A stretch of DNA of 64,000 bases from Nitrososphaera sp. (GCA_039938515.1 JBDUUL010000015.1:186001-250000), one strand, 5' to 3'; shown: positions 1 through 64,000, numbered from the stretch's first letter. Notes: a model not told the origin generated them from the sequence alone. Numbers and translations are program-made.

Positions 1-307
1 TCCGCCAGCCGGGGCTTTAATCTTTGAAGGGATTGCCACAAGGGCGAAATCTGCACGACTCGTATGGAAGCTAGGCTAGATGCGGACGGAAATGACCTTC
101 GCGACCAGGCAGAAGGGCCCCGCGCGTTATATCCCGGCCTTCAAAATGAAAGCCAGACTTTTGCAACCGCGGTGGCCGGATGCGTTATGTATCGAGATTT
201 ACATACAGTCGCTTTTACATCGCAGTCCGCTCATATCTTCATCGTGGTCTTGGTTGGCAATACATACAGGTCAGGACTCCAGCAAGGCAATTGATCTAAT
301 ACTTCCA
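1..307. other. Left-edge stretch without a convincing gene
   Basis: No supported gene. Open frames at 64-294 and 80-307 exist, but their translations look unlike protein: no domain, and the downstream frame only becomes protein-like at the ATG at 308. It may hold the promoter of the gene at 308, but I see no clear TATA box. Confidence 0.4.
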
Positions 308-580
308 ATGGCGCTTGACGAGGCTCTGGAGTGTGTTGGAGAGCCAGCAAAGCGAGAGCTACTAGCCCGATTGAAACTTCGGCACAGAATCTCCCTGCAA
401 GGAGGCGCAGGCAAGCTCACCCTGGCCACAGTTGCAGAGATTTCGGAGGAAATCCTTGGACCGGCCGGAAGGCGACTTGTTATCGAACAAATCTGGCTGG
501 TAATGGAAAAGATCGCCCAGGGCAAGTATGAAACGAGTATTCGCGGGTTGAAGGTAGCCGGGCACAGTCATGCGGCTTGA
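308..580 (+). CDS. Small helical hypothetical protein (paralogue of 10110-10352)
   Basis: Ninety-residue soluble protein of unknown function. I chose the ATG at 308 rather than the longer upstream frame because from there it aligns with the protein at 10110-10352: both start with ALDEAL, then G-E near residue 10, a central H-x-ISL segment, an LT-x3-I-x2 stretch and a final G-x2-A/G-x3-I helix. The pattern suggests a compact all-helical fold, and I recognise no catalytic residues. It stands alone, followed by about 260 bases of empty sequence and a broken gene. The function is not inferable. Being a member of a lineage-specific small family is the best-supported statement. Confidence 0.6.
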   Translation: MALDEALECVGEPAKRELLARLKLRHRISLQGGAGKLTLATVAEISEEILGPAGRRLVIEQIWLVMEKIAQGKYETSIRGLKVAGHSHAA

Positions 581-766
581 TTCAACTAGGATTTCATAAG
601 ACTATAGAGCGAGATTGAAAACCCGGCCTGACTTGCAGCCGTAATGCCGTGTCTAACATGGGATCCACTGCCGCTAAAATGCGCCACATCTAAAGACGTT
701 TTGCAAAACAATTTGGATAACACGGATGAGAAGCAATTTTGTTGTTAGGCAGGATAAACACTAGAG

Positions 767-785
767 GAGGCTGGGATTTCAGCTC
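767..785 (+). other. Bulged hairpin with GGATTT loop
   Basis: A GAG(G)CTG arm pairs with CAGCTC around the hexaloop GGATTT, with one bulged G, followed by CGCTTTTAC. The same ten bases TGGGATTTCA in a similarly bulged stem occur at 4974-4994. It could be an RNA hairpin or terminator of the gene ending at 580, but that is uncertain. Confidence 0.3.
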
Positions 786-839
786 GCTTTTACTAGTAAC
801 GCTGCAAATCTGTTAAATCTGAACTACTCCTGTCGTGAG

Positions 840-1123
840 TCAGTTTATCTCTTCTCTTCTTAGTTCGTCTTCTACGATTGACATAATCGCTTTGGGAGTG
901 CCAATACAGGCTGCATTTCTTCACTCCAACCTAGAACCGATCTTGGTAATGCCAATGTACATGAAGGCCGCCAACGAGTAATCTATCAAAAGTGAATTAT
1001 GTGTACATTAGGAGTAGCGGTCGTCGGAATACAGGTCAAAATTGTGTCGAGCTTCTCGACTTTATCCTTGGTTCTTGGGTTCAAATGCTGAGAAGTGACC
1101 AATCCAGTCCATTCATCCTCCAT
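840..1123 (-). pseudogene. Broken small gene (frameshift plus in-frame stop)
   Basis: On the minus strand an ATG at 1123 opens a coding-like frame (MEDEWTGLVTSQHLNPR...) that stops at 986. In the overlapping next frame coding-like sequence resumes (SLLIDYSLAAFMYIGITK), meets a TGA at 921-923 and continues (GTPKAIMSIVEDELRREEIN) to a TGA at 840. The three pieces together would make one protein of about 90 residues ending in an acidic helix. The family is not recognised. The alternative is an intact 45-residue protein at 986-1123 with chance open sequence beyond it. It is too short for certainty. Confidence 0.4.
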
Positions 1124-1228
1124 GTTTAGTACCTTGGATTTTCAGTTAAGATTTGCAATAGTTGTCCTTGTAAATACCGGGTGTCTTAATCCCGCGCTTG
1201 TTTTATAGTACATCCTATATCTCAGTGC

Positions 1229-1846
1229 ATGGCTGCTAGCAAGAACTGGAAAATCGAAGGCGATTACTTTGAAGCATGCAACTGCGACGTCCTGTGCCCA
1301 TGCGTTTTCATGGGAGCTCCGGACCAAGGTGAATGTGACCTTACGATAGCATGGCATATTGAGAAAGGTCACTTCAATAACACCGCGCTTGATGGGCTAA
1401 ATGTAGTTGGCGTGTTTCATACACCCGGTCACATGTTCACTGGACCGAAATGGAAAGTCGCACTATACTTGGACGAGCACGCAAGCAAAGAACAGGCCGA
1501 CGCACTAGGCATGATTTTCTCCGGCCAAGCAGGCGGCTTCTTTGGGGTTATCTCTGGATTGATTGGCGAGGTTGCAGGCGTTAAATCTGTACCCATAAAA
1601 TTTGTCATTGATGGCAAGAAACGAAATTTGAATATCCCATCAACCATAGATGTCTCTATTGAAGCAATGGAAAGTTCAGTAAATCCGGGGCAAGAAACTG
1701 TTCTGACCAATCCTCCGATGACAGTAACACCGGGATTTCCTGCAGTCGTGTCCAAGTCCACAAGAAACAGCTATAGCGATCACGGCATGAAATGGGACAA
1801 CTCGGGCAAAAATGGACTTTACTCAAAGTTTGCGTATGGCCCATAG
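1229..1846 (+). CDS. DUF1326 domain-containing protein
   Basis: A 205-residue soluble protein matching the DUF1326 family. It opens with the WKIEGDYFEACNCDVLCPC signature, a cysteine cluster (C-x-C-x3-C-x-C) near residues 18-25 that probably binds metal. The biochemical role is not established. The next gene, at 1881, belongs to DUF2182, a membrane family that often accompanies DUF1326, so the two probably act together, perhaps in metal handling at the membrane. A TATA box (TTTTATAG, about 1200-1207) lies about 25 bases before the ATG, so the mRNA is likely leaderless. Confidence 0.85.
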   Translation: MAASKNWKIEGDYFEACNCDVLCPCVFMGAPDQGECDLTIAWHIEKGHFNNTALDGLNVVGVFHTPGHMFTGPKWKVALYLDEHASKEQADALGMIFSGQAGGFFGVISGLIGEVAGVKSVPIKFVIDGKKRNLNIPSTIDVSIEAMESSVNPGQETVLTNPPMTVTPGFPAVVSKSTRNSYSDHGMKWDNSGKNGLYSKFAYGP

Positions 1847-1880
1847 TGGCATACTAAATTAGAACGGTTGCGGCGGCCAT

Positions 1881-2834
1881 TTGGATAAAGTTCAGAAGGT
1901 TATTCTGGCTTCGATTTTGTTAGTATCAGCCCTAACTTGGGGAGTCTCTGCGATTCAGCAGGACAACATGATGCATACAATGTCCTTTGGGACAATGACC
2001 TTAAGTCCAATCACGATTTCCCTGTTCACAACAATTTGGACAATTGGCATGGCTGCAATGATGTTTCCTGCCATTTCGCCAATGGTGCTACTCTACAATC
2101 GACTGATTAACAATGGTGGGATGGGCAGCCAGTCCAGTACGGTGGTTGTGGAGAGTCGAGCTCAGCCTCATTTGTCGTCTGCGGCAGTCAAGACAATACT
2201 TTTTGTCGGCGCATATCTTGTAGTTTGGGCGCTAACCGGAATTGCGCTGTTTCTTGGCTGGTCGGTTCTCATGGATCGAATAATGGCAATCTCAACGACG
2301 CAAACCAACCAGAACATGATCTACATCTACACTGCAATTCTAATCATTTCTGGCGTTTATCAATTTAGTCCGCTGAAAACTAAATGCCTTGGATACTGCG
2401 AATCACCATTGAGCTTCTTCATGCGCAGATGGCAACAAGGAAAATCCGGTGCTCTCAAAATGGGACTCTTCCACGGTTTGTATTGTCTTGGATGTTGCTG
2501 GCCTTACTTTCTTTTGATGGTAGCATTAGGATGGATGAATCTGCTTTGGATGGGATTATTTGCTGGGATAATATTTGTTGAAAAGATATGGTCTAGGGGC
2601 ATTTGGGTTGCCAGAGTAGCGGGCATCGGTCTTGTAATTACGGGCTTGTCGGTCATATCCGGTATGGCAGGGGGTATTCTGCCTATGCAGTCTTCCACGG
2701 CTATGCAACCGAACTCAGGCATAGGAGGCATGAGCGACGGTCAAATACAGACCCCAAGCCCACAATCCTCTGTAAATAGCACTGTAATGCAAAATTCCAG
2801 TTCGGACTCTATGCAACCTATGAATATGAACTAG
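1881..2834 (+). CDS. DUF2182 integral membrane protein
   Basis: A 317-residue protein with about seven membrane segments, recognised as DUF2182 (predicted metal-binding membrane protein). Hallmarks are the WTIGMAAMMFPAISPM helix near residue 55 and the GLYCLGCCWPYFLLM helix near residue 205. These carry the Met, Cys and His residues expected of a copper or other soft-metal site. The C-terminal 50 residues are Met-, Ser- and Gln-rich, like many metal-scavenging tails. The start is a TTG 34 bases after the DUF1326 stop, so the pair is probably co-transcribed. The substrate is unknown, and a metal role is inference from residue content and partner. Confidence 0.8.
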   Translation: MDKVQKVILASILLVSALTWGVSAIQQDNMMHTMSFGTMTLSPITISLFTTIWTIGMAAMMFPAISPMVLLYNRLINNGGMGSQSSTVVVESRAQPHLSSAAVKTILFVGAYLVVWALTGIALFLGWSVLMDRIMAISTTQTNQNMIYIYTAILIISGVYQFSPLKTKCLGYCESPLSFFMRRWQQGKSGALKMGLFHGLYCLGCCWPYFLLMVALGWMNLLWMGLFAGIIFVEKIWSRGIWVARVAGIGLVITGLSVISGMAGGILPMQSSTAMQPNSGIGGMSDGQIQTPSPQSSVNSTVMQNSSSDSMQPMNMN

Positions 2835-2964
2835 TGACGCGCCTAGGACGACGTCTCCTCGTACCCTTTTCCTCTGAATAAGGGTGTCGAAAAGCAGACA
2901 GGATGAGCGTTTGAACGAAAAAAATGGAAAGGCAGGCTATTTACCTGAAAATTCTTCCATCGCG

Positions 2965-3525
2965 TCAGGCTTCCAGACGCACTTCAACCGGCGTGGCATT
3001 GGTGATCATGTCAAAGACCGGTGATCGGGACTGTGCAAGTTCAACCAGCTTCTCCAGTTCGTCTCGCGGGACACCTCGTGCTTCGATCTTGAAGGATACA
3101 CTGATCCGATTAAAACCGTTCCTGATTTTTTCCGAAAGACCGAGAAATCCCTGCAGATCAATATTTCCACTCAGCGTCGACTCCACCTGATCTATCTTAA
3201 TTCCTCGGGCTGCGGCATGATAGATAAGGCTAGTCGTAAGGCATCCTGCCAACGCCGCCAGGGCATACTCGGTTGGATTTGCACCCTGGTCTTTTCCCAA
3301 TAAAACCGCGGGCTCATCCTCCATATACTCAAACGACTTTGCATGGCTGTGCTCCTGGCATGCTCCGTAGAACTGACTTACGGTTGTTCGGTTGTTGCCT
3401 CCGCTGATCCAGTTGTTGCTGGCCTTGAAGGTGAATTTCGCTATCTCGGGATTTCCCTTCACCGCCATGATTGTGTTGAACAGGTTGTCGACGTTTACGC
3501 CATTTACGATTTTTTCAGTTGACAT
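2965..3525 (-). CDS. OsmC-family peroxiredoxin-like protein
   Basis: An OsmC/Ohr-fold protein of about 186 residues. Family features are the GANPTEYALAALAGCLTT helix with its conserved cysteine near residue 100, and the C-terminal SPVFDMITNATPVEV strand. Members reduce organic hydroperoxides with paired cysteines. A second cysteine sits upstream in the YGACQEHSHAK segment, but I cannot be sure that it is the usual partner. I prefer the ATG at 3525 (MSTEKIVNG) over upstream ATGs at 3537 and 3549. It is divergent from the Lrp-like regulator at 3654, which may control it. Confidence 0.85.
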   Translation of the reverse strand: MSTEKIVNGVNVDNLFNTIMAVKGNPEIAKFTFKASNNWISGGNNRTTVSQFYGACQEHSHAKSFEYMEDEPAVLLGKDQGANPTEYALAALAGCLTTSLIYHAAARGIKIDQVESTLSGNIDLQGFLGLSEKIRNGFNRISVSFKIEARGVPRDELEKLVELAQSRSPVFDMITNATPVEVRLEA

Positions 3526-3653
3526 GTTTTGTGTCATACCAGTTAGCATACTGTCCGGGCGATATAGTCAGGACGGGAGTGTGACACCCGTGTTTTACAG
3601 CGTTGGTCTAAATGCTTATTGATTGGATAGGGGCGATGTAATTTGAGGCCAAA

Positions 3654-4586
3654 TTGGATGCCAAGGATGTGAGGATATTCTGTGAAATGGCGTTCAAAGG
3701 CATAGAATATGAAACGTTTACTGACAGGCGAGTTAGCCCGCTTTCAATTGCCAGAAAGTTAGGATTGGACGAGAAAACGGTCAGATCAAGAGTTAGTAAA
3801 ATGGAGGAGGAGGGATTTATCAAATACTACCAGGCGATTCCAAGTTTGTCATTTCTCAATGTGACTCTCATCTGCTCCTACAGGTTTGAAACCGTGAACA
3901 TTGCCACAAAGCATAGAGTTATCGAAGATATCCGGAAGATACCGTTCATTGTAGAAGCTATTGATTACTTGGGGCATCATATCTCTGTAAACATTGCAGG
4001 CAGATCTGCCGAACTTGTTGAGGATACAGTTGCCAAATTGGCTAACAAATTTGAATTGAGCCGGATGTTGCTTGCCAAGTGGTCACCAAAACAAAACCCA
4101 TTTCATCCAGATAGATTGGACTGGCAAATAATCCAGAAGCTTCGCTATGACGCCCTCTCCAGCACAAAAGCGATCTCCGAATCTCTATCTCTTACTCAAA
4201 GGATGGTCGATTACAGGATCCAGAAACTTCTTGATTCCCGCGTACTTTCCGTCAGGGCAGTAATCGACCCTCAAAAACAAAAGGGGCTAATCTTCTATGA
4301 ACTTGAAATGGCCATAGTTGAGTCAATGCAGTTTGACGTTGTAAAGCGGTTGGGAGAAATTCACGGGGAAAAACTTTGGTCTGTTAAAAGTTCAGCAACA
4401 GTAGGCGTACTGATAGCAAATTTCTTCGCATTTAGTCTGGCAGAACCTGAGCAATCAGTAGTCAGTGCTCTGGGCATTGAGGGAGTCAAGTCTTGCTCAA
4501 TGTTCATTATCAAGGAAACTATTGAGCCAGACAGGCCCAATTGGCTAGATGGTTTGATTGACGAAAGAATTCTCTCTTCTAATTAA
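3654..4586 (+). CDS. Lrp/AsnC-like regulator with two winged-helix domains
   Basis: A 310-residue DNA-binding protein. An N-terminal helix-turn-helix (SPLSIARKLGLDEKTVRSRV, about residues 27-48) is followed by a wing and a ligand-type domain. A second helix-turn-helix starts near residue 158 (LDWQIIQKLRYDALSSTKAI) and is followed by a further alpha/beta domain. This duplicated arrangement is common in archaeal AsnC-like regulators. It begins at a TTG. Divergence from osmC at about 130 bases makes osmC a plausible target. The effector is unknown. Confidence 0.8.
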   Translation: MDAKDVRIFCEMAFKGIEYETFTDRRVSPLSIARKLGLDEKTVRSRVSKMEEEGFIKYYQAIPSLSFLNVTLICSYRFETVNIATKHRVIEDIRKIPFIVEAIDYLGHHISVNIAGRSAELVEDTVAKLANKFELSRMLLAKWSPKQNPFHPDRLDWQIIQKLRYDALSSTKAISESLSLTQRMVDYRIQKLLDSRVLSVRAVIDPQKQKGLIFYELEMAIVESMQFDVVKRLGEIHGEKLWSVKSSATVGVLIANFFAFSLAEPEQSVVSALGIEGVKSCSMFIIKETIEPDRPNWLDGLIDERILSSN

Positions 4587-4610
4587 GGAGTGACGTTAGG
4601 TGAAAAAGGG

Positions 4611-4766
4611 CTATACGCTCTTTATCATCTTTGTAAGGTCGTCTTGCGTCATTGTCATTCCGGGATGTGTATCTTGAACATGAATCATCGTGTGCTTCTT
4701 AATATCCTCATCACCTTGTGGAGATATTAAGGTCCATCCACAAGGGCAGCTGACCATCTTTGCCAT
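4611..4766 (-). CDS. DUF1059-like small zinc-knuckle protein
   Basis: A 51-residue protein starting MAKMVSCPCGWTLISPQG and ending LTKMIKSV. A CPCGW knuckle, a D/E-rich middle and two histidines in an H-x3-H then H-P arrangement match DUF1059-type microproteins, which probably bind one zinc through Cys2His2. An in-frame ATG lies two codons upstream at 4772. The gene ends 24 bases after the convergent Lrp gene. Its role is unknown. Confidence 0.75.
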   Translation of the reverse strand: MAKMVSCPCGWTLISPQGDEDIKKHTMIHVQDTHPGMTMTQDDLTKMIKSV

Positions 4767-4772
4767 TATCAT

Positions 4773-5202
4773 ATGTTCAAGCACGGTTTGCTATATCCTT
4801 TTATCGATTGAAGCCCGTACACTTAAATGATAAATCACTCATCCTCTGAACTACAGGCTCTTTAATCGAGCGCACATTGTGCACCTGGTGCAACGCCTGC
4901 CGAGAACTTATGGGTCAGGTATCCGAAGAAGAACTACCCTGATCAAGACGGCATCGCCTGTAATAAATGAAGTCGAGTGTGGGATTTCAACTCGTTTTAG
5001 CCCGCGTGTCACGCCTAGGGCTTCATAATTAGAAATAGCAACGTTTCCAAGAATGCCACTGAATTTCGAAACGGCAGATCTCTATTTCTTGCGCGTGTCG
5101 ATTCAAATTCTTTGTGAAAATCTGATTGCGATGATGACTTGCATGATAGATTCAAAAAAATGGAAGGGCAAGTGGCCCCATTATCGTCGTATTTCTATCC
5201 GC
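4773..5202. other. Intergenic stretch with a bulged hairpin
   Basis: I see no convincing gene. A short open frame near 4876-4935 reads CTWCNACRELMGQ, which may be a relic of a zinc knuckle protein. A bulged hairpin with the GGATTT loop lies at 4974-4994, with a T-rich tract after it. The frame starting at 5053 on the plus strand is antisense to the secreted protein gene and looks spurious. Confidence 0.35.
4974..4994 (+). other. Bulged hairpin with GGATTT loop (second copy)
   Basis: CGAGT(G)TG pairs with CAACTCG around GGATTT, followed by TTTTAGC. It shares loop, bulged G and T-tract with 767-785 although the stem bases differ. It may be a structural RNA element or a terminator. Confidence 0.3.
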
Positions 5203-6825
5203 TCATCCTATTCTCGCTGCTGTAAAGATGTCAAACAGATCGCACTTTTGCGTGACCTTGTGGCCGTTTACGTAATAGTAGCCTACGTCAACTCTCCAGC
5301 TGCCTGTCGAATTGTCCACGAACTTGAACATTATGGTGTTGCCCGGTGTGTACTTCATGAGCTTTGAGGTAAAGACCACGCCGTTTGGTCCTGTAATCCA
5401 GTACTTTACTCCATTGATGCCTGGCTGGTTGTCAGATGACTTGCACATTATCTTGCTGTTGAGCGGAACTATTGTGTTGTTGATGTTCTTTGATGTATAG
5501 TCGCTGCAGACCAGTACCTTGTGGATGTGTGTCGTGCTGTTGGTAAAAGTGTCTGTGATTGTACAGGTAAGGTGTGCGCCTACCTTTGCGCTAGATGCTG
5601 ATATCACTCCGCTAGGAGCACAGTCGCCTGCAAATGTTGCCGTGTACTGGCTTGCTAGTGATGTCGGGTTGTATGATTCTGTTATTGTGTGTGTCTGGTT
5701 AGCGTTAACTGTTGTTGCAGTATTGTTGGCTACTGCGTTGCCGTCAATCATCAGGGTGATGTTGGCAAGTGTTGCTGTTCCACCGACAATGTGCTTGATT
5801 ACAGTCACGTCAGGTGGTGAGCTTACTGTGCGCTCGCCTAGGACTGCAAGGCCTGCCAAGGCAGTGTTGGGAGCCGAACCAAAGCTTGCGAGAAGTGCTC
5901 CTGTGGCAATGTCAATGTGATAGATCATTCCGGTGCCAAGGTCACCCGTCCAGAAGGTTGTTCCGTCTGGGTCGACGTTGAGTGCAAACAGCTCGCTTGC
6001 GCCTCCTGCTGGCTCTGGATATCTTTGAACTACTGTGCCGTTGCTTGCAACTCTGTCAACTTCTGACGAGCAAGCTACCAGTTCGCCGCCGTCGCTTGTT
6101 ATGCGATGGGCATAGCATGGAGTGTTAATTAGGCCGCCAAAAGTAGAGTTTGAAAAGTCTGGCATCTGTGTATTTGTGCATACGTTGAATCGGTGGATTG
6201 CGCCTGATTCTGATGTGTAGTGCATTGTGCACTGGTCAGAAGCTAGATCAATCCAGTCTGTTCCCCTGCTTCTCTCACTTACGGTAAAGTTAGCGAGTTG
6301 CTTCCCGGATGGGTCGAACTTGTAAATATAGGCAGTGCTGTCTGCGTCACCTACGTAGATGTTGCCTGACGCATCGACAATGCAGCTTTCCGGATCTTGT
6401 TGCAGGCCGCTTGCAAAGCTAGCATTTGCAAGATTGCCTGCGCTGTCAAACTTGCTAAGAATGCCGCTAGAGAATGTTGTGACATAGAGGTTATGGCTTG
6501 CGTCAAAGCACATTCCTGTGGTATAGGTGGAGCCTGTGGTGGTGTCGAGTGTCTGTACCAGAGCTCCTGTTCTATTGAACTCTTTTACTTGACCAGAGCC
6601 AACCGCTGCGAGCACGTCGCCGCCTTGGATTGGTGCATTAGTGGTATGCGTCTTGACTATGCCAGAATGAACTACTTGAGTGCTTTCATTCTTGGCAAGT
6701 AGAGATGTTGCTGCTGCAGATTTGGCTATAAGCGAAGGTGTAACTAGAGCGGACAAGAAAATTAGTCCAGCTATCATAGTTACAGCACCAAGCTTTGAGC
6801 CAAGATTGCTGTATCTATCAAACAT
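5203..6825 (-). CDS. Secreted beta-propeller protein with Cys-rich tail
   Basis: A 540-residue exported protein. A hydrophobic N-terminal segment (residues about 12-38) is a signal peptide or anchor. Residues about 65-330 contain repeated strands of NHL or SMP-30 type (for example DASHNLYVTTFSSGILSKFD and DASGNIYVGDADSTAYIYKF), consistent with a six-bladed propeller. A proline-rich joint leads to a DVTVIKHIVGG segment typical of collagen-binding or SpaA-like Ig domains, then a C-terminal domain with several cysteines. The TATA box (CTTTTATAC, about 6855-6863) places transcription just before the ATG. The binding target is unknown. The role is probably surface recognition or structure. Confidence 0.7.
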   Translation of the reverse strand: MFDRYSNLGSKLGAVTMIAGLIFLSALVTPSLIAKSAAATSLLAKNESTQVVHSGIVKTHTTNAPIQGGDVLAAVGSGQVKEFNRTGALVQTLDTTTGSTYTTGMCFDASHNLYVTTFSSGILSKFDSAGNLANASFASGLQQDPESCIVDASGNIYVGDADSTAYIYKFDPSGKQLANFTVSERSRGTDWIDLASDQCTMHYTSESGAIHRFNVCTNTQMPDFSNSTFGGLINTPCYAHRITSDGGELVACSSEVDRVASNGTVVQRYPEPAGGASELFALNVDPDGTTFWTGDLGTGMIYHIDIATGALLASFGSAPNTALAGLAVLGERTVSSPPDVTVIKHIVGGTATLANITLMIDGNAVANNTATTVNANQTHTITESYNPTSLASQYTATFAGDCAPSGVISASSAKVGAHLTCTITDTFTNSTTHIHKVLVCSDYTSKNINNTIVPLNSKIMCKSSDNQPGINGVKYWITGPNGVVFTSKLMKYTPGNTIMFKFVDNSTGSWRVDVGYYYVNGHKVTQKCDLFDIFTAARIG

Positions 6826-7236
6826 GTTGAGAGTCTACAGAAATAAGTAGTATAAAAGAATTACATGTTTGAGCTGATGGTACGAACTAATCGAGCTATC
6901 TCTATTCTTTTGAATCAAGGCTACAAATTGCGACTGACCATGAGGGTGAGTACACAGGGAGATGCTCCGTAAACGCAACCAGCCTCGACACCGCGCCTAT
7001 GCAGGTCTGCATCGATAAGAAGTCTGGACCATGAGCTCATAATGGGAAAGTGCGGATCTCCTCAGCCGACAATGCTGCACGGTATTGCTGGACGGCTGCA
7101 AACGCCGCATGAGTCGGTTATCGAAAACTTGGCAATTCGAATTTTCTTTACTAGATGCTTCAACTTCCGGTGTCGCCCTTTGCGTAATTGGCCCGAAGTA
7201 TGAATTGATAATATATCATTATGAGCTATAGTACAC
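6826..7236. other. Intergenic stretch of about 410 bases
   Basis: It contains the minus-strand TATA box of the secreted gene near 6858 and, close to 7237, an AT-rich tract (GATAATATATCATT) that may be the promoter of the coiled-coil microprotein. Elsewhere I see no supported gene. Confidence 0.4.
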
Positions 7237-7413
7237 GTGTCAATAACCGACGAAAAGGGTCTCAGGTATTATGAAGAGGTCATCAGGCTCATGAATGAGA
7301 TGGTTGCATTGCTCAAGGAGAATAACAATATGCTTCAGCAGCACAATAATACAGTGACGGAATTAAATGAACGGGTTCGCAAGATCGGGATAAATACGAG
7401 CAATATCAGGTAG
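7237..7413 (+). CDS. Coiled-coil microprotein
   Basis: A 58-residue protein from a GTG start, almost wholly one heptad-patterned helix: residues about 10-50 (YYEEVIRLMNEMVALLKENN then NNMLQQHNNTVTELNERV). It has no membrane segment and no catalytic motif. It resembles the microproteins at 27123-27263 and 57264-57461, which share the N-N-x-LL-x-QN spacing. A tract near 7210-7220 (ATAATATATC) would be a reasonable promoter. It is probably an oligomerising adaptor, but the function is unknown. Confidence 0.6.
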   Translation: MSITDEKGLRYYEEVIRLMNEMVALLKENNNMLQQHNNTVTELNERVRKIGINTSNIR

Positions 7414-7619
7414 TAATGACACATTCTGAAATTGTGTTAGTATGCAGATTGGGTTCCTGTAACATAGCGGCGCTTTTGCACAAGTTAAACTATGTAAAAT
7501 TTGCTTTGTCAAAAAGTCCGCTTCATCTCTCCGTAAGCTCGCGGTTTACCGGGTTTTAGGCAAAGACTGCTAAAGCTGCTCATATTTGGACGAGGGACCA
7601 AAGGGTATTTTCTTGAATT

Positions 7620-8054
7620 TTACCGCCGCCTAAACGCAATGTAAGCGGTGGGGTACATCGCCAAGTTGGCCACGACGAGTATGACGATTGTCGGAAGCCA
7701 ATCTGAATCATGACCCGAACCGTCATATTTTAGTACGTGTCCAAGGTAGCTCAGAACTCCAAAGTAAAGGACAATTAGGCTCCAAATGCCAAGTGCAAGT
7801 ATCGGTAAATATCGCCCATGCTCACCAACCTTGAGAAACAGGTATGTCGAGACAGCAGACGGGAGTGAAAAAAATACAAAAACGACTAAAAAGGCCACAT
7901 CTGAGCTCGTCGTCGAAGGCCCAACCGGCGCCAGGGGAGCGAGCAAATAGAACCAGAATGTCACAGTCATCGCCGCGAAATAAGAAAGTAAGATTATCTG
8001 CGGAAGAGTGAGTTTGCGGCGAGTATTTTCGATACTAGGCGCCCTTATCGCCAA
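7620..8054 (-). CDS. Four-helix membrane protein, unknown
   Basis: A 144-residue protein with four hydrophobic segments (about residues 18-40, 52-72, 82-102 and 120-140), ending in a basic FRRR tail that suggests a cytoplasmic C terminus. It starts at TTG. No conserved motif is recognised. It stands alone between a coiled-coil microprotein and a transposase relic. Confidence 0.6.
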   Translation of the reverse strand: MAIRAPSIENTRRKLTLPQIILLSYFAAMTVTFWFYLLAPLAPVGPSTTSSDVAFLVVFVFFSLPSAVSTYLFLKVGEHGRYLPILALGIWSLIVLYFGVLSYLGHVLKYDGSGHDSDWLPTIVILVVANLAMYPTAYIAFRRR

Positions 8055-8131
8055 TGTCGACCTAGCATAAGATACTCCGCGCTTTTAGTTAAGGATTCTC
8101 AACGACCATAACAACAGGATGGAGAAGCTAA

Positions 8132-8338
8132 ATGCCGAGGCAAGCGACAGAGAAGGTATTGAGGGGAATGAAAAAGATGGACTCGCAAATCTTCAAGAGC
8201 TGGCAGCAATACCACGATTACTTTAGAGCATGAAGGGCTAGAGGAAAAACACCTGCAGAAGCGGCTATCATCAAGATTGAAGGTAGGAACAAGTGGATAA
8301 CAGTGATTCAAAACGCCGTTCAACTGTCTATGAACTGA
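8132..8338 (+). pseudogene. Transposase C-terminal remnant
   Basis: The frame from 8132 reads KVLRGMKKMDSQIFKSWQQY, then HDYFRA and a stop. After a shift, the family-typical end follows: GLEGKTPAEAA-like sequence (GKTPAEAAIIKIEGRNKW, then ITVIQNAV). The order Y-x-RPH-x-GL-x-GKTPAE is the conserved C terminus of DDE transposases of the IS6/IS240 type. The CAT GAA GGG CTA bases for HEGL survive in another frame, so at least two indels have broken it. No inverted repeats are evident, so only the 3' end of the element remains. Confidence 0.7.
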
Positions 8339-8340
8339 CT

Positions 8341-9018
8341 CTATTTTCCTCTCGACGGACGATTTATAACAAACTCTACCTTTTGGTCGAGATTTTTTCT
8401 AAAGAGGTTTTCGCACATGGCAATATCCTGCCCTGCAAGAATCCACAGGTCGAGGTCTTTAGTAGGGGACCCAAATGAGTCATGCTTCTCCCTCGAGTAC
8501 CCAATATGTAAATCACCGATTATGGATTCGTCTCCCGACAGCTTCCTGTTAATGAAATCGTCCTGTCCAACCTCCTCAAGTCGTATCGAATAAATTTTGT
8601 CATACATAATCTGGTAGTTATTATTGTCCCAACTTAGGACAGAATCAATTGTCTTATTGAAAGCAACCTGATCACTGCTGTCTGAAATCAACTTGATCTC
8701 CTCCTCCAATTTGTTCTGACTCCGCCTGTCGTGTCTGAACTTCAGCTGTTGTGCGAATATAAACAGGAATGCTGACACCACAACCAAACCAATGCCAAAG
8801 CCTGTAATTCCAAGGTCTTGAAACTTCAGAAAGGAGGCAATGAACCCCATGCCGATTGCACCCAGCAGTGCGCCTAGGAGACGTAACGGACCTACGTACA
8901 ACGCTTGTTTGTTAAACGCTACTACCAGCAGTCGATCGTGAAGAAACATTATTGAAAATTGCATATTTCTTTTCACATAATGAAATTGTTTAACACGAAT
9001 TGACGGGACTGAACTCAA
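8341..9018 (-). CDS. Two-TM protein with cytosolic domain, unknown
   Basis: A 225-residue protein. Two membrane helices (residues about 40-62 and 70-92) form a hairpin, and the remaining 130 residues form a charged soluble domain. That domain contains a DESIIGDLHIGYSREKHDSF segment and a DLDLWILAGQDIAMCENL segment. The latter resembles a nucleotidyltransferase-like or membrane-proximal sensor domain, but I cannot assign a family. It ends next to the transposase relic. Confidence 0.55.
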   Translation of the reverse strand: MSSVPSIRVKQFHYVKRNMQFSIMFLHDRLLVVAFNKQALYVGPLRLLGALLGAIGMGFIASFLKFQDLGITGFGIGLVVVSAFLFIFAQQLKFRHDRRSQNKLEEEIKLISDSSDQVAFNKTIDSVLSWDNNNYQIMYDKIYSIRLEEVGQDDFINRKLSGDESIIGDLHIGYSREKHDSFGSPTKDLDLWILAGQDIAMCENLFRKNLDQKVEFVINRPSRGK

Positions 9019-9130
9019 TCGTTAGCTTACAGGAACACAATTTAATAAATATTCTCACTTTGAGTACAACCGCAGGAAAGGCAGATAATACGTTGAATTA
9101 AGATTATGAGGACTAGGAGGAATTTGTAAA

Positions 9131-9149
9131 AGCGCCGCGAGTTAACACC
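9131..9149. repeat. Dispersed 19-bp repeat, copy 1
   Basis: The 19 bases AGCGCCGCGAGTTAACACC recur exactly at 58327-58345, preceded in both places by TTGTAA and one variable base. The repeat contains the GTTAAC core. It may be a regulatory site or a mobile-element scar. Confidence 0.5.
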
Positions 9150-9212
9150 CAGCCGAAAAACAGGGAAGCGCCGGCATGTTACGGAACCCAAATTCGCGTT
9201 TTGCCTAAATTC

Positions 9213-9557
9213 TCAGGCATGCAATTTGTCAATGACCGGCATGACCTTCTCAGTCATTATGCCATCAATGTTCTTGGCCTGCACATCAAATGACAGGAGC
9301 AAGAGATGATTATCGGGCAGCGGGACAGTGACTCTTGTCAGCAGTTCGTAACGCGTAATGGTATACCGGACTTTGCCGAGCTTGCTCTCCCAGGGAAGTC
9401 TTGTAGACTGGCGTATGGTCGCGTGCAATGCGTACCTCTCCGTCTCTTCGACTGTCATCAATGGTTTGAGGTCTTTTCGGAATCTATTTGCAATCATGTA
9501 ACCAAGCTTGTTGGTTACGCCGCAAAAGCGGATTGAGTTGTCTAGCGGTAATACCAA
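9213..9557 (-). CDS. DUF6659-like small protein
   Basis: A 114-residue protein from a TTG start. The order SIRFCGVTNKLGYMIANRF, then a variable helix, then a KVRYTITRYELLTRVTVPLP strand pair, resembles a family abundant in Nitrososphaera-type genomes (DUF6659), thought to have a roadblock-like alpha/beta fold. It lacks catalytic motifs. The family assignment is by remembered pattern. Function is unknown. Confidence 0.55.
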   Translation of the reverse strand: MVLPLDNSIRFCGVTNKLGYMIANRFRKDLKPLMTVEETERYALHATIRQSTRLPWESKLGKVRYTITRYELLTRVTVPLPDNHLLLLSFDVQAKNIDGIMTEKVMPVIDKLHA

Positions 9558-9812
9558 TTCAGGCAGGCCTGCGTAATCAGAATAGCCGCTTTCCGTATTA
9601 GTGAGACAGCAGCCGGAGTTAATAGGTTTTATCGAACTGGTCTATCGCAAATTCAGGTTAGCGCCCGGCGCATTAACACAAGTCTTGAAACATAGCCATG
9701 GGATTCAATCAATTTAGCGCCCACCAGTTGAACAGTAATCCAAGCAATGTGCAGAAAGTACCGGGATTCTACAATAGTGTAGGACGGGAGTGTGCCTCAG
9801 CCAGTGCGTGGG

Positions 9813-9959
9813 CTAGGCCGCCTGTGCCTGCCTTGTTGGCAAATGCCGCCTTCTGTACTGGATTTCGTTTCTCAAGACGAGGAAGAGTCCAGCGCCAGTG
9901 ATTACGAGCGCAGTTATACTGAGCGCAGTCATGAAATCGGCAAGGCCCGTTAAACTCAT
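9813..9959 (-). CDS. Single-TM microprotein
   Basis: A 48-residue protein (MSLTGLADFMTALSITALVI...). One membrane helix at residues 10-30 is followed by a strongly basic tail (YRRRHLPTR), which by the positive-inside rule stays in the cytosol. The plus-strand open frame over the same bases is weaker. No partner is evident. Confidence 0.45.
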   Translation of the reverse strand: MSLTGLADFMTALSITALVITGAGLFLVLRNEIQYRRRHLPTRQAQAA

Positions 9960-10109
9960 AGCAAAACCGTAATCGGCAATCTGGCTATTAAGGGGAACTT
10001 ATTCAAGTTCTGAGAAATAGATGCGAGTAACCATTGCGCATCTTTCAAAGCTACTTCGTGCCCCGTATTATTTTCTATCTGCGATCTCTTGTTTGGATTT
10101 GCTAGACAC

Positions 10110-10352
10110 CTAGCTGGTGCCGTTTCGAAGCTTCAGTTCAAACGAGCTCATAATAGCTTCTGCACCGTCCCCAAAAAGATGTTCAATGGCATGTTGTATC
10201 TCTTGCCGCGTCAGTTCGCGCGTTCCGGTTAATGAAATATCGAACTCTTGTTCTAGATGCCGCCATGTTGCAAACCGGACGGATTCACCGAGTGTCCTCA
10301 ATGCCTCATCGAGTGCAGTTCTGACCTTCTGAGGCTCGCCACTGGCAGGCAT
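10110..10352 (-). CDS. Small helical hypothetical protein (paralogue of 308-580)
   Basis: An 80-residue protein. A longer frame starts at 10379, but a TATA box (CTTTATAAT, about 10380-10388) sits right there, so transcription should begin near 10357. The ATG at 10352 (MPASGEPQKV) is therefore the likely start, nearly leaderless. It shares the ALDEAL / G-E / ISL / LT / G-x-A motif order with the gene at 308. Function is unknown. Confidence 0.65.
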   Translation of the reverse strand: MPASGEPQKVRTALDEALRTLGESVRFATWRHLEQEFDISLTGTRELTRQEIQHAIEHLFGDGAEAIMSSFELKLRNGTS

Positions 10353-10379
10353 GGAACATGCGTTCCGAGTATCGGACAA

Positions 10380-10388
10380 TTATAAAGG
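10380..10388 (-). promoter_or_regulatory. TATA box for the gene at 10110-10352
   Basis: Read on the minus strand it is CTTTATAAT. It lies 28-36 bases before the ATG at 10352 and excludes the ATG at 10379 as the start. Confidence 0.6.
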
Positions 10389-10617
10389 TTGTCCCGAGGC
10401 TTCGACACAAGTAGATAGTTTGACCTGACCGGAGAACAAAGAGCATTTTTTATGCAAGCAGATACCCGAGAGTGTTTTCAAAGCGAAGCCTGGTCAAGTG
10501 TTAGAAGCACACTTTCTAGGCATCGCTAGCCGGGCCGGCCGCGATATCGCGACAGTCGTGTAGTCTAAAAACCTGCTTCATAACGGCTTATTCCCGGATA
10601 AACCAGAAATTCTATTT

Positions 10618-11442
10618 GTGCAACATATTTGGCTGCTGGGCATTGCTGGAGCCGTCCTTGTTTCGGTCTTTGCAGTATTGACAAACGGATTTTCTTTCAA
10701 CAACGATCCGTACCAGTACTCCTATCAGCAGTCAAGTTGCAAATGCGTTGCAATAAGGCTCGATGACGTTCAGGACTACTTTTTGACGTCTTCCCAGGAG
10801 GCAGTAATCAATACAATCCAGTCAGCGAATGCCCCGCTTACAGTGGGCGTCATTGCAAACTATTTTGGGAACGACACAAACATTGTCAAATTTATCCGAA
10901 ACAGTGAATCACCAAACCTAGAGATTGCGAATCATGGCTGGAATCACGAGGACTTTACGAAACTGAGCAGAGGCGAGCAAATGATTCTGATTCATGCATC
11001 AAGTGCCAAGATATCTGAGCTGTTAGGCGTCAAGCCAGTGACTTTTATTCCACCGTTCAACGCCCTCAATAATGATACAGCCTACGCTGCCAGAGATGCT
11101 GGCATAAAATACATCAGTGCAAACACGACGACGGCTCCACAGCCGTTTGCCACTCAATCCCAGTCAGGCATTATCCAGGTCCCCGGAACGTCAAGGGATG
11201 ACTATGACAACGGCGTATGGTTCCCATTCTCCCATGCAAAGGCCATGGACCAGATTGACAGAAGCATAAAGGCCTACGGCTTTGCAGTTGTAGTCTTGCA
11301 TCCGCAAGAATTTGCAGTCAAAGACGCGAGCAATAAATTCAAGAATGAAGTAGATCAAACCCAGATATCCGAGCTCAGGCTGCTACTTGAGCAGCTGCAC
11401 GATAACGGATACAAACTCGTGACTGTGTCCCAGATTACCTGA
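10618..11442 (+). CDS. Polysaccharide deacetylase (NodB-like, CE4)
   Basis: A 274-residue exported or membrane-anchored enzyme, with an N-terminal hydrophobic helix at residues 3-24. It has the NodB homology order: IRLDDVQD (metal and catalytic Asp pair, about residue 48), ANHGWNHED (the two metal-binding histidines, about residue 100), FIPPFN (substrate groove, about residue 140) and VVVLHPQ (catalytic His strand, about residue 222). Such enzymes remove N-acetyl groups from surface glycans using a divalent metal. The start is a GTG. It is a single gene, and the substrate in an archaeal envelope is unknown. Confidence 0.8.
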   Translation: MQHIWLLGIAGAVLVSVFAVLTNGFSFNNDPYQYSYQQSSCKCVAIRLDDVQDYFLTSSQEAVINTIQSANAPLTVGVIANYFGNDTNIVKFIRNSESPNLEIANHGWNHEDFTKLSRGEQMILIHASSAKISELLGVKPVTFIPPFNALNNDTAYAARDAGIKYISANTTTAPQPFATQSQSGIIQVPGTSRDDYDNGVWFPFSHAKAMDQIDRSIKAYGFAVVVLHPQEFAVKDASNKFKNEVDQTQISELRLLLEQLHDNGYKLVTVSQIT

Positions 11443-11567
11443 CTGTAAACCAGCTCCATGACCGCGGCTTAACCTTGTTGTCCCGGCGAATGCGGGGCTT
11501 GCGTCACCAAAGGGCCCGAATAAATGCCAGCCCAAGGCGACACTGATTTGAAATTATCCAGGCATGA

Positions 11568-11783
11568 TCAGGCCTTGGCGCGATTTTGGGCATCTCGATA
11601 ACTTGCCTTGTTCTTAGCGCTCCTTGGACCTAGCCGCAACTTGCTTCCGCAGCACGGGCAGTTATGGAGCGGCCAAACAAGATAGATACCGCAAACCTGG
11701 CAGCGCTTCTGTCCAGACACATACCTGCCGACTTTTTGCAGCTTGCTGACCTTGTACCTCGTGCATATACCCTTACACGCCAC
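11568..11783 (-). CDS. Zinc-ribbon microprotein
   Basis: A 71-residue basic protein beginning MACKGICTRY. Two CxxC-type knuckles (KRCQVCG near residue 28 and CPCCGSKLR near residue 43) form a zinc ribbon, followed by a lysine/arginine-rich tail. It is probably a nucleic-acid-binding protein. A frameshifted relative with the same opening lies at 60038-60240. Confidence 0.7.
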   Translation of the reverse strand: MACKGICTRYKVSKLQKVGRYVSGQKRCQVCGIYLVWPLHNCPCCGSKLRLGPRSAKNKASYRDAQNRAKA

Positions 11784-12009
11784 TTGATACCATCTTTGAT
11801 GGACTGTAATATGGAGAATGCGGAACTGGCAGGTTCGATGGAGTTAGCGACGGACAGCCTCCTTTGAGTTTTCCCCTGCCCCGTCGGCTTATACTTCACT
11901 AGCGGTTTTCAAACAATAACCGGAATTTCAAAGACAAAAGACTCAGACTTGAGGACGGGGAAGGAGCCGTTTACCCGGGCTATCGGGAATATACGATTTC
12001 AAGGGGCCG

Positions 12010-12023
12010 CAGTGTTAACACTG
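12010..12023. promoter_or_regulatory. Perfect 14-bp palindrome before a TATA box
   Basis: CAGTGTTAACACTG is self-complementary. A TATA-like tract (TAATATAC, about 12034-12041) follows, 27-34 bases before the TTG start at 12068. The spacing suits an operator or activator site for the membrane protein gene. Confidence 0.5.
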
Positions 12024-12067
12024 TTACGTTTTGCTAATATACTTGAATAAGTAGCAACCATTCCGTC

Positions 12068-12709
12068 TTGATTACCAAGGGTGAAACCGTAAAACCCGGT
12101 CATGCAATTTACTGCGCCGCCGCGGTTGCCGTTGCCTTGGCCGGCGTAATTCATCTCATGCTCGGCGCCGGGTCTCTGCGCTTCAATGGCTCTGGAATGG
12201 CAATCCTTTTCACAGTAGGCGGACTGCTCCAGATCTTTTGGATTATCCCCATGGCCCGGAGATGGGGACCTATCTGGTACATTATCGGGATTGCCGGAAA
12301 CGTTGCGCTCTTTGCAATGTGGCTAATCACCCGCTATCCAGACAATCCGCTCAATGGCCGGGGCTTTGGGTTCCCAACGGGATTTAGCATACAGTGGATT
12401 GAGGAAGCGGCACAGCTCGTCTATATCGGTCTCACATCAGCAATCCTTGCTCTGGAGCGGAAGAGTCGCCGGCATAATCTCTCTGAGCGCGACGAAAAGC
12501 ATCCTGTCAAGAGTCGGAAGGGGCTAGCGATACTGGGCGCTATCGTGGCTGCTTTGATTCTTTTTAGCCTGTTTGCATTGCCTGCACTGATGCCACGCCC
12601 GCCGGGTGGCCAGAGAGGGCCCGCTCAAGGAGGCTTCCCAGCCCCCGGTCAAGTGAACCAGAATGCACCTACAGGCCCCGCTCCAGCCCAGCGGCCTGTT
12701 CCTCCCTAA
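12068..12709 (+). CDS. Membrane protein with proline-rich tail
   Basis: A 213-residue protein with about five membrane helices (residues 12-32, 42-62, 70-92, 110-130 and 155-178). A 35-residue low-complexity tail rich in Pro, Gly, Gln and Ala (RPPGGQRGPAQGGF) follows. It starts at TTG. I do not recognise the family. The tail is probably extracytoplasmic. Confidence 0.55.
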   Translation: MITKGETVKPGHAIYCAAAVAVALAGVIHLMLGAGSLRFNGSGMAILFTVGGLLQIFWIIPMARRWGPIWYIIGIAGNVALFAMWLITRYPDNPLNGRGFGFPTGFSIQWIEEAAQLVYIGLTSAILALERKSRRHNLSERDEKHPVKSRKGLAILGAIVAALILFSLFALPALMPRPPGGQRGPAQGGFPAPGQVNQNAPTGPAPAQRPVPP

Positions 12710-12899
12710 TAGTTTCTTCACTTCCGTGGACCGTGCACGAAAAGCTCTTGCAGGCTAGTCTCCGCCAAAGTACTGATGGCCAGGGGGAATGCCTTGCAAT
12801 CCGTCTGCCAAAGTAATCACAACTGCTGTAACTGTGCAGATGGCAGGGTAATTCCAGCCACAAGGCCGTGGCTGCAGCCGGCTTGAATAGCTGGCGCCT

Positions 12900-13157
12900 C
12901 TAGGCTGAAAGTGAACCGGATGACAGGTCGTTTAGTTTGTGGCATGAGGCTATCACCTGCAGCCCCTTTGCAGTAGTTCTGTATTTCTTTTTAGCCTCTG
13001 AAAACTCGAGCAGTCCATTTTCAACAAGGGTGTTCAGATAATCCTTGAGCTGGGCATAAGACAGAAAAACCTCGTACATTATCCTAGTCTTTGTCGTCTC
13101 GCTCTCCGCGGCCTGGAGGATTTGCAAGACAATATCAGTCCGGCTTCGGTACTTCAT
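12900..13157 (-). CDS. Small winged-helix regulator (HTH_45 type)
   Basis: An 85-residue DNA-binding protein. The order IVLQILQAAE, TKTRIMYEVFLSYAQLKDYL, then ENGLLEF and YRTTAKGLQVI matches the archaeal single-domain winged helix family, with recognition helix near residues 32-45 and the wing at residues 50-65. It often acts as a dimer. Upstream is AT-rich with a TATA-like tract near 13180. The target is unknown. Compare the related protein at 56099-56365. Confidence 0.75.
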   Translation of the reverse strand: MKYRSRTDIVLQILQAAESETTKTRIMYEVFLSYAQLKDYLNTLVENGLLEFSEAKKKYRTTAKGLQVIASCHKLNDLSSGSLSA

Positions 13158-13487
13158 TTTCCTATGGAACTTGAATATACTATATTTAATCTATGAAAGA
13201 TGCCACCAGAACAAACCTCTATCGCGGCAGTCTTGTGTTAGCAACCAGGTTGGATTATTGTTCCGCGCTTTCCGTTGCAGCTTCTGCATAGGCTCTTTTC
13301 GTTCGTGATTTGCTTTGGCAGAATGAGGGAAGAGTTTTTTTAGACTGAAAGAATTTTGCTTGAGGTCGTTTCTGCTCGATCGTCAGGGACATTTTCAGAG
13401 AGCCCTCTGACAAGTGTTAAGGCTATGAGATGCCAAAACTAGCCGCTTTCCCGGCTCTAAATGGCCTGACAGGATATCAATCCGCGT
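13158..13487. other. Intergenic stretch of about 330 bases
   Basis: I see no gene. The AT-rich part next to 13157 is the likely promoter of the winged-helix gene. Confidence 0.4.
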
Positions 13488-13607
13488 TCACAAGGTATTG
13501 CGTTCATTAGTAGCCAGCCGTTTGACACCGACCTGGTGGGGGAGTTTGAACCCCTCCTCTTCTAGGCCTTTTTTCACTCTGCCCTTATGACTTGTCAGAG
13601 AGGTCAA
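13488..13607 (-). CDS. Possible 39-residue basic microprotein
   Basis: The frame from a TTG at 13607 reads TSHKGRVKKGLEEEGFKLP and ends NERNTL. Charged helical sequence and a TTTTATAT tract near 13615-13625 suggest a small gene. The frame stays open further upstream as antisense to nothing known. It could be chance. Confidence 0.25.
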   Translation of the reverse strand: MTSLTSHKGRVKKGLEEEGFKLPHQVGVKRLATNERNTL

Positions 13608-13656
13608 GTTGACTTGATATAAAATAGAAACTAGGCAATTCCTGCAAGTGGCATGC

Positions 13657-14409
13657 CTACTCGATCGGAAATTCCCTGATGTTCGAGTGACCTGTTTGCT
13701 TTGTATGTTCAGTTGTCTCGTCTGAAAAGACAAAAAACTTGTTGCAGTCAATGCAGCGGTATATTCTGTCAATGACTCTGCATGTCTGGGCGCTCAAGTC
13801 TTTCCTGGCCGCCGATTCTTCAAGCTCTTGTATCCGCGACTTGGCGGGCGCTGCCCTCTCCCAGAGGACGTCAAAGATCATTTGCTTGAAAGTCACCACC
13901 TCGGGCGAGTCGCTGTAAAGGAACTGGATGTTCCGCTCGCCCTTGGACCGTGAAGTCGGAGAAATTGCAATTGCCTCAGAATCGCTTATGCCAAAGTTTG
14001 CGCGAATTCCTTCCAGATGCCGGAGCTCGTCGATTCTTGCCGCCTGCTTTTTTGCGTAGGCTAGGTTATCTTTTGTAATGCTTGTAATAACTCTGCACCT
14101 GACGTTTCTCTGCCTGGCAGCGAATTCTTCATTTCGCAGCCAACCAATACCAGCGCCAATCTCAGGCATGGAAGCGTCTGTGACTGCATTTATGCAGGTC
14201 CTTGCATTGCGGTAGAAATTGGTTATGGTCTCTCGGTTATTTTCGTACCCCTGTATCAGGTAGACAACAGGTATTCGACCAGGCTTGGATGCTGCCACTT
14301 TGACATGAAGAAAACTTGGCTGATAAGCGTTGCGATTGTACCTGGTAGCACCGCACCAGATATCGCTACCCATGCAGGCATGTTCTGCCGGACGGAGAGG
14401 CATATTCAT
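13657..14409 (-). CDS. Kinase-less sensor domain with C-terminal C2H2 finger
   Basis: A 250-residue soluble protein. Residues about 40-205 match the sensor module found before histidine kinases in Nitrososphaera-type archaea. The signatures are CRVITSITKDNLAYAKK, IDELRHLEGIRANFGISDSE and a FDVLWERAAPAKSRIQELE helix. No kinase domain follows. Instead the last 35 residues form a finger (CIDCNKFFVF then HTKQTGH, C-x2-C and H-x5-H) ending REFP. The gene at 61170 has the same design. A role in signal-dependent binding of nucleic acid or protein is inference. It is divergent from the microprotein at 14435 with only 25 bases between. Confidence 0.75.
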   Translation of the reverse strand: MNMPLRPAEHACMGSDIWCGATRYNRNAYQPSFLHVKVAASKPGRIPVVYLIQGYENNRETITNFYRNARTCINAVTDASMPEIGAGIGWLRNEEFAARQRNVRCRVITSITKDNLAYAKKQAARIDELRHLEGIRANFGISDSEAIAISPTSRSKGERNIQFLYSDSPEVVTFKQMIFDVLWERAAPAKSRIQELEESAARKDLSAQTCRVIDRIYRCIDCNKFFVFSDETTEHTKQTGHSNIREFPIE

Positions 14410-14434
14410 ATGCCCATTATGGTAATTCCTGCTT

Positions 14435-14626
14435 GTGGGCTGGCTCCTTACCGCAATAGCGCTAGGCGTCCTGGTACTTGCGATTATTGGAATTGGAGTC
14501 GTGCCGTTCTTCCGGGGAGTCTATAATGGCGCTCAGGTCATTGTATCGAATCCAATGGTTCACCGCGCGGTACAGCAGGTGCAGACATTTTTCGTCCAGC
14601 ACTTGTCAAACGTATTGCCACACTAG
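14435..14626 (+). CDS. Single-TM microprotein
   Basis: A 63-residue protein from a GTG. The membrane helix (residues 3-25, GWLLTAIALGVLVLAIIGIG) is followed by an amphipathic tail with VQQVQTFFVQHL. The start lies 25 bases from the divergent sensor/finger gene, so their promoters overlap. Function is unknown. Confidence 0.6.
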   Translation: MGWLLTAIALGVLVLAIIGIGVVPFFRGVYNGAQVIVSNPMVHRAVQQVQTFFVQHLSNVLPH

Positions 14627-14787
14627 TTGGTAGGCCTGATGACAGTCCTTAAATGAGTTCATCAAATGAGAGTTCGCAAATAATTGTATACGTGCATGCC
14701 ATGGAATTTTAAGCCGCCATATCAATAATCGCTTAGCAGTGGCGAATTCAAAGAGCCGGCAGGCAGGAAGTATTTCGTCAGGATATT

Positions 14788-15525
14788 CTACACGCTTCTT
14801 AGCGTTTGATCTGTTTCGAGCTGAGGCTTGAATCTGTCCCACAACAAGCCTGACGTTAATCCAATCACTGCCCATAGCATACCCATGTCAAGCTCGCTTA
14901 CAATCCTAAAGCTGTCGACAAGGCTTTTCATTTCCGTTGTGACTTCGTATCCGTTCGGCGGTAGTGCAAAATATGCGCCGGCGATTATCGGCACATAGAT
15001 TAACGGAATGAGCACTATAGGCTTTATCCGTTCTTTGTATCGCATTGCGGCATAAGCTGCGCCAAACAGCCCAAGGCCAGAAATTGCGAGAAATGCGACG
15101 TACAGTTCTTGCCTAAAATAGATTGTTGTGCCTTGAGCTTCTACTGCTGGCGGATTTGCAGGATACTTGAGAGATGTTACAAAGAATAAAGCGAACCAAA
15201 TAATTCCAGCGAGCACAATTCCCTTTCTGACGTTGTTTTTTCCCGGTAGTGCTTTTCTGGTGTAGGCAAATACAATGCCAAAGATGGCTGACAGTGCCAT
15301 GCCGAGAACGACTGCTGAAACGACTTCACCACCTTTCTGCCAGTTGCGATAGTCTGCCATCTGAGCATAGTCGACTGGATGCCCTGCGTTTACCTGCCGC
15401 GCTACCTCAAAACTAATCGCTTTGTCAACAAGAGGCTCTGCAATTGCGAGGTTCATGATGCCAAAAAATGTACCAGCAACTACTCCAGCTGCGAGAGTGA
15501 CAAAGATTAGCCAGATTGCCTTCAA
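14788..15525 (-). CDS. cbtA: CbtA-like predicted cobalt transporter subunit
   Basis: A 245-residue protein with about six membrane helices. It has the CbtA opening (LAAGVVAGTFFGIMNLAIAE) with the EP/D pair after helix 1, and the central KYPANPPAV motif near residue 125. CbtA with CbtB is predicted to import cobalt for cobalamin, which ammonia-oxidising archaea make. It follows cbtB by 51 bases on the same strand, so they form an operon. Confidence 0.8.
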   Translation of the reverse strand: MKAIWLIFVTLAAGVVAGTFFGIMNLAIAEPLVDKAISFEVARQVNAGHPVDYAQMADYRNWQKGGEVVSAVVLGMALSAIFGIVFAYTRKALPGKNNVRKGIVLAGIIWFALFFVTSLKYPANPPAVEAQGTTIYFRQELYVAFLAISGLGLFGAAYAAMRYKERIKPIVLIPLIYVPIIAGAYFALPPNGYEVTTEMKSLVDSFRIVSELDMGMLWAVIGLTSGLLWDRFKPQLETDQTLRSV

Positions 15526-15576
15526 CTCCTTCTAACCTCTCAAGTCAAAGCAGAGAAAAATAGAAAATGTGTGTGA

Positions 15577-15810
15577 TCAATGGCACATGAATCCAGCTAC
15601 GTGGCGTGCGTCATGCGCAAACTCGTGCAGAAACGTCATTCCGGGGTTATTGCCGTTCATGTCTGCCGTAACGCCAAAAGCCTGCTCTATCTGGCCAGAA
15701 TCAAAGCCAATAGCGAATACTCCTAACAAGGCAATAGCTGCCAAAATGCCAACTGCGACCTTTGGAACATTATTTGCAACGATAACAAGCTGCTTGCTAA
15801 TCGTAGACAT
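15577..15810 (-). CDS. cbtB: CbtB-like predicted cobalt transporter subunit
   Basis: A 77-residue protein with one membrane helix (VAVGILAAIALLGVFAIGFD) and the family-defining C-terminal LHEFAHDARHVAGFMCH, whose histidines probably bind the metal. A longer frame starts at 15834, but the TATA box (TTTATATA, about 15834-15842) puts the transcript start near 15811. The ATG at 15810 (MSTISKQ) is therefore chosen, making a leaderless message. That leaves no room for a cobalamin riboswitch, which often precedes bacterial cbt genes. Confidence 0.85.
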   Translation of the reverse strand: MSTISKQLVIVANNVPKVAVGILAAIALLGVFAIGFDSGQIEQAFGVTADMNGNNPGMTFLHEFAHDARHVAGFMCH

Positions 15811-15832
15811 GATGCAGGGGGATAGTTTTTGC

Positions 15833-15843
15833 ATTATATAAAC
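15833..15843 (-). promoter_or_regulatory. TATA box of cbtBA
   Basis: The minus strand reads GTTTATATAAT. It lies about 25-30 bases before the ATG at 15810. Confidence 0.6.
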
Positions 15844-16053
15844 TGCTGGTTGGTTTATCCAACCTAAATAATAAGTTCGGTTTTATCCCGTATTACCATT
15901 AGTAACGTATCCGGTGGAAGCGACTGTAGGTATCGTAATTGCAACGGCGGGCTATCAGAGACCACCGATTGTTATCCGTCGAATACCAGACTTGGGTTTC
16001 AGTGCCGGTATTTGTGCTCTGAACTTAACAAGGACCCGCCGAATTCCCAAACA

Positions 16054-17418
16054 ATGAACCATAGTATAACGTTGGTTGCCTCAGCTACGGTAGCTGTCAC
16101 CTTGGTGATGGCACTAATTTTTGTGCCAAGCTCAGGGATTGCAACCATGATTCAAGGACAACAACCAACAAGCAGCCAACTATCCACTGCTGTGGGATAT
16201 TCCCATGACCACAGTCTATCAATCGACAATTTGAACCTCCAGATGGGCTCGACGTTTGCGGCCATTAGCCCACAACAAGCGTATGCAGAGATGTCTGGAG
16301 GGGCGCACGTTGTGAAAATGAACCTAGTCGCAATCGAAAAAACAATTGCAATGCCATCCGGAATTTCTGGAGCAGACGGATGCTCTGATTCTGCAGCAGA
16401 AACAACATCATGCCTGCCAACTCAGGTAATAGCCTACACATTCAACGGTACTATTCCTGCCCCAACAATAAGGGCTCAACAGGGCGATATTATTGCGGCA
16501 AGAATAACAGACCCGACCTCTAACGGAGACCCCCATGGCATTGATAATCACGCGTCCATAGTGTCAGCGGCCAACTTTCTTCCAACCCCTCCAGGAACGA
16601 GCAAGACATACTTTTTCGTGGCCACTAGACCAGGAGTCTTTGAGTATCATTGCGAAGGCAACGTAAATGACCTTGCAGAGCACGTATTTCGAGGGATGCA
16701 TGGCATGGTGATAGTAGATCCGAAAGACGGATACAGCGGATACACACTACCAACCAATTCAACAGGTAAGCTTGTCGAAGAACATGTTTCACCGTTGGCA
16801 AAAGAGGTCAAGCTTGACTTTTCAGAGTACTACCTGGCAAACGATCCAAACGGAGATTTTGATTGGAAAAAGATGTACGAGCATAACGCCACTTACAGTT
16901 ACATCAACGGAATTCCATTTGGATATCAATCACTGTCCTTGAACCCCGAAACAGGAAATCTGCCGACACCCACAAATGCAATGCCACTTCACTTCCAGGT
17001 TGGGGACCATGTGAGATTCTTTGTTCTCAATAGCGGTGATCTGCCAAACAATTTCCATATTGTGGGAGGCATGCTCGACAGGGTGATGCAGGGCGGAATG
17101 GAAGAGGACGGCGTCCAGACATTCAACATAGGCGGCTCAAATAGCGCAATAATTGACGTAAAGTTCGACAATCCTGGACTATATGTCGCGCTTAATCATG
17201 ACTATTCACAGCTCTTCAAAGGCCAATTTGCTGTAATAATGGTGGACAACAATAGCACAACCCCGAATCCATCCAATGCGGTGCCTCCGATGGGTGCTCA
17301 GAGTATTTCGCAGCCAACAGCAATGTACTCATTTGGAACACCTCTTGTTTGGAATGGACATTCTAATCTGACAGGCACAGTGCAATCGCCAACCGGTTCG
17401 GTAGACACAACTAACTAG
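16054..17418 (+). CDS. nirK: Copper nitrite reductase-like multicopper oxidase
   Basis: A 454-residue exported two-cupredoxin enzyme. I chose the ATG at 16054 because a signal peptide follows directly (residues 4-30). The first domain has the NirK ligand spacing: H161-x2-D164-x-H166 (HGIDNH; type 1 His, catalytic Asp, type 2 His), YHC at 198-200, H210 and M215. The second domain has FHIVGGM and ALNHDYS, the latter holding the third type 2 His. At the place of the usual second catalytic His (GGHGD in classical enzymes) it has GGM. In ammonia oxidisers NirK is abundant and reduces nitrite to nitric oxide, but the replacement makes the activity uncertain. Confidence 0.8.
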   Translation: MNHSITLVASATVAVTLVMALIFVPSSGIATMIQGQQPTSSQLSTAVGYSHDHSLSIDNLNLQMGSTFAAISPQQAYAEMSGGAHVVKMNLVAIEKTIAMPSGISGADGCSDSAAETTSCLPTQVIAYTFNGTIPAPTIRAQQGDIIAARITDPTSNGDPHGIDNHASIVSAANFLPTPPGTSKTYFFVATRPGVFEYHCEGNVNDLAEHVFRGMHGMVIVDPKDGYSGYTLPTNSTGKLVEEHVSPLAKEVKLDFSEYYLANDPNGDFDWKKMYEHNATYSYINGIPFGYQSLSLNPETGNLPTPTNAMPLHFQVGDHVRFFVLNSGDLPNNFHIVGGMLDRVMQGGMEEDGVQTFNIGGSNSAIIDVKFDNPGLYVALNHDYSQLFKGQFAVIMVDNNSTTPNPSNAVPPMGAQSISQPTAMYSFGTPLVWNGHSNLTGTVQSPTGSVDTTN

Positions 17419-17430
17419 TCAAACGACGCT

Positions 17431-17444
17431 CCTTCCTTTTTTTT
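17431..17444 (+). terminator. T-rich terminator after nirK-like gene
   Basis: CCTTCC followed by eight T bases, 13-26 bases after the stop, as in archaeal factor-independent termination. Confidence 0.5.
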
Positions 17445-17450
17445 GAGACC

Positions 17451-18596
17451 ATGTCAAGATCCTATTCTCAACTGCCTGTCGTTTTTGCATCGATAACTAT
17501 GGTTATACTATCAATAAGCCTTCCAAGTATGTCATACGTTTATGCCGATGGCGTTAATAATTCCCAATTGCATTCCGAAAAGGACTCTGCAAATGCTAGA
17601 GATAACAGTTCAGAAAACGCTTCCGCTGAAGCAGGAGTCATTGAATTTAAGAAAGTCGTCGCCGATGCTCAACGAAAACAATATCTGCTAGGCGAAGTTG
17701 ACAATGTAGATTCTAACGCGAGTATATTCTCATCCATTTACTTTGGAAAGGATATCAATTCAGCATACTACATCAAGGAAATTGGAACCGTAGCGCCAGG
17801 AATGGGGATGCCGTTTAAAATCCCACTTAACGATTCGAACGTTCAATTCAACGTTTCAGACATTCACGCGCAATCTGCCCCAACAAGCCTTGGGCCGAAC
17901 AGGGGCTTACAAGTGGATTATGACAGCTTGGTGTTTTCAAATTCTACTCATTCGATCGCTGGTTTACTAGTTAACAAATCCCCGTATGATGCTTCCAATA
18001 TCCGAGTATTTGCACTTGCCCTTGATAACAACTCTACAGTTCTTGACGTAGTTCAGAGTGATGTCATTGCAAATATCTCTTCAAACCAATCAGCCAAGTT
18101 TACACTCGAGCCAATGCAATCAATTGCAGCCAAGGTCTCCCACTACAGTTGTTTTGTCCCCGGCGAATCAGGAATGAATGTTACCTTACCGGCTGAAGGC
18201 GGAAGCACACTGCAGCTGGCAATAGGCGGTGATGGCAAGATAAGAAACATCAAGTATGATCATTTGACTCATATTATCAGCCTTGATGCTCAAGGTGTAT
18301 TTCTCGGTGGTGGCACAGTAACTTTGATGATTACTGAGGGACCAGACTCTTTAATGAAGTCAAACCTTGCAATTACGTTAAACGGTAAGAACGCAACAAA
18401 GTTTCTTGTCTCTTCGGTTCCTGCTGCTCCGGGCAAGTACTACAGGCATATTGAAATTCCATTTTCATTTGGCAAGAATTCTATAACCATAGCGCCGCAA
18501 ACGGTCGTTCCCGAATTTCAATTTGTCCTTATTCCGCTTGCTGCATCACTGAGCGTTGTGTTTCTTGCGCTGCGCCTCGGATTAAAACGGGAATGA
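17451..18596 (+). CDS. Secreted PEF-tail anchored surface protein
   Basis: A 381-residue exported protein with a signal peptide at residues 8-32 and many N-x-S/T sequons. It ends in VVPEFQFVLIPLAASL, a hydrophobic helix and RLGLKRE. This PEF, helix and basic tail arrangement is the sorting signal of archaeosortase substrates. The body has beta-rich repeats like those at 27528 and 46615. It starts 32 bases after the nirK-like gene, beyond its T-tract. Function is unknown, probably an envelope protein. Confidence 0.7.
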   Translation: MSRSYSQLPVVFASITMVILSISLPSMSYVYADGVNNSQLHSEKDSANARDNSSENASAEAGVIEFKKVVADAQRKQYLLGEVDNVDSNASIFSSIYFGKDINSAYYIKEIGTVAPGMGMPFKIPLNDSNVQFNVSDIHAQSAPTSLGPNRGLQVDYDSLVFSNSTHSIAGLLVNKSPYDASNIRVFALALDNNSTVLDVVQSDVIANISSNQSAKFTLEPMQSIAAKVSHYSCFVPGESGMNVTLPAEGGSTLQLAIGGDGKIRNIKYDHLTHIISLDAQGVFLGGGTVTLMITEGPDSLMKSNLAITLNGKNATKFLVSSVPAAPGKYYRHIEIPFSFGKNSITIAPQTVVPEFQFVLIPLAASLSVVFLALRLGLKRE

Positions 18597-18734
18597 AGCA
18601 CTATGATGGTATACTCATTTGTACTTGTAACCGTAGAAGACTACGAAATCGGTTTCCTTCAATGTAGACACTAGGTCAGTACTATCGGAAATTCTTTCCG
18701 CATTGAAATATGTTGAACGCACCACTACCTTTCG

Positions 18735-19949
18735 ATGAATATACTGTATCTTACCGAATTCTTGTCCGAAATAGGAGGAGGGGGAGAACTGGCATTTTCG
18801 AGCTATGCCTTGGAGATGGCAAGAAGAGGTCACAAAGTTCATGTGATTTGTCACAAATCTGGAAACGATAATTCCCCGGTGAAAGGCAGGAATCTGACAA
18901 TTCATAGAATCAGCCCGAGAATTGATCTTGCGCATGGTTGGTTCCCTACTATTGCTCAGCAGCTGATCTATGTTGTTAACATGATTATGAGGGCAAAGGA
19001 GATTATTGTAGCAGACCGGATTGACATAATCCATGCGAACACGCTCAGTCCTGCGCTTGCAGGCGGTGTCCTTAACCTGCTTTGCAACGTACCTCTCATA
19101 ATCACTTTTCATCATGTCGGCGGTGTTAGCTCAATCCAGCAAATTGATACTGGCATTAGAGAATGTTTGGAACGGAGATGTCGCCTTGTATATGAAAAGT
19201 CAATTCTTTCGTTCCCCATCTCACGCATTCATGCGGTGAGTGAAGCGACGGCATCTCAGTTGAGGAGAATCGGATCCAGAGGGGACATCGAGGTAATTCC
19301 AAATGGGCTAGACCTAATTGAAGTTTCAAAGTTCAACGATTGCATTGGTTTTGAACCTTTCTTTCTCTTTATTGGAAGACTGGTACGCTCCAAGAACCTC
19401 GGAATAGTAATCGATGCATTTGCGGATACTTTGCGGCCTTTTCCCTCTGCAGAACTAGTAATAATTGGCGATGGCCCGATGCGGCACGAATGGGAGCGCC
19501 GAGCGAAAAAACTGGGCGTTGGTTCAAAAGTACGGTTTCTTGGATATGTCAGCGAGGCGAAAAAATATGATCTTCTTCGCCGATGCATTGCGCTGTTGTT
19601 TCCAAGTGAGATAGAGGGATTTGGCCTGACAATACTTGAGGCATTTGCATTCGGCAAGCCAGTCTTGGTCTCAGATATTCCAGCTTTCAAAGAACTGGTT
19701 GATGCCGACGTTGATGGTTTCATTATCCCTTTGTCGGAACCACGTAACTGGAGTATTAAAATGGCGCAGATTCTTTCGGACTTGACTCAAACCGAAATAA
19801 TGGGAAGAAGGGGCAAGGAAAAACTAGTAAGGCAATTTAGGCTGGAACAGGCGGGGTCATCTCTTGAATTACTCTATCGAGTTGTAATCCGCGGAGAGCC
19901 TCTACCAAGACTGTCAGACCTGCGCAATTCAGGGGCAAGTAAGGCATAA
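18735..19949 (+). CDS. GT4-family glycosyltransferase
   Basis: A 404-residue GT-B enzyme. The N-terminal half begins MNILYLTEF with a glycine-rich loop (IGGGGELAF). The C-terminal half has FFLFIGRLVRSKNLGIVIDAF (about residue 212) and the donor-binding E-x7-E motif in EGFGLTILEAF (about residue 297), then PVLVSDIPAFKELV. It transfers sugar from a nucleotide donor, probably in surface glycan or N-glycan synthesis. It is a cytosolic or membrane-associated single gene, so acceptor and sugar cannot be named. Confidence 0.85.
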   Translation: MNILYLTEFLSEIGGGGELAFSSYALEMARRGHKVHVICHKSGNDNSPVKGRNLTIHRISPRIDLAHGWFPTIAQQLIYVVNMIMRAKEIIVADRIDIIHANTLSPALAGGVLNLLCNVPLIITFHHVGGVSSIQQIDTGIRECLERRCRLVYEKSILSFPISRIHAVSEATASQLRRIGSRGDIEVIPNGLDLIEVSKFNDCIGFEPFFLFIGRLVRSKNLGIVIDAFADTLRPFPSAELVIIGDGPMRHEWERRAKKLGVGSKVRFLGYVSEAKKYDLLRRCIALLFPSEIEGFGLTILEAFAFGKPVLVSDIPAFKELVDADVDGFIIPLSEPRNWSIKMAQILSDLTQTEIMGRRGKEKLVRQFRLEQAGSSLELLYRVVIRGEPLPRLSDLRNSGASKA

Positions 19950-20263
19950 TGCTCTATTGCTTCTGAAGGCATACGCCAATGCGGTTTTATCGACCCTCGG
20001 AACATTGATTTTGGCTTTTTTAACTCAGAGACATCATCAGCTCTTCTATAAGGTCTAGGCAGATTATCCAGCTACCTTTGCAAACAAAAGTTATGCTCAG
20101 GCTAGAATGCATTTTGCGATAATACTACAATTATTATAAATTGCTTCCAAATTCCGCAAACGGTATTTGTCTCATAAATTATAAAGAATCTACATTTTGC
20201 ATTGAAATTGTGCAGTATAATTCTATGAAATCTCTTAAATTCTAAATCACAACATGCGGTTTG
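19950..20263. other. AT-rich intergenic stretch
   Basis: No gene. Several TATA-like tracts occur, notably CAGTATAATT near 20210-20219, which would start the next gene's message with a leader of about 25 bases. Confidence 0.4.
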
Positions 20264-21316
20264 ATGCTAAAAAGCAATTCAATAATTGCAGCTTCCATTG
20301 CAGTGGCAATAGTCGCTGCAATAGCGACTCCGGCGTTTGCGCAAACAACGAGAGCAAATTCAACATCCAATCTGTCTTTACCGACAGGAGCATCGTTGAA
20401 AAATCAGTCGAACACGTCTGCCGACGTCATTTCGGAATCGACAAACTCTACGACTGGTGCATCACAGTTCAAGATGGCAATGCGTGACCTGTGGATGGAC
20501 CATATCGTGTATACTAGGCTCGTAATCGTCAGCTTTGCCAACAATTTGCCCGACTATAATGCAACTGCGGACAGATTATTGCAAAACCAAGTAGACTTAG
20601 GTAATGCGATAAAACCATATTATGGAGATTCGGCAGGCAGCCAACTAACTGCGCTTCTAAAGCAACACGTACTAACTGCTGTCGACGTACTAAAGGCAGT
20701 AAAATCAAATGACACTCAGGCACTTGCGACTGCCAACAAGACATGGTATGATAATGCTGACCAAATAGCGACCTTCTTCAGCAATGCCACTGACCTGCCA
20801 AAGCAATCAGTATTATCAATGATGGATAATTATTTGACACTGACTACACAAGAAGCCGTAGCAAGGTTACACGGTAACTATACTGCAGACATAGCAGCGT
20901 TTGACGCAGTACACAAACAAGTCTTGATGATGTCTGACTCACTTGCTAATGCAATAATAAAACAATTTCCAGATAGGTTTACAGGCGTTGAGACAACAGT
21001 CGCATCCAGTAATTCAACTGCATCGACCGGATCTGTTCAAAATACAACTACATTCCATGTTTCTATAGTTCCAAACGCTCCTTTAATGGATGGCAAGGCA
21101 TTTTCTCCAAGTCCCTTGAACATCACAGCTGGGGCTACGGTAGTTTGGACAAACACTGATAATATTGCTCATACAGTCACCTCAGACTCGGGCTTATTCA
21201 ATTCAGGACCGATTGCACCACACCATACGTTCCAACACACCTTTACTACAGCAGGGAAGTTCCCGTATCATTGTGAAATCCATCCGCAGATGAAAGGACA
21301 AGTAGTCGTGTCGTAA
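20264..21316 (+). CDS. Helical-bundle plus plastocyanin-like cupredoxin
   Basis: A 350-residue exported protein with a signal peptide cut near AFAQ (residue 27). Residues about 65-235 are helical, with an Asp-His-rich start (MRDLWMDHIVYTRLVI) and periodic Asn/Asp. Residues about 255-350 form a type 1 copper domain with ligands H (NIAHTVTS), C and H (YHCEIHPQM) and M. Ammonia-oxidising archaea use plastocyanins as electron carriers. The helical half may bind another protein or a second metal. The ATG at 20264 follows an in-frame TTG. Confidence 0.8.
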   Translation: MLKSNSIIAASIAVAIVAAIATPAFAQTTRANSTSNLSLPTGASLKNQSNTSADVISESTNSTTGASQFKMAMRDLWMDHIVYTRLVIVSFANNLPDYNATADRLLQNQVDLGNAIKPYYGDSAGSQLTALLKQHVLTAVDVLKAVKSNDTQALATANKTWYDNADQIATFFSNATDLPKQSVLSMMDNYLTLTTQEAVARLHGNYTADIAAFDAVHKQVLMMSDSLANAIIKQFPDRFTGVETTVASSNSTASTGSVQNTTTFHVSIVPNAPLMDGKAFSPSPLNITAGATVVWTNTDNIAHTVTSDSGLFNSGPIAPHHTFQHTFTTAGKFPYHCEIHPQMKGQVVVS

Positions 21317-21783
21317 CCTTTTTCTTTTTTTGTCAGAATGATGACATAAAGCCTAGTGCAGCGGTGGAAAGATTGCATTTGGGATTGGTCCGAAGTAGCA
21401 GACAGCCCGCCTTTATCTTAATTTACTAATCCAAAAATGCAACTGTCATTTCTTGCAGGGACGAAGGCAAATGGAGAGGATGTCTGCAGAATTTCCATCG
21501 TCGGCTGGCACTATATAACCATCAGTGACAATTACCTAGGATTTCTCTAGCTGTGATACAAGATGATATTGCTTAGCAGGTGATTATGATATGGCTACTA
21601 GTAAAACCGAGCTGAAATGCCCGCTATTGTGTTGTGAATTTCGATCCAAGCCGTAAACTTGTTAATTTTCACGATTATCGGATAGTCCAGCACGTAACGT
21701 GTTCGGAGAGCAGAGTTAAGCCAGCAATCGATAATAAGTATGACACTTGATCAAAGTTAATCTGTACTGCTGGTGTCAAAAAA
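21317..21783. other. Intergenic stretch with T-rich terminator
   Basis: T-runs at 21319-21331 end the cupredoxin gene. I see no gene in the remaining 450 bases and no clear promoter right before the TTG at 21784. Confidence 0.4.
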
Positions 21784-22902
21784 TTGCTATGCTATGTTTG
21801 TTCAGTCAATGAAATACCAAGAGGTCACTCAAAGGCCTTTACAATCCTAGCGCCGAATGGCAACTCAATTGAAATAGCTGTCTTTAACGTTGACGGCCAA
21901 TTTTATGCCATCTCAAATACTTGCCAGCATCAGGGCGGTCCTCTCAGTAAAGGGACTCTAGACGGTTTGACAGTAACATGCCCTTGGCATGGATGGAAGT
22001 ACTCTGTTCTGGATGGCAAGTCTCCTGATCAGGGAGGTGATAGCGTCGATGCCTTTGAAGCTGTCATCCAGGATGGCAGCATATATGTCAAGCCTACTCC
22101 AAAGTTCAAAGGCGAGCGAGTCTCCAATCCGCATAAACGCTACGTTGAAGTCGACAATTCAGTCAACGAACATCTGGACAATTTCTCAAAAGGCATACGC
22201 AAAGAGCACAAAATCAGGATCCTTGGAATATCTACGACCAATGCTAATGACAAGATTGCGCCAAGAAAAAGCACATCAGAATTTGCACTTGAACAAGCAC
22301 TAGAATACTCGAGAAATAATTTTGGAGCAGAGACGGTATTGGTAAAACTACGGCAGCTATACTTCAAAGATTGCGAAGGCTATTATTCGAAGGACTCTCG
22401 AGCCTGCATATTTCCATGCTCTATTTCAGAGATGGACAAGGACGACCAAATGCTTGAAATCTATGAAAAAATGATTATCTGGGCAGACATTGTACTTGTC
22501 GCGACTCCAATCCGCTGGGGAAGCGCAAGCTCGCTGTATTACAAGATGGTCCAGCGACTAAATTCAGTTGAGAACCAAATGGTATCTCGAAACCGAGTGC
22601 TGATAAGAGATAAAGTAGCAGCCTTTATCATTACTGGCGGCCAGGATAACGTTCAGCACGTGGCAGGAGAAATGATGTCTTTCTGGGCGCAACTAGGCTT
22701 TGTGTTTGGCAAGTTTCCTTTCATAGGTTGGAGCAGAGGCTGGTATGCAGAAGACACCCAGCATAACTATGAAAAGATGGAGACTAGTTCACAGTTCAGA
22801 AAAGACATCGAAAGAACTGTTTCAGGGGCAATAGAGATGTCGGGACTTGTAACTTCGAACAAGTATGACCACAGGCTATCTCAAAGTCCCGCTATGGCTT
22901 AG
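21784..22902 (+). CDS. Rieske ferredoxin fused to NADPH-dependent FMN reductase-like flavoprotein
   Basis: A 372-residue fusion. Residues 1-105 are a Rieske domain with C-x-H (NTCQHQGGPL, about residue 47) and C-x2-H (TCPWHGWKY, about residue 66) binding a 2Fe-2S cluster. After a linker, residues about 140-350 are a flavodoxin-fold domain: RILGISTTNAND phosphate loop, CSISEMDKDDQM, then VLVATPIRWGSASSLYYKMV. The design suggests electron flow between NAD(P)H, FMN and the cluster in one chain. It heads a same-strand run with the ChrB-like gene and MFS gene, so metal or xenobiotic resistance is plausible. The TTG start is tentative. Confidence 0.75.
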   Translation: MLCYVCSVNEIPRGHSKAFTILAPNGNSIEIAVFNVDGQFYAISNTCQHQGGPLSKGTLDGLTVTCPWHGWKYSVLDGKSPDQGGDSVDAFEAVIQDGSIYVKPTPKFKGERVSNPHKRYVEVDNSVNEHLDNFSKGIRKEHKIRILGISTTNANDKIAPRKSTSEFALEQALEYSRNNFGAETVLVKLRQLYFKDCEGYYSKDSRACIFPCSISEMDKDDQMLEIYEKMIIWADIVLVATPIRWGSASSLYYKMVQRLNSVENQMVSRNRVLIRDKVAAFIITGGQDNVQHVAGEMMSFWAQLGFVFGKFPFIGWSRGWYAEDTQHNYEKMETSSQFRKDIERTVSGAIEMSGLVTSNKYDHRLSQSPAMA

Positions 22903-22983
22903 CAGAAATCACTTCAAGTTTCAACAATCTTGCCGTGTTCATCAATGGTTCAAATATCGAGCAGATACCGATGACGCTATAAC

Positions 22984-23433
22984 ATGAAGTGGGTTACCCG
23001 CGAGCATGCAAAGGTAGACAGAATAGCCTGCCCTTGGCTGATACAGAATTTTGTTGATAAAGATGCCGAGTTCTTGTTTGTTCCAGCTCACAGAGTAATT
23101 GAGGTTGCCAGAGAGCAGAGTGCCGTTCCGTTTGATGTTCCAAATGCCGAGCTTGGTCACCATGGAGAAGAATGCTCCTTTGATGCGATAGTAAAGAAAT
23201 ATCAGCTAGACCAGAAAGAGCCCGCCCTGTTAGAGCTTGCAAGAATAGTCCGAGGTGCAGATACCCCAAATAGAAGCCTGACGCCTCAATCAGAGGGCTT
23301 GGTTGCTGTCGCAACAGGCTTTAGTCTGATCTCAAAGGACGATCATGACAACATGGCAAAACAGTTTCATGTATATGATGCGCTTTTGGCCTATTGCAAG
23401 TCTGACAAGAAGGCGACTTCCAGCAGACACTAG
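22984..23433 (+). CDS. ChrB C-terminal domain protein (chromate resistance-like)
   Basis: A 149-residue soluble protein opening KWVTREHAKVDRIACPWLIQ, the signature of the ChrB C-terminal domain, with a second conserved patch near residue 60 (GHHGEECSFDAIV). In bacteria such domains are linked to chromate response. The gene lies 82 bases after the Rieske-flavoprotein and 14 bases before the MFS gene. The substrate in archaea is not established. Confidence 0.8.
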   Translation: MKWVTREHAKVDRIACPWLIQNFVDKDAEFLFVPAHRVIEVAREQSAVPFDVPNAELGHHGEECSFDAIVKKYQLDQKEPALLELARIVRGADTPNRSLTPQSEGLVAVATGFSLISKDDHDNMAKQFHVYDALLAYCKSDKKATSSRH

Positions 23434-23446
23434 TGCTTGAAGCGAT

Positions 23447-24682
23447 TTGCTGTTACCCGACTGGCTATCTGCTGATGGTAGGTTGATTCTTGCAGCCAGA
23501 ATAACAAGGACATTTGGGTACGGTTTTCTGAGCGTTATACTTGGAATTTATCTAAAGCTGGCCGGACTCGATGACGTTCTAATCGGAGCAGTACTTGCGG
23601 CGACGCTTGCAAACAGCTTCATTTTTACAATTTTCGCAAGCTTTTACGCAGACAGGATAGGCCGGCGCAAGATACTAGTCATTTATGCGGCTCTCATGTC
23701 AGTCTCTGGAGCAATATTCATTGTTACAGACAATTACATCGCGCTGATTGCGGCGGCGCTTATCGGCACGATCAACGTTACGGGATCAGAGACTGGCGCA
23801 TTTCTGTCGATTGAACAAGCATTGCTTCCTCAAACCGTTAGCAGCAAGGCAAGGCAGAATGATGCATTCGCCATTTATAACATGGCCGGGACATTTGCAA
23901 TGTCCGCAGGTGTCCTTATTTCGGGTTTGCCGGAGATTTTGCAGCGCCAATTTGGACTAACCCAAATTGATTCAATAAAGCCACTATTTGCAATGTATAG
24001 CCTACTTGGGATCGCGGTAGTTGTAATCTATTTCTTCCTTTCAAAGGGGGTCGAGCTGACACCAGCTGAAAAAGGAAACCCGGCAATCCGATCCCTTTCC
24101 CCGGAAACCAAGAGATTAGTGGCAAAATTATCCGGATTGTTTTCGGTGGACGCATTTGCAGGAGGATTTGTTATCCAGAGCATGGTGGCTTTTTGGTTCT
24201 TTACCAAATTTGGTCTGGATCTGACGAGCTTGTCTTACATTTTTTCTGTGGCCGGTGTTCTGACTGCTTTTTCATTTTTGGCAGCCGCAAGAATTGCAAG
24301 CAGTATCGGACTTGTAAATACTATGGTTTTTACGCATATTCCATCAAATATACTTCTGATTCTCGTAGGATTTGCACCAACACTACCGGTGGCTATCGGA
24401 CTTTACTTGGGCAGAATGGCTCTTTCTCAAATGGATGTGCCAACAAGGCAATCATATATTGTGTCTGTAGTGGGCGCAGGAGAAAGGACCGCTGCGTCAG
24501 GCATTACGAATGTATCGAGAAATCTATCACAAGCTGTCTCTCCCTCACTTGCTGGCTACATATTGCAGGCTTTGCCCGGACTAGCTGCGCCTTTTGTCAT
24601 AGGCGGAGCGCTCAAGATTGCATATGATATCGTGTTGTATTTCAATTTCAGAAGTGCACGAGCTTCACATGAGGCTCCTTAG
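23447..24682 (+). CDS. MFS permease, 12-TM
   Basis: A 411-residue transporter with twelve hydrophobic helices and the MFS motif between helices 2 and 3 (YADRIGRRKI, about residue 70). An acidic residue in helix 4 (GSETGAFLSIEQALLPQ) is typical of drug or oxyanion exporters. It starts at a TTG 14 bases after the ChrB-like gene, so co-expression and possibly chromate or related export are likely. Confidence 0.8.
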   Translation: MLLPDWLSADGRLILAARITRTFGYGFLSVILGIYLKLAGLDDVLIGAVLAATLANSFIFTIFASFYADRIGRRKILVIYAALMSVSGAIFIVTDNYIALIAAALIGTINVTGSETGAFLSIEQALLPQTVSSKARQNDAFAIYNMAGTFAMSAGVLISGLPEILQRQFGLTQIDSIKPLFAMYSLLGIAVVVIYFFLSKGVELTPAEKGNPAIRSLSPETKRLVAKLSGLFSVDAFAGGFVIQSMVAFWFFTKFGLDLTSLSYIFSVAGVLTAFSFLAAARIASSIGLVNTMVFTHIPSNILLILVGFAPTLPVAIGLYLGRMALSQMDVPTRQSYIVSVVGAGERTAASGITNVSRNLSQAVSPSLAGYILQALPGLAAPFVIGGALKIAYDIVLYFNFRSARASHEAP

Positions 24683-24966
24683 CGTAGTTTCTTCTATCTG
24701 CGAGCCAGTATGATATAACAAGATTCCGCGGCAGGCCGGGCCACGATGGCCTGAGATATACCATATAGAACTTACATGGCGCGAGCGTAAGCGTCAAGCC
24801 GGTCAGCACAGTGGTGTCAGTCATCGAGCCTTGGTTTTGGTCTAGCAGCATCTTTCTACATTTGCTGCTCTTTGAAGGACTCGTTTAGAATGAGAGGTCT
24901 GTTCTTCGCATTTGCGTTCTTTCTCCTGTGTCTAATTGTTATCGGTTCTGCGAGGCTTCGCAGTCC

Positions 24967-25500
<534 letters not shown>

Positions 25501-25614
25501 CTATTATCAATTGCAAACGCGTTCGGGCGATGACAAAGAATAGCTGCGCATGACCGGTGAGCGCGGTTATCTTTTAATACACGAATTATTTGCTACTGTC
25601 TTCCTGACGGTACT

Positions 25615-26265
25615 TTGAAATTAAAAAGAAATCAAGTTGATGTTCCCGTAAACCCGGCCGGTGAGCCCGTCTCTCCGCATTCCAGGTTTTTCTTTATCCT
25701 GGGCGTCTTTATTGCGAGCATATCTGTGCTTGCGGCATATTCTAGCACTATCGCTGCAAACTATAGCGGTCTTGCAAGCGGCGCGGGAGCCGAGGCCACG
25801 AGGCACCTCGTGCAGGCCGAGGACTGGTGGAATGACTATCAGGATCACAAGCTGCGCGAAAAGGTGTGGGAGACGGAAATAGACAACCTGAGGATAAGCC
25901 TGGCAAGCCCGACAATCGCGGATGCGCAGCGCGCCAACATCACCGCGACTATTGTAAAGTACCAGTCGTACATGGACACGCTGCACGCTGACAACTCAAC
26001 AACCGATTCTCTGGCAAACCTTTCGGGAAAGGCGCAGGCCGAGCAAACGCAGTATCTGCGACTCCTAGACACTGCCACCAAGGATTCAAAGTATTCTGAC
26101 AAGTACGGCTTTGCCACCACGATGCTGGTAATTGGAGCCGGTCTTGGCGGCGTTTCAAACATTGCAAAAAAGAGACTGCTTGGCTACCCATGCTTTGGCA
26201 TTGGCAGCGTCGGCGTCGTCATGATACTCCTCATAACACTAGTTCCTTCGGTGCTAGGGCTCTAG
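25615..26265 (+). CDS. DUF4337-like membrane protein
   Basis: A 216-residue protein with a membrane helix at about 27-48, a charged coiled coil (residues 58-150, including QAEDWWNDYQDHKLREKVWE), then two helices at about 163-180 and 193-213. This order and the W-x3-Q helix resemble DUF4337. Function is unknown. It starts at a TTG and converges with the cupredoxin gene that follows. Confidence 0.5.
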   Translation: MKLKRNQVDVPVNPAGEPVSPHSRFFFILGVFIASISVLAAYSSTIAANYSGLASGAGAEATRHLVQAEDWWNDYQDHKLREKVWETEIDNLRISLASPTIADAQRANITATIVKYQSYMDTLHADNSTTDSLANLSGKAQAEQTQYLRLLDTATKDSKYSDKYGFATTMLVIGAGLGGVSNIAKKRLLGYPCFGIGSVGVVMILLITLVPSVLGL

Positions 26266-26320
26266 CCGCATACCGACCAGCAGATTGCTGACGTTTTTGC
26301 AGTCCAGATAGTGAGGCCGA

Positions 26321-26797
26321 TTACGCAAGACTTGGCACCACTTCGATTTTGCCCTGCATCCATGGGTGTGGTTCGCAGTGATAGGAATAGCTGCCCGTTT
26401 GCGTGAACACGAAGGTAAATGACTTTCCTGGCAGGATGTATCCGCCCGGGACGCTGTCCTGCTGGTCAAGGCTGTTAAATGAGCCGCTAAACTTGTCGAC
26501 GTACTTGTCATCTGACGTAACTGTATGAGGCACATTGTCGTTGTTTGTCCAGGTGACCCTGTTTGACTGCCCAAGAATGGTCTGCGGGTCCTTTGGCACG
26601 AAATTTCGCACGCTATTTTGGATGTTGGCGCCCGGTACTATGGTAACTGGCGTAGTATCGGGGGGTTTGGTATAATTCGGAGGCAGGACTGGCTTGGCAT
26701 TTGCCTCAGGGATATAGACGAACTGGTAAAAGGCGATACTGACAGCGACTGCGACAATAAAGCTGGTCATGGCAATGCCGGCTGCATTGTTTGCCAT
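26321..26797 (-). CDS. Membrane-anchored plastocyanin-like cupredoxin
   Basis: A 158-residue protein with an N-terminal anchor (residues 8-28), a proline-rich linker, and a type 1 copper domain with His in VPHTVTSDD (about residue 88), then YHCEPHPWM (Cys, His, Met, about residues 140-148). It faces the outside and probably carries electrons between periplasmic oxidoreductases. It is one of four copper-domain genes in the window. Confidence 0.85.
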   Translation of the reverse strand: MANNAAGIAMTSFIVAVAVSIAFYQFVYIPEANAKPVLPPNYTKPPDTTPVTIVPGANIQNSVRNFVPKDPQTILGQSNRVTWTNNDNVPHTVTSDDKYVDKFSGSFNSLDQQDSVPGGYILPGKSFTFVFTQTGSYSYHCEPHPWMQGKIEVVPSLA

Positions 26798-26889
26798 CAG
26801 GTCTTAGATCGGCTCGCAGGCTTTTATTTGTTGACTGTGCAAGACGCGGCATTATGAACGGTTTTATCCAATAACGCCACCGGCAAATT

Positions 26890-27027
26890 GTGGAAGAAGA
26901 ATCTGGCTGCTCCGGATATAGTGGGCTTGAAACTCTTTGCTACCGATGCGGGTTAGAATATCCTTTGCTTGCGAAAAGATGCCTGTGTTGTGGCGGAAGG
27001 CTTTATTGCGGTATGAATGCTAGCTGA
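26890..27027 (+). CDS. Double-knuckle zinc microprotein
   Basis: A 45-residue protein from a GTG. It reads LCYRCGLEYPLLAKRCLCCG then RLYCG. The C-x2-C and C-x2-C pair plus further cysteines predict a rubredoxin-like zinc knuckle. No partner is evident. Confidence 0.5.
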   Translation: MEEESGCSGYSGLETLCYRCGLEYPLLAKRCLCCGGRLYCGMNAS

Positions 27028-27122
27028 TGCAATCAGCGCTAATTCGACTTACCAATGCAAAGCCTTTGATTAGATATGCCTCCTGGCATTTAATGCTGGT
27101 TGTACTTTCTCTGCCGCATCAT

Positions 27123-27263
27123 TCAGCAAGGACTAGATGTGTTGATAACCATTTTTCGCAGTTTCTCGTCTATGCTGACTAGCAGCCGGTTGTTTTGTTT
27201 TAGCAGCTCGTTGTTTTGCCAGATTAATTGTTCTAACGAGTCATCGAGTGTACTCTTGGCCAT
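27123..27263 (-). CDS. Coiled-coil microprotein (paralogue)
   Basis: A 46-residue protein (MAKSTLDDSLEQLIWQNNEL...), nearly all one heptad helix: LEQLIWQNNELLKQNNRLLV, then SIDEKLRKMV. The N-N-x-LL-x-QN-x-x-LL core matches the microproteins at 7237 and 57264. Function is unknown. Confidence 0.6.
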   Translation of the reverse strand: MAKSTLDDSLEQLIWQNNELLKQNNRLLVSIDEKLRKMVINTSSPC

Positions 27264-27527
27264 AGAGCTAGGCAAACATCACGAGTATTTAACAAATATA
27301 GGTCGCAGTGGCATAGTGCTAACGCATTAGTGCACTGTCAGGGCAGAAAAGCGATACACGGCTTCATCTTGGTTGCTTTCAACATGAAGGTTTTTTTTGT
27401 TCCGAGGCGCGGGTGTCGCATGATAATAGAACCATAATGCGGTCTTTATCAAATTCTCTGGATTTATTATCAAAGAAACAAAATCCTTAATAATCTTCTA
27501 GAAGCAAGTTATAGCAGATATCCTGTA

Positions 27528-28676
27528 TTGCGTAACATCCCGGGATCATATGTATTTGTCATGTTGGCACTTTCGTCTATGCTTGTCCCTGTCAGCATAA
27601 TTTCTGGCAGCAAAAGCGTCATGGCTGATAGCTACAGAAAATACGATCAGTCGGACCTGACAAATCCCATAGCAGAACTTGACGCGACCTGCTGCGATGG
27701 AACAGGCACGCATTATAGCGCCCGCCTGTTGCCCACAACACAGCACCAGTGGCAGTACGTCTGGGGGGCCAAGCTGGAATGCGGTGAATTCTCAAGTAGC
27801 ACCCCCGGACTTGATGAAAATTCAGACCCTACCGCTTTCTGGTACCACCCAACGCCCGCGGAATGTACCACAGAAACTCATACAGGAAACGTAACCCTTA
27901 CGGCCATTTTCACCGTGCCTACGAACATCAGGCATGTTTTTGACCAGTATGCTTATGTTTGTACGGACTCGGCCGGCTCTCCCGCCGCTACAGTCTATGC
28001 ATATCAGTGCAGCTTTGAAAGGCATTTCGATACGGCTCCGATAATGGGAGAATCTCTGGTTTTTAGCAGTTCACATGTCGTCATCTCCAATCCGCCGCAA
28101 AACCTCACCGCTGTTCTGTATTCAAAGTTCTTGCCATCGCAAATTGCAAACGGGATGGCAGTTCTCTCGTCGCCGTCCCTGCCGGACTTTTCCAAATGGA
28201 ATGGCACAGTATACTGGCAGACCGACGCCCAGGACGCAGTCTCTCCCATTACTGGTCAGCACTACCCGTCGACTTCGGTAACGGATCTTAATTTCAACGT
28301 GACCACGCGTACGCTGACTCTTGGCATAAACGGAACTTCTGGCAAACACGGCTTCATTAATGTGGTAATCCCTAAACAGCTGCTTACGGGGCCGTTTAAC
28401 GCAACGCTTGACGGAAAGACGTTTCCGATAATCACGACGCCGGAGAACAATGATACAATTGTGACGGCGCCTGAGCTTCACTACAGCTCGCATATTCTCA
28501 CAATTACTGGGGCGACCTCGCCGACTTTTGACAACGCGATCGCATCTCTCAATTCAGGGTCCGTTTCAGCAGGTGCGACCCCAACGCCCGAGTTCCCACT
28601 GCCAGCTCTGGCCCTTGTCGGAGCTATTGCAGTGGTAATCGTCGTTGCCCGAAGGAAGTTGCGCCTGATAGGCTGA
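27528..28676 (+). CDS. Secreted PEF-tail anchored protein
   Basis: A 382-residue exported protein from a TTG. It has a signal peptide at residues 8-32, an N-terminal half with six cysteines (including CCDGTG and YVCTDSAG), a beta-rich second half with TRTLTLGINGTSGKHGFINV, and the sorting tail TPEFPLPALALVGAIAV with RRKLRL. The second half resembles the C-terminal Ig-like part of the protein at 17451, so the two share a module. It is probably an envelope protein. Confidence 0.65.
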   Translation: MRNIPGSYVFVMLALSSMLVPVSIISGSKSVMADSYRKYDQSDLTNPIAELDATCCDGTGTHYSARLLPTTQHQWQYVWGAKLECGEFSSSTPGLDENSDPTAFWYHPTPAECTTETHTGNVTLTAIFTVPTNIRHVFDQYAYVCTDSAGSPAATVYAYQCSFERHFDTAPIMGESLVFSSSHVVISNPPQNLTAVLYSKFLPSQIANGMAVLSSPSLPDFSKWNGTVYWQTDAQDAVSPITGQHYPSTSVTDLNFNVTTRTLTLGINGTSGKHGFINVVIPKQLLTGPFNATLDGKTFPIITTPENNDTIVTAPELHYSSHILTITGATSPTFDNAIASLNSGSVSAGATPTPEFPLPALALVGAIAVVIVVARRKLRLIG

Positions 28677-28743
28677 GCTTTGGATTCTGTTGCGTTTTTT
28701 GTGGTGACACGGCTAAATGTCCGGTGGTCACAATTGTGAATAA

Positions 28744-28920
28744 TTGCAAGTTGACACTTGGCCAGGCTTTGTAACATATCTTGTCATACTTGCTGCCTTT
28801 GCCTGCACGTGCGAATTTCTCGCATTTTCGGCGGAATGATTTTCCATCAAGAAGCGGCTAATGTCAGGAATAGCTGTTGGCGCTTCCGTACTGGCTCTAG
28901 TCGGGTATTACCTGCGCTAA
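28744..28920 (+). pseudogene. Two-helix membrane microprotein interrupted by TGA
   Basis: One frame reads GFVTYLVILAAFACTCEFLA, meets TGA at 28837-28839, and continues FSIKKRLMSGIAVGASVLAL to a TAA. Both halves look like membrane helices with a basic turn between, as expected for a hairpin protein split by a nonsense change. The alternative is two unrelated chance frames. Confidence 0.35.
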
Positions 28921-29043
28921 CCTGAGTCTGCTCAAGTTTTAGTACCTGCAAGCTATCTGAAGCTGGAAATATTTGGATATGTTTTTTGAGCCATCCCAAA
29001 AGACACAGCAGAATCCATTTAGCAATCCAATTCAGCCCCTTCG

Positions 29044-29343
29044 TTATTTCCGAGTTATCCAGAGAAGGATTGAAAGGCCTGCCGTCTGGGCCGAGTTGAT
29101 GGCAAACAGGTACGGTGATGCGGCCTCGACAACGTTTGCGATAGCAGGTCCAGCGGTATAGAGGTTGAACCAGAAAACTACAATCACGATATTCTGTGCA
29201 ATGAAAAGCGATGCCACGATGACAAGGCCGTAGGTAAAGTATGACCTGATCAGCCTGGCGTTTTGAACGTACGTGGCGATGATAACTGCCAGCAGAGCAA
29301 TATTCGTGATCGCCGCGACCGCAGCAGGTATCATAAAGTCCAT
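29044..29343 (-). CDS. Three-TM small membrane protein
   Basis: A 99-residue protein with helices at about 5-27, 37-60 and 78-96 and short basic loops. It lies downstream of the winged-helix gene at 29418 on the same strand with a gap of 74 bases, so the regulator and membrane protein probably form an operon. No family motif is recognised. Confidence 0.6.
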   Translation of the reverse strand: MDFMIPAAVAAITNIALLAVIIATYVQNARLIRSYFTYGLVIVASLFIAQNIVIVVFWFNLYTAGPAIANVVEAASPYLFAINSAQTAGLSILLWITRK

Positions 29344-29417
29344 GTTCTGGTATTGTACCCTTTCAGGAGACTGCGGGCATGGTCAGTTAATTTACTTTCT
29401 CCCAAATTTGACCAGCT

Positions 29418-29852
29418 TTACTTCTTTGTAACCCGGATTTTTGCCAGTATCTCGACAAAGGACTGGTAGTTTTTTTCCATCATTGGCGTCAGGAAATACA
29501 CCGCGCCGTATGATTCCTTGTTGTCAGTGATTATCAGCCCGTTTTCCACAAGGACCTTGAGGTGGTGGAGTACGGTTTTATAGTCCATCTCAAGCTCTGT
29601 CGCAAGCTGGTTCGGGTTTGACGGTTTTTCGTTTAGCATGTCAATAATCCTGGCCCTGTTTACTCCGCCCTTTGTGCTTCCTATCAGGTACCATAGCACC
29701 CGCTTAAAACGCGGATCAATATAGTTGCCAGAGCCCGAGGGACCGCTTCCTAGTCCCAGGATCAGCCTTGCGAACGGGGAGATGATGCAGGCGATACGGT
29801 CCAGGCTGGCATCCAGTGCTCCGGGAAGAGGGTTTCCCGGCAGCGGCGACAC
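29418..29852 (-). CDS. ArsR-like winged-helix regulator
   Basis: A 144-residue DNA-binding protein. Residues about 50-115 form the winged helix: RARIIDMLNEKPSNPNQLAT, EMDYKTVLHHLKVLVENGLI. A C-terminal helix (MMEKNYQSFVEILAKIR) probably dimerises. The N-terminal 45 residues are Pro/Gly-rich. It is divergent from the secreted protein at 29975 over a 122-base promoter region, so it may control that gene and itself. Confidence 0.75.
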   Translation of the reverse strand: MSPLPGNPLPGALDASLDRIACIISPFARLILGLGSGPSGSGNYIDPRFKRVLWYLIGSTKGGVNRARIIDMLNEKPSNPNQLATELEMDYKTVLHHLKVLVENGLIITDNKESYGAVYFLTPMMEKNYQSFVEILAKIRVTKK

Positions 29853-29974
29853 GTTTTCTTGTTTTTGCGGTTACGATATAAAGTTGTCTTGCTATCCGGC
29901 GTGATTCAGATCTGGGAGAGATTTGGGAGTGAGTTGGGAAAAAGTCCTTTATAGATAGTTCGAACAAACCTGCG

Positions 29975-31018
29975 ATGAAAAAGTTCAAAGCACTACGCGA
30001 CGAAAACGGGAAGCTCAGGGGAAATGCCGTTCTTGGTATCACCCTTGCAGCCATTCTTGCCGCCATGGTGCCTGCAATTAACGCCATTGCCGGCGTGGCG
30101 GCAGCAACAGACAACCATCCGTTCACCGGAACCGACCTGGCCCAGCCAAACGATAGCGGAGCCATAATAAAGGCACGCGCGTCAAATGCGCTGTTCGAAC
30201 CAGCTGCAGGGCTTAGCAATGTCTTTGGCCCCGGCGGGCTATTCCCGATGAACAGCACTTTCTCATGCGCCAACTCACTGACCTGCGGTGTCTCTGCTGG
30301 TGACAATGCAGCGTTCTTTGGTCATTTTGAGAAGGGCAATGCGCACTCGCTGACCGGCTACGAGGCAACATACACGTCGCCGGTGACATACGGCCCGCAG
30401 CAGGTTGCCGACCACACCTACAAGATAATCCTGACAGACACTTACTGGAACAGCACCGACTCGGCGATGCCCACAAGGCAGGCAGAATTCTTGAAGCTGG
30501 TAAATAATGTCGGGTTTGACCAGATACAGCATGGAGCCTCGATGGTCGACAGGTCTGACGTGCCGCAGCTGCACGACGTCGCATTCCTCTACGGCCATGC
30601 CAAGGTGGTGGATGTGACTGCGGGCAACAAGGTCGTGGCAAGCGACGTGTTCACGCACGTGATGGTCGCCCATGTCATGAACGAGACAAGGTTCTACAGG
30701 GACCTTGCGAACGAAGCGACGAGTCCGACCATGGTCTTCCTGTTTGCCGTCAACATCCCAAGCGGCGTAAATCTACCCGGTGTAGGAACACTTACGCCCG
30801 CGCAGGCCCAGTCTTTCACTCCGCTGCCTTCAGACCCGTCACTGACCCACACGCCGCAGGTAAACTATCCAGTGCAGATTTCGCCGCCACGGACCGGCTC
30901 TATCGGAGCACCGCTTTCGCAATCCACGACCTGGCCGGTAGACAATCCAAAGCAGCCACTGTTCTTTACCTTCCTGGTGTTCAATGAGGCGCAGGTAAAG
31001 GTCAGCTCGATAGACTAG
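29975..31018 (+). CDS. Large secreted protein, unknown
   Basis: A 347-residue exported protein. The signal peptide or anchor spans residues 17-45 and the mature part is Thr/Ser/Asn-rich and beta-like, with a FYRDLANEATSPTMVFLFAV segment. A TATA box (CTTTATAGA, about 29948-29956) lies 19-27 bases before the ATG, so the message is leaderless and possibly strong. T-runs follow the gene. There is no PEF tail and the family is unrecognised. Confidence 0.6.
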   Translation: MKKFKALRDENGKLRGNAVLGITLAAILAAMVPAINAIAGVAAATDNHPFTGTDLAQPNDSGAIIKARASNALFEPAAGLSNVFGPGGLFPMNSTFSCANSLTCGVSAGDNAAFFGHFEKGNAHSLTGYEATYTSPVTYGPQQVADHTYKIILTDTYWNSTDSAMPTRQAEFLKLVNNVGFDQIQHGASMVDRSDVPQLHDVAFLYGHAKVVDVTAGNKVVASDVFTHVMVAHVMNETRFYRDLANEATSPTMVFLFAVNIPSGVNLPGVGTLTPAQAQSFTPLPSDPSLTHTPQVNYPVQISPPRTGSIGAPLSQSTTWPVDNPKQPLFFTFLVFNEAQVKVSSID

Positions 31019-31038
31019 GCAAGAGCGGCCCCCTCCAC

Positions 31039-31045
31039 TTTTTTT
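31039..31045 (+). terminator. T7 terminator tract
   Basis: Seven T bases about 20 bases after the stop of the secreted protein gene. Confidence 0.4.
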
Positions 31046-31316
31046 GAAAGACAGTTCAGCGGCTTTCAAAATCTCTTGGTTGTTTCCACTCCCATGTTCG
31101 TGCATGCCGTGCTCGTTGGCGTTTCTAAAAACCAATGTAACTGTTCAAGCTTGAAAGCTCGGAGTGGTTGTCTGAAACGACTTTGCGCTTGTGACGTTTT
31201 ACAGCCATGCCCTGCGCGTTGCTGTGCCAAATTAATAGAGAAGGTGAGGCCGGTCTGATGGGGATTCCATTAGATACAGCAAAAGTGACACAGTTTATTC
31301 AACCGCGATAGAAAGT

Positions 31317-33176
31317 TCAGGCTTGCTTTATTCCATCAGACGGCGGCAGGTCTTGATCTGGGGCAACAGGAACCGTGAAAGCAAATTCTGCTCCCTGCCT
31401 GTCGACTCTGTTTTGCCCGTAAATTGTCCCTCCATGCGCCTCGACAATACTCTTGCAGATGTACAGGCCTATTCCAGTACCCTGGTCCGAGCCTGTCACG
31501 AACTTTTGAAACAACCTTGGCAGAATTGAGGGGTCGATGCCAGCCCCTGTGTCGGCTACGACTACCTGTGCACCGACTGCGTCTTTTTTGCTCGCAGTTA
31601 CGCTTATCGAGCCTTCCTTGGTAAACTTGGCTGCGTTTCTAAGCAAATTCGAAATTACTTGCGTTATCATGTCCTTATCTGCATAAATCATGATGTCGGT
31701 AGGAGAGTAGATGACCTTTACCTTGGGGCTAAAGTTTGGACTCGAGGTAGCGTCCTTGACAGCCGCTGAAATTGCCTCGTCCAGGCTAAAGGTCTGCTTA
31801 TGAAGCTTTAAAGATCCGCTCTCAATTCTTGCCACTTCCAATATCTCGGACGACAGCCGCTCGAGCCGCTTTGCATTGCGAACAATCAGGTCGACTTCTG
31901 GCCTCGTTATCATGATGCTTTCGCTCTCTTTGAGGGAATCGTTCATGAGCTCGCTTGCCACCAGTATCGGCTGTATTGGCGTCCGAAGCTCATGAGCAGC
32001 AATATTGACAAATTCCCTTTGCATCTTGTCGTGCACGAGCAGCTGCTCGTTTGCGTCAGCAAGAAGTTTGTTCGAGTCCTGCAGTTTCCTGTTTGATTCT
32101 TCAAGCGACCTGCTGTAGGACTTGAGCTGGGAAGTCTGAACGTCGACAGTTGTGGCCAGGCGTTTGTTCCAGGTAACAATAATCGCAGCAAGGACAGCAG
32201 CAATGACGGCTATGGCCGCCAGAATATACAGGTTGAACGTCCTCTGCTGCTCTATTAGCGAAACCACGTTACCCGCAAGCTGGTGAGGAGTCAGAATGTA
32301 TAGCATTGCAACAGTGTTGTGATTTACAGTCACGGGAGAGTATGCAATTGTGCTAGTGCTGTTTTGCGTGCCAAAGTCGCCCGAACCGGCCATCCCACTT
32401 AACGAGTCACGAACGATCTTGTCAAATGGCTGCCGAATTTCTTGTGGAATAATGGATTGTACTTCCTGGCCAAAGATGTTCTTGCCCACGTACTGCGGGA
32501 TGCTGCTGGAATACAGTACGACGCCGTTTGAGTCAAGCAGTCCTACCTGGCTCTGGTAGTTGCCCGCCAGCTGGGATTGCACAAACTTGCCCAGCTCTTT
32601 TAGGCTGACAGAGCTGGTTACAACGCCCTTGAAGTCGCGTACGCCATTGGTATCAAAGATTATTGGGTATGCGATGTTGATCCTAGGGGCGCCGTCGATG
32701 CCCAGATAATACGATGAATAGTAAGGCGCCTGGGTGTCCCTTGGCACCTTAAAGTAGTCCCTGTAACTCAGGTCAAGGCCGACGAACTTTTTGTAGTTTG
32801 AGACGTTGCCAAAGTTGCTGGCCCAGTAAACCTTGCCGTCCCTGTCAAACCATGTATATACGTCTGTTATTTGCGAGGTAGAACTCTGGGAGGATTCGAA
32901 CAGATGAGAGCTCTGCGAGGCATTGCCACTCTCTACTACGCGCGAGCCGGAAATCTCTTGCAGGTTGTCGTCAACGTGTTTTAGCTGCTGGCTCAAAAGG
33001 GCAGCCAGGTCATAGGCCTGAATATTTGCGTTTGATCTTGCGTCGTTGGAGGCCACAAATGTTATCTGGTCTATGACAGAGGAGGAGTGCAGATATGAAG
33101 CAATTGCAAAAGCAACAGCCGCGCCTATGATAACTAAGACTAGGAGCAGGCTCTTGTAGGCTTGCCACAGAGACAC
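31317..33176 (-). CDS. Cache-domain sensor histidine kinase
   Basis: A 619-residue membrane kinase. Helix 1 (residues 10-28) and helix 2 (about 312-332) flank an extracytoplasmic dCache-type domain of about 280 residues (VYTWFDRDGKVYWASNFGNV, LDLSYRDYFKVP). A coiled coil leads to HisKA with the phospho-acceptor in AAHELRTPIQP (about residue 385). The ATPase domain has N-box NLLRNAAKFT, G1 VADTGAGID and G2 GTGIGLYICKS. It senses a small extracellular ligand and phosphorylates a response regulator. None is adjacent, and the lone receiver at 56449 is a candidate. Confidence 0.85.
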   Translation of the reverse strand: MSLWQAYKSLLLVLVIIGAAVAFAIASYLHSSSVIDQITFVASNDARSNANIQAYDLAALLSQQLKHVDDNLQEISGSRVVESGNASQSSHLFESSQSSTSQITDVYTWFDRDGKVYWASNFGNVSNYKKFVGLDLSYRDYFKVPRDTQAPYYSSYYLGIDGAPRINIAYPIIFDTNGVRDFKGVVTSSVSLKELGKFVQSQLAGNYQSQVGLLDSNGVVLYSSSIPQYVGKNIFGQEVQSIIPQEIRQPFDKIVRDSLSGMAGSGDFGTQNSTSTIAYSPVTVNHNTVAMLYILTPHQLAGNVVSLIEQQRTFNLYILAAIAVIAAVLAAIIVTWNKRLATTVDVQTSQLKSYSRSLEESNRKLQDSNKLLADANEQLLVHDKMQREFVNIAAHELRTPIQPILVASELMNDSLKESESIMITRPEVDLIVRNAKRLERLSSEILEVARIESGSLKLHKQTFSLDEAISAAVKDATSSPNFSPKVKVIYSPTDIMIYADKDMITQVISNLLRNAAKFTKEGSISVTASKKDAVGAQVVVADTGAGIDPSILPRLFQKFVTGSDQGTGIGLYICKSIVEAHGGTIYGQNRVDRQGAEFAFTVPVAPDQDLPPSDGIKQA

Positions 33177-33298
33177 TTGGTCTTTACTTTTTGAAATAGT
33201 ATTAAAAAATCTGTTGAATTAATCTTAGCGAAGAATTCTACCAGTGATTGTTATGCAGGCAGCTGTCCATGCTGCTGGCTGATTATTTCCTGCAGTCG

Positions 33299-34810
33299 TT
33301 AATGTCCAAAGTCGCCCCGCCCCGCCTGCTTGTCGTCATGAGGATTATGACTCTCTACAACAATCGCTTGACTGTTTCTCCTTGACATCGCAACAACAAG
33401 CGATAGGGCTACTGCCGCAAATGAAATCACCGCCGCGGTGATGAATATAAGGTTGTAAGCCGTGCCGGTCGGAAAGGTGCCCTGCACGCCGGGGACCGAG
33501 GACTGGTTGGTTTGCTGCAGCGCGCCGGAGACAGTCGGCCCAAGGGACATCCCGACCAGATTCAGCAAGAGGGTCATTCCAAGTGCAATGCCGGTCATTT
33601 GCATCGGAACTGAGGTGATTATGACGTTAAACGCGCCGGTGATAGAGAGCGAGAGGCCTGCAGCAAGTATTGTGAGGCCCGTCTGGACAGCGTATTCGGT
33701 CGAGTGGGAGCCCAGAAGAATGAGAAACCCGACCGCGCTTATCACAGTCCCAGCCAGCGTGAGCCGTGAATTGCTGATTCTTTTCAGGACAAAGCCCGAG
33801 GCTACGGTTCCTACGAGAAAGACTATCATAAATGGCAGTTGAACGGTCGCAACTGCAAGTGCATCCCCGCCAAAGCCAAGGGGCTGGGGGCTCCTGACCA
33901 TGACCGGAACCGTGAGGTAAACGGTAAATATCGACAAAAAGGTCAGCAGTAGAATTATGGTGGGCGCAAGAAAGTTTCTGCTCTTTATGAGCTTGAAATC
34001 AAGCAATGGCGAGCGTGCTTTTCTTTCTGCGACCAGGAGAGCGGCAACCGAGGCGGCTGACATGGCAAAGAGCCCTGCCACAAGATAGCCAGGAACACTT
34101 TGGCCGCTTTGAACAAAAGTAATTCCTGCAAGAAACGAGATTATCGCCGATGCCAGAGCCAGTATTCCCTTAAAGTCTATTGATTTGTCAAACCCTTGCG
34201 GCCCGGCCGGGTTGCCGGGCATTTGGGGGACTGCAGGCACGCGGACGAGCTTTAGGATCAGAAACCAGAGGGCTATCGTCGGCGGAAGAATCGCGACAAA
34301 GGTAAACGGCCAGCCGTAGGCCTGAATTATTGCCGCGCCGCCTGCCAGGCCTATGATGGCGCCGCTTGGAAACGTCGCGCCGAATATGGTCTGGCCAATA
34401 GCCATCCTCTTCGGGGGCATCACGTCCCTGATTATTCCAAACGTAATCGGGAACATTGCCATGCCCACGCCCTGCGCCGCCCTTGCCGCAAGCATCAGGT
34501 CAATGTTGGTAGCGAGCCGGCCTGCAAGGAGGCCGGCTGCATATACGCCCATTATGATTAGCAGGATCTTTTTCTTGCCGTAAATGTCTGACAGCTTGCC
34601 TCCGATAGGGGTCATGACGGCTGCCGCAATGATGTAGGCGGAGAGGAGCCATGCCGAGGTGCTGTATGAAATGTTGAACTCGCGGATAAAGTCCGGAATT
34701 GCCGGCAGGATCATGGTCTCGTCAAACATCACGATAAGCCCGAGGCCGCTCAGTATTGCAAGGGTCAGCCAGGCTGCCCTGCCGGAGTCAAGCTTGTCCA
34801 CGACAGTCAT
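33299..34810 (-). CDS. DHA2-type MFS exporter, 14-TM
   Basis: A 503-residue drug/proton antiporter-like transporter with about fourteen helices. Motif A is GGKLSDIYGKKKIL (about residue 72), and the family motif in helix 5 is seen in GATFPSGAIIGLAGGAAII. The first helix has the DHA2-typical MFDETMILPAIPDF. It is probably a multidrug or metabolite exporter. It is on the same strand as the kinase gene but 120 bases upstream of it. Confidence 0.8.
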   Translation of the reverse strand: MTVVDKLDSGRAAWLTLAILSGLGLIVMFDETMILPAIPDFIREFNISYSTSAWLLSAYIIAAAVMTPIGGKLSDIYGKKKILLIIMGVYAAGLLAGRLATNIDLMLAARAAQGVGMAMFPITFGIIRDVMPPKRMAIGQTIFGATFPSGAIIGLAGGAAIIQAYGWPFTFVAILPPTIALWFLILKLVRVPAVPQMPGNPAGPQGFDKSIDFKGILALASAIISFLAGITFVQSGQSVPGYLVAGLFAMSAASVAALLVAERKARSPLLDFKLIKSRNFLAPTIILLLTFLSIFTVYLTVPVMVRSPQPLGFGGDALAVATVQLPFMIVFLVGTVASGFVLKRISNSRLTLAGTVISAVGFLILLGSHSTEYAVQTGLTILAAGLSLSITGAFNVIITSVPMQMTGIALGMTLLLNLVGMSLGPTVSGALQQTNQSSVPGVQGTFPTGTAYNLIFITAAVISFAAVALSLVVAMSRRNSQAIVVESHNPHDDKQAGRGDFGH

Positions 34811-36171
34811 TTAGCGATAGCCTGCCTGCAAAGTATCCACGGCTTGAACAAATTGACAATTTAATTCAACCGGGGTTTTGTGCGACGATTGTCTGTCTAG
34901 TGGGCAGGATACCGCACTGCTTTGCAGGCCTTGCGAGCTCAAGCCTGTTATGCTTCCCATGCCTCAGGCAAGTGATTCCAAAATCATTGATGGGAAGATG
35001 GGTGATATGTTGACGGGGCTTATTCAAGGTGGAAAAAGGAAAATAAAATAGAATAAACTGGTGCAAGGTGGCAGGGGCCGAGCAGGAAGGCCGCTCATTG
35101 ACCGAAGTTTCTTGCTTTGAAAATAATGGATAGCATGTCAGCATACGACGGCAAGCATGAAAAGATAAGGGGACCGTATGCTCACTAGGCTGTTCAGACA
35201 AGAATCGGCTTTAGGGTCTCCAAGCGAATTGTGCAGCGCATCAAGGCACGATCTAAGGAATGGCGCAACGAAAAAGCCGGGGCAGAAAAAAGCCTGAAAA
35301 GAAAACTACTATAAATACTTTTAATGGAGCCGTCAATGCCGCGCTGTTCTGAAGCAATTAGACAATTGTCGGGCGGATGGCGTGATCGACAGCTTTAATA
35401 ACCAGGTTTCTTATGGGGCAAAACACCATTCGAACGACTACTTCTAGCTTCTATCCCAGCGTCAGATACCTGCATTTTCGACCTCTGCATTATGGCTCTT
35501 CAAGGAAATTGTTGACGGCTGACTGGGTGGTTCCCGTGTCCCTAAGGCAACTTCAAAGCAGTCGATTTGAAAGGCAAAGACCGACGAACGATGACTACCG
35601 ACACGACAGACATAAAGCAGCCTTTGAGCATTGAAATATCGAGCTAGGGCTTTTGGAGCCAAATGCACAGACGCCATCAGAGCGTGCTTGTTGCAGTCCA
35701 TTCCGTCATGGCAGGCACTGATAGGGCAAATCATCAAAACACAAACGGGGCGCTGTGGCATGGAAGGCCAACAAAATCAACTTACCACCGCCTGGGCTTT
35801 GTCAGGGTCGGGAGAACTAAGGGATATTGGAGGGATATTGAGCGGTATAATAGAAGGATATCTAGAGGGATATCGAAGCCCAATAATCGTGCTTAATCTG
35901 TGCTCAGAATCAAGACTACGTCACTATGAATATAGCCTATCATCTGCGTGTCATTGGCTCAAGCGCTAGAATGTAATTCCAGGACACTAGCGCACAGAAT
36001 ATCCACTTTCATTATCCACCTGCGCGCTTTAGGGACTGCTGCCTGCAGGGCCCTAGAAGTCGCATCCCTTACAAACGAGATTCGATTTCAATAATCCCGG
36101 AGCCTTGCCGGGCCAGCTAGGGCGCCCCCGCAGCGAACCATAAATACTAGTGTTCTCTCCCGCCGAGCCGA
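34811..36171. other. 1.36-kb gene-poor stretch
   Basis: No gene is well supported. At 35126-35314 (plus) a coding-like frame reads MDSMSAYDGKHEKIRGPYAH, then TAG, then RIGFRVSKRIVQRIKARSKE and a lysine-rich end, and may be a decayed small gene. At 35822-35874 the motif GGATAT recurs four times with spacings of about 11 and 12 bases. A TATA box (CATAAATACT, about 36139-36148) precedes the ATG at 36172. The stretch looks like a degraded insertion zone. Confidence 0.4.
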
Positions 36172-38436
36172 ATGAAAAAGATTCATTCAGTAAGCGTAGC
36201 AGAAGCGATTGGCAGGCTATCGCGCTATGCAGAAATCAAGAAGGATAGGAGGCTTGAACAAGAAGAGGTTAACGATGTCAAGCATTGCATGAGCGTGCTT
36301 AGGGACCAGGGATGGACTATTGGTGATGTCTACAGACTAACTAAACGTGTGTGGTCAAAGGTCACAATAAAGGCATACTGGCGCGGCCCGAGTTCAGGGC
36401 AGGAGGACGGCATAGATAGCAACGCCATTTCCGGGCCAGCTGCCTCGGGGAAGGGCGGCGTCAATGAACGACCAAGGACGAAATCACCTCGCGTAACTAT
36501 GCAATCCTTACCTAGATTGCTGGATAGTGGACAGATTACTGAAGATGGACTTCGATTTATTGAATTATTCGGGCCCCGGCTGAGTGAAAATAATTGTTCG
36601 ATTGATGATCTGTACTTCATTCTCACTCAATTACAGGCATCGGGTTTGCCGACCCCATACATTGTGGAGCGCTTCAAGATGGCAGCCGCATCTGACATGT
36701 CGCCAGAGGAATGGATGTTGTGTTGCGAGCGCATTGCATACCTAGACAAGAAAAACATAGGGGGCAATGAAATCGCCGAGGTAATCGAAGCTGCCATAAA
36801 GTTTGGCGAACCAAGTAAGATAATGAAGGCTCTAAACGAGCTCGGCTCACTGCGGGCTATTTCAGCGAGAAAAAGGGCGGTACAGGCAGAGTTGGACGGA
36901 CTTGAGCCAAAGGCAAGCCAGACTAGGCTGGAAATTGAGAAAGCCCAACCGCTACTTGCACAATACAAGAGGCTAAAGGCAATGGGCTTTACTGAGGAGA
37001 AACTCGGACGGCTTGTAGCAGAGGCCCAAAAGTTCGGAGGTTTCGACAACACGCTGGATGCAATTTCAGAAAAAGCTTCAGTCAAGGAGATAAAACGGGA
37101 ACGAATGCAGGAGCAAGCAAAGCTGGATAGCGTAGTTGCGGATCGCAAAAAGTTTGAGGAAGTACACGCCAGGGACGAGGCAAAGTTAGCCGTTTGTGGC
37201 AGGCTTGTAACTGAATTCAAGTTTAAGGATGCGACGTTCGCTCGACTGTCAAAAGTGATGGACAAGGTTGACAATAATCCAGATTCACTAATCGATACAT
37301 TTGAAACATGCGGAAGCCTTTACCGGCTTAAGCAGGTACTGGAGATAAGATGGAAAGAATATTCCGATCAGTCAAAGCAATTAGATCAGCTGCAACATGA
37401 GAAATCAAGCCTAGAAGCAAAGAACCAAGACCTCGAGGTTCGCAACGAACAATCTAGAGCTGACCTTGAACAAATGATTACAGCACAAGCAAAATACTTG
37501 GGAACTGCTATAGACGTCGCTGTCGCCCTCAATTATGATGACGTGGGTTTACTGAGCAATATTCAAATATTGCGCATATTCCAGGTCGCCCGGGAAATCA
37601 TCCAACTAAAGAAGCTTGACACTCCATATCCTGATCTTCAAACGCAGTTATTCAAAATCGAGTATCGGGTAATGTCCCGCTACCCCCAGATAGAAAATTA
37701 CCCCACACTTCAAAAGCTCAAAGAAAAGATTCAAGCTAACGTCAATAAGCCTAGCGAAACATCTATCGAATACCTTACCAGTGTGCTAGTCGCCATTAGC
37801 AATTATCCAGAAGAGTACTGGAAACGCCGTTTACTTGAAGAGGAATTGGAGCGAATAAGATCAGAAAGGGACGAACTCCGTCTGAGGGTGCCGAACATGC
37901 CGGCTACCGAGAAGGAATGGACGGAGTTCGTTTATGCAGAATTGGAAAATGTGAAGAATCCCGGCACGAAAGAGCAGTCACCGATCCTCTCTAATAGGCT
38001 TGGCATTAGGAAGAAGGTCCATGAAACTGTTAATTCGATGCTCAAGGCCAGAATGGACGAAGAGTTCAACATCACAATCAAGGAGCAGTTTAAACTCGCA
38101 ACGCTGAAGCGTAAAGACTTTTGGGCCGCAAACTGGCCTACAGAGTTTGGCGAGAAGACAAACGAGAAGATTATCATGCTAGAGCAACTTGCCGAGGCGC
38201 GTCCATTTCAGGCACTATGCGGAGAATGGAAAAAAACCTGCAGCATTTGCGGCCAGGTAAACGAAATAAGGCTCGAGAAGCAGCAAATCGTAAACCTTCT
38301 CAAGGGCGAGTCCTTTATCTGGAGAATTCATAACATGGCTTGCAGGAGCGGAGGTCAAGTAATCAAACTCGAATGGGTTATCGATCAGTACATAATGAGA
38401 GAAGGCTCAAAAGCCGAAAAGAAATATTTTGGCTGA
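36172..38436 (+). CDS. Large coiled-coil protein with C-terminal Cys knuckle
   Basis: A 754-residue soluble protein. The N-terminal about 70 residues are helical with a DNA-binding look (VYRLTKRVWSKVTIKAYW). Residues about 225-270 and 300-345 and a long stretch at about 400-450 are coiled coil. Internal modules such as GFTEEKLGRLVAEAQKFGGF and FKDATFARLSKVMDKVDNNP repeat a pattern (phi-x6-L, then G or N-x2-x2-L-D). The C terminus has CSICGQ and a distant MACRSGG, a probable zinc site. A TATA box 25-35 bases upstream predicts a leaderless message. Such proteins recur in Nitrososphaera-type accessory DNA. Function is unknown, possibly chromosome or plasmid organisation or defence. Confidence 0.6.
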   Translation: MKKIHSVSVAEAIGRLSRYAEIKKDRRLEQEEVNDVKHCMSVLRDQGWTIGDVYRLTKRVWSKVTIKAYWRGPSSGQEDGIDSNAISGPAASGKGGVNERPRTKSPRVTMQSLPRLLDSGQITEDGLRFIELFGPRLSENNCSIDDLYFILTQLQASGLPTPYIVERFKMAAASDMSPEEWMLCCERIAYLDKKNIGGNEIAEVIEAAIKFGEPSKIMKALNELGSLRAISARKRAVQAELDGLEPKASQTRLEIEKAQPLLAQYKRLKAMGFTEEKLGRLVAEAQKFGGFDNTLDAISEKASVKEIKRERMQEQAKLDSVVADRKKFEEVHARDEAKLAVCGRLVTEFKFKDATFARLSKVMDKVDNNPDSLIDTFETCGSLYRLKQVLEIRWKEYSDQSKQLDQLQHEKSSLEAKNQDLEVRNEQSRADLEQMITAQAKYLGTAIDVAVALNYDDVGLLSNIQILRIFQVAREIIQLKKLDTPYPDLQTQLFKIEYRVMSRYPQIENYPTLQKLKEKIQANVNKPSETSIEYLTSVLVAISNYPEEYWKRRLLEEELERIRSERDELRLRVPNMPATEKEWTEFVYAELENVKNPGTKEQSPILSNRLGIRKKVHETVNSMLKARMDEEFNITIKEQFKLATLKRKDFWAANWPTEFGEKTNEKIIMLEQLAEARPFQALCGEWKKTCSICGQVNEIRLEKQQIVNLLKGESFIWRIHNMACRSGGQVIKLEWVIDQYIMREGSKAEKKYFG

Positions 38437-38441
38437 TCTCA

Positions 38442-38648
38442 GTGCAACGCAATAGTCAACCCATGAAATTGTCGAGGAGGCTGAAAAAAGTTTCCGGGAA
38501 AGAGCTTGAAGTGTTTGGGAGCGACCGCCAAAATTTCTTGGAAAGGCAGAATTTCGAGAGACTGCCTAACCGCTGGCCGATCCGGTTAAGAACGTCTACA
38601 ATTGAAATGCCAGTGTCGAAAAAGCATATCCAGATACATGTTACCTAG
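38442..38648 (+). CDS. Small basic protein, unknown
   Basis: A 68-residue, strongly basic protein from a GTG 6 bases after the previous stop, so it is translationally close to the coiled-coil gene. The sequence (KLSRRLKKVSGKELEVFGSD) has no motif I recognise. Confidence 0.4.
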   Translation: MQRNSQPMKLSRRLKKVSGKELEVFGSDRQNFLERQNFERLPNRWPIRLRTSTIEMPVSKKHIQIHVT

Positions 38649-38690
38649 GGTAACACCTGGGATTTTCTGAATGGTTTTCTACAGCTATCC

Positions 38691-39115
38691 GTGACACGAC
38701 TATGTGATTTTGGGAGAGCCCAAACGACTGGCCACCCAGCAGAGCTACCTGTCAAATATGAAATGACCCACTACCTCAAGCATCAGTGCTATCGCGAACT
38801 GTCATTAGAAGGAGCAGGCGGCGCGTTAATTCCGTTCGACATCATTGCATTCAAGGGAGAATCGCCGAATGATCAGCAAATTGCATTTGAGGTAAAGGCC
38901 GATATTCTGCACAAAGGTGAGAGCGATGGAATGTACTTGCTCGGAGCTGCCGAAAAAGAAGGAAAAAGGACGAGATACCTGCCAAGACCTATCACACAAA
39001 AGAAGACGCAGCGGCAGCAATTGACGTGCTCTACTGCATGTTTTCGCCGCAACGGTTTGCCAACAAGCAAAACTATGCAAGCATAGGCTGGAAAATTGAA
39101 AAATCTAGCAGGTGA
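38691..39115 (+). pseudogene. Frameshifted PD-(D/E)xK nuclease-like gene
   Basis: The frame from a GTG at 38691 reads YRELSLEGAGGALIPFDIIA then QIAFEVKADI. An Asp followed by E-x-K on the next strand is the core of restriction-endonuclease folds. After AAEKEGK the frame turns nonsensical, while the neighbouring frame reads DEIPAKTYHTKEDAAAAIDV and CMFSPQRFANKQNYASIGW to a TGA at 39113. One missing A in the run of five at about 38961-38965 explains it. The full product would be about 140 residues. A sequencing error, a real mutation or programmed slippage are all possible. Confidence 0.6.
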
Positions 39116-39206
39116 GCGGGAATACTAGGTTGGTCTAGGTAGCCTAGGGCACCCTCCCCCAAAGGTGACAGGTCGGTTATTTGTTCTCAAGTTATAGCAA
39201 CATCCG

Positions 39207-39371
39207 ATGTTAATAGGCATAATCTGGGTTCTCTTGGCTCACGGGTTCTTTGACCCGCCAAGCTTGTGGCAGATCGTTGTTTTTGCAGCGCCCATGATAC
39301 CGGTGGCCTGGAAGAAGAGAAAGCAGATCAAGGGCTTGTGCAGATTTCTTTGCTCAAGGACGTATGCATAA
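39207..39371 (+). CDS. Small membrane protein
   Basis: A 54-residue protein (MLIGIIWVLLAHGFFDPPSL...) with two short hydrophobic segments and a basic end (AWKKRKQIKG). Its stop overlaps the ATG of the exonuclease gene by 8 bases, so the two are probably coupled. Confidence 0.5.
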   Translation: MLIGIIWVLLAHGFFDPPSLWQIVVFAAPMIPVAWKKRKQIKGLCRFLCSRTYA

Positions 39372-40008
39372 CGGCAGGAGCATCTGGGGCCTTAAGCATA
39401 AATTCTCTGGAGGCTACATCCTGTCAAATTTGGGCACTGTCTTTATCTCGGTTGACGTTGAGGCCAGCGGGCCATTTCCTCCGGATTATTCGATGCTCAG
39501 CCTCGGCGCCTGTGTGGTGGGAAATGCGCCAGAGAAATTTTACGTCGAGTTTCAGCCCATAAGCGACAATTACGTTGACAAGGCATTGCAGGTTTCCGGT
39601 TTTACCATGAAAGGCGCAAAAGAGAATGGCAAGGCCCCTGCCACTGCGATGGCAGAGTTTACTGACTGGATAGAGAAGCACATCAGAGGGAACAAGAAGC
39701 CTTCTGACGAGACTAGGCCCAAGTTTGTAGCCTTTCCCGCAGGGTTTGACTGGATGTTTGTCAATTATTATATGTTAAAGTACGTCGGAAGAAATGTCTT
39801 TGGACTTGCTCCCTTGGACATTCGCAGCGTATACTTTGGATTGTTTCCAGATCAGAACGGGTTCGTCATGTCCAAGTCTGAAATGAAGAGAAAGCTTGGC
39901 GTAACGACAGAGCATACGCATAACGCATTGGATGATGCGATAGAGCAGGGCGAGATGTTTGCTAGGATGCTAGAGATTAGAAAGTCGCTCAAAAGGAGCG
40001 CGGAATAA
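39364..40008 (+). CDS. DnaQ-like 3'-5' exonuclease
   Basis: A 214-residue protein with the DEDDh-type order: FISVDVEASGP (Asp and Glu, about residue 29), FPAGFDWMFVNYYML (Asp, about residue 123), and HTHNALDDAIEQGEMF (His and Asp, about residue 188). It would degrade single-stranded DNA or RNA ends using two metals. It follows the small membrane gene with overlapping ATG. Its place in the coiled-coil and nuclease-like cluster suggests a shared nucleic-acid role. Confidence 0.7.
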   Translation: MHNGRSIWGLKHKFSGGYILSNLGTVFISVDVEASGPFPPDYSMLSLGACVVGNAPEKFYVEFQPISDNYVDKALQVSGFTMKGAKENGKAPATAMAEFTDWIEKHIRGNKKPSDETRPKFVAFPAGFDWMFVNYYMLKYVGRNVFGLAPLDIRSVYFGLFPDQNGFVMSKSEMKRKLGVTTEHTHNALDDAIEQGEMFARMLEIRKSLKRSAE

Positions 40009-40357
40009 CGGCAAAGTTGCCCGGAGCTATTTCGAGCGCTTTATGTCAGCTTCCCACGTGCGTTCTCCGAAGGATGGGATAGTTCAGGCCCTATTGAGTT
40101 TTGCAATGCGGCCTCCTTGTATTGATGGATTTGCTTCTTGGAATGTCGCGATTTTGAACAGCAACACTTTCCAATGCTCTAGTCAAGCTCGCTGCATGAA
40201 CCTTACATCAATCAATTAAGGACTGTAGATCATTTAGAACCATATTGAAAATATGCTATGTAGTTACATTAGCAATAACTGCTTTTGAAATTAGCAGTAA
40301 TCTCTATTGTTTGTATTTGCGCTCTGGATAATAACTTCAGCATAATGTGCTAGAACG
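40009..40357. other. Intergenic stretch before the PstS-like gene
   Basis: No gene. It is AT-rich, with several TATA-like tracts (for example TGAAAATATG near 40245). It probably holds the promoter of the strongly biased gene at 40358. Confidence 0.4.
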
Positions 40358-41527
40358 ATGGTCTCTAACAAGACATCAAACCGACGCGCAGTTTCGCCAA
40401 TCGTTGCGGTCCTCATTCTTATTGTGGTCGCAGTCGTAGGCGGTGGCGCAGTTGCCGTCCTTATGGGCAACATTACATCACAAACATCACAGCAGGCTTC
40501 AAGCCAGGCTGTTGCCAACAAGTCATCAAGCGTACTGAACATCGGTGGTTCGACAACAGTATTCCCAATCACTGAAGCAGTCAAGGGCAACTTTACTGCT
40601 AGCAGTGGCATTGCAATCAACGACGCGCAGGGCGGCTCTGGCGCAGGCATGGTCGGCGTTGACCAGGGTGTCCTCGACATCGGCGCAGCTTCTAGCATAA
40701 AGGCATACACCGACGAAGTAGCAAAGGACCCAACCGCTAACCTGAAGAACTATCTTATCGGCGGCTCCGGCATCACAATCATCGCCAAGGGTTCAAGCGC
40801 TAACGTAACATTCCCAGGCGGAATCCTTGCAGGTGCAAATACATGCGCAGTTATGCCATCTGACATTGCCAAGACAATATTCACCGCAAACGGTGGAACA
40901 TTCAACGGCCACTCTGCATACTGGGACCTTACCTGCAACGCACAAGGCTTGGTAACCGCAGCAGTTCCAACTACAGTACTTAGCGCAACATCAGTCCACG
41001 TATATTCAAGAAGCGACCTTCCATCTGGCACAGCAGACCAGTGGGCTATCTGGATTTCACAATCCAACTCTGCAAAGGGCGATGCAACCAACTTTAACGA
41101 CGGCCAACCAGGAAACCCGAACGTATTCACAGCAGTTGACACAACCAACACCGCAACCGAGCAGGCACTAGGCTTTGTAGATGTAGGCTTTGACAAGACA
41201 GGCAACAACGCAAAAGACTTTGTAATGGGCCTCCAGACCTCAAAGGCAGCAACAGGCATGAACGCCAACCACTCACCGGTAGTCGGTGCAGGCCAGGCAA
41301 TCAAGCCAGTTGAAGATGCAGTCAAGAACTCACTCAAGGGCACTTCACAGTTCCCAGGCGACAACACTGACGCGACAACACAGGCTTCAAGAACCTTCTA
41401 CTACGTAACCAAGGGTTCACCAAGCGCCTCAGAACAGGCCTTCATTGACTTTGTTAGAAGCACAAGCCCAATCGTAACCGACGCGTTCCACAACCTCGGA
41501 TACTACAGCATATACGACTTCAAGTAG
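40358..41527 (+). CDS. PstS-like substrate-binding protein with pilin-type leader
   Basis: A 389-residue exported protein. The N terminus NRRAVSPIVAVLILIVVAVV is a class III signal as in archaeal pilins, with cleavage expected after RR/A and the helix kept for assembly. The mature part is a type II periplasmic-binding fold like PstS: VLNIGGSTTVFPITEAVKG, AQGGSGAGMVGVDQGVLDIG, and the ending SPIVTDAFHNLGYYSIYD. It probably binds phosphate, but no ABC permease is adjacent. Codon use is strongly biased to GGC, AAC and GCA, suggesting high expression. A hairpin terminator follows. Confidence 0.8.
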   Translation: MVSNKTSNRRAVSPIVAVLILIVVAVVGGGAVAVLMGNITSQTSQQASSQAVANKSSSVLNIGGSTTVFPITEAVKGNFTASSGIAINDAQGGSGAGMVGVDQGVLDIGAASSIKAYTDEVAKDPTANLKNYLIGGSGITIIAKGSSANVTFPGGILAGANTCAVMPSDIAKTIFTANGGTFNGHSAYWDLTCNAQGLVTAAVPTTVLSATSVHVYSRSDLPSGTADQWAIWISQSNSAKGDATNFNDGQPGNPNVFTAVDTTNTATEQALGFVDVGFDKTGNNAKDFVMGLQTSKAATGMNANHSPVVGAGQAIKPVEDAVKNSLKGTSQFPGDNTDATTQASRTFYYVTKGSPSASEQAFIDFVRSTSPIVTDAFHNLGYYSIYDFK

Positions 41528-41535
41528 GAACAACT

Positions 41536-41563
41536 GAACCCGCAAGGGTTCTTCCCTTTTTTT
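41536..41563 (+). terminator. Hairpin terminator after PstS-like gene
   Basis: GAACCC and GGGTTC form a perfect six-pair stem around a GCAA tetraloop at 41536-41551, followed by TTCCC and seven T bases. This is an unusually bacterial-looking intrinsic terminator for an archaeon and fits strong expression. Confidence 0.65.
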
Positions 41564-41760
41564 GGATCAAGTTATCTGTTTAGTAATGTCATGCTTGAAC
41601 CATATAGATCAATAACAGAGACATTATATTCACTGGTGTGCTGTGCCTTGGCATCAGGGTTAATGTGCCGAATGGACAAAATATTACATCTATACGCTAT
41701 CGACGAATTGGATATTACTCTGGATAATAGTTATTCCGGCGTTTCGCGGAGGCGCAAGAA

Positions 41761-43194
41761 TTGAAGGCTGCTTCAAAGTCCAAGTCGAAACGCAAGATTA
41801 GCAAAAAGGGCTACAGTCAGAGCCTAATGCAGATTCTGACAATACGATACAACATCCCCCGTGCTTACATTACGCTTGGAATACCGGGTGGAATAGCCCT
41901 CTTGTTTATACTCACATTCTTTCTCACTGGAATCATAACCCCTGCGGATAGCGGCACGTCATTTACAAACAAGGCAGGTGGCACTAATGTAAATGCACTC
42001 AAAGAAAAAGCGAGGGAAGCCTTGCTTGAGCAGTACGGATTGACTGCTTCTGGTGCTAAAAAGAACACCACTGCAGTTGTCGCGCCTCCGACCGGATTTG
42101 ACGCTGTAAAGCAGACCATTAGAAAATACGTAAACTTTGACGAAGTTATGGTCGCGGGAATCATTATCGGGCTGGTTCCATATTCTGCAGACATTACTAT
42201 GAAGCAGATCCAGCTCAAGAAACGAGAAAGGGATTTTGTCAAGTTCCTGTTTGAGCTTTCAGAGCTTATCAGGGGAGGCATTGATCCATTGCGCGCAATT
42301 CTCTTGCTATCTGAAAGAGATCTTGGTTCCATAACCAAATTAGTTCAGATAGCGGCCAAACAAACTACGCTTGGTTACAGCTTTGAGCAAGCAATGAAGA
42401 ATCTAGACAAAATGGTTGGCAGCAAGCTCATAGGCAATTATACAGACTTGGTCGTCCAGGCCTCTTACAGTGGCGGAAGTGTATCCGATCTGATTAGAAA
42501 GGCATCGGAGGATATGTCTGTATACTTGACACTTGAGGAGGAAAAACTTTCAGGTCTAAAGCAGTACCAAATGATCCTATACGCGTCAGAGGTTATCCTT
42601 ATGGGAACATGCATTGTCATGCTGCAGCAGTTCTGGCCAAGCCTTCAAAACCTATCTTTTACTGGAGGTACGGGCGGAGTTGGATTTCTTGCCAAGTCCG
42701 ATATTGCTGACGTGACCGTCGAGCGGGACATGTACTACCTGCTGATACTTAACGGCTTTCTCGGCGGGCTGGTGATAGGCAAAATCTCTGAAGGAAGCAT
42801 AAAACACGGGCTAAAGCACAGCGTAATTCTTGTAATCATGGGTTTTGGTGCATTTGCTCTGATGATACATCCCCCGGGGCCAGATGACACAAAAATAACC
42901 GTCATTTCTTATGATAAAACCGGCCTTGCCAGTTTTCCGATGAAGAATCCTATCATGGTGAAAGTTACAGACGCCGCCGGACACCCAAAACAAAGCGCGC
43001 TGGTAAAGTTTGACATCGATAGTCCTGGAGGGGCACTAAGTCCTCCTCAGGCCAATGCCGACAACAAGGGAATAGCTTTTGCCAAGGTTACGCTTGGTTC
43101 TACCGTCGGAGATCAAACTGTCATAGTATCGGTAGGCAAGGCAACAACTGCTATAACCATCACAGCCACAAGGGGCGAAGGAAGCGCTGGATAG
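41761..43194 (+). CDS. TadC/FlaJ-like platform protein with Ig-like tail
   Basis: A 477-residue membrane protein. Helix 1 is at about 36-58. Residues about 150-285 are the cytosolic T2SSF domain (LFELSELIRGGIDPLRAILL, GYSFEQAMKNLDKMVGSKLI, YSGGSVSDLIRKASEDMSVY), then more helices near 275, 325 and 355. The last about 90 residues (ITVISYDKTGLASFPMKNPI, ALVKFDIDSPGGALS) form an extracytoplasmic Big/invasin-like Ig domain, unusual for this family. It would anchor a type IV pilus-like machine. The ATPase is not in the window. It starts at a TTG. Confidence 0.8.
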   Translation: MKAASKSKSKRKISKKGYSQSLMQILTIRYNIPRAYITLGIPGGIALLFILTFFLTGIITPADSGTSFTNKAGGTNVNALKEKAREALLEQYGLTASGAKKNTTAVVAPPTGFDAVKQTIRKYVNFDEVMVAGIIIGLVPYSADITMKQIQLKKRERDFVKFLFELSELIRGGIDPLRAILLLSERDLGSITKLVQIAAKQTTLGYSFEQAMKNLDKMVGSKLIGNYTDLVVQASYSGGSVSDLIRKASEDMSVYLTLEEEKLSGLKQYQMILYASEVILMGTCIVMLQQFWPSLQNLSFTGGTGGVGFLAKSDIADVTVERDMYYLLILNGFLGGLVIGKISEGSIKHGLKHSVILVIMGFGAFALMIHPPGPDDTKITVISYDKTGLASFPMKNPIMVKVTDAAGHPKQSALVKFDIDSPGGALSPPQANADNKGIAFAKVTLGSTVGDQTVIVSVGKATTAITITATRGEGSAG

Positions 43195-43482
43195 CCGTTC
43201 AACGAGAGTGCTGGAATGCTGTCAGTGAGCGGTAACCTCCCGTATGCTGACTGCTCTACAACTCTCAGAACAAGCTGTCAGGCCCTGTCTTCTAGACGCG
43301 TCGCCTCATTGCAGGACTGAATAATTTGATTACGATTAAGCCCTGTAGTCTACCTCAAATACAAATTTGGATATTGCTAGCAAATATTGCGGCTTACCGA
43401 TTTTTTACGAAAAAATATTTTCTACGTGATCGATATAGATGAAGGTTATAAGAACCCAATTCCGAACGACCCCTAATCTAGA

Positions 43483-44841
43483 ATGAAAAAACCGTTCGGC
43501 AGCCGCCCCGCTTCTCGCCGAGGAATTTCGGAGATTTTTGGCGCGCTTATGCTCATTATTGTAGTGGTTGTTGCTGTCGGGACGATAGCTGTCTTTATTT
43601 CACAGACTGAAAAACAAGCACAGGACAGACAGAATTTTCAGGACAGTGTAAAAGCTGAAAAGCTTGACATTACCGCCGTGCAATTCTATCCAAACAGCAC
43701 GCGCTCGGACTTTGAGCTTGACAACGGCTCCAGATATGTCTTGGAATACCTAAATGAATCCCAAGTCTCGATAAACGACGGCACGGTATGCAACATTGTC
43801 GGGGGAACCTACAGTCATGACATTAAACCTGGAAGCACGCTACATGCAATAATTGTAGAAACACCCTCACCCTGTACCTTGCAACTTGGGTCGGAAACCG
43901 CTACCAGAAACCTAGTCATAAATCAAGCACGTATCTTGAATGCTACGTTTGATGTACGGAATTCAAATATTCAGGATTCATACATTTGTGCTACTGCCAT
44001 AAATGGGGAATATTCATTTGGATTCAACGACATAAACGGAGCACATCACGAGATGACATCGCCCTATCAAATTCCTGCTCAGGAAAGTGGGAAGGTTATA
44101 TTGTCATACAATAGTTACAATGTTGCCCCCGAGCGCCTGTCTACATTAAAAGCAACTGTTTATAGCTGCGCGGCAAATTACTTTGATACTACTTATTCTC
44201 TGTCAGCACCGGTCGTGCAAGCCCACTATATTTCCGAAGATATTGGCCTAAACAATAAGCGCACCGTACCTGTCTTCCAATCGTCCACTGACGACGGTAA
44301 GATACGTTGGCGCATTGACGTGCTTAGCAACAGCAATACAAACAACGACTGGACTGGCAATGTAGTAACAAAATATGTTGATGGCAATGTACTCACTTAC
44401 AGACCAGAATCGCTGTTTAACTCAACTGAGCAAAAGTCACTCAAGATAACTGGCCCCTTGCACATTTCCATGAAGTCAGTCTCCAGCACTGGGTTGTTAG
44501 CGTCTTCTCCGCTAATAACAATGCCAGAAACAAACTCGACGGTGCCACCGGTCGCACTGAATCTCAATTCAACTGTGTATGTTCCCCACCAGTCTAACGT
44601 AACCGTTCAGCTCACAGACCTTCTTGGGCGTAGTGTGTCAGGAGCGGGAGTCTCATCCTTTATTGTCTCAACGACACCGTATAACGCAACCATAGCTGAC
44701 AACACACCATTCGTCCTTACAAATGCCACGGGCTCTGCAAAGATCCAGCTTGTATGGACCGGCGAAAAACCGGGCTACGCCGCATACCTGTCCATAAACT
44801 CCAATGGGATTACCAAAGAAATCGAGATAACAACTTCATGA
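43483..44841 (+). CDS. Large pilin-like surface protein
   Basis: A 452-residue protein with class III signal SRRGISEIFGALMLIIVVVV, where cleavage before the hydrophobic helix is typical of archaeal pilins. A long beta-rich ectodomain with cysteines and many N-x-S/T sequons follows, plus a C-terminal Ig-like segment (LTDLLGRSVSGAGVSSFIV). A TATA box (GGTTATAAG, about 43446-43454) precedes it. It is far longer than ordinary pilins, so it is perhaps a tip adhesin for the machine at 41761. Confidence 0.75.
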   Translation: MKKPFGSRPASRRGISEIFGALMLIIVVVVAVGTIAVFISQTEKQAQDRQNFQDSVKAEKLDITAVQFYPNSTRSDFELDNGSRYVLEYLNESQVSINDGTVCNIVGGTYSHDIKPGSTLHAIIVETPSPCTLQLGSETATRNLVINQARILNATFDVRNSNIQDSYICATAINGEYSFGFNDINGAHHEMTSPYQIPAQESGKVILSYNSYNVAPERLSTLKATVYSCAANYFDTTYSLSAPVVQAHYISEDIGLNNKRTVPVFQSSTDDGKIRWRIDVLSNSNTNNDWTGNVVTKYVDGNVLTYRPESLFNSTEQKSLKITGPLHISMKSVSSTGLLASSPLITMPETNSTVPPVALNLNSTVYVPHQSNVTVQLTDLLGRSVSGAGVSSFIVSTTPYNATIADNTPFVLTNATGSAKIQLVWTGEKPGYAAYLSINSNGITKEIEITTS

Positions 44842-44930
44842 TCCTTTCATCAGCATTGCACAAGTAATTTCATTTAGGTTTGCCAGATGAACATGTAGAT
44901 ACACAGGAAGTGCATTTTGACAGTTAGTCT

Positions 44931-45365
44931 ATGAGGAAACCGTTTTTAACCAAAGTCTTTAGCCACAGAAATATGATTAGAAGAAAGTTAATGATAATTG
45001 GCTGCTTTGCAGCAATTGCAATTCTTGCCCTTTCTGCCGTCGTGATTGCATTTAGCAAAACCAACTCTAGTCTCTATGCCAGCGCGGTGGCCACCCAGAG
45101 CGGAAACTCACGGATAGACAACGCCACTTATAGCGTGTTAAAATACTGCATGCCAACCCTGCCCAAAGGTAGCCAAACATGCGACTCGGCAGTAGGCAAG
45201 ATCAGCTACAATTGCGATAATCTCTTCAAAGTGAAGCCAGACTCTTGCAGCGACGAGCGGATCACAAGATACTTGGACGCGAGGCACGCATTTGATTCGG
45301 CTGACTATCAGGGAAAACCATTGCCGCCGGTCCTGACACAGGGTGCTGCAAAGAGCGGAGCTTAG
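44931..45365 (+). CDS. Exported Cys-containing small protein
   Basis: A 144-residue protein with an N-terminal hydrophobic helix (residues 22-44) after a basic stretch, and four cysteines in the exported part (KYCMPTL, TCDSAVG, YNCDNL, DSCSDER), probably two disulfides. It lies 90 bases after the pilin-like gene on the same strand, possibly a minor component of the same appendage. Confidence 0.55.
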   Translation: MRKPFLTKVFSHRNMIRRKLMIIGCFAAIAILALSAVVIAFSKTNSSLYASAVATQSGNSRIDNATYSVLKYCMPTLPKGSQTCDSAVGKISYNCDNLFKVKPDSCSDERITRYLDARHAFDSADYQGKPLPPVLTQGAAKSGA

Positions 45366-45371
45366 AGTAGC

Positions 45372-45387
45372 TAAACTATATAGTTTA
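45372..45387. promoter_or_regulatory. Perfect 16-bp palindrome
   Basis: TAAACTATATAGTTTA is self-complementary and contains TATA cores. It sits just after the stop at 45365 and about 160 bases before the GTG at 45545. It may be an operator or promoter. Confidence 0.45.
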
Positions 45388-45544
45388 AGGATAAATAAAT
45401 CCGCAAGTTAGACAACTATCGTCGGGTCCGACATGATTGCGCTGTTAGCGAGTCCGCACGCAGTGATTGGACAGGGAGTTCAAATTGCAAACAGTGCGGC
45501 CCTGCAAGATCCGTGGCCTGTGGACAGGTTTTGCTGGTGGTTCT

Positions 45545-45760
45545 GTGACAAACCTTGACAAGCTCTTGTTCAAAGAGCTGCGCAAGATGGCAGATGACGA
45601 ATACAATAAAACTTACGAGATAGTCTGCCCGCGCTGCAAAATGACATCGCTCAGGCTTGTCTTTATCAATCAAACAAGCTACATCCTATGTTCAAACATG
45701 ACATGCAAGTCACTTTATGACCTCGCAACAAAGAACTTTCTCGTCAGCCTGGAACGCTAG
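45545..45760 (+). CDS. Zinc-ribbon small protein
   Basis: A 71-residue protein. I chose the GTG at 45545 (MTNLDKLLFK). A helix is followed by IVCPRCKMTSLRLV and YILCSNMTCKSLYD. C-x2-C and C-x4-C make a zinc ribbon. It probably binds nucleic acid. The end overlaps the convergent gene by 4 bases. Confidence 0.6.
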   Translation: MTNLDKLLFKELRKMADDEYNKTYEIVCPRCKMTSLRLVFINQTSYILCSNMTCKSLYDLATKNFLVSLER

Positions 45761-46389
45761 TAGGCTGAATAAAACAAATAGGAAACCTTCACTGCAAGGC
45801 CGTATGCAACTTCTCGGGGCACATCAAGCAGTTTTTTCAAGTCCTTGCCCGGGTTGCCGGGAAAATCTGCCGGACCTTCCAGCTTGTGCTCGTATTCTAT
45901 CCTAAATTGCAAATCGTTCCCAAATTCCAAGACCATCTTGGCAGTCTTGACATCATCCTGCGCATTCATTTCCAGCCGGCCAGAGTCAATGCCTGCCGTC
46001 ATTTTCCAAGCAAGCTTCTCGTCAAATGATTCAGCTGCATTCTGCATAATCTTTACAAGCGAGCCTGCGTGCCTCTGGGTGCCGACTCGCTTGACAACGC
46101 TATAGGTGAGCAGGCCGCCATTTTGCAGGCTCATCGAATCGTTCATGAAGACCTCATGGTACACGTATCCTATAGTCCCGAACTTGACTATCTTGTCCTT
46201 TTTTACCGACGGGTCCTTGCCAAAGACCGTAACCGTTATCCTGTCGTTCTTCCATACTGCCTTGTCGATTGTCCGCTCGCCCAATGCGAGGGTTTGCTCG
46301 GCCTCAGCCGCTCCCAAGACGATTACAGGAGTCTTTGACTTCTTGCCGTTCCCGCCAGCAGAGTTTCCAAAAAAGCCCATGGCGGTCAT
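45757..46389 (-). CDS. Conserved-looking soluble protein, unknown
   Basis: A 210-residue protein, all soluble, with strands such as RITVTVFGKDPSVKKDKIVK and FGNDLQFRIEYEHKLEGPAD, and a glycine-rich start. The true start may be MGFFGNSAGG at 46380. No motif is recognised. Confidence 0.55.
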   Translation of the reverse strand: MTAMGFFGNSAGGNGKKSKTPVIVLGAAEAEQTLALGERTIDKAVWKNDRITVTVFGKDPSVKKDKIVKFGTIGYVYHEVFMNDSMSLQNGGLLTYSVVKRVGTQRHAGSLVKIMQNAAESFDEKLAWKMTAGIDSGRLEMNAQDDVKTAKMVLEFGNDLQFRIEYEHKLEGPADFPGNPGKDLKKLLDVPREVAYGLAVKVSYLFYSAY

Positions 46390-46614
46390 TCATCAGTCAG
46401 CTCTCGAGCAATATAAAATTTAGAGAGCCTAATTTCGTCACGGCATCTCTAGTTTTCCTAGTATCGATAGTTTTAGTAATTCTATGGTGGAATCACTGCT
46501 CTGATTATCCCGGCTCCACCATTCAAGTGGCGTCATTATAGCAGTTTTGAATTGTCATAATGAAATTCAGATAATAAAAGTTGGAATAGCAGGTAAAATT
46601 GGGCGGCATAGCTC

Positions 46615-48330
46615 CTACTGAGCTGCACTGCTGTGTGATTTCTTGCCGAGTCTGCTAGCAAGAACAACTATGGCTACAAGTAGCCCGGCAATAGGAATAG
46701 ACGCTACTGGAAACTCGGGGACAACTGTCTGTTCTAGCAGCGGGACCGGCCTAGCAAGGGGATACTTGTCAACGGCGTTATTGCCTGTTCCGTCTAGAGC
46801 CAGTGCCCTTGTTATGCCGCCAATCTCATTTGCATTGTTGTTGGCCCAGTCCTGCCAATAGTTGCCTGTACCGGTGCTGCCGTCAGACTGGAACCATTTA
46901 TTGTCCCGGCCGTCGTCTATGTTGCTGGCGTTTCCGAGAAAGTTATTCCTAATGAGAGTATTGTTTGCGCCTGTAACCTTGATGTTGGTATGGTTTGCAC
47001 CAATTTCGTTTGTCTCAAACCAGCTCCTGTCAAAAGCAATGCTTACACCGTAATAGAACCCTGCAATCTTGTTAAGCGTGATCTTGTTGACTGCAGTCTT
47101 GGTGGTATTTATCACAGCCCCATTTGCGCCGGTGCAGCCGCTCCCCGCGGTATCACCAAGAATCATTCCGGTTGTCCGCACACCGGTCTGATTTGACAGA
47201 AAAGTGTCGTTAATGAATGGCCTAAATCCTGCCCAGTGAATGTAATTGTCCTCTATCACATTGACACATGATCCGAAGTGCACCCCTTCCATTCCCATTA
47301 TATCGTTGCCGGTAATTGTTGCCAAAGACGCAGTGGATGGAAAGTCAACGTCGTAGATCGACCCGGGAGTCGGCAGCGTCTGTGATTTGTTTGTGAATGG
47401 ATTTGATACGATATTCTGGTCAAACACAACTCCGGACGCCTGCACCGATACGGTAGAGTTCAGGAACTTGTTATTGGAGATGGTAGAGTTGACAGAAGTT
47501 CCATCAATAGTCAGGGTCCCAAAATTAACCTCGTTGGCAGTAAAGTTTAGCTTCTTTCCTCCAATGGAAACAGGCCCGGTGAATTTGGAGGTTGAGAAAG
47601 TAGAGTTATCGCCCCCAGTGACCTTGAGCAAACTTAGCAGTGAATTTTTCAAGTTAATAGAATGACCGATTATAGTCAACTGGCCAACGGTGTTTGAGAC
47701 GTTGACAAAGTTGCCGGTAACTGTGCCTTGGCCTGAATCGCCTGTCATTGCAAGGTTATCACCGCCTAGTGTAAATCCACCCGATGAATCCGCATAGGAC
47801 GTATGATTCAAAGTGGTTCCCTGGACCTGCCCGCTAAAGCGCTCAATCGACAGGCGAGTGACGTTTGTAGTAGTTATGCTGCCGCTGCCTGAATTGATGG
47901 AAATGTTGAACGAATTTGAAAGTGTATATCCTCCACCAACGCCGTCAAAGCGCACGTCGTGAACGCCAGTGCTCACAGTAACGTTCGGGGCATAAAGGAA
48001 TTGCACTGAAGCTCCGCTTGCACCTTTTGATATGCCGAGCGAGCTTAGCCTGACGGAGAACACATTGCCACCTGACGGTTGGCCGACAATGTCCACCTTT
48101 TTGTTCACCTCTGTGGAAGTGTACGTTCCCGGCATTACCAAGATGGTGTCACCGACGGAGGCCACGTTTACCGCCTTTTGGATGGTATCATAATCTGCCG
48201 GGCCGTTGGCATTAACCGTCCAGACCTTTTGGGCAACTGAAACCGGCAGGCTGGGCTGAACGAGCGAGAACATGAGAATAGTAATTATCGCAGCAAGTGC
48301 AGTGCGGAAAAGGCGCATAAGGGATTGCAA
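46615..48330 (-). CDS. Secreted right-handed beta-helix protein, PEF-anchored
   Basis: A 571-residue exported protein. It has a signal peptide at residues 8-32 and an ANGPADYDTIQKAVNVASVG start followed by VMPGTYTS, the NosD/pectate-lyase-like beta-helix cap. Many short repeated strands follow (for example NSTISNNKFLNSTVSV). The tail VVPEFPVASIPIAGLLVAIV plus RLGKK is an archaeosortase sorting signal. It is probably a surface adhesin or carbohydrate-binding protein. A 3' piece of the gene is duplicated at 50081-50214. Confidence 0.8.
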   Translation of the reverse strand: MQSLMRLFRTALAAIITILMFSLVQPSLPVSVAQKVWTVNANGPADYDTIQKAVNVASVGDTILVMPGTYTSTEVNKKVDIVGQPSGGNVFSVRLSSLGISKGASGASVQFLYAPNVTVSTGVHDVRFDGVGGGYTLSNSFNISINSGSGSITTTNVTRLSIERFSGQVQGTTLNHTSYADSSGGFTLGGDNLAMTGDSGQGTVTGNFVNVSNTVGQLTIIGHSINLKNSLLSLLKVTGGDNSTFSTSKFTGPVSIGGKKLNFTANEVNFGTLTIDGTSVNSTISNNKFLNSTVSVQASGVVFDQNIVSNPFTNKSQTLPTPGSIYDVDFPSTASLATITGNDIMGMEGVHFGSCVNVIEDNYIHWAGFRPFINDTFLSNQTGVRTTGMILGDTAGSGCTGANGAVINTTKTAVNKITLNKIAGFYYGVSIAFDRSWFETNEIGANHTNIKVTGANNTLIRNNFLGNASNIDDGRDNKWFQSDGSTGTGNYWQDWANNNANEIGGITRALALDGTGNNAVDKYPLARPVPLLEQTVVPEFPVASIPIAGLLVAIVVLASRLGKKSHSSAAQ

Positions 48331-48644
48331 ATTCTCCCGAAGGAGATTTAAGCCAGATGCCAGTAGAAGATAAATTTACTATAGGCATACCATAGACCTA
48401 CGTGATCCATTTGTCTCATGGTAGTTCGGAGTATAAAGAAAGTCCTTTCCGTTTGAGTCTTTGTGTTACTATTAAATTGCGATGGGTAATACGATCAGAA
48501 GGTAGGCCGCGGTGGATAATGAGAGAACGTGTTCACTGACCCACTTACAACAGGACGAATGCTAGGCACAATTGGCATCATAAACTATGAACAAACTTTC
48601 AGTGCTTCCAACAGCTGGGATGACACGTGCTGAACGCGGTCCAT
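48331..48644. other. Intergenic stretch of about 310 bases
   Basis: No gene seen. The end near 48331 probably carries the promoter of the beta-helix gene. Confidence 0.35.
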
Positions 48645-48836
48645 TTAAGGCTTGATAATCCTAATGCGGATCTTCAGATGAGGCGCTTCAAAAGTACACT
48701 CCTTTATCTCCTGTTCAACCTGTTCCTCATCAGGCTGTTCCTTAGGCTTGATTCCTGAAGGTCTCGACACTCGAATCAGTTGCGAGTTAAAGTATCGCGC
48801 AAAATAACGCTTCCAATATAGAAAACCTGCAAACAT
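48645..48836 (-). CDS. Small basic protein, unknown
   Basis: A 63-residue protein (MFAGFLYWKRYFARYFNSQL...) with an aromatic, basic N terminus, an acidic Glu/Gln-rich middle, and a KIRIRIIKP end. It has no match I recognise and could be a chance frame. Confidence 0.35.
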   Translation of the reverse strand: MFAGFLYWKRYFARYFNSQLIRVSRPSGIKPKEQPDEEQVEQEIKECTFEAPHLKIRIRIIKP

Positions 48837-48924
48837 ATTGTAGCAGCCTGGGCAGGTGCTCTTCTATTAAGAAATATGCACAACCTCGTTGAAACTTTTA
48901 CCAGCTTGATGCGGTTAGGCATGC

Positions 48925-49173
48925 ATGCCCATCAACAGCGAAACCCTTCATTCGGCGAATATTCCGCAGAGTAGCGATTCATGTCGCGGTCTGAATTGCC
49001 CCGCTCGCCCGTCTTTTCGACGTCTAAGATGTACGAACTATTATTGCTTTGAACATTTGATAGAACCGGCTGGTAATCAGGAAAACCGATTTAGGAGAAT
49101 TGCAGAGCACCTAACTCTGCTTTCGGAAAACGTAGAAAGCCCCATGCGCACCTGTGTCAATCGTTTTTACTAG
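48925..49173 (+). CDS. Possible Cys-rich small protein
   Basis: An 82-residue frame with a paired cysteine pattern (CRGLNCPARP then LRCTNYYCFEHL, C-x4-C and C-x4-C). The 3' end runs 62 bases antisense into the methyltransferase gene. Supported only by the cysteine spacing. Confidence 0.35.
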   Translation: MPINSETLHSANIPQSSDSCRGLNCPARPSFRRLRCTNYYCFEHLIEPAGNQENRFRRIAEHLTLLSENVESPMRTCVNRFY

Positions 49174-49776
49174 GCGAAAGCCGCCGTCAGAAAAAATTGA
49201 GATGTATTTTTCAAACGGCCTGTACTTTTGGTATAGCAAGTCGTCCTGGATTTCGGAGGCGAAAACCAACCTGAGCCAACTTCCAATTCTTCCTCTCCTC
49301 AATAGATTTCTGAGTATTTGCCTTCTGACCTGCTTGTCATTGAGAGGGTTGGTCTTCCAAGTCACAATGACAATGTAATCTGTGGAATACGCAACCATAT
49401 TCTTGAGGATCCGCACGAACGCCTCATCGTCACGTACATGGAATAGAACGTTAAAGCAAGTCACTGTAGGTGCAGCGACGGCAAAGGGTGCCGCGGAGAT
49501 GTCGCCTTCTTCGAACCTGTAATTTGGATACCTGGTTTTGTTGCGATTTATTATGGCAGGAGAAGCGTCAATACCAAAATATGAATCAAAAACGTGGCCT
49601 TCCCACATTATCATGTCGCCACACCCAAGATCAATAACATTGCTCATGGGTATGGCATTTTCTTCAAATACATTCAACACCTCTGACTTGCCTTCAAGCG
49701 TGGTTCCAGAATTACCGCCGTGTCGGTAAAGATGATCCCAATACTCATCACTTCGACGGCTCGATGATTCTATCAA
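49111..49776 (-). CDS. SAM-dependent methyltransferase
   Basis: A 221-residue class I methyltransferase. Motif I is VIDLGCGDM (about residue 47), an acidic residue follows at YFGIDAS (about residue 67), and the post-I and motif IV region is FNVLFHVRDDEAF. The C-terminal half is basic, with RRQILRNLLRRGRIG. The substrate may be a glycan, lipid or small molecule. It is a single gene. Confidence 0.8.
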   Translation of the reverse strand: MIESSSRRSDEYWDHLYRHGGNSGTTLEGKSEVLNVFEENAIPMSNVIDLGCGDMIMWEGHVFDSYFGIDASPAIINRNKTRYPNYRFEEGDISAAPFAVAAPTVTCFNVLFHVRDDEAFVRILKNMVAYSTDYIVIVTWKTNPLNDKQVRRQILRNLLRRGRIGSWLRLVFASEIQDDLLYQKYRPFEKYISIFSDGGFRLVKTIDTGAHGAFYVFRKQS

Positions 49777-50080
49777 ATTACATCTATCTCTACGGAGAAA
49801 GCCAACTTTGCCCTAGCAATCAATTTGGATTCTTGTACTATATAACCGAGTAGCTGCCAACATATTTTTCACATAGATCAGGCCTAGATAGAGGGAAAGT
49901 GTCGCCCACTATCGCTATGACCATGATAGGTATAGCTCCTTGATCCTCTACGGCACATCAATTCGGACTTCATGTTAGAATATACTCCGACGCCAATTCT
50001 TGTCTGCATACCTCGTCAAGATTGCAAACACCGAGAGATTGCTACGGCGGTCCTGATCATAAGAAGCATTGAACCATTTG

Positions 50081-50214
50081 TGGAAAATTCGGGTACTACT
50101 GTTTGCTCCACCAATGGAACCGGCCTTGCAAGGGGATACTTGTCAACGGCGTTATTGCCTGTTCCGTCTAGAGCCAGTGCCCTTGTTATGCCGCCAATCT
50201 CATTTGCATTGTTG
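50081..50214 (-). pseudogene. Duplicated 3' fragment of the beta-helix gene
   Basis: Bases 50128-50214 are, by eye, identical over 87 positions to 46754-46840 of the beta-helix gene, while the 46 bases before (50081-50127 against 46708-46753) are similar but diverged. On the minus strand it encodes the ANEIGGITRALALDGTGNN stretch to LARPVPL and a partial PEF. There is no intact frame. The frame on the plus strand here is antisense. Confidence 0.75.
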
Positions 50215-50398
50215 CTATAACACTCGCACTTTGTGAAAGGCTGTCAAACGCAGCATCGTTAGCTTGCAACATTCTGCTCAAGGCAATAGTGAAGTTGCAA
50301 GAAATTAAATCCGCGCTTCTTGGGCAATAGTTCGCGGCAAACCTAGTATTCCTGGAATTACCATCTATTTCTTATAGTTCGTCTCCTGGGTATAGGAT

Positions 50399-50575
50399 AT
50401 GGCAAATTCAGTTGAAATCAAATGCACAAAGGACGGACCAAACCTGATAGTCGTTGACGGCAATGTATTTGCCGCCATGTGTAGATGCGGCGCGTCTGCA
50501 AATAAGCCCCAATGTGACGGTGCACACAGGAAAATAAACTTCAAGGCAGAAGAGAAGACAATCAAAGTCGTCTAG
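50399..50575 (+). CDS. CDGSH iron-sulfur protein
   Basis: A 58-residue protein with the CDGSH signature CRCGASANKPQCDGAH (C-x-C-x8-C-x3-H), which binds a 2Fe-2S cluster through three Cys and one His. Archaeal versions are soluble single-domain proteins, and roles in electron or cluster transfer are proposed. It starts at an ATG. It is too short for most gene callers. Confidence 0.85.
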   Translation: MANSVEIKCTKDGPNLIVVDGNVFAAMCRCGASANKPQCDGAHRKINFKAEEKTIKVV

Positions 50576-50773
50576 GCAGATGCAAATCTAGCCAACTCTT
50601 TTCCATGCCAGCATCCCCGGCAATATAGCACAGCTCCAAACACATCAAAGCGCCGTTGTCCCAACTTTCAAGCAGCAAAAGCATGGACAGAAAATCCGGC
50701 CGGCATACTGCCGGGCCTTCGGGTGCGACTTAAATGATCGCTTGGCTAATTAGATACCAGTGCGCGACAAGAT

Positions 50774-51877
50774 TTGATTAGCCAGGCGGTTTCTCGCAAA
50801 ACCCTTGCGATTGCACTGGCCGCTACAGTAGTTGTTTCATTAGCTGCTTTAAAGTTTCAATCAAACGACCTTGCAGCACTTACCTTTAATCCGCACACGC
50901 AGTCAAATGCCAATGCTAGCCCTATCTCTGCGAATACGCTAAACCCTTCACTTCTGGCAAATAAGGGCAGGCTCAAGGTGATCCCGGCAGACAAGGAGAG
51001 TACAAGCGCGGTAATGGCGGCAGTCTCTGCTTCCAAAATTGCAGGACAGTCGCACGGCCATGCAAGCACTAGAATTGCCCTCATATCGCCTGTCTTTACC
51101 GCAGCTGCATACGACCATTCATTTTACGTGTTCTACAGACACTTTGGCAGAATTTCATCGCATGACAACGTGACAACCCAGCTCAACCTGCTGACAGCGA
51201 GGATTACTTATGCTGACAGAGCCTCCGCATCCTCGACGATGCGGACCCTGGCAGCCAAACTAAAGCAATCTGCTAATGCCCAGGTGACAATACTTGACGA
51301 TTCAAGCGTTGACAGAAACGCCTTATTTTCACGGAATGGCACAAATGCGTTTGACATTGTAGTGCTCGGCCACCAGGAATATGTCACCCAGCACGAGTAC
51401 GACAATTTGAAGCGGTTTGTTTCAGACGGTGGGACGCTGGTACTAATTGACGGCAATTTCTTTTATGCAGAGGTAAAATACAACAGCCAGGCACAATCAG
51501 TGACGCTTGTCAAGGGCCACGGATGGGCCTACAACGGACACTCTGCATGGAAAAGCATTGAAGAGCGCTGGGCAAACGAGACCCGCGAGTGGGCAGGCAG
51601 CAACTACCTGTGCTATTCCTGCAAAATCCGGTTTGAAAATAATCCGTTTGGATACCGTCATCATGAGGAGCAGTACATCACGAACCTGAACGATGTCATC
51701 CTCTACAAGTACAGGACAACGGACAAGGGACACACAATTGCAACCTACCAGCTGAGTTATGGAAAAGGCAAGGTAATCGGCCTTAGCATCTATTCAGACG
51801 ACGTAATACGCAATGCCGCATTTGACAAGTATTTCCTGTTCCTGGTCGTCCACTACGGCGAAACGGCAGGCAAATAG
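50774..51877 (+). CDS. Exported protein with glutamine-amidotransferase-like fold
   Basis: A 367-residue protein from a TTG. It has an N-terminal hydrophobic anchor (residues 8-28), a Ser/Ala-rich linker to about 90, then an alpha/beta domain: RIALISPVFTAAAYDHSFYV, FDIVVLGHQEYVTQHEYDNL, SDGGTLVLIDGN and a C-terminal YGKGKVIGLSIYSDDV. This order resembles the class I GATase-like fold found in dimethylformamidase-type and ThuA-like proteins. It has a C-x2-C in LCYSCKI. Catalysis is uncertain. Confidence 0.55.
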   Translation: MISQAVSRKTLAIALAATVVVSLAALKFQSNDLAALTFNPHTQSNANASPISANTLNPSLLANKGRLKVIPADKESTSAVMAAVSASKIAGQSHGHASTRIALISPVFTAAAYDHSFYVFYRHFGRISSHDNVTTQLNLLTARITYADRASASSTMRTLAAKLKQSANAQVTILDDSSVDRNALFSRNGTNAFDIVVLGHQEYVTQHEYDNLKRFVSDGGTLVLIDGNFFYAEVKYNSQAQSVTLVKGHGWAYNGHSAWKSIEERWANETREWAGSNYLCYSCKIRFENNPFGYRHHEEQYITNLNDVILYKYRTTDKGHTIATYQLSYGKGKVIGLSIYSDDVIRNAAFDKYFLFLVVHYGETAGK

Positions 51878-52154
51878 CGGAATACTCAGAGGAGGAAATT
51901 CTCCACAATCTACTCGCCTGCCGACGTCGCAGTGCAACGCTCCGAATTAACAGAGTCATTTTTCGCCCAGTAATGCATTCAAGTCTGTTTTTTTCTTATT
52001 AAACGAAAATGCATTTTCCTTTAATAAGGAAATTCCTTGTTATACCGGAGTTTACTATGAAATGATAAGCCAAATCCGCGTTATAAAGGCAGATGAACGA
52101 TAGTGGATGCCTCCGCCTTTAGGCAGCAAAATGGCAAGCTGGGGTGTTGAATAA

Positions 52155-52328
52155 AGAAAATCAGCTTACTTTTCTGCCGAACAGGCTGCCTCCAAGTTCC
52201 TTAATATGACTTACCCTGCGGCAAAGAAAGCCATCCAGAAACTAGAGTCCATGGGTGTTCTCAAAAGAAGACTCGAAAAAGAAAACAGGATGTTCATCGC
52301 ACACGAAATTCTCGAGCTCTTGAGCTGA
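52155..52328 (+). pseudogene. Fic protein C-terminal remnant
   Basis: The frame reads AYFSAEQAASKFLNMTYPAA, KKAIQKLESMGVLKRR, then MFIAHEILELLS. This is the winged-helix tail typical of Fic/DOC AMP-transferases (LxMSYPTxKKAIxxLExxGIL, then a VFVAHEIL end). A stop (52152-52154) precedes it and no Fic catalytic core is upstream, so only the last 55 or so codons remain. Confidence 0.6.
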
Positions 52329-52451
52329 TTGCTCAAGCCAGCCGATCACAACCCTGACAATCGTCTATCCACTAGAACAAGCCTATAGAAGCGCAAGCTA
52401 GACAGGACGTTCACTAATTTTTTAAGCAGATGTTCTTCCGGCAACCTTAAC

Positions 52452-53561
52452 ATGAGCAGTATAGCGAAGAACAGATTCATCGCACTAAGCATGATACTCG
52501 CGGCAGGACTGGCGCTAGGCGCAGTATTGCCCGCGATAAACAGCGCCTATGCATCAGATAACGAGAACAATAGCAACTCTACGTCGTCTGCAAGTCCCGC
52601 CAACCAGGGCCATAACTGGAACGACAAGGGCGGCAATTCCACTGATACCGGCAGGAATGACCACAAGTCCGACAACAGCTACAGCCATTACAAAAGCAGG
52701 GTAGAGCAAATGCGCGACGAGTTTGCCTCCATGAACGCAGCGAAAAGGCACCATGAGCACATGATGGGACACCCAACAATCACTCCCCCATACCTTGCAA
52801 ACCTGAGCTACACGCTTGACGCAAACGGCAACGCCACTGGTCCGGACATGAAAAAACACGAAAGCGCGCAGCTCTTGCTTGACATGTCCATCTGGAAGTC
52901 CAGCGACTCGCTTGTGGCAATGGACATTAACGGCGGCAACATTACCATCGGTGGCAACGTAACCACGATTAACGGTGGCCACGCATACTACCTTGCGCAC
53001 CACCCGCGGCTTATTGTCTACGCATACACCCTGAAGAACGCAAGTTCATCACAAGCATCAGCTCCAGTACACGATGTCAAGGTGTTGAGGGCTTTTGCAT
53101 TCGGCGTGGGTCCGGACAACAAGTTGCCGACAAACAGCTCTGGCAGCTCATTTGCAGTGCGCGTCATGGGATTTGAGAGCGGCCCGTCTTCGCACCTTTT
53201 CAAGTTGGCAGGGCAGGTTTCGCTGAATCAGAATGCAGGCTCTGGCGGATCGGCAGGGCATACAGTGATGTTGACCATACCTTCGGGAGCCTCTGTCTCG
53301 GGCCACCAGTCTTACAGTCCGGACAATGCAACCGCCGAGGCAGGTGACATCATCCAGGTGACCAATAACGACACTGCAATCCACACATTGACCTCCGGCT
53401 CTGGTCCAAGCGATCCACACTCTGGCAAGATGTTTGACACCGGCTTTATCAACCCAGGCAAGACGGCGACTTTCAGCCTCGCCAAGGTCAGCGTTGGAAC
53501 CTACGGGTTCTATTGCCAGGTGCATCCGTTCATGAAGGGTTCTCTTAGAGTGACTTCCTAA
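52452..53561 (+). CDS. Large exported protein with C-terminal plastocyanin domain
   Basis: A 369-residue protein with a signal peptide at residues 8-33. The middle has histidine-rich segments (KRHHEHMMGHP, HAYYLAHHPRL). The last 100 residues form a type 1 copper domain: TAIHTLTSGSGPSD, then YGFYCQVHPFM with Cys, His and Met ligands. T-rich terminator follows at 53568-53582. It probably carries electrons or copper at the cell surface. Confidence 0.8.
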   Translation: MSSIAKNRFIALSMILAAGLALGAVLPAINSAYASDNENNSNSTSSASPANQGHNWNDKGGNSTDTGRNDHKSDNSYSHYKSRVEQMRDEFASMNAAKRHHEHMMGHPTITPPYLANLSYTLDANGNATGPDMKKHESAQLLLDMSIWKSSDSLVAMDINGGNITIGGNVTTINGGHAYYLAHHPRLIVYAYTLKNASSSQASAPVHDVKVLRAFAFGVGPDNKLPTNSSGSSFAVRVMGFESGPSSHLFKLAGQVSLNQNAGSGGSAGHTVMLTIPSGASVSGHQSYSPDNATAEAGDIIQVTNNDTAIHTLTSGSGPSDPHSGKMFDTGFINPGKTATFSLAKVSVGTYGFYCQVHPFMKGSLRVTS

Positions 53562-53675
53562 GCTCCCTTTTTTCTTTTTTTTGAAAAGTCGTCCAGGCAA
53601 CCTTGCAGGATTTTGGCTTTTACTTGCACTGCATTCATCCGGGTTAAGTAGTTCATTTCCTTTGTCCGGAATGGA

Positions 53676-54038
53676 TTGAACCGTCTGGCAGCAATAGATG
53701 TCAAGCCTCAACGGCTTTTGATTCTTGCACTGCTCGTTATGGGAGACATTGGTACGACTGTCATCGCGCAATACGTTCTTCGGGAAAACTTTGTCGAGAT
53801 GGGAAGCATCAATTCGATATTCATAAAGCAATTCGACGGATACTGGTATATAGTCGGCTACCCTGTCGAGCTTGCAATATTTGGGATAACTGCAATCCTC
53901 TTCTTTACAGTCTGGCCGGACAAGCTCCTCAATCTCAAGTTCGTCCGTCTCGACATGTGGGGCCTGACCTATGTGCAACTTGTGATTCTCATTGCCAACA
54001 ACTCGATTGCAATAATTATCGGGAACCTTGCAATGTGA
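53676..54038 (+). CDS. Three-TM protein, DUF5658-like
   Basis: A 120-residue protein from a TTG with helices at about 14-32, 60-80 and 97-117. The first has a D near its start (VMGDIGTT). Similar small proteins are annotated DUF5658. Function is unknown. The long minus-strand frame across it is antisense. Confidence 0.5.
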   Translation: MNRLAAIDVKPQRLLILALLVMGDIGTTVIAQYVLRENFVEMGSINSIFIKQFDGYWYIVGYPVELAIFGITAILFFTVWPDKLLNLKFVRLDMWGLTYVQLVILIANNSIAIIIGNLAM

Positions 54039-54240
54039 CAAGCACCGGGGAGGCGGATTGAATAAACGCAGAAAATGGCATTAATGCCGATCTGCTAGTC
54101 CAAGTCTAGGCCGATGGCAAGTCACGCAATGGCATGACTCCAGACAAGTTATAGAACTCGTTCTATTTTATGAGCGGTAGAAAAATATCGGAAAGAGCGG
54201 GGAAGAAAAAAGCCCGCCAATTTCCGGTCAGGCTTGTAGC

Positions 54241-55062
54241 CTAAGGGTACGGCAACCACGTGGTTGTGAAACTTGTGCCGGTGGCTGACAATCCCGACGT
54301 CGTCGAGCTTCCTCCGCTCGGATCCTGCATGTTGATTGGATCGTATCCGTGTGCGTTTACTGGTTGCAGAGCAGTGCCCGAGGCAGAATTGCGATATTCG
54401 CTGCTGCTAAAGTTAACCGAACCATAGTCTGCCAGCGGCAGGATTCCCTGGTAGTATGGCGCCTCAACTACCCATTCTGCAGACGAACGCTGTGCATTGG
54501 CAAAGAAGGATTTTGAGAACGTAAAGACGGTAGTCGAACCTCTTACATCCTTCATTGTCAAAGTAAAGATTTTGCCGCCGTTGTAAGTGACAGACGCAGT
54601 AATGGAGTCACCCGGATGAACCAGCGTTTGTGTGATGTAGTAGCCTGGATGGGGATACATTTCAAACCATGCGTAGTATACCGGGCTACCGCTCGAGCAG
54701 TCTTGCTCAGTACCTAGCTGCTCGACTGTACTATCGGAATATCCATCAATTCCTACCCACACAGAAGAGTATCCCACCGGGGTAACAGCGCAATTCACTG
54801 TCGGAACGGTCCAAGTGCCAACGACCTGATTGACGAATCTGGAAGTCGGGGATGTGATACTGGATTCTGCTGCGTATCCTGACCAGTTAGTGCTCGTGCT
54901 CTCCCTGACCCTCAACATCGGCGACGAGTGGTGAATCATGTGTGTAGAACTATCGGCAAATGCCTGAAGCACCGGAGTCGACCCAAGGACTGATGCTAGC
55001 AATATTGCCGCCATCGAGACGGATGCCTGTGTTTTATTTAACCTGGTTCCGATTAAAGGCAT
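54241..55062 (-). CDS. G1-type (eqolisin) glutamic endopeptidase
   Basis: A 273-residue exported protein with a signal peptide at residues 12-37. The mature start STSTNWSGYAAES and then GTWTVPTVNC, VWVGIDGYSD, VEQLGTEQDC and AEWVVEAPYY are the ordered motifs of peptidase family G1, whose catalytic pair is a glutamine and a glutamate. These sit in VEQ (about residue 115) and AEW (about residue 187). The family is best known from fungi and works in acid. An archaeal copy suggests horizontal gain or an old lineage, with extracellular protein or peptide hydrolysis. Confidence 0.75.
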   Translation of the reverse strand: MPLIGTRLNKTQASVSMAAILLASVLGSTPVLQAFADSSTHMIHHSSPMLRVRESTSTNWSGYAAESSITSPTSRFVNQVVGTWTVPTVNCAVTPVGYSSVWVGIDGYSDSTVEQLGTEQDCSSGSPVYYAWFEMYPHPGYYITQTLVHPGDSITASVTYNGGKIFTLTMKDVRGSTTVFTFSKSFFANAQRSSAEWVVEAPYYQGILPLADYGSVNFSSSEYRNSASGTALQPVNAHGYDPINMQDPSGGSSTTSGLSATGTSFTTTWLPYP

Positions 55063-55408
55063 ATACTACCGAATTATCTTATATAAGATTCTTATAAGGA
55101 TTTTCCAGGTACTTTTATCCACTTTATGGATCTTGTGACTTGGAATCGGATATCCCTGCAGTAAGCCTACTCGCCAACAGGAGCCATCTACTAACTGCCG
55201 CGCCTGAGACTTCTCATTCGTAACGGCTAGGAGCCGAGGTAGGCATGACGGATGATGGGGGGAGTATGGGACGGTAACTCAGTCAACCCTTGCCTGTATG
55301 GTCTCGAGTTGTTGCAAGTCTATGGGCCAATGGTGTGATGTTATCGGAGTTCAGGGCAATTGTAATAAATGAAGTGATTCTACGTTCGTACTGCCATCTT
55401 CAAAAGTG
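55063..55408. other. Intergenic stretch of about 350 bases
   Basis: AT-rich bases next to 55063 hold the promoter of the peptidase gene (TATA-like ATTATCTTATATAAG near 55071-55085). I see nothing else until the RNA element at 55409. The 15 bases TGTAATAAATGAAGT near 55361 also occur near 4960. Confidence 0.4.
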
Positions 55409-55467
55409 GGAGAGAGGTGCCTTTGAACAAGGCAACCATGCATTACTAGCGTGATAAGCCTCTCTCC
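55409..55467 (+). ncRNA. Three-way-junction RNA element, copy 1
   Basis: The outer stem GGAGAGAGG (55409-55417) pairs perfectly with CCTCTCTCC (55459-55467). Inside are two hairpins: GCCTT-TGAAC-AAGGC (55419-55433) and CATGC-ATTACTA-GCGTG (55437-55453), joined by AAC and followed by ATAAG. The copy at 59705-59762 has the same three helices, in which the paired bases differ but stay paired, and it keeps the linkers AAC and ATAA and the TGA in the first loop. That covariation supports a real fold. Strand is not proven because both orientations form stems. A DNA hairpin role (mobile-element end) is also possible. Confidence 0.55.
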
Positions 55468-55550
55468 AGGCAGTTAATCCTGCTCCGGGAGAACTTAACT
55501 TGTTAGTCCGTCAGTGAACATGTTTGGTATGGAGAGGCCCGTATGGAAAA

Positions 55551-55757
55551 ATGTTTGTTGGTTTATACCTTGGCCATGTTCAATCAAGGCACTTGAAGCC
55601 AGTTGAGACAAGACCGAGCACAAGGGACCCGGACAAATTTTCAAACGTCTGCTATGTCTGCTCTGACACTGCAACTACAGAGTGTTTGTTCGACATGGGC
55701 GGAGTACACGCAGTTAGAAGGTATTGCGACAAGTGCGCTCCGGAAGCGAGATTGTAA
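55551..55757 (+). CDS. CxxC...CxxC microprotein, copy A
   Basis: A 68-residue protein. I prefer the ATG at 55551 (MFVGLYLG) over an upstream TTG. The core VCYVCSDTATTECLFDMGGV then RRYCDKCAPEA has two C-x2-C pairs about 25 residues apart, as in a zinc ribbon. It is a paralogue of 55835-56002 and 59508-59696. It lies 84 bases after RNA element copy 1. Confidence 0.65.
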   Translation: MFVGLYLGHVQSRHLKPVETRPSTRDPDKFSNVCYVCSDTATTECLFDMGGVHAVRRYCDKCAPEARL

Positions 55758-55834
55758 CTTACAAGCGGTTCGCGCTTGTAGAACATGTTATCGACTTTAA
55801 GAAAGTCTTTCTGAGCCGGGCGCTTGAGGAGCTT

Positions 55835-56002
55835 ATGGCAAAGCCAAATGTGATAAGGCCCCTGACAAGGCACTCGGATAAACCGAAGGGCATTTGCTCC
55901 AAATGCTCAGTTCCGGCCACGGTCGAGGCATTGTTTGAGGAAACCGATGTTACTATTTTGCGAAGATACTGCGACAGGTGTCTCGCTGAGGCTGTAAGAT
56001 AG
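55835..56002 (+). CDS. CxxC...CxxC microprotein, copy B
   Basis: A 55-residue protein from an ATG, reading GICSKCSVPATVEALFEETD then LRRYCDRCLAEAV. It is highly similar in pattern to copy A (C-x2-C, AT-x-E, LF, RRYCD-x-C). It follows copy A by 77 bases on the same strand. It probably binds zinc. The role is unknown. Confidence 0.65.
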   Translation: MAKPNVIRPLTRHSDKPKGICSKCSVPATVEALFEETDVTILRRYCDRCLAEAVR

Positions 56003-56098
56003 GCTTTCGTTATCAAAAGGACGCTGGAGCCCGGTGACTATGTATAGATGTACAAGCTCATGATCTCATTCGCACTATGGCTCCTTGTCGCCACTAAA

Positions 56099-56365
56099 TC
56101 AAGACGATTCTAGCATTTTGCGCCCAAGCTCTGTAATCTTGTATCGCCTTGCCCCATCCGGTAGAATGACAAGCAGTCCTTCGGAAACCAGCTCCTCAAG
56201 CGCATTTGTTGCAACTTCGTACGTCACAAACGCTGAATGCATAATCGTCATTCTGGTTTCATAGCCGTTTAGAACCGCTATCAAGACATCCTTGACAATT
56301 TCATCCCTTGACCTACAACTTCCGTTAGAGTTGTCTTTGTGGTCGTCGTCTGAGGGTCGCAACAC
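56099..56365 (-). CDS. Small winged-helix regulator (HTH_45 type)
   Basis: An 88-residue DNA-binding protein: SRDEIVKDVLIAVLNGYETR, YEVATNALEELVSEGLLVIL, ARRYKITELGRKMLES. It is the same family as 12900-13157. It lies 83 bases from the receiver gene on the same strand. Confidence 0.75.
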   Translation of the reverse strand: MLRPSDDDHKDNSNGSCRSRDEIVKDVLIAVLNGYETRMTIMHSAFVTYEVATNALEELVSEGLLVILPDGARRYKITELGRKMLESS

Positions 56366-56448
56366 TCTCTTATTTTAGCTCAAATTCTACAAATCAAGCA
56401 GGAATGCAGTGCAATGCAATTATTGAGAACTTTTGAGACTGCAGCAGC

Positions 56449-56844
56449 CTAGCGTTCTTTTGATTGGCTCTTTGCCAGGCGTGTCCGAATATGCCTCGCC
56501 AGTGCCTCAATGGCAATAGGCTTTGTCAGAAAGCAATGGTTCTTCATGCTTGGAAAGGCCCTTCTCGCTTCAGCCTCATAGATTTCAAAGGCCGTCAGAA
56601 AGCAAACTTGTAAACTACTATTCTTTTCCCAAAGTGCCCGTGCCAGCTCAAAGCCATTCATGCCCGGCATTCTAATGTCTAAAAGTGCAAGGTCGTACTC
56701 TGCATGGTAATACTTTGCAAGCGCCACTACTGGATTGTCAAATGCCGTAACAGCAAACCCCTCTAATTCGAGGCCTCGTTTAAGGGTGGATAGGATGTCT
56801 TTCTCGTCTTCCACAAGTAATATCCGACTAGCGGTTGTAGCCAT
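56449..56844 (-). CDS. Lone response-regulator receiver domain
   Basis: A 131-residue CheY-like protein. The acidic pocket is VEDEKD (about residue 12), the phospho-acceptor Asp is in LALLDIRMPGMNG (about residue 56), Thr is in FLTAFE, and Lys in FLTKPI (about residue 109). There is no output domain. It may receive phosphate from a kinase such as that at 31317. An isolated winged-helix gene next to it may be its output. Confidence 0.85.
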   Translation of the reverse strand: MATTASRILLVEDEKDILSTLKRGLELEGFAVTAFDNPVVALAKYYHAEYDLALLDIRMPGMNGFELARALWEKNSSLQVCFLTAFEIYEAEARRAFPSMKNHCFLTKPIAIEALARHIRTRLAKSQSKER

Positions 56845-57263
56845 GCCCCATCACCAAAGCTGCTCTAAGGCAAAGTAACAGAGGCATTCCTTATAGTAGC
56901 AAGTAGCAGTATTTTAATCTTAAAAGATGGTTCAGGCTTCAGAGGGCCAATTCGTCTTCAAAACTTCTTCTTGTTATCAGCGAGTACGCGCATTCAAGGT
57001 TGCAGCATTCACAATCAGTTTCAACGCATGCTATTCGTGAGTCATGGTCACACTGCCTGCATGGGCATTTGGCGACAAAGCCTAGGTCAGCAATGGCAAG
57101 GTTTGAACTCACGAGTGGTCATTTATCCGCTGGTACTACCAGTTATGCACGCTACAACTGTCTTTCGCTCTGAAATGAGCTAATGAATGCGCATTAAGCT
57201 CGATGACAGCCACTGATTGGACAATAAGACCATCAATTAACCTTCAGCCCGCGAGTTGTTTTT

Positions 57264-57461
57264 CTAATAGCTGTTGCCCCTTAACGTCTTGATGTTTTTG
57301 TCTATCTGGACGAGAAGCACCTGATTTTGTTGGAGTAATGACTGATTCTGCACCAAGACGGCCTTGATTTCGTCTAGCAATTGGTTGTTAACGGTGGAAA
57401 GTTTTATCATTTCTCTTTGATACAGCCGGGTAAGGGCATCTTGGCCTGCGTCTTCTGACAT
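57264..57461 (-). CDS. Coiled-coil microprotein (paralogue)
   Basis: A 65-residue protein. I chose the ATG at 57461 (MSEDAGQDAL) rather than the upstream start, which would run into the tRNA-like element. The helix LSTVNNQLLDEIKAVLVQNQ, SLLQQNQVLLVQIDKNIK shares the QN/LL pattern with 7237 and 27123. Confidence 0.6.
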   Translation of the reverse strand: MSEDAGQDALTRLYQREMIKLSTVNNQLLDEIKAVLVQNQSLLQQNQVLLVQIDKNIKTLRGNSY

Positions 57462-57530
57462 GGTGTACTGTATGCGCAGGTCGCTTATACGCAATTGGCT
57501 GAGTTTGAATCTGGAGCGCTGGCCAAGAAG

Positions 57531-57606
57531 GTCTGGCACGTGGCCTAGAACACAGGAGTCGAACCTCCGCATGGCAAGTTACCCTACCAAAAGACCGTTA
57601 CCCGCT
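57531..57606 (-). ncRNA. 76-nt tRNA-like element, copy 1
   Basis: The minus strand has a perfect B-box-like GGTTCGACTCC in a T-arm-like hairpin (GGAG/CTCC) and a GGTC helix pairing with GGCC. A hairpin with loop GGGTAACT and a TTGCCA 3' arm matches copy 2 at 61957. Unlike a tRNA, the helices fold as a closed stem with a three-way junction, and there is no proper anticodon arm. The closing stem (AGCGGGT with GCCAGAC) is only partly paired here. It may be a decayed tRNA, an integration scar or a structured RNA. Confidence 0.4.
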
Positions 57607-57780
57607 TGTGTTGAACCGTGTCTTTAAGTAGCGCTATTATGCGCGTGTGCGTGTATTACTATAATAGTGCGTCCTTTTATCCATGGCAGTAAGTTTTTCG
57701 CAGCCTCGGACGTCTGACCTGGGGGTAACCTTTTCCGTCTTGACGTGCATCTCTAACGCACAGGAAGTTTAATACACAAA

Positions 57781-58041
57781 GTGCAGATGCTGACTTTCCG
57801 CGACTTGGCCATACGTACTCCTCGGTCCGATAAAAATGAAAGAGAGGGCTTGGACCCGCGCGGCAAGTCTATAATGGTATTTGCAATGGGTCTTTTGATT
57901 TCAATTATTGTTTTAATCCCAAATGGTATATTATTTTACTGGCCGTGGCTTCCTTATTCAGTGATTATTATCTTCATGTGCAGTTTCGTCCCGGCGACAA
58001 TTGTATACTATTTCAGCAAGGCATCTGAGACGGCAAACTAG
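57781..58041 (+). CDS. Small two-TM membrane protein
   Basis: An 86-residue protein from a GTG with helices at about 32-54 (VFAMGLLISIIVLIPNGI) and 56-76. Its 3' end overlaps the next membrane gene by 41 bases, which suggests paired expression. No family is recognised. Confidence 0.55.
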   Translation: MQMLTFRDLAIRTPRSDKNEREGLDPRGKSIMVFAMGLLISIIVLIPNGILFYWPWLPYSVIIIFMCSFVPATIVYYFSKASETAN

Positions 58042-58300
58042 ATACGCAGAAAAGTTAGAGCCTTTATTCAATGGTGTGCAGTTTCTCATTTTCGTAATTG
58101 GTAGCCTGATTACTCTCTTCGGTTGTTGGTCTGATGTTGGTGTATTTTTCAGTGGCAATGGAGACCTGCCTATTTCTTGGGAGTCTTTCATTATTCCCGG
58201 TGGAATTACCGCTTTAGGTGTTGGGCTGTTGTTATTCGGTCTAATGGAATCCAATTCAAAGACATCCAGTGCTGACCGAATTAATCGACCCCTTCATTGA
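58001..58300 (+). CDS. Small two-TM membrane protein, overlapping partner
   Basis: A 99-residue protein from a TTG within the previous gene. Helices are at about 26-48 (VQFLIFVIGSLITLFGCW) and 62-83. A translationally coupled pair is likely. Function is unknown. Confidence 0.5.
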   Translation: MYTISARHLRRQTRYAEKLEPLFNGVQFLIFVIGSLITLFGCWSDVGVFFSGNGDLPISWESFIIPGGITALGVGLLLFGLMESNSKTSSADRINRPLH

Positions 58301-58326
58301 TTCAAATGGTTATACGTTGTTGTAAG

Positions 58327-58345
58327 AGCGCCGCGAGTTAACACC
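58327..58345. repeat. Dispersed 19-bp repeat, copy 2
   Basis: Identical to 9131-9149, with the same TTGTAA before it. It sits in a gap of about 570 bases (58301-58867) that contains no supported gene. Confidence 0.5.
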
Positions 58346-58671
58346 TAACTGGAAAAAAGGAAAAAAGGGTGAAGGAAGATGGCTTTAGAAATGCTATCTA
58401 TTTTAGATACTTCAGCACTGATTACACATTCCGAGACTGAGAGACCGTTGGGCCTGTGAGCTTTATGGCAAGGTATTTGAGGATATGACTGAGGGGCAAT
58501 GGAGAAATGCACGAAAAATGCACCAGGATAGCGCTTACTGTAAGAAGAACAGAAATTCACATCAATTCCAGCGATTCGACCCTGGGTCCTTAACCAACTG
58601 CGAGCTATTGGCAGCCCTTGGAAATATTAGGCTATGACTCTGATGACTAGACAGCGCGTTAATTCGTGCAG

Positions 58672-58745
58672 GCAGGGGCACCGGTTCAATTGGGCTCAAA
58701 CTTTTGGACTTGCCCCTGCTTCTTTTAGTAGAAAATGACGGGCCT
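58672..58745 (+). repeat. Long inverted repeat plus shared flank
   Basis: GCAGGGGCA (58672-58680) pairs perfectly with TGCCCCTGC (58711-58719) around a loop that holds GGTTCAAT. The 3' arm and the following TTCTTTTAGTAGAAAA (itself a small hairpin) are nearly repeated at 61933-61956, directly next to tRNA-like copy 2. It may be a decayed third copy of that element's flank. Confidence 0.45.
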
Positions 58746-58867
58746 AAATCGTGGCTCCAGAAATGCGCATTTGTGATTTTGCGATCATGACTTCTTTCCA
58801 AAAGATCAATGATAAAATTTTGGATTCTCATTAGCTACTTATATGAGCGCATTTTCTTCGATGCGTG

Positions 58868-59380
58868 ATGAACCTATGGCTGCCAGCCTTGCTGCTTGCT
58901 CTTCTAGCCGTTCCAGTCCTTGCATTTGCAGACACTAATTCTCAGACCGTCAATGGCGGGTCAACACCTGTTTCAGTCTCGGTGGTAAACACTGGCTTTG
59001 GCGGCAGCGGGATATTCAACGTCACATTCACGCAACAAGACAACCCTGGCAAGCTGGTTCGTAACGATAATTTTACGCTCACAGTCAGCCAGAATGGTAA
59101 CATCGTTTACAACGCTTCCAAAGTCTACGGGCAGCCCATCATATCGAGCCCAAGCGGCACAAGGATTTTTGATATGGCCCTTGTTCCAAACCTTGGCTAT
59201 ACTGCACATCTGATTGTATATGGCGTTGGCGGCGCAGCTGTTCCACAACAAAGTTTTGACTTTACGTATGAAAACGGCAAGTATACATCCACCCCTGAAT
59301 TTCCTCTTGCTCCCACAGTGGCGATAGCTGCAATCGGCATTGTAGTGCTCATAATGCGGCTCGCGGCGAGAGCAAAATAG
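58868..59380 (+). CDS. Small secreted PEF-anchored protein
   Basis: A 170-residue exported protein with a signal peptide at residues 2-21, an Ig-like beta domain (FNVTFTQQDNPGKLV, NDNFTLTVSQNGNIVYNA) and a C-terminal STPEFPLAPTVAIAAIGIVV then RLAARAK sorting tail. A TATA box (CTTATATGA, about 58835-58843) lies about 25-30 bases before the ATG, so the message is leaderless. A GTG precedes the ATG. Confidence 0.7.
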   Translation: MNLWLPALLLALLAVPVLAFADTNSQTVNGGSTPVSVSVVNTGFGGSGIFNVTFTQQDNPGKLVRNDNFTLTVSQNGNIVYNASKVYGQPIISSPSGTRIFDMALVPNLGYTAHLIVYGVGGAAVPQQSFDFTYENGKYTSTPEFPLAPTVAIAAIGIVVLIMRLAARAK

Positions 59381-59507
59381 CTCGCAGCATGAGTTCGGCT
59401 ATTGCTATTCGTTTCGTTGAAAGGTCAAAAAAGCGTCGAGGCAGCTGCGGTTGACTGTAGCCTAGGCAGTAGGTTTTAAAGACGACAGTTAGACACGCGG
59501 CAGGTTT

Positions 59508-59696
59508 ATGCAGCGAATATTCCAGTCTGTTAGTCCTATTTCAGAGAAGGCGAATGACATGTATGGTTACGTGTGTTTTGACTGTTATGAGCGTGCAACT
59601 AAAGAGGTCCACTATGAGCAGGGCGATATCATACTCAAAGAGCGATATTGCGACGCCTGTGCAGAAGCAGCATTGAACAATCAGGCAGAATCGTAA
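59508..59696 (+). CDS. CxxC...CxxC microprotein, copy C
   Basis: A 62-residue protein: YGYVCFDCYERATKEVHYEQ then LKERYCDACAEAAL. It has the same C-x2-C / AT-x-E / RYCD-x-C frame as copies A and B. A TATA-like TTTTAAAG (about 59473-59480) supports the ATG at 59508. RNA element copy 2 begins 9 bases after its stop. Confidence 0.65.
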   Translation: MQRIFQSVSPISEKANDMYGYVCFDCYERATKEVHYEQGDIILKERYCDACAEAALNNQAES

Positions 59697-59704
59697 ATTA
59701 TAGT

Positions 59705-59762
59705 GGGAGAGAGGAGCCTTTGATAAGGAAACCATACAGGGAGTATGATAACCTCCTCTCCC
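59705..59762 (+). ncRNA. Three-way-junction RNA element, copy 2
   Basis: The outer stem GGGAGAG+AGG (59705-59714) pairs with CCT+CTCTCCC (59752-59762, one bulged C). Hairpin 1 is CCTT-TGAT-AAGG (59717-59728) and hairpin 2 is CATAC-AGGGA-GTATG (59733-59747), with linkers AAC and ATAA. Hairpin 2 differs from copy 1 at two pairs, both changed on each side. It lies just 3' of copy C. Strand is uncertain. Confidence 0.55.
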
Positions 59763-59884
59763 GTCCCGACAATCATCCTGTAGAACTTTAACGTACTGAC
59801 CAGTCAGTTATCAAGAATGTAGTAATTTCAGGTAAGATACCACCGATTTGTTCTTTTAACGCTCCTTTCTGCCTGACTGAGACC

Positions 59885-60025
59885 ATGTATCAGGGTTTAG
59901 CAGAGGTAATTGACAGAATGTACATTTGCACGACCTGTGGCACCATAGTATTGTTTATGGAAGACTGGGAGCATCATCACGATGAGACAGGCCATGAGGA
60001 GTTTATCGCTACCATGTTGGAATAA
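59885..60025 (+). CDS. C2H2 finger microprotein
   Basis: A 46-residue protein from an ATG: YICTTCGTIVLFMEDW then HHHDETGHEEF. C-x2-C and H-x5-H spacing gives one C2H2 finger, similar in pattern to the tails of 13657 and 61170. It was probably missed by length limits. Confidence 0.6.
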   Translation: MYQGLAEVIDRMYICTTCGTIVLFMEDWEHHHDETGHEEFIATMLE

Positions 60026-60037
60026 TTAGGGGAGTGC

Positions 60038-60240
60038 TCAGACACGCGCTTTGCGATACTTTTCATTATATCGGGCATTTCTAGGCCGAAGCCTTAGCTT
60101 CAAGCTGCAGCAAGGACACACATTCTGAGGCCAGACCATGTATAGTCGCAAGCATTGCAGCGCTTCTGACCCCTTGCATATCTTAAGTCTCTCTGAGGAC
60201 TAATCGTCTTGTACCTAGAACAGATACCCTTGCACGCCAA
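60038..60240 (-). pseudogene. Frameshifted zinc-ribbon gene
   Basis: The frame from a TTG at 60240 reads ACKGICSRYKT, then YARGQKRCNACDYTWSG, matching the intact gene at 11568. It then goes out of frame. The neighbouring frame continues CPCCSLKLRLRPRNARYNEK to a TGA at 60038. One missing base near codon 39 explains it. Confidence 0.65.
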
Positions 60241-60450
60241 TTGCTAATGCGTCCAGGCACCGGGATAAAAGATAGCTGTCATGTTTTAGAAGGGCCAGGG
60301 GGAACGCCCGTGTGGAAGGGGCTAATGTCGAGGGCGCTCAGCCTGACCCCGATGTCTTGAGCACATTGACAGTGGAAGAAAAAGATAAAGTCATTGAAAA
60401 CTTCAACTGGTAAACTGTTATCGAAAACACCCTGGGTGAAATTCAAGGCA

Positions 60451-60771
60451 TCAGAGTATGCAGTAGCAGTTGTTCAATATTCTGTCTGATACCTCCACTC
60501 CCTTTTCTGTTAATCTGAGATTCGAAGTAAGATAAAGGAAAAGGCAATCTCCTTTCGCAGCACACTTCCCGAGCCAATAATCCTTCTCGACGCACAGCAG
60601 GTCAGAGCCAACTGCGCTCTGAACAGAAATCTTGTCAAGCCCCTTCATAGAAAGCTCAACCATTGATACCGACCTGTGATGTCTTAGATAAAGAAGGATT
60701 TCTTTGAGAAATGTTGAGGAGGATAGGCACTTTACGATCTCGGTATCTTCACCCTCGCAAACAAAATTCAT
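60451..60771 (-). CDS. Possible winged-helix small protein
   Basis: A 106-residue frame with LKEILLYLRHHRSVSMVELS, a variable middle with several cysteines, and a typical end RLTEKGVEVSDRILN as in winged-helix proteins. It may bind DNA. The assignment is weak. Confidence 0.45.
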   Translation of the reverse strand: MNFVCEGEDTEIVKCLSSSTFLKEILLYLRHHRSVSMVELSMKGLDKISVQSAVGSDLLCVEKDYWLGKCAAKGDCLFLYLTSNLRLTEKGVEVSDRILNNCYCIL

Positions 60772-61169
60772 TTCCTATTCCAACACTGATCATGTGCACT
60801 TGAAAGATTTAAACCCGTCCGCGGTAGTCTATACCATTGTCGCATACATGACCTATGAAATTGCCCGTGATTATTGCATCGCAGTTAGAGCAGACGTTAG
60901 TTTCGTTCATTAGATGCGTTGGGACCTGTTTTCAAATTAATCAGACAGTCCGAAAAGGGCCAGAAAGCCAATCGGCAATAGAAATGTCAGAGTCTAGCTT
61001 TCAATCCAGATCCCGCCTAACGAATCAGTGTATCGTACAAGCTGTCTTTTTGTCTATACCATTCTCAGAGAATCCGATTGAGATTAACAATTAAGGTTCT
61101 CGAAGAAAGTGCTAGACTTTATCGAAACTCCTTAAATGGAGCGGTCGTGAAAGACTGTCGATGAGATAG
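60772..61169. other. Intergenic stretch of about 400 bases
   Basis: Overlapping frames here look random. A TATA-like CTTAAATGG (about 61131-61139) sits 31-39 bases before the ATG at 61170. Confidence 0.4.
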
Positions 61170-61829
61170 ATGCAAAGTCTGCCGCCTGTTGACGAGCACT
61201 GCGGAGTAATTGTAAGGAGTCGAGAGCAAGCATACGATCACTTGACAAAAATAATTCAAAATGCAAGAACGGAACTTTGTGCTTTTCTAAGCTCCTACAC
61301 CTTGGTCATAACCACTGATGCGGAACCCATAAAGGCACAAAGGCTCGCGGCAAAGGCAAGAGGAGTCAAACTTCGGTACATAACAGAAATTACCAAAGAC
61401 AATCTTCAATATTGTAAGAACCTAGTTGATATGGTTACAGAGCTGCGGCACTTGGACAAAATTGCAGCGAATTTCATCCTAAGCGATGACGAAATCGGTG
61501 CTGCACCAATAGTCTCGGCAGAGTATCCAATTACTTACGGCTACTATAGCAATGTCGCGGGGGTCTTGGCCCTTTATCGCGGTGTTTTTGAGACCTTATG
61601 GCAATATTCTATTCCATCGGGGATGAAGATTGATGAGTTTGAAAGTGGGATGCAGACAACTCCGCGACCGCCACCCAGTACACTCGATAATCGAAAACAG
61701 CGACTAGTTATCGACAAATTCTTTTTTTGCAAACAATGTCCGTGGACTTCCATTTTTCCAGATGAGAGACTAAACCATCAGACAACAACTCGACACTACA
61801 AAATCTATGAGTTTCCAATTTTCGATTGA
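61170..61829 (+). CDS. Kinase-less sensor domain with C-terminal C2H2 finger (second copy)
   Basis: A 219-residue soluble protein. The sensor module (residues about 15-155) has KLRYITEITKDNLQYCKNLV and VTELRHLDKIAANFILSDDE, then a FETLWQYSIPSGMKIDEFE helix. After a Pro/Thr linker, a finger FFCKQCPWTSIF then HQTTTRHYKIYEFP gives C-x2-C and H-x5-H. It shares the design of 13657-14409. It is probably a ligand-responsive DNA- or RNA-binding protein. It starts at an ATG. Confidence 0.75.
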   Translation: MQSLPPVDEHCGVIVRSREQAYDHLTKIIQNARTELCAFLSSYTLVITTDAEPIKAQRLAAKARGVKLRYITEITKDNLQYCKNLVDMVTELRHLDKIAANFILSDDEIGAAPIVSAEYPITYGYYSNVAGVLALYRGVFETLWQYSIPSGMKIDEFESGMQTTPRPPPSTLDNRKQRLVIDKFFFCKQCPWTSIFPDERLNHQTTTRHYKIYEFPIFD

Positions 61830-61871
61830 TTTGCCTCTATCTAGGTGAGCATACAACCGAACTTTACCATG

Positions 61872-61905
61872 AACAGCTTGAAAAGCTGTTATGGAACATA
61901 GTTCC
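61872..61905 (+). terminator. Twin hairpins after the sensor gene
   Basis: AACAGCTT-GAA-AAGCTGTT (61872-61890) and GGAAC-ATA-GTTCC (61893-61905) are two perfect stems separated by two bases, about 45 bases after the stop. It may be a terminator or a processing signal. Confidence 0.5.
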
Positions 61906-61956
61906 AATCTGAACATAAAACCTTTGGACTGTACCCCTGCTTCTTTTAATAGAAAA

Positions 61957-62032
61957 GGCGGGCACGTGGTCTTGAATTACAGGAGTCGGACTCCTTATGG
62001 CAAGTTACCCTGCCATTGGACCGTTACCCGCC
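61957..62032 (-). ncRNA. 76-nt tRNA-like element, copy 2
   Basis: On the minus strand GGCGGGT pairs with GCCCGCC as a seven-pair closing stem. GGTC pairs with GACC. ATGGCA pairs with TGCCAT around loop GGGTAACT, and AGGAG pairs with CTCCT around TCCGA. It has the length of a tRNA and the same fold as copy 1, with base-pair changes that keep pairing (TTGGTA against ATGGCA; GGCC against GACC). It lacks a canonical anticodon arm, so it is probably not a translation tRNA. Confidence 0.5.
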
Positions 62033-62068
62033 TTGTGTGAACCGCCCTAGGCGTATCAGGGCTAGTGT

Positions 62069-62266
62069 ATGAAAGGCAATTGTTGTATTTATCTCCGGCA
62101 GTCCACTTTTAGTTGCGATCAATGTCCTCAAGGGCGTAAATACCATGAGCTAGAGAACAAAGTGACGACTCTTCGAAAGAAGAGTTGTCCAAGAAACCTG
62201 CTGCAGTCAGCGGGAGTTCCGATCACATCCCGCGGCTGCAGTGGATTCGCAAAAAAGAAGGGCTAA
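62069..62266 (+). CDS. Possible Cys-rich microprotein
   Basis: A 65-residue frame reading FSCDQCPQGRKYHELENKV, with further cysteines and a basic end. It converges with, and overlaps by 4 bases, the gene at 62263. A real zinc knuckle or chance. Confidence 0.35.
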   Translation: MKGNCCIYLRQSTFSCDQCPQGRKYHELENKVTTLRKKSCPRNLLQSAGVPITSRGCSGFAKKKG

Positions 62267-62475
62267 GCCCCGGTTTCCTTCTCTTGTAGGGTTTTGAACC
62301 AATCGCCGAGCCTGTTAGAGTGGATGTAACACACCTCGGCGTAGTCCGCCAGCTCGTGCACTAACATTTCCGCCTGAGACTTGTCAAAGGCCACCGCTGC
62401 CACTGCGAACGTTTTGTGCAGCCATGCGGGCAGTTCCAGGGTCACGGTGTAGGTTTTCGGCTTTTCCGTTGCCAT
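62263..62475 (-). CDS. Small protein with strong ribosome binding site
   Basis: A 70-residue protein, TYTVTLELPAWLHKTFAVAA then QAEMLVHELADY. The strand-helix-helix order could be a ribbon-helix-helix DNA-binding fold, as in antitoxins. The site GGAGGTGAT (62479-62487) 3 bases before the ATG is a perfect Shine-Dalgarno match, which is unusual in this mostly leaderless genome and supports the start. It may have come with mobile DNA. Confidence 0.6.
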   Translation of the reverse strand: MATEKPKTYTVTLELPAWLHKTFAVAAVAFDKSQAEMLVHELADYAEVCYIHSNRLGDWFKTLQEKETGA

Positions 62476-62478
62476 GCA

Positions 62479-62487
62479 ATCACCTCC
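62479..62487 (-). promoter_or_regulatory. Strong Shine-Dalgarno sequence
   Basis: GGAGGTGAT on the minus strand, directly before the ATG at 62475. Confidence 0.7.
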
Positions 62488-62661
62488 CTGTTTTCAATTG
62501 GTGCAACCGTCAAACCGTGCTCTTCCAGCCTACGCGCGTCACAATAAAAGGACTTGATCGCCCGCAAGACGCTGCGTCCTATAATCCCTTCCAATAATCA
62601 GAGGTTATGTAGCATAGTCTATACACCAATAAGATTGTGGTTGGCAAGAGCAACGTGAAAA

Positions 62662-62892
62662 TCAACCGTTTAAGGTCCGAGACGAGCAGCTTTCTGAACA
62701 TGAAATGTTGTAGAAGTTGCTAAATCGTTGAATGCCACTCTTTGTAGCGAGTACGTCATAGTCGCCATTCGCAGTCGTAATTGTTTGATTCGGGATTTTG
62801 TGGATAGTATTATGTATTCTATTTGTAATTGTACATGAGTCAGGCTCCGAGGAAACAGCATGGATGCCACTTACTACTGCTGCTATTATCAT
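62662..62892 (-). CDS. Possible small exported protein
   Basis: A 76-residue frame with a short hydrophobic start (MIIAAVVSGIHAVSSE) and a Thr/Asn/Cys-containing mature part (SCTITNRIHNTIHKIP). The signal helix is short, so this may be chance or a truncated gene. Confidence 0.3.
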   Translation of the reverse strand: MIIAAVVSGIHAVSSEPDSCTITNRIHNTIHKIPNQTITTANGDYDVLATKSGIQRFSNFYNISCSESCSSRTLNG

Positions 62893-63233
62893 ACCAACAA
62901 CAGTGTTTCATTATCGAAGGGGTAAGACCAAGTTGAACCTAGGATAATAGCGGTATTATTCTGCCCTCTTGGTCGATGCTGCGTTCTTGATCATTACCAT
63001 TCGTTCAAAGACTAGCATGGTTCTTTTGCAGCGACAGACAGAGGTAATCGAACTAGAGACATCAGCGTTACACCTTGATGTGAACGCAGATAAGCAAACG
63101 GCCAAGATTTCCAAATATATAAAACTGTTGCTGTAATATTTCTATTTGTACGCATAATCTAATAGAAATTATAGTAGCAGAAAATCTTAATTAGTTAAAC
63201 GTGCAATAAAATACCAGAAGGCACGGAAATCCC
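62893..63233. other. Intergenic stretch of about 340 bases
   Basis: AT-rich before 63234, with tracts such as CCAAATATATAAAACTG (about 63111-63127). That TATA box would give the next gene a leader of about 85 bases. No gene seen. Confidence 0.4.
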
Positions 63234-64000
63234 ATGAACCTGCGAATGATTGCTGCCATTTTGGCAATCGCGGTCATAGTTGCAATCGTGTATGTGTCTT
63301 CCATCATCCCCTATCTGTCAACAGGCGGATCATCTTCTGCCGTCCGAGGGCTTGAGATCCTGATTCCTATCGGCGCAGCGCCGTTGGTATTAGTGCTCCT
63401 ATTCCTAGTACCCGCGAGGAGCACATTGGAAGAAATAGATGAAGAAGGCAAAGTCACAGTCGTATCAAGACCACCTTCGCGGGAGCAAGCAGTGCAAAGC
63501 GAGCGCATAAAAAGATTCGTTGTTGCGGGCAGCATTGCGGGCGTAGCAGCGGCACTAGTCCTAGTTGGATTGATCTCTGTAGGCGATTATTTTCTGGGTT
63601 TTCCGGGGGGCGCCTTCTACCAAATATTGGCCCTTGCGGTATTTGGTATAGCCAATAAGTCAATGGCAGTTTCTCTGGGACTTGCGCTGCACCTGTTAAG
63701 CGGTACAGCAATAGGCAGCGTTTTTGGCTTTCTCTCTGCAACGATCGGACCCTTTAACATCGACAGTATCCGCAAGGGTGCAGGCTTTGGGATGCTGGCC
63801 GGGTTTATCTCGTTTTCACTTCTGTTCATACCAGTTACACGGTTCCAGGTAGAACCAGCTCTTTCAGGTATCTTGCAGAACGCCGGAATAATACCGCAGA
63901 CTCTTAGCTCCATGGAATTGCAGAACAGAATAACTGACTTGATGTCCACTGTGCTTGCGTTCTCCATACTTTTCCACGTCTTGTATGGCGCAGTGATGGG
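63234..64000 (+). CDS. Multi-pass membrane protein, runs off the window
   Basis: An ATG at 63234 opens a frame that stays open to the right edge (at least 255 residues). Helices are at about 5-25, 40-60, 100-120, 135-160 and 185-205, with a charged loop (EEIDEEGKVTVVSRPPSREQ) after helix 2. The segment GDYFLGFPGGAFYQILALAV is distinctive, but I cannot name a family. Partial at the 3' end. Confidence 0.75.
   Translation, partial: MNLRMIAAILAIAVIVAIVYVSSIIPYLSTGGSSSAVRGLEILIPIGAAPLVLVLLFLVPARSTLEEIDEEGKVTVVSRPPSREQAVQSERIKRFVVAGSIAGVAAALVLVGLISVGDYFLGFPGGAFYQILALAVFGIANKSMAVSLGLALHLLSGTAIGSVFGFLSATIGPFNIDSIRKGAGFGMLAGFISFSLLFIPVTRFQVEPALSGILQNAGIIPQTLSSMELQNRITDLMSTVLAFSILFHVLYGAVM

Follow-up and report, generated by a model that had tools for sequence, protein, structure and literature searches.

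Two short, similarly folding stretches of an archaeal genome, each beside the gene of a small zinc protein, raise the question of whether such a pair is a regulatory RNA, a noncoding RNA of another kind, or part of an element that spreads through its host. The question comes from a 64,000-nucleotide stretch of Nitrososphaera sp. (hereafter the window), which corresponds to positions 186001-250000 of contig 15 (C15) in a genome of 2.56 Mb that is assembled in 24 contigs and is 99.84% complete. Positions without a contig name are counted in the window. Most knowledge of structured dispersed repeats comes from bacteria.

Results

The two copies in the window

The original prediction described two copies of a covarying three-way-junction element, here called E1 and E2 of element E (Table 1), and re-reading of the window bore out their sequence and coordinates. 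Each copy, when folded alone, gave the predicted outer stem with two hairpins, at -26.9 kcal/mol for E1 (z -4.2) and -22.5 kcal/mol for E2 (z -2.7). The arms of the outer stem occupy 55409-55417 and 55459-55467 in E1, and 59705-59714 and 59753-59762 in E2. The spacing to the neighboring CxxC microprotein genes (84 bases from E1 to gene A and 9 bases from gene C to E2) was also correct. The covariation claimed between E1 and E2 came down to one true double change, from G-C to A-U in hairpin 2, the remainder being G-U exchanges.

Table 1. Positions of the features discussed in the text (window coordinates unless a contig is named)
Feature	Position	Strand	Basis or remark
E1, compact copy of element E, three-way junction	55405-55467	. 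(written on + in the original prediction)	fold and covariance model, 69.9 bits
CxxC microprotein A	55551-55757	+	adjoins E1; listed as context, not as a demonstrated part of the repeat
R3 copy, divergent	57528-57608 (C15:243528-243608)	-	R3 model, E-value 7.7e-8
M palindromic repeat	58672-58719 (within 58614-58743)	.	lies between E and R3 in the 0.43-kb unit
CxxC microprotein C	59508-59696	+	stops 9 bp short of E2; listed as context, as for microprotein A
E2, compact copy of element E	59702-59762	.	fold and covariance model, 71.0 bits
R2 structured repeat	60286-60455	+	self-comparison of contig 15; 0.5 kb after E2
M, further window copy	61918-61953
R3 copy, typical	61954-62036 (C15:247954-248036)	-	R3 model, E-value 3.5e-18
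Full E copies on contig 15	C15: 87843, 91896, 241411 (E1), 245708 (E2), 253908, 258639, 314057, 324826		covariance model
Full E copies off contig 15	C1: 55355; C20: 73846; C24: 294538		covariance model
Truncated E copy	C15:252828

Distribution of element E

With E1 as the query, blastn against its own genome returned nine further places, seven of them with an E-value of at most 1e-3. A covariance model trained on six compact copies, and modelled on the plus strand, identified 11 full copies in the whole genome with E-values from 1.5e-18 to 5.6e-6; decayed or truncated copies were found at C15:252828 and about C15:90650. The copies on contig 15 form clusters at 87-92 kb, 241-259 kb and 314-325 kb. 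In compact copies the loop of hairpin 2 has about seven bases, and hairpin 2 is longer in three copies (those on C1 and C24 and at C15 258639). Every full copy lies outside likely genes, save one that overlaps an extended cupin frame. All copies lie on the same contig strand, which is weak evidence because contig orientation is arbitrary and the contig-15 copies are clustered.

The original prediction had made further covarying homologs in Nitrososphaeria the test of the element, and beyond the element's own genome the result was negative: matches came from one of 70 genomes of the family and one of 200 of the class, in both searches the own genome. None of the 69 other family genomes, 17 of them from the same genus, and none of the 199 other class genomes gave a match at an E-value of 0.01 or less, and an improved model reached no better than about 0.6 in sister species, in two of them. 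The exact core of E was absent from 85,000 GTDB species genomes and from IMG/VR, and no match was found in plasmid and phage collections or, at the gathering cut-off or an E-value of up to 5, in Rfam. A literature search on noncoding RNAs or repeats of Nitrososphaera found nothing relevant. The outer stem of E is low-complexity purine/pyrimidine sequence, which would favor a chance likeness among GA-rich palindromes. The core TGATGAG-AAGGCAACCATGC nevertheless recurs, E-values reach 1e-18 and the 199 class genomes are matchless, so that chance likeness is practically ruled out.

Relation to the CxxC microprotein genes

Three CxxC...YCxxC microproteins are encoded near the two copies, the two of Table 1 and a third at 55838-56002; none had a Pfam match above the curated cut-off. 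Their proximity to both window copies suggested a cis-regulatory element, similar to a riboswitch or attenuator, for genes of small zinc proteins, in which the 3' arm of the outer stem could re-pair with a downstream TCCGGGAGA; such an alternative partner (CCGGGAGA or similar) could be recognized by eye downstream of about 7 of the 11 copies. We consider this reading very unlikely. A CxxC gene lies within 200 bp of only three of the 11 copies (E1, E2 and C15 91896) and about 780 bp away at C1, and no CxxC gene was found near the remaining copies. The CxxC family itself has 18 matches in the genome at an E-value of at most 1, which are scattered and mostly without E nearby. Furthermore, the distance to the next gene varies from 84 to more than 600 bp, the alternative pairing is missing in at least two copies, and E has no phylogenetic depth. 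The genes around the copies include HTH_45 regulators, response regulators, a cupin and secreted proteins, most of them named by reading the sequence and a few by scanning, and no gene family shared downstream of the copies was found. E is in all likelihood not a dedicated regulator of zinc microproteins, and the association proposed at the outset is incidental for most copies. In the same neighborhood, 54241-55062 on the minus strand encodes a Peptidase A4 family protein (PF01828, E-value 3e-31), in an archaeal genome.

A nest of repeats around element E

The copies of E occur among other structured repeats, termed R2, M and R3, that were mapped on contig 15 and on three 20-kb stretches, while model searches covered the whole genome. 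R2 has five copies, all five of which were seen downstream of E on the same strand, and its reading frames are not conserved between copies. M is a palindromic repeat, GCAGGGGCA...TGCCCCTGC, in which a single compensatory change turns GGGGTA/TACCCC into GGGGCA/TGCCCC. At six of nine contig-15 sites, an R3 copy comes after E at a distance of no more than 2.3 kb; in 20,000 circular shifts the mean was 0.36 and the maximum 4, and no shift reached 6.

A unit of about 0.43 kb, E-M-R3, is present twice, at C1 and at C15 258639 (the locus pair L018-L021), with sharp ends: 427 nt are common to both at 84.5% identity, starting with the 5' arm of E, taking in M and stopping where R3 ends, and no similarity was seen outside. 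The termini of the unit, AAAGTGGG and CCCGCCTTT, are partly inverted, and the outer arms of E are inverted repeats of about 9-14 bp that also form the RNA stem.

Separately, a block of about 0.4-0.7 kb occurs three times (57215-57708, C15 94299-95039 and C15 271808-272233), at 84-85% identity for two pairs; it contains an R3 copy, and two of its three occurrences also have a small coiled-coil-like ORF. Long palindromes with 10-bp arms number 37 on contig 15, compared with about 21 expected.

Fold and strand of R3 and element E

R3 is a second three-way junction of about 83 nt on the minus strand, with an outer stem of AAAGGCGGG/CCCGCCTTT. Its model detected 13 copies in its own genome, two of them in the window, and no match in the other 17 genomes of the genus or the 69 of the family. 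The alignment holds 14 matches at 13 sites, one site being matched on both strands, and it was built with the model itself, so that its counts lean towards structure. In this alignment both sides had changed in 14 of 26 pairs, which none of 500 shuffles matched. When the duplicate row was omitted, G-U combinations outnumbered A-C on the minus strand (38 vs 6 cells), and the consensus fold has -23.1 on its own strand vs -2.6 on the other. Based on the double changes, the G-U excess and the energy gap between strands, R3 looks like a real RNA fold and appears better supported as RNA than E. A tRNA search of the window returned nothing, though R3 has a T-arm-like hairpin. Cross-searches between E and R3 reached only about 8.5 bits (E-value about 4) at E sites, and homology of the two is not claimed. 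Divergent R3-like palindromes, AAGGCGGGCA...TGCCCGCCTT, occur at C15 274377 and 324930, with differing interiors.

For E itself, the alignment of 11 copies has 95.2% of its cells paired, vs 46-63% when one strand is slid. The covariation that the original prediction had proposed is a different matter: 3 of 17 pairs changed on both sides, and since 61 of 500 shuffles equalled this, E alone gives no strong covariation. Broken hairpin-2 pairs in two or three other copies are expected of decaying repeats. The fold of E is kept, yet its covariation is modest.

The coding strand of E appears to lean to minus. Folds on that strand have the better z-score in 10 of 12 copies (mean about -4.0 vs -3.1 on plus); most copies have a z of -2.3 to -6.9 on at least one strand, and C15:324826 is weak on both. 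The consensus of the three long-hairpin copies folds at -32.2 kcal/mol on minus vs -23.7 on plus, and that of the compact copies is a tie by strand (-17.3 against -17.7 kcal/mol). The supposedly fixed linkers AAC and ATAA/ATTG are not evidently single-stranded, since on the opposite strand both can lengthen hairpin 2 by at least two pairs; as read off the aligned rows, the base of hairpin 2 gains two pairs in all 11 copies on minus only. Hairpin 1 speaks against minus, with U-G pairs that are possible on plus only, in three copies.

This minus-strand lean, seen in the z-scores, the long-hairpin consensus and the extra hairpin-2 pairs, together with the recurring order and orientation of the modules, would favor reading E-M-R3 as one multi-domain minus-strand noncoding RNA of about 0.43 kb, with R3 as its 5' part, E forming a terminator-like 3' stem followed by CUUU, and the compact copies as pieces of it. 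We regard such an RNA as improbable: near-complete units number just two, R2 stands in place of M downstream of compact copies, three R3 copies that have no E are in the opposite orientation, and the plus-only U-G pairs and the tie of the compact copies do not decide for minus.

Conservation of E relative to its flanks

Identities between pairs of loci give no uniform picture of how well E is conserved compared with its flank. E is 94% identical between L011 and L012, vs 70-80% for the flank, as expected if E and R3 were host-encoded small RNAs, or UTR elements, of two families that had expanded in this lineage by ordinary gene duplication and worked in trans or on transcript stability. This is the main rival to a dispersed repeat, and it also draws on the strong R3 covariation, on the pairing kept in E and on the position of all 11 full copies between likely genes, with only the cupin overlap. 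In other pairs E is conserved less than or equally to the spacer (84% vs 94% in L011-L013; 83% vs 85-90% in L018-L021). No conserved TATA-like position was apparent by eye upstream of E, the shared E-M-R3 unit stops at the outer stems and contains no promoter, and sister species have no matches. Although a host RNA function of E is possible, we find the two-family explanation as a whole rather unlikely.

Signs of possible insertion and the search for a mobilizer

At L013 (C15 253518-253949), a cupin ORF has its C terminus replaced by a frame that runs into the E copy at C15:253908. Relatives of this cupin end in ...FTGAKTYAK(K)*, and here the frame continues some 27 residues further, into E. 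This fusion would fit insertion or rearrangement at a gene end, and is not empty-site proof. A neighboring cupin has its best matches, at 66-72% identity, in Nitrososphaera MAGs. An empty site was sought at one locus, where sister genomes were too diverged to align at the DNA level, and inspection of seven units by eye gave no consistent flanking direct repeat as a target-site duplication.

Among possible mobilizers, IS200/IS605 ends were ruled out as no Y1 transposase (Y1_Tnp) was found. The search for DDE_Tnp_1 gave no well-preserved transposase, only one weak match with two in-frame TAG codons, and an IS5-like remnant near C20:69518 had no matching terminal repeats in the search made. Integron attC sites appear to fit poorly: the copies of E are at least 4 kb apart, and the usual core sites seem to be missing.

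Discussion

The interpretation in the original prediction, which left room for a noncoding RNA, a cis-regulatory element and the hairpin terminus of a mobile element, is partly supported. The 11 copies confined to one genome fit a dispersed repeat best. On balance we lean towards E being one of the building blocks of a family of non-autonomous dispersed repeats that is restricted to this species and has a conserved branched fold, based on its copy number, restriction to its own genome, clustering, recurrent order with R2, M and R3, sharp ends and kept fold. Several observations speak against this reading: no consistent target duplication or empty site and, among Y1 and DDE_Tnp_1 transposases, no mobilizer was found, E is not AT-rich, and the clear RNA-level constraint on the R3 fold is needless for a passive repeat.

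If E is such a dispersed repeat, units or single modules would be copied as DNA into new intergenic sites, through either a trans-acting enzyme or recombination among clustered copies. Read-through by RNA polymerase would then yield repeat transcripts that fold into stable stems, and selection on the fold, clear for R3 and weaker for E, may stem from the copying step or from an influence on transcript ends. A bolder version makes R3-M-E itself what spreads, as a new multi-domain structured RNA of about 0.43 kb (an RNA-defined selfish or SINE-like element). It is suggested by the outer stems of the terminal folds, where the repeated unit ends, and by the folds being kept at the RNA level; we give it little credence.

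Two co-localized families with branched folds, confined to one ammonia-oxidizing soil archaeon, would show such repeats arising and spreading within a single species. Should R3 be transcribed, it would make a good candidate for a new family of archaeal RNAs with genuine covariation. The locus also carries a caution, namely that two covarying copies beside a gene should not be read as a regulator.

Comparison with known systems

Small multicopy repeats with stably folding transcripts are a known kind of element (PMC2229807, PMC10969869, PMC2267715). Riboswitches and other cis-regulatory RNAs share with E the three-way junction, the conserved loops and, in several copies, a downstream segment with which the 3' arm might pair instead. 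Unlike them, E has no common downstream gene class, no phylogenetic spread and no Rfam match.

MITEs and other small mobile repeats, such as Correia/NEMIS, ERIC, RUP and RPE (PMC2229807, PMC10969869), resemble the present modules in size (from less than 200 bp to the 0.43-kb unit), partly inverted ends, stable transcript folds, the coexistence of several families in one genome and the fusion of one copy into the end of an ORF. In contrast to MITE-like repeats, E has no consistent target-site duplication, TA termini or AT-richness, and no matching autonomous element was found. Because target duplication and a partner element were not found, E is not filed as a MITE.

The nearest known kinds are these MITE-like repeats and the stem-loop sequence (SLS) repeat families of bacterial genomes (PMC2267715). 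Like E, the SLS repeats are multicopy in one genome and mostly intergenic, share a common predicted structure and possibly act at the RNA level. In copy number, a shared structure above that of shuffles and a mostly intergenic position, E agrees with the looser definition of a stem-loop repeat. It differs from the SLS repeats in its archaeal host, in its branched three-way junction with conserved hairpin loops, and in being ordered with other structured modules. Because its fold is branched, its host is an archaeon and it recurs in a set order with a covarying second family, we place E as a variant of the stem-loop repeats.
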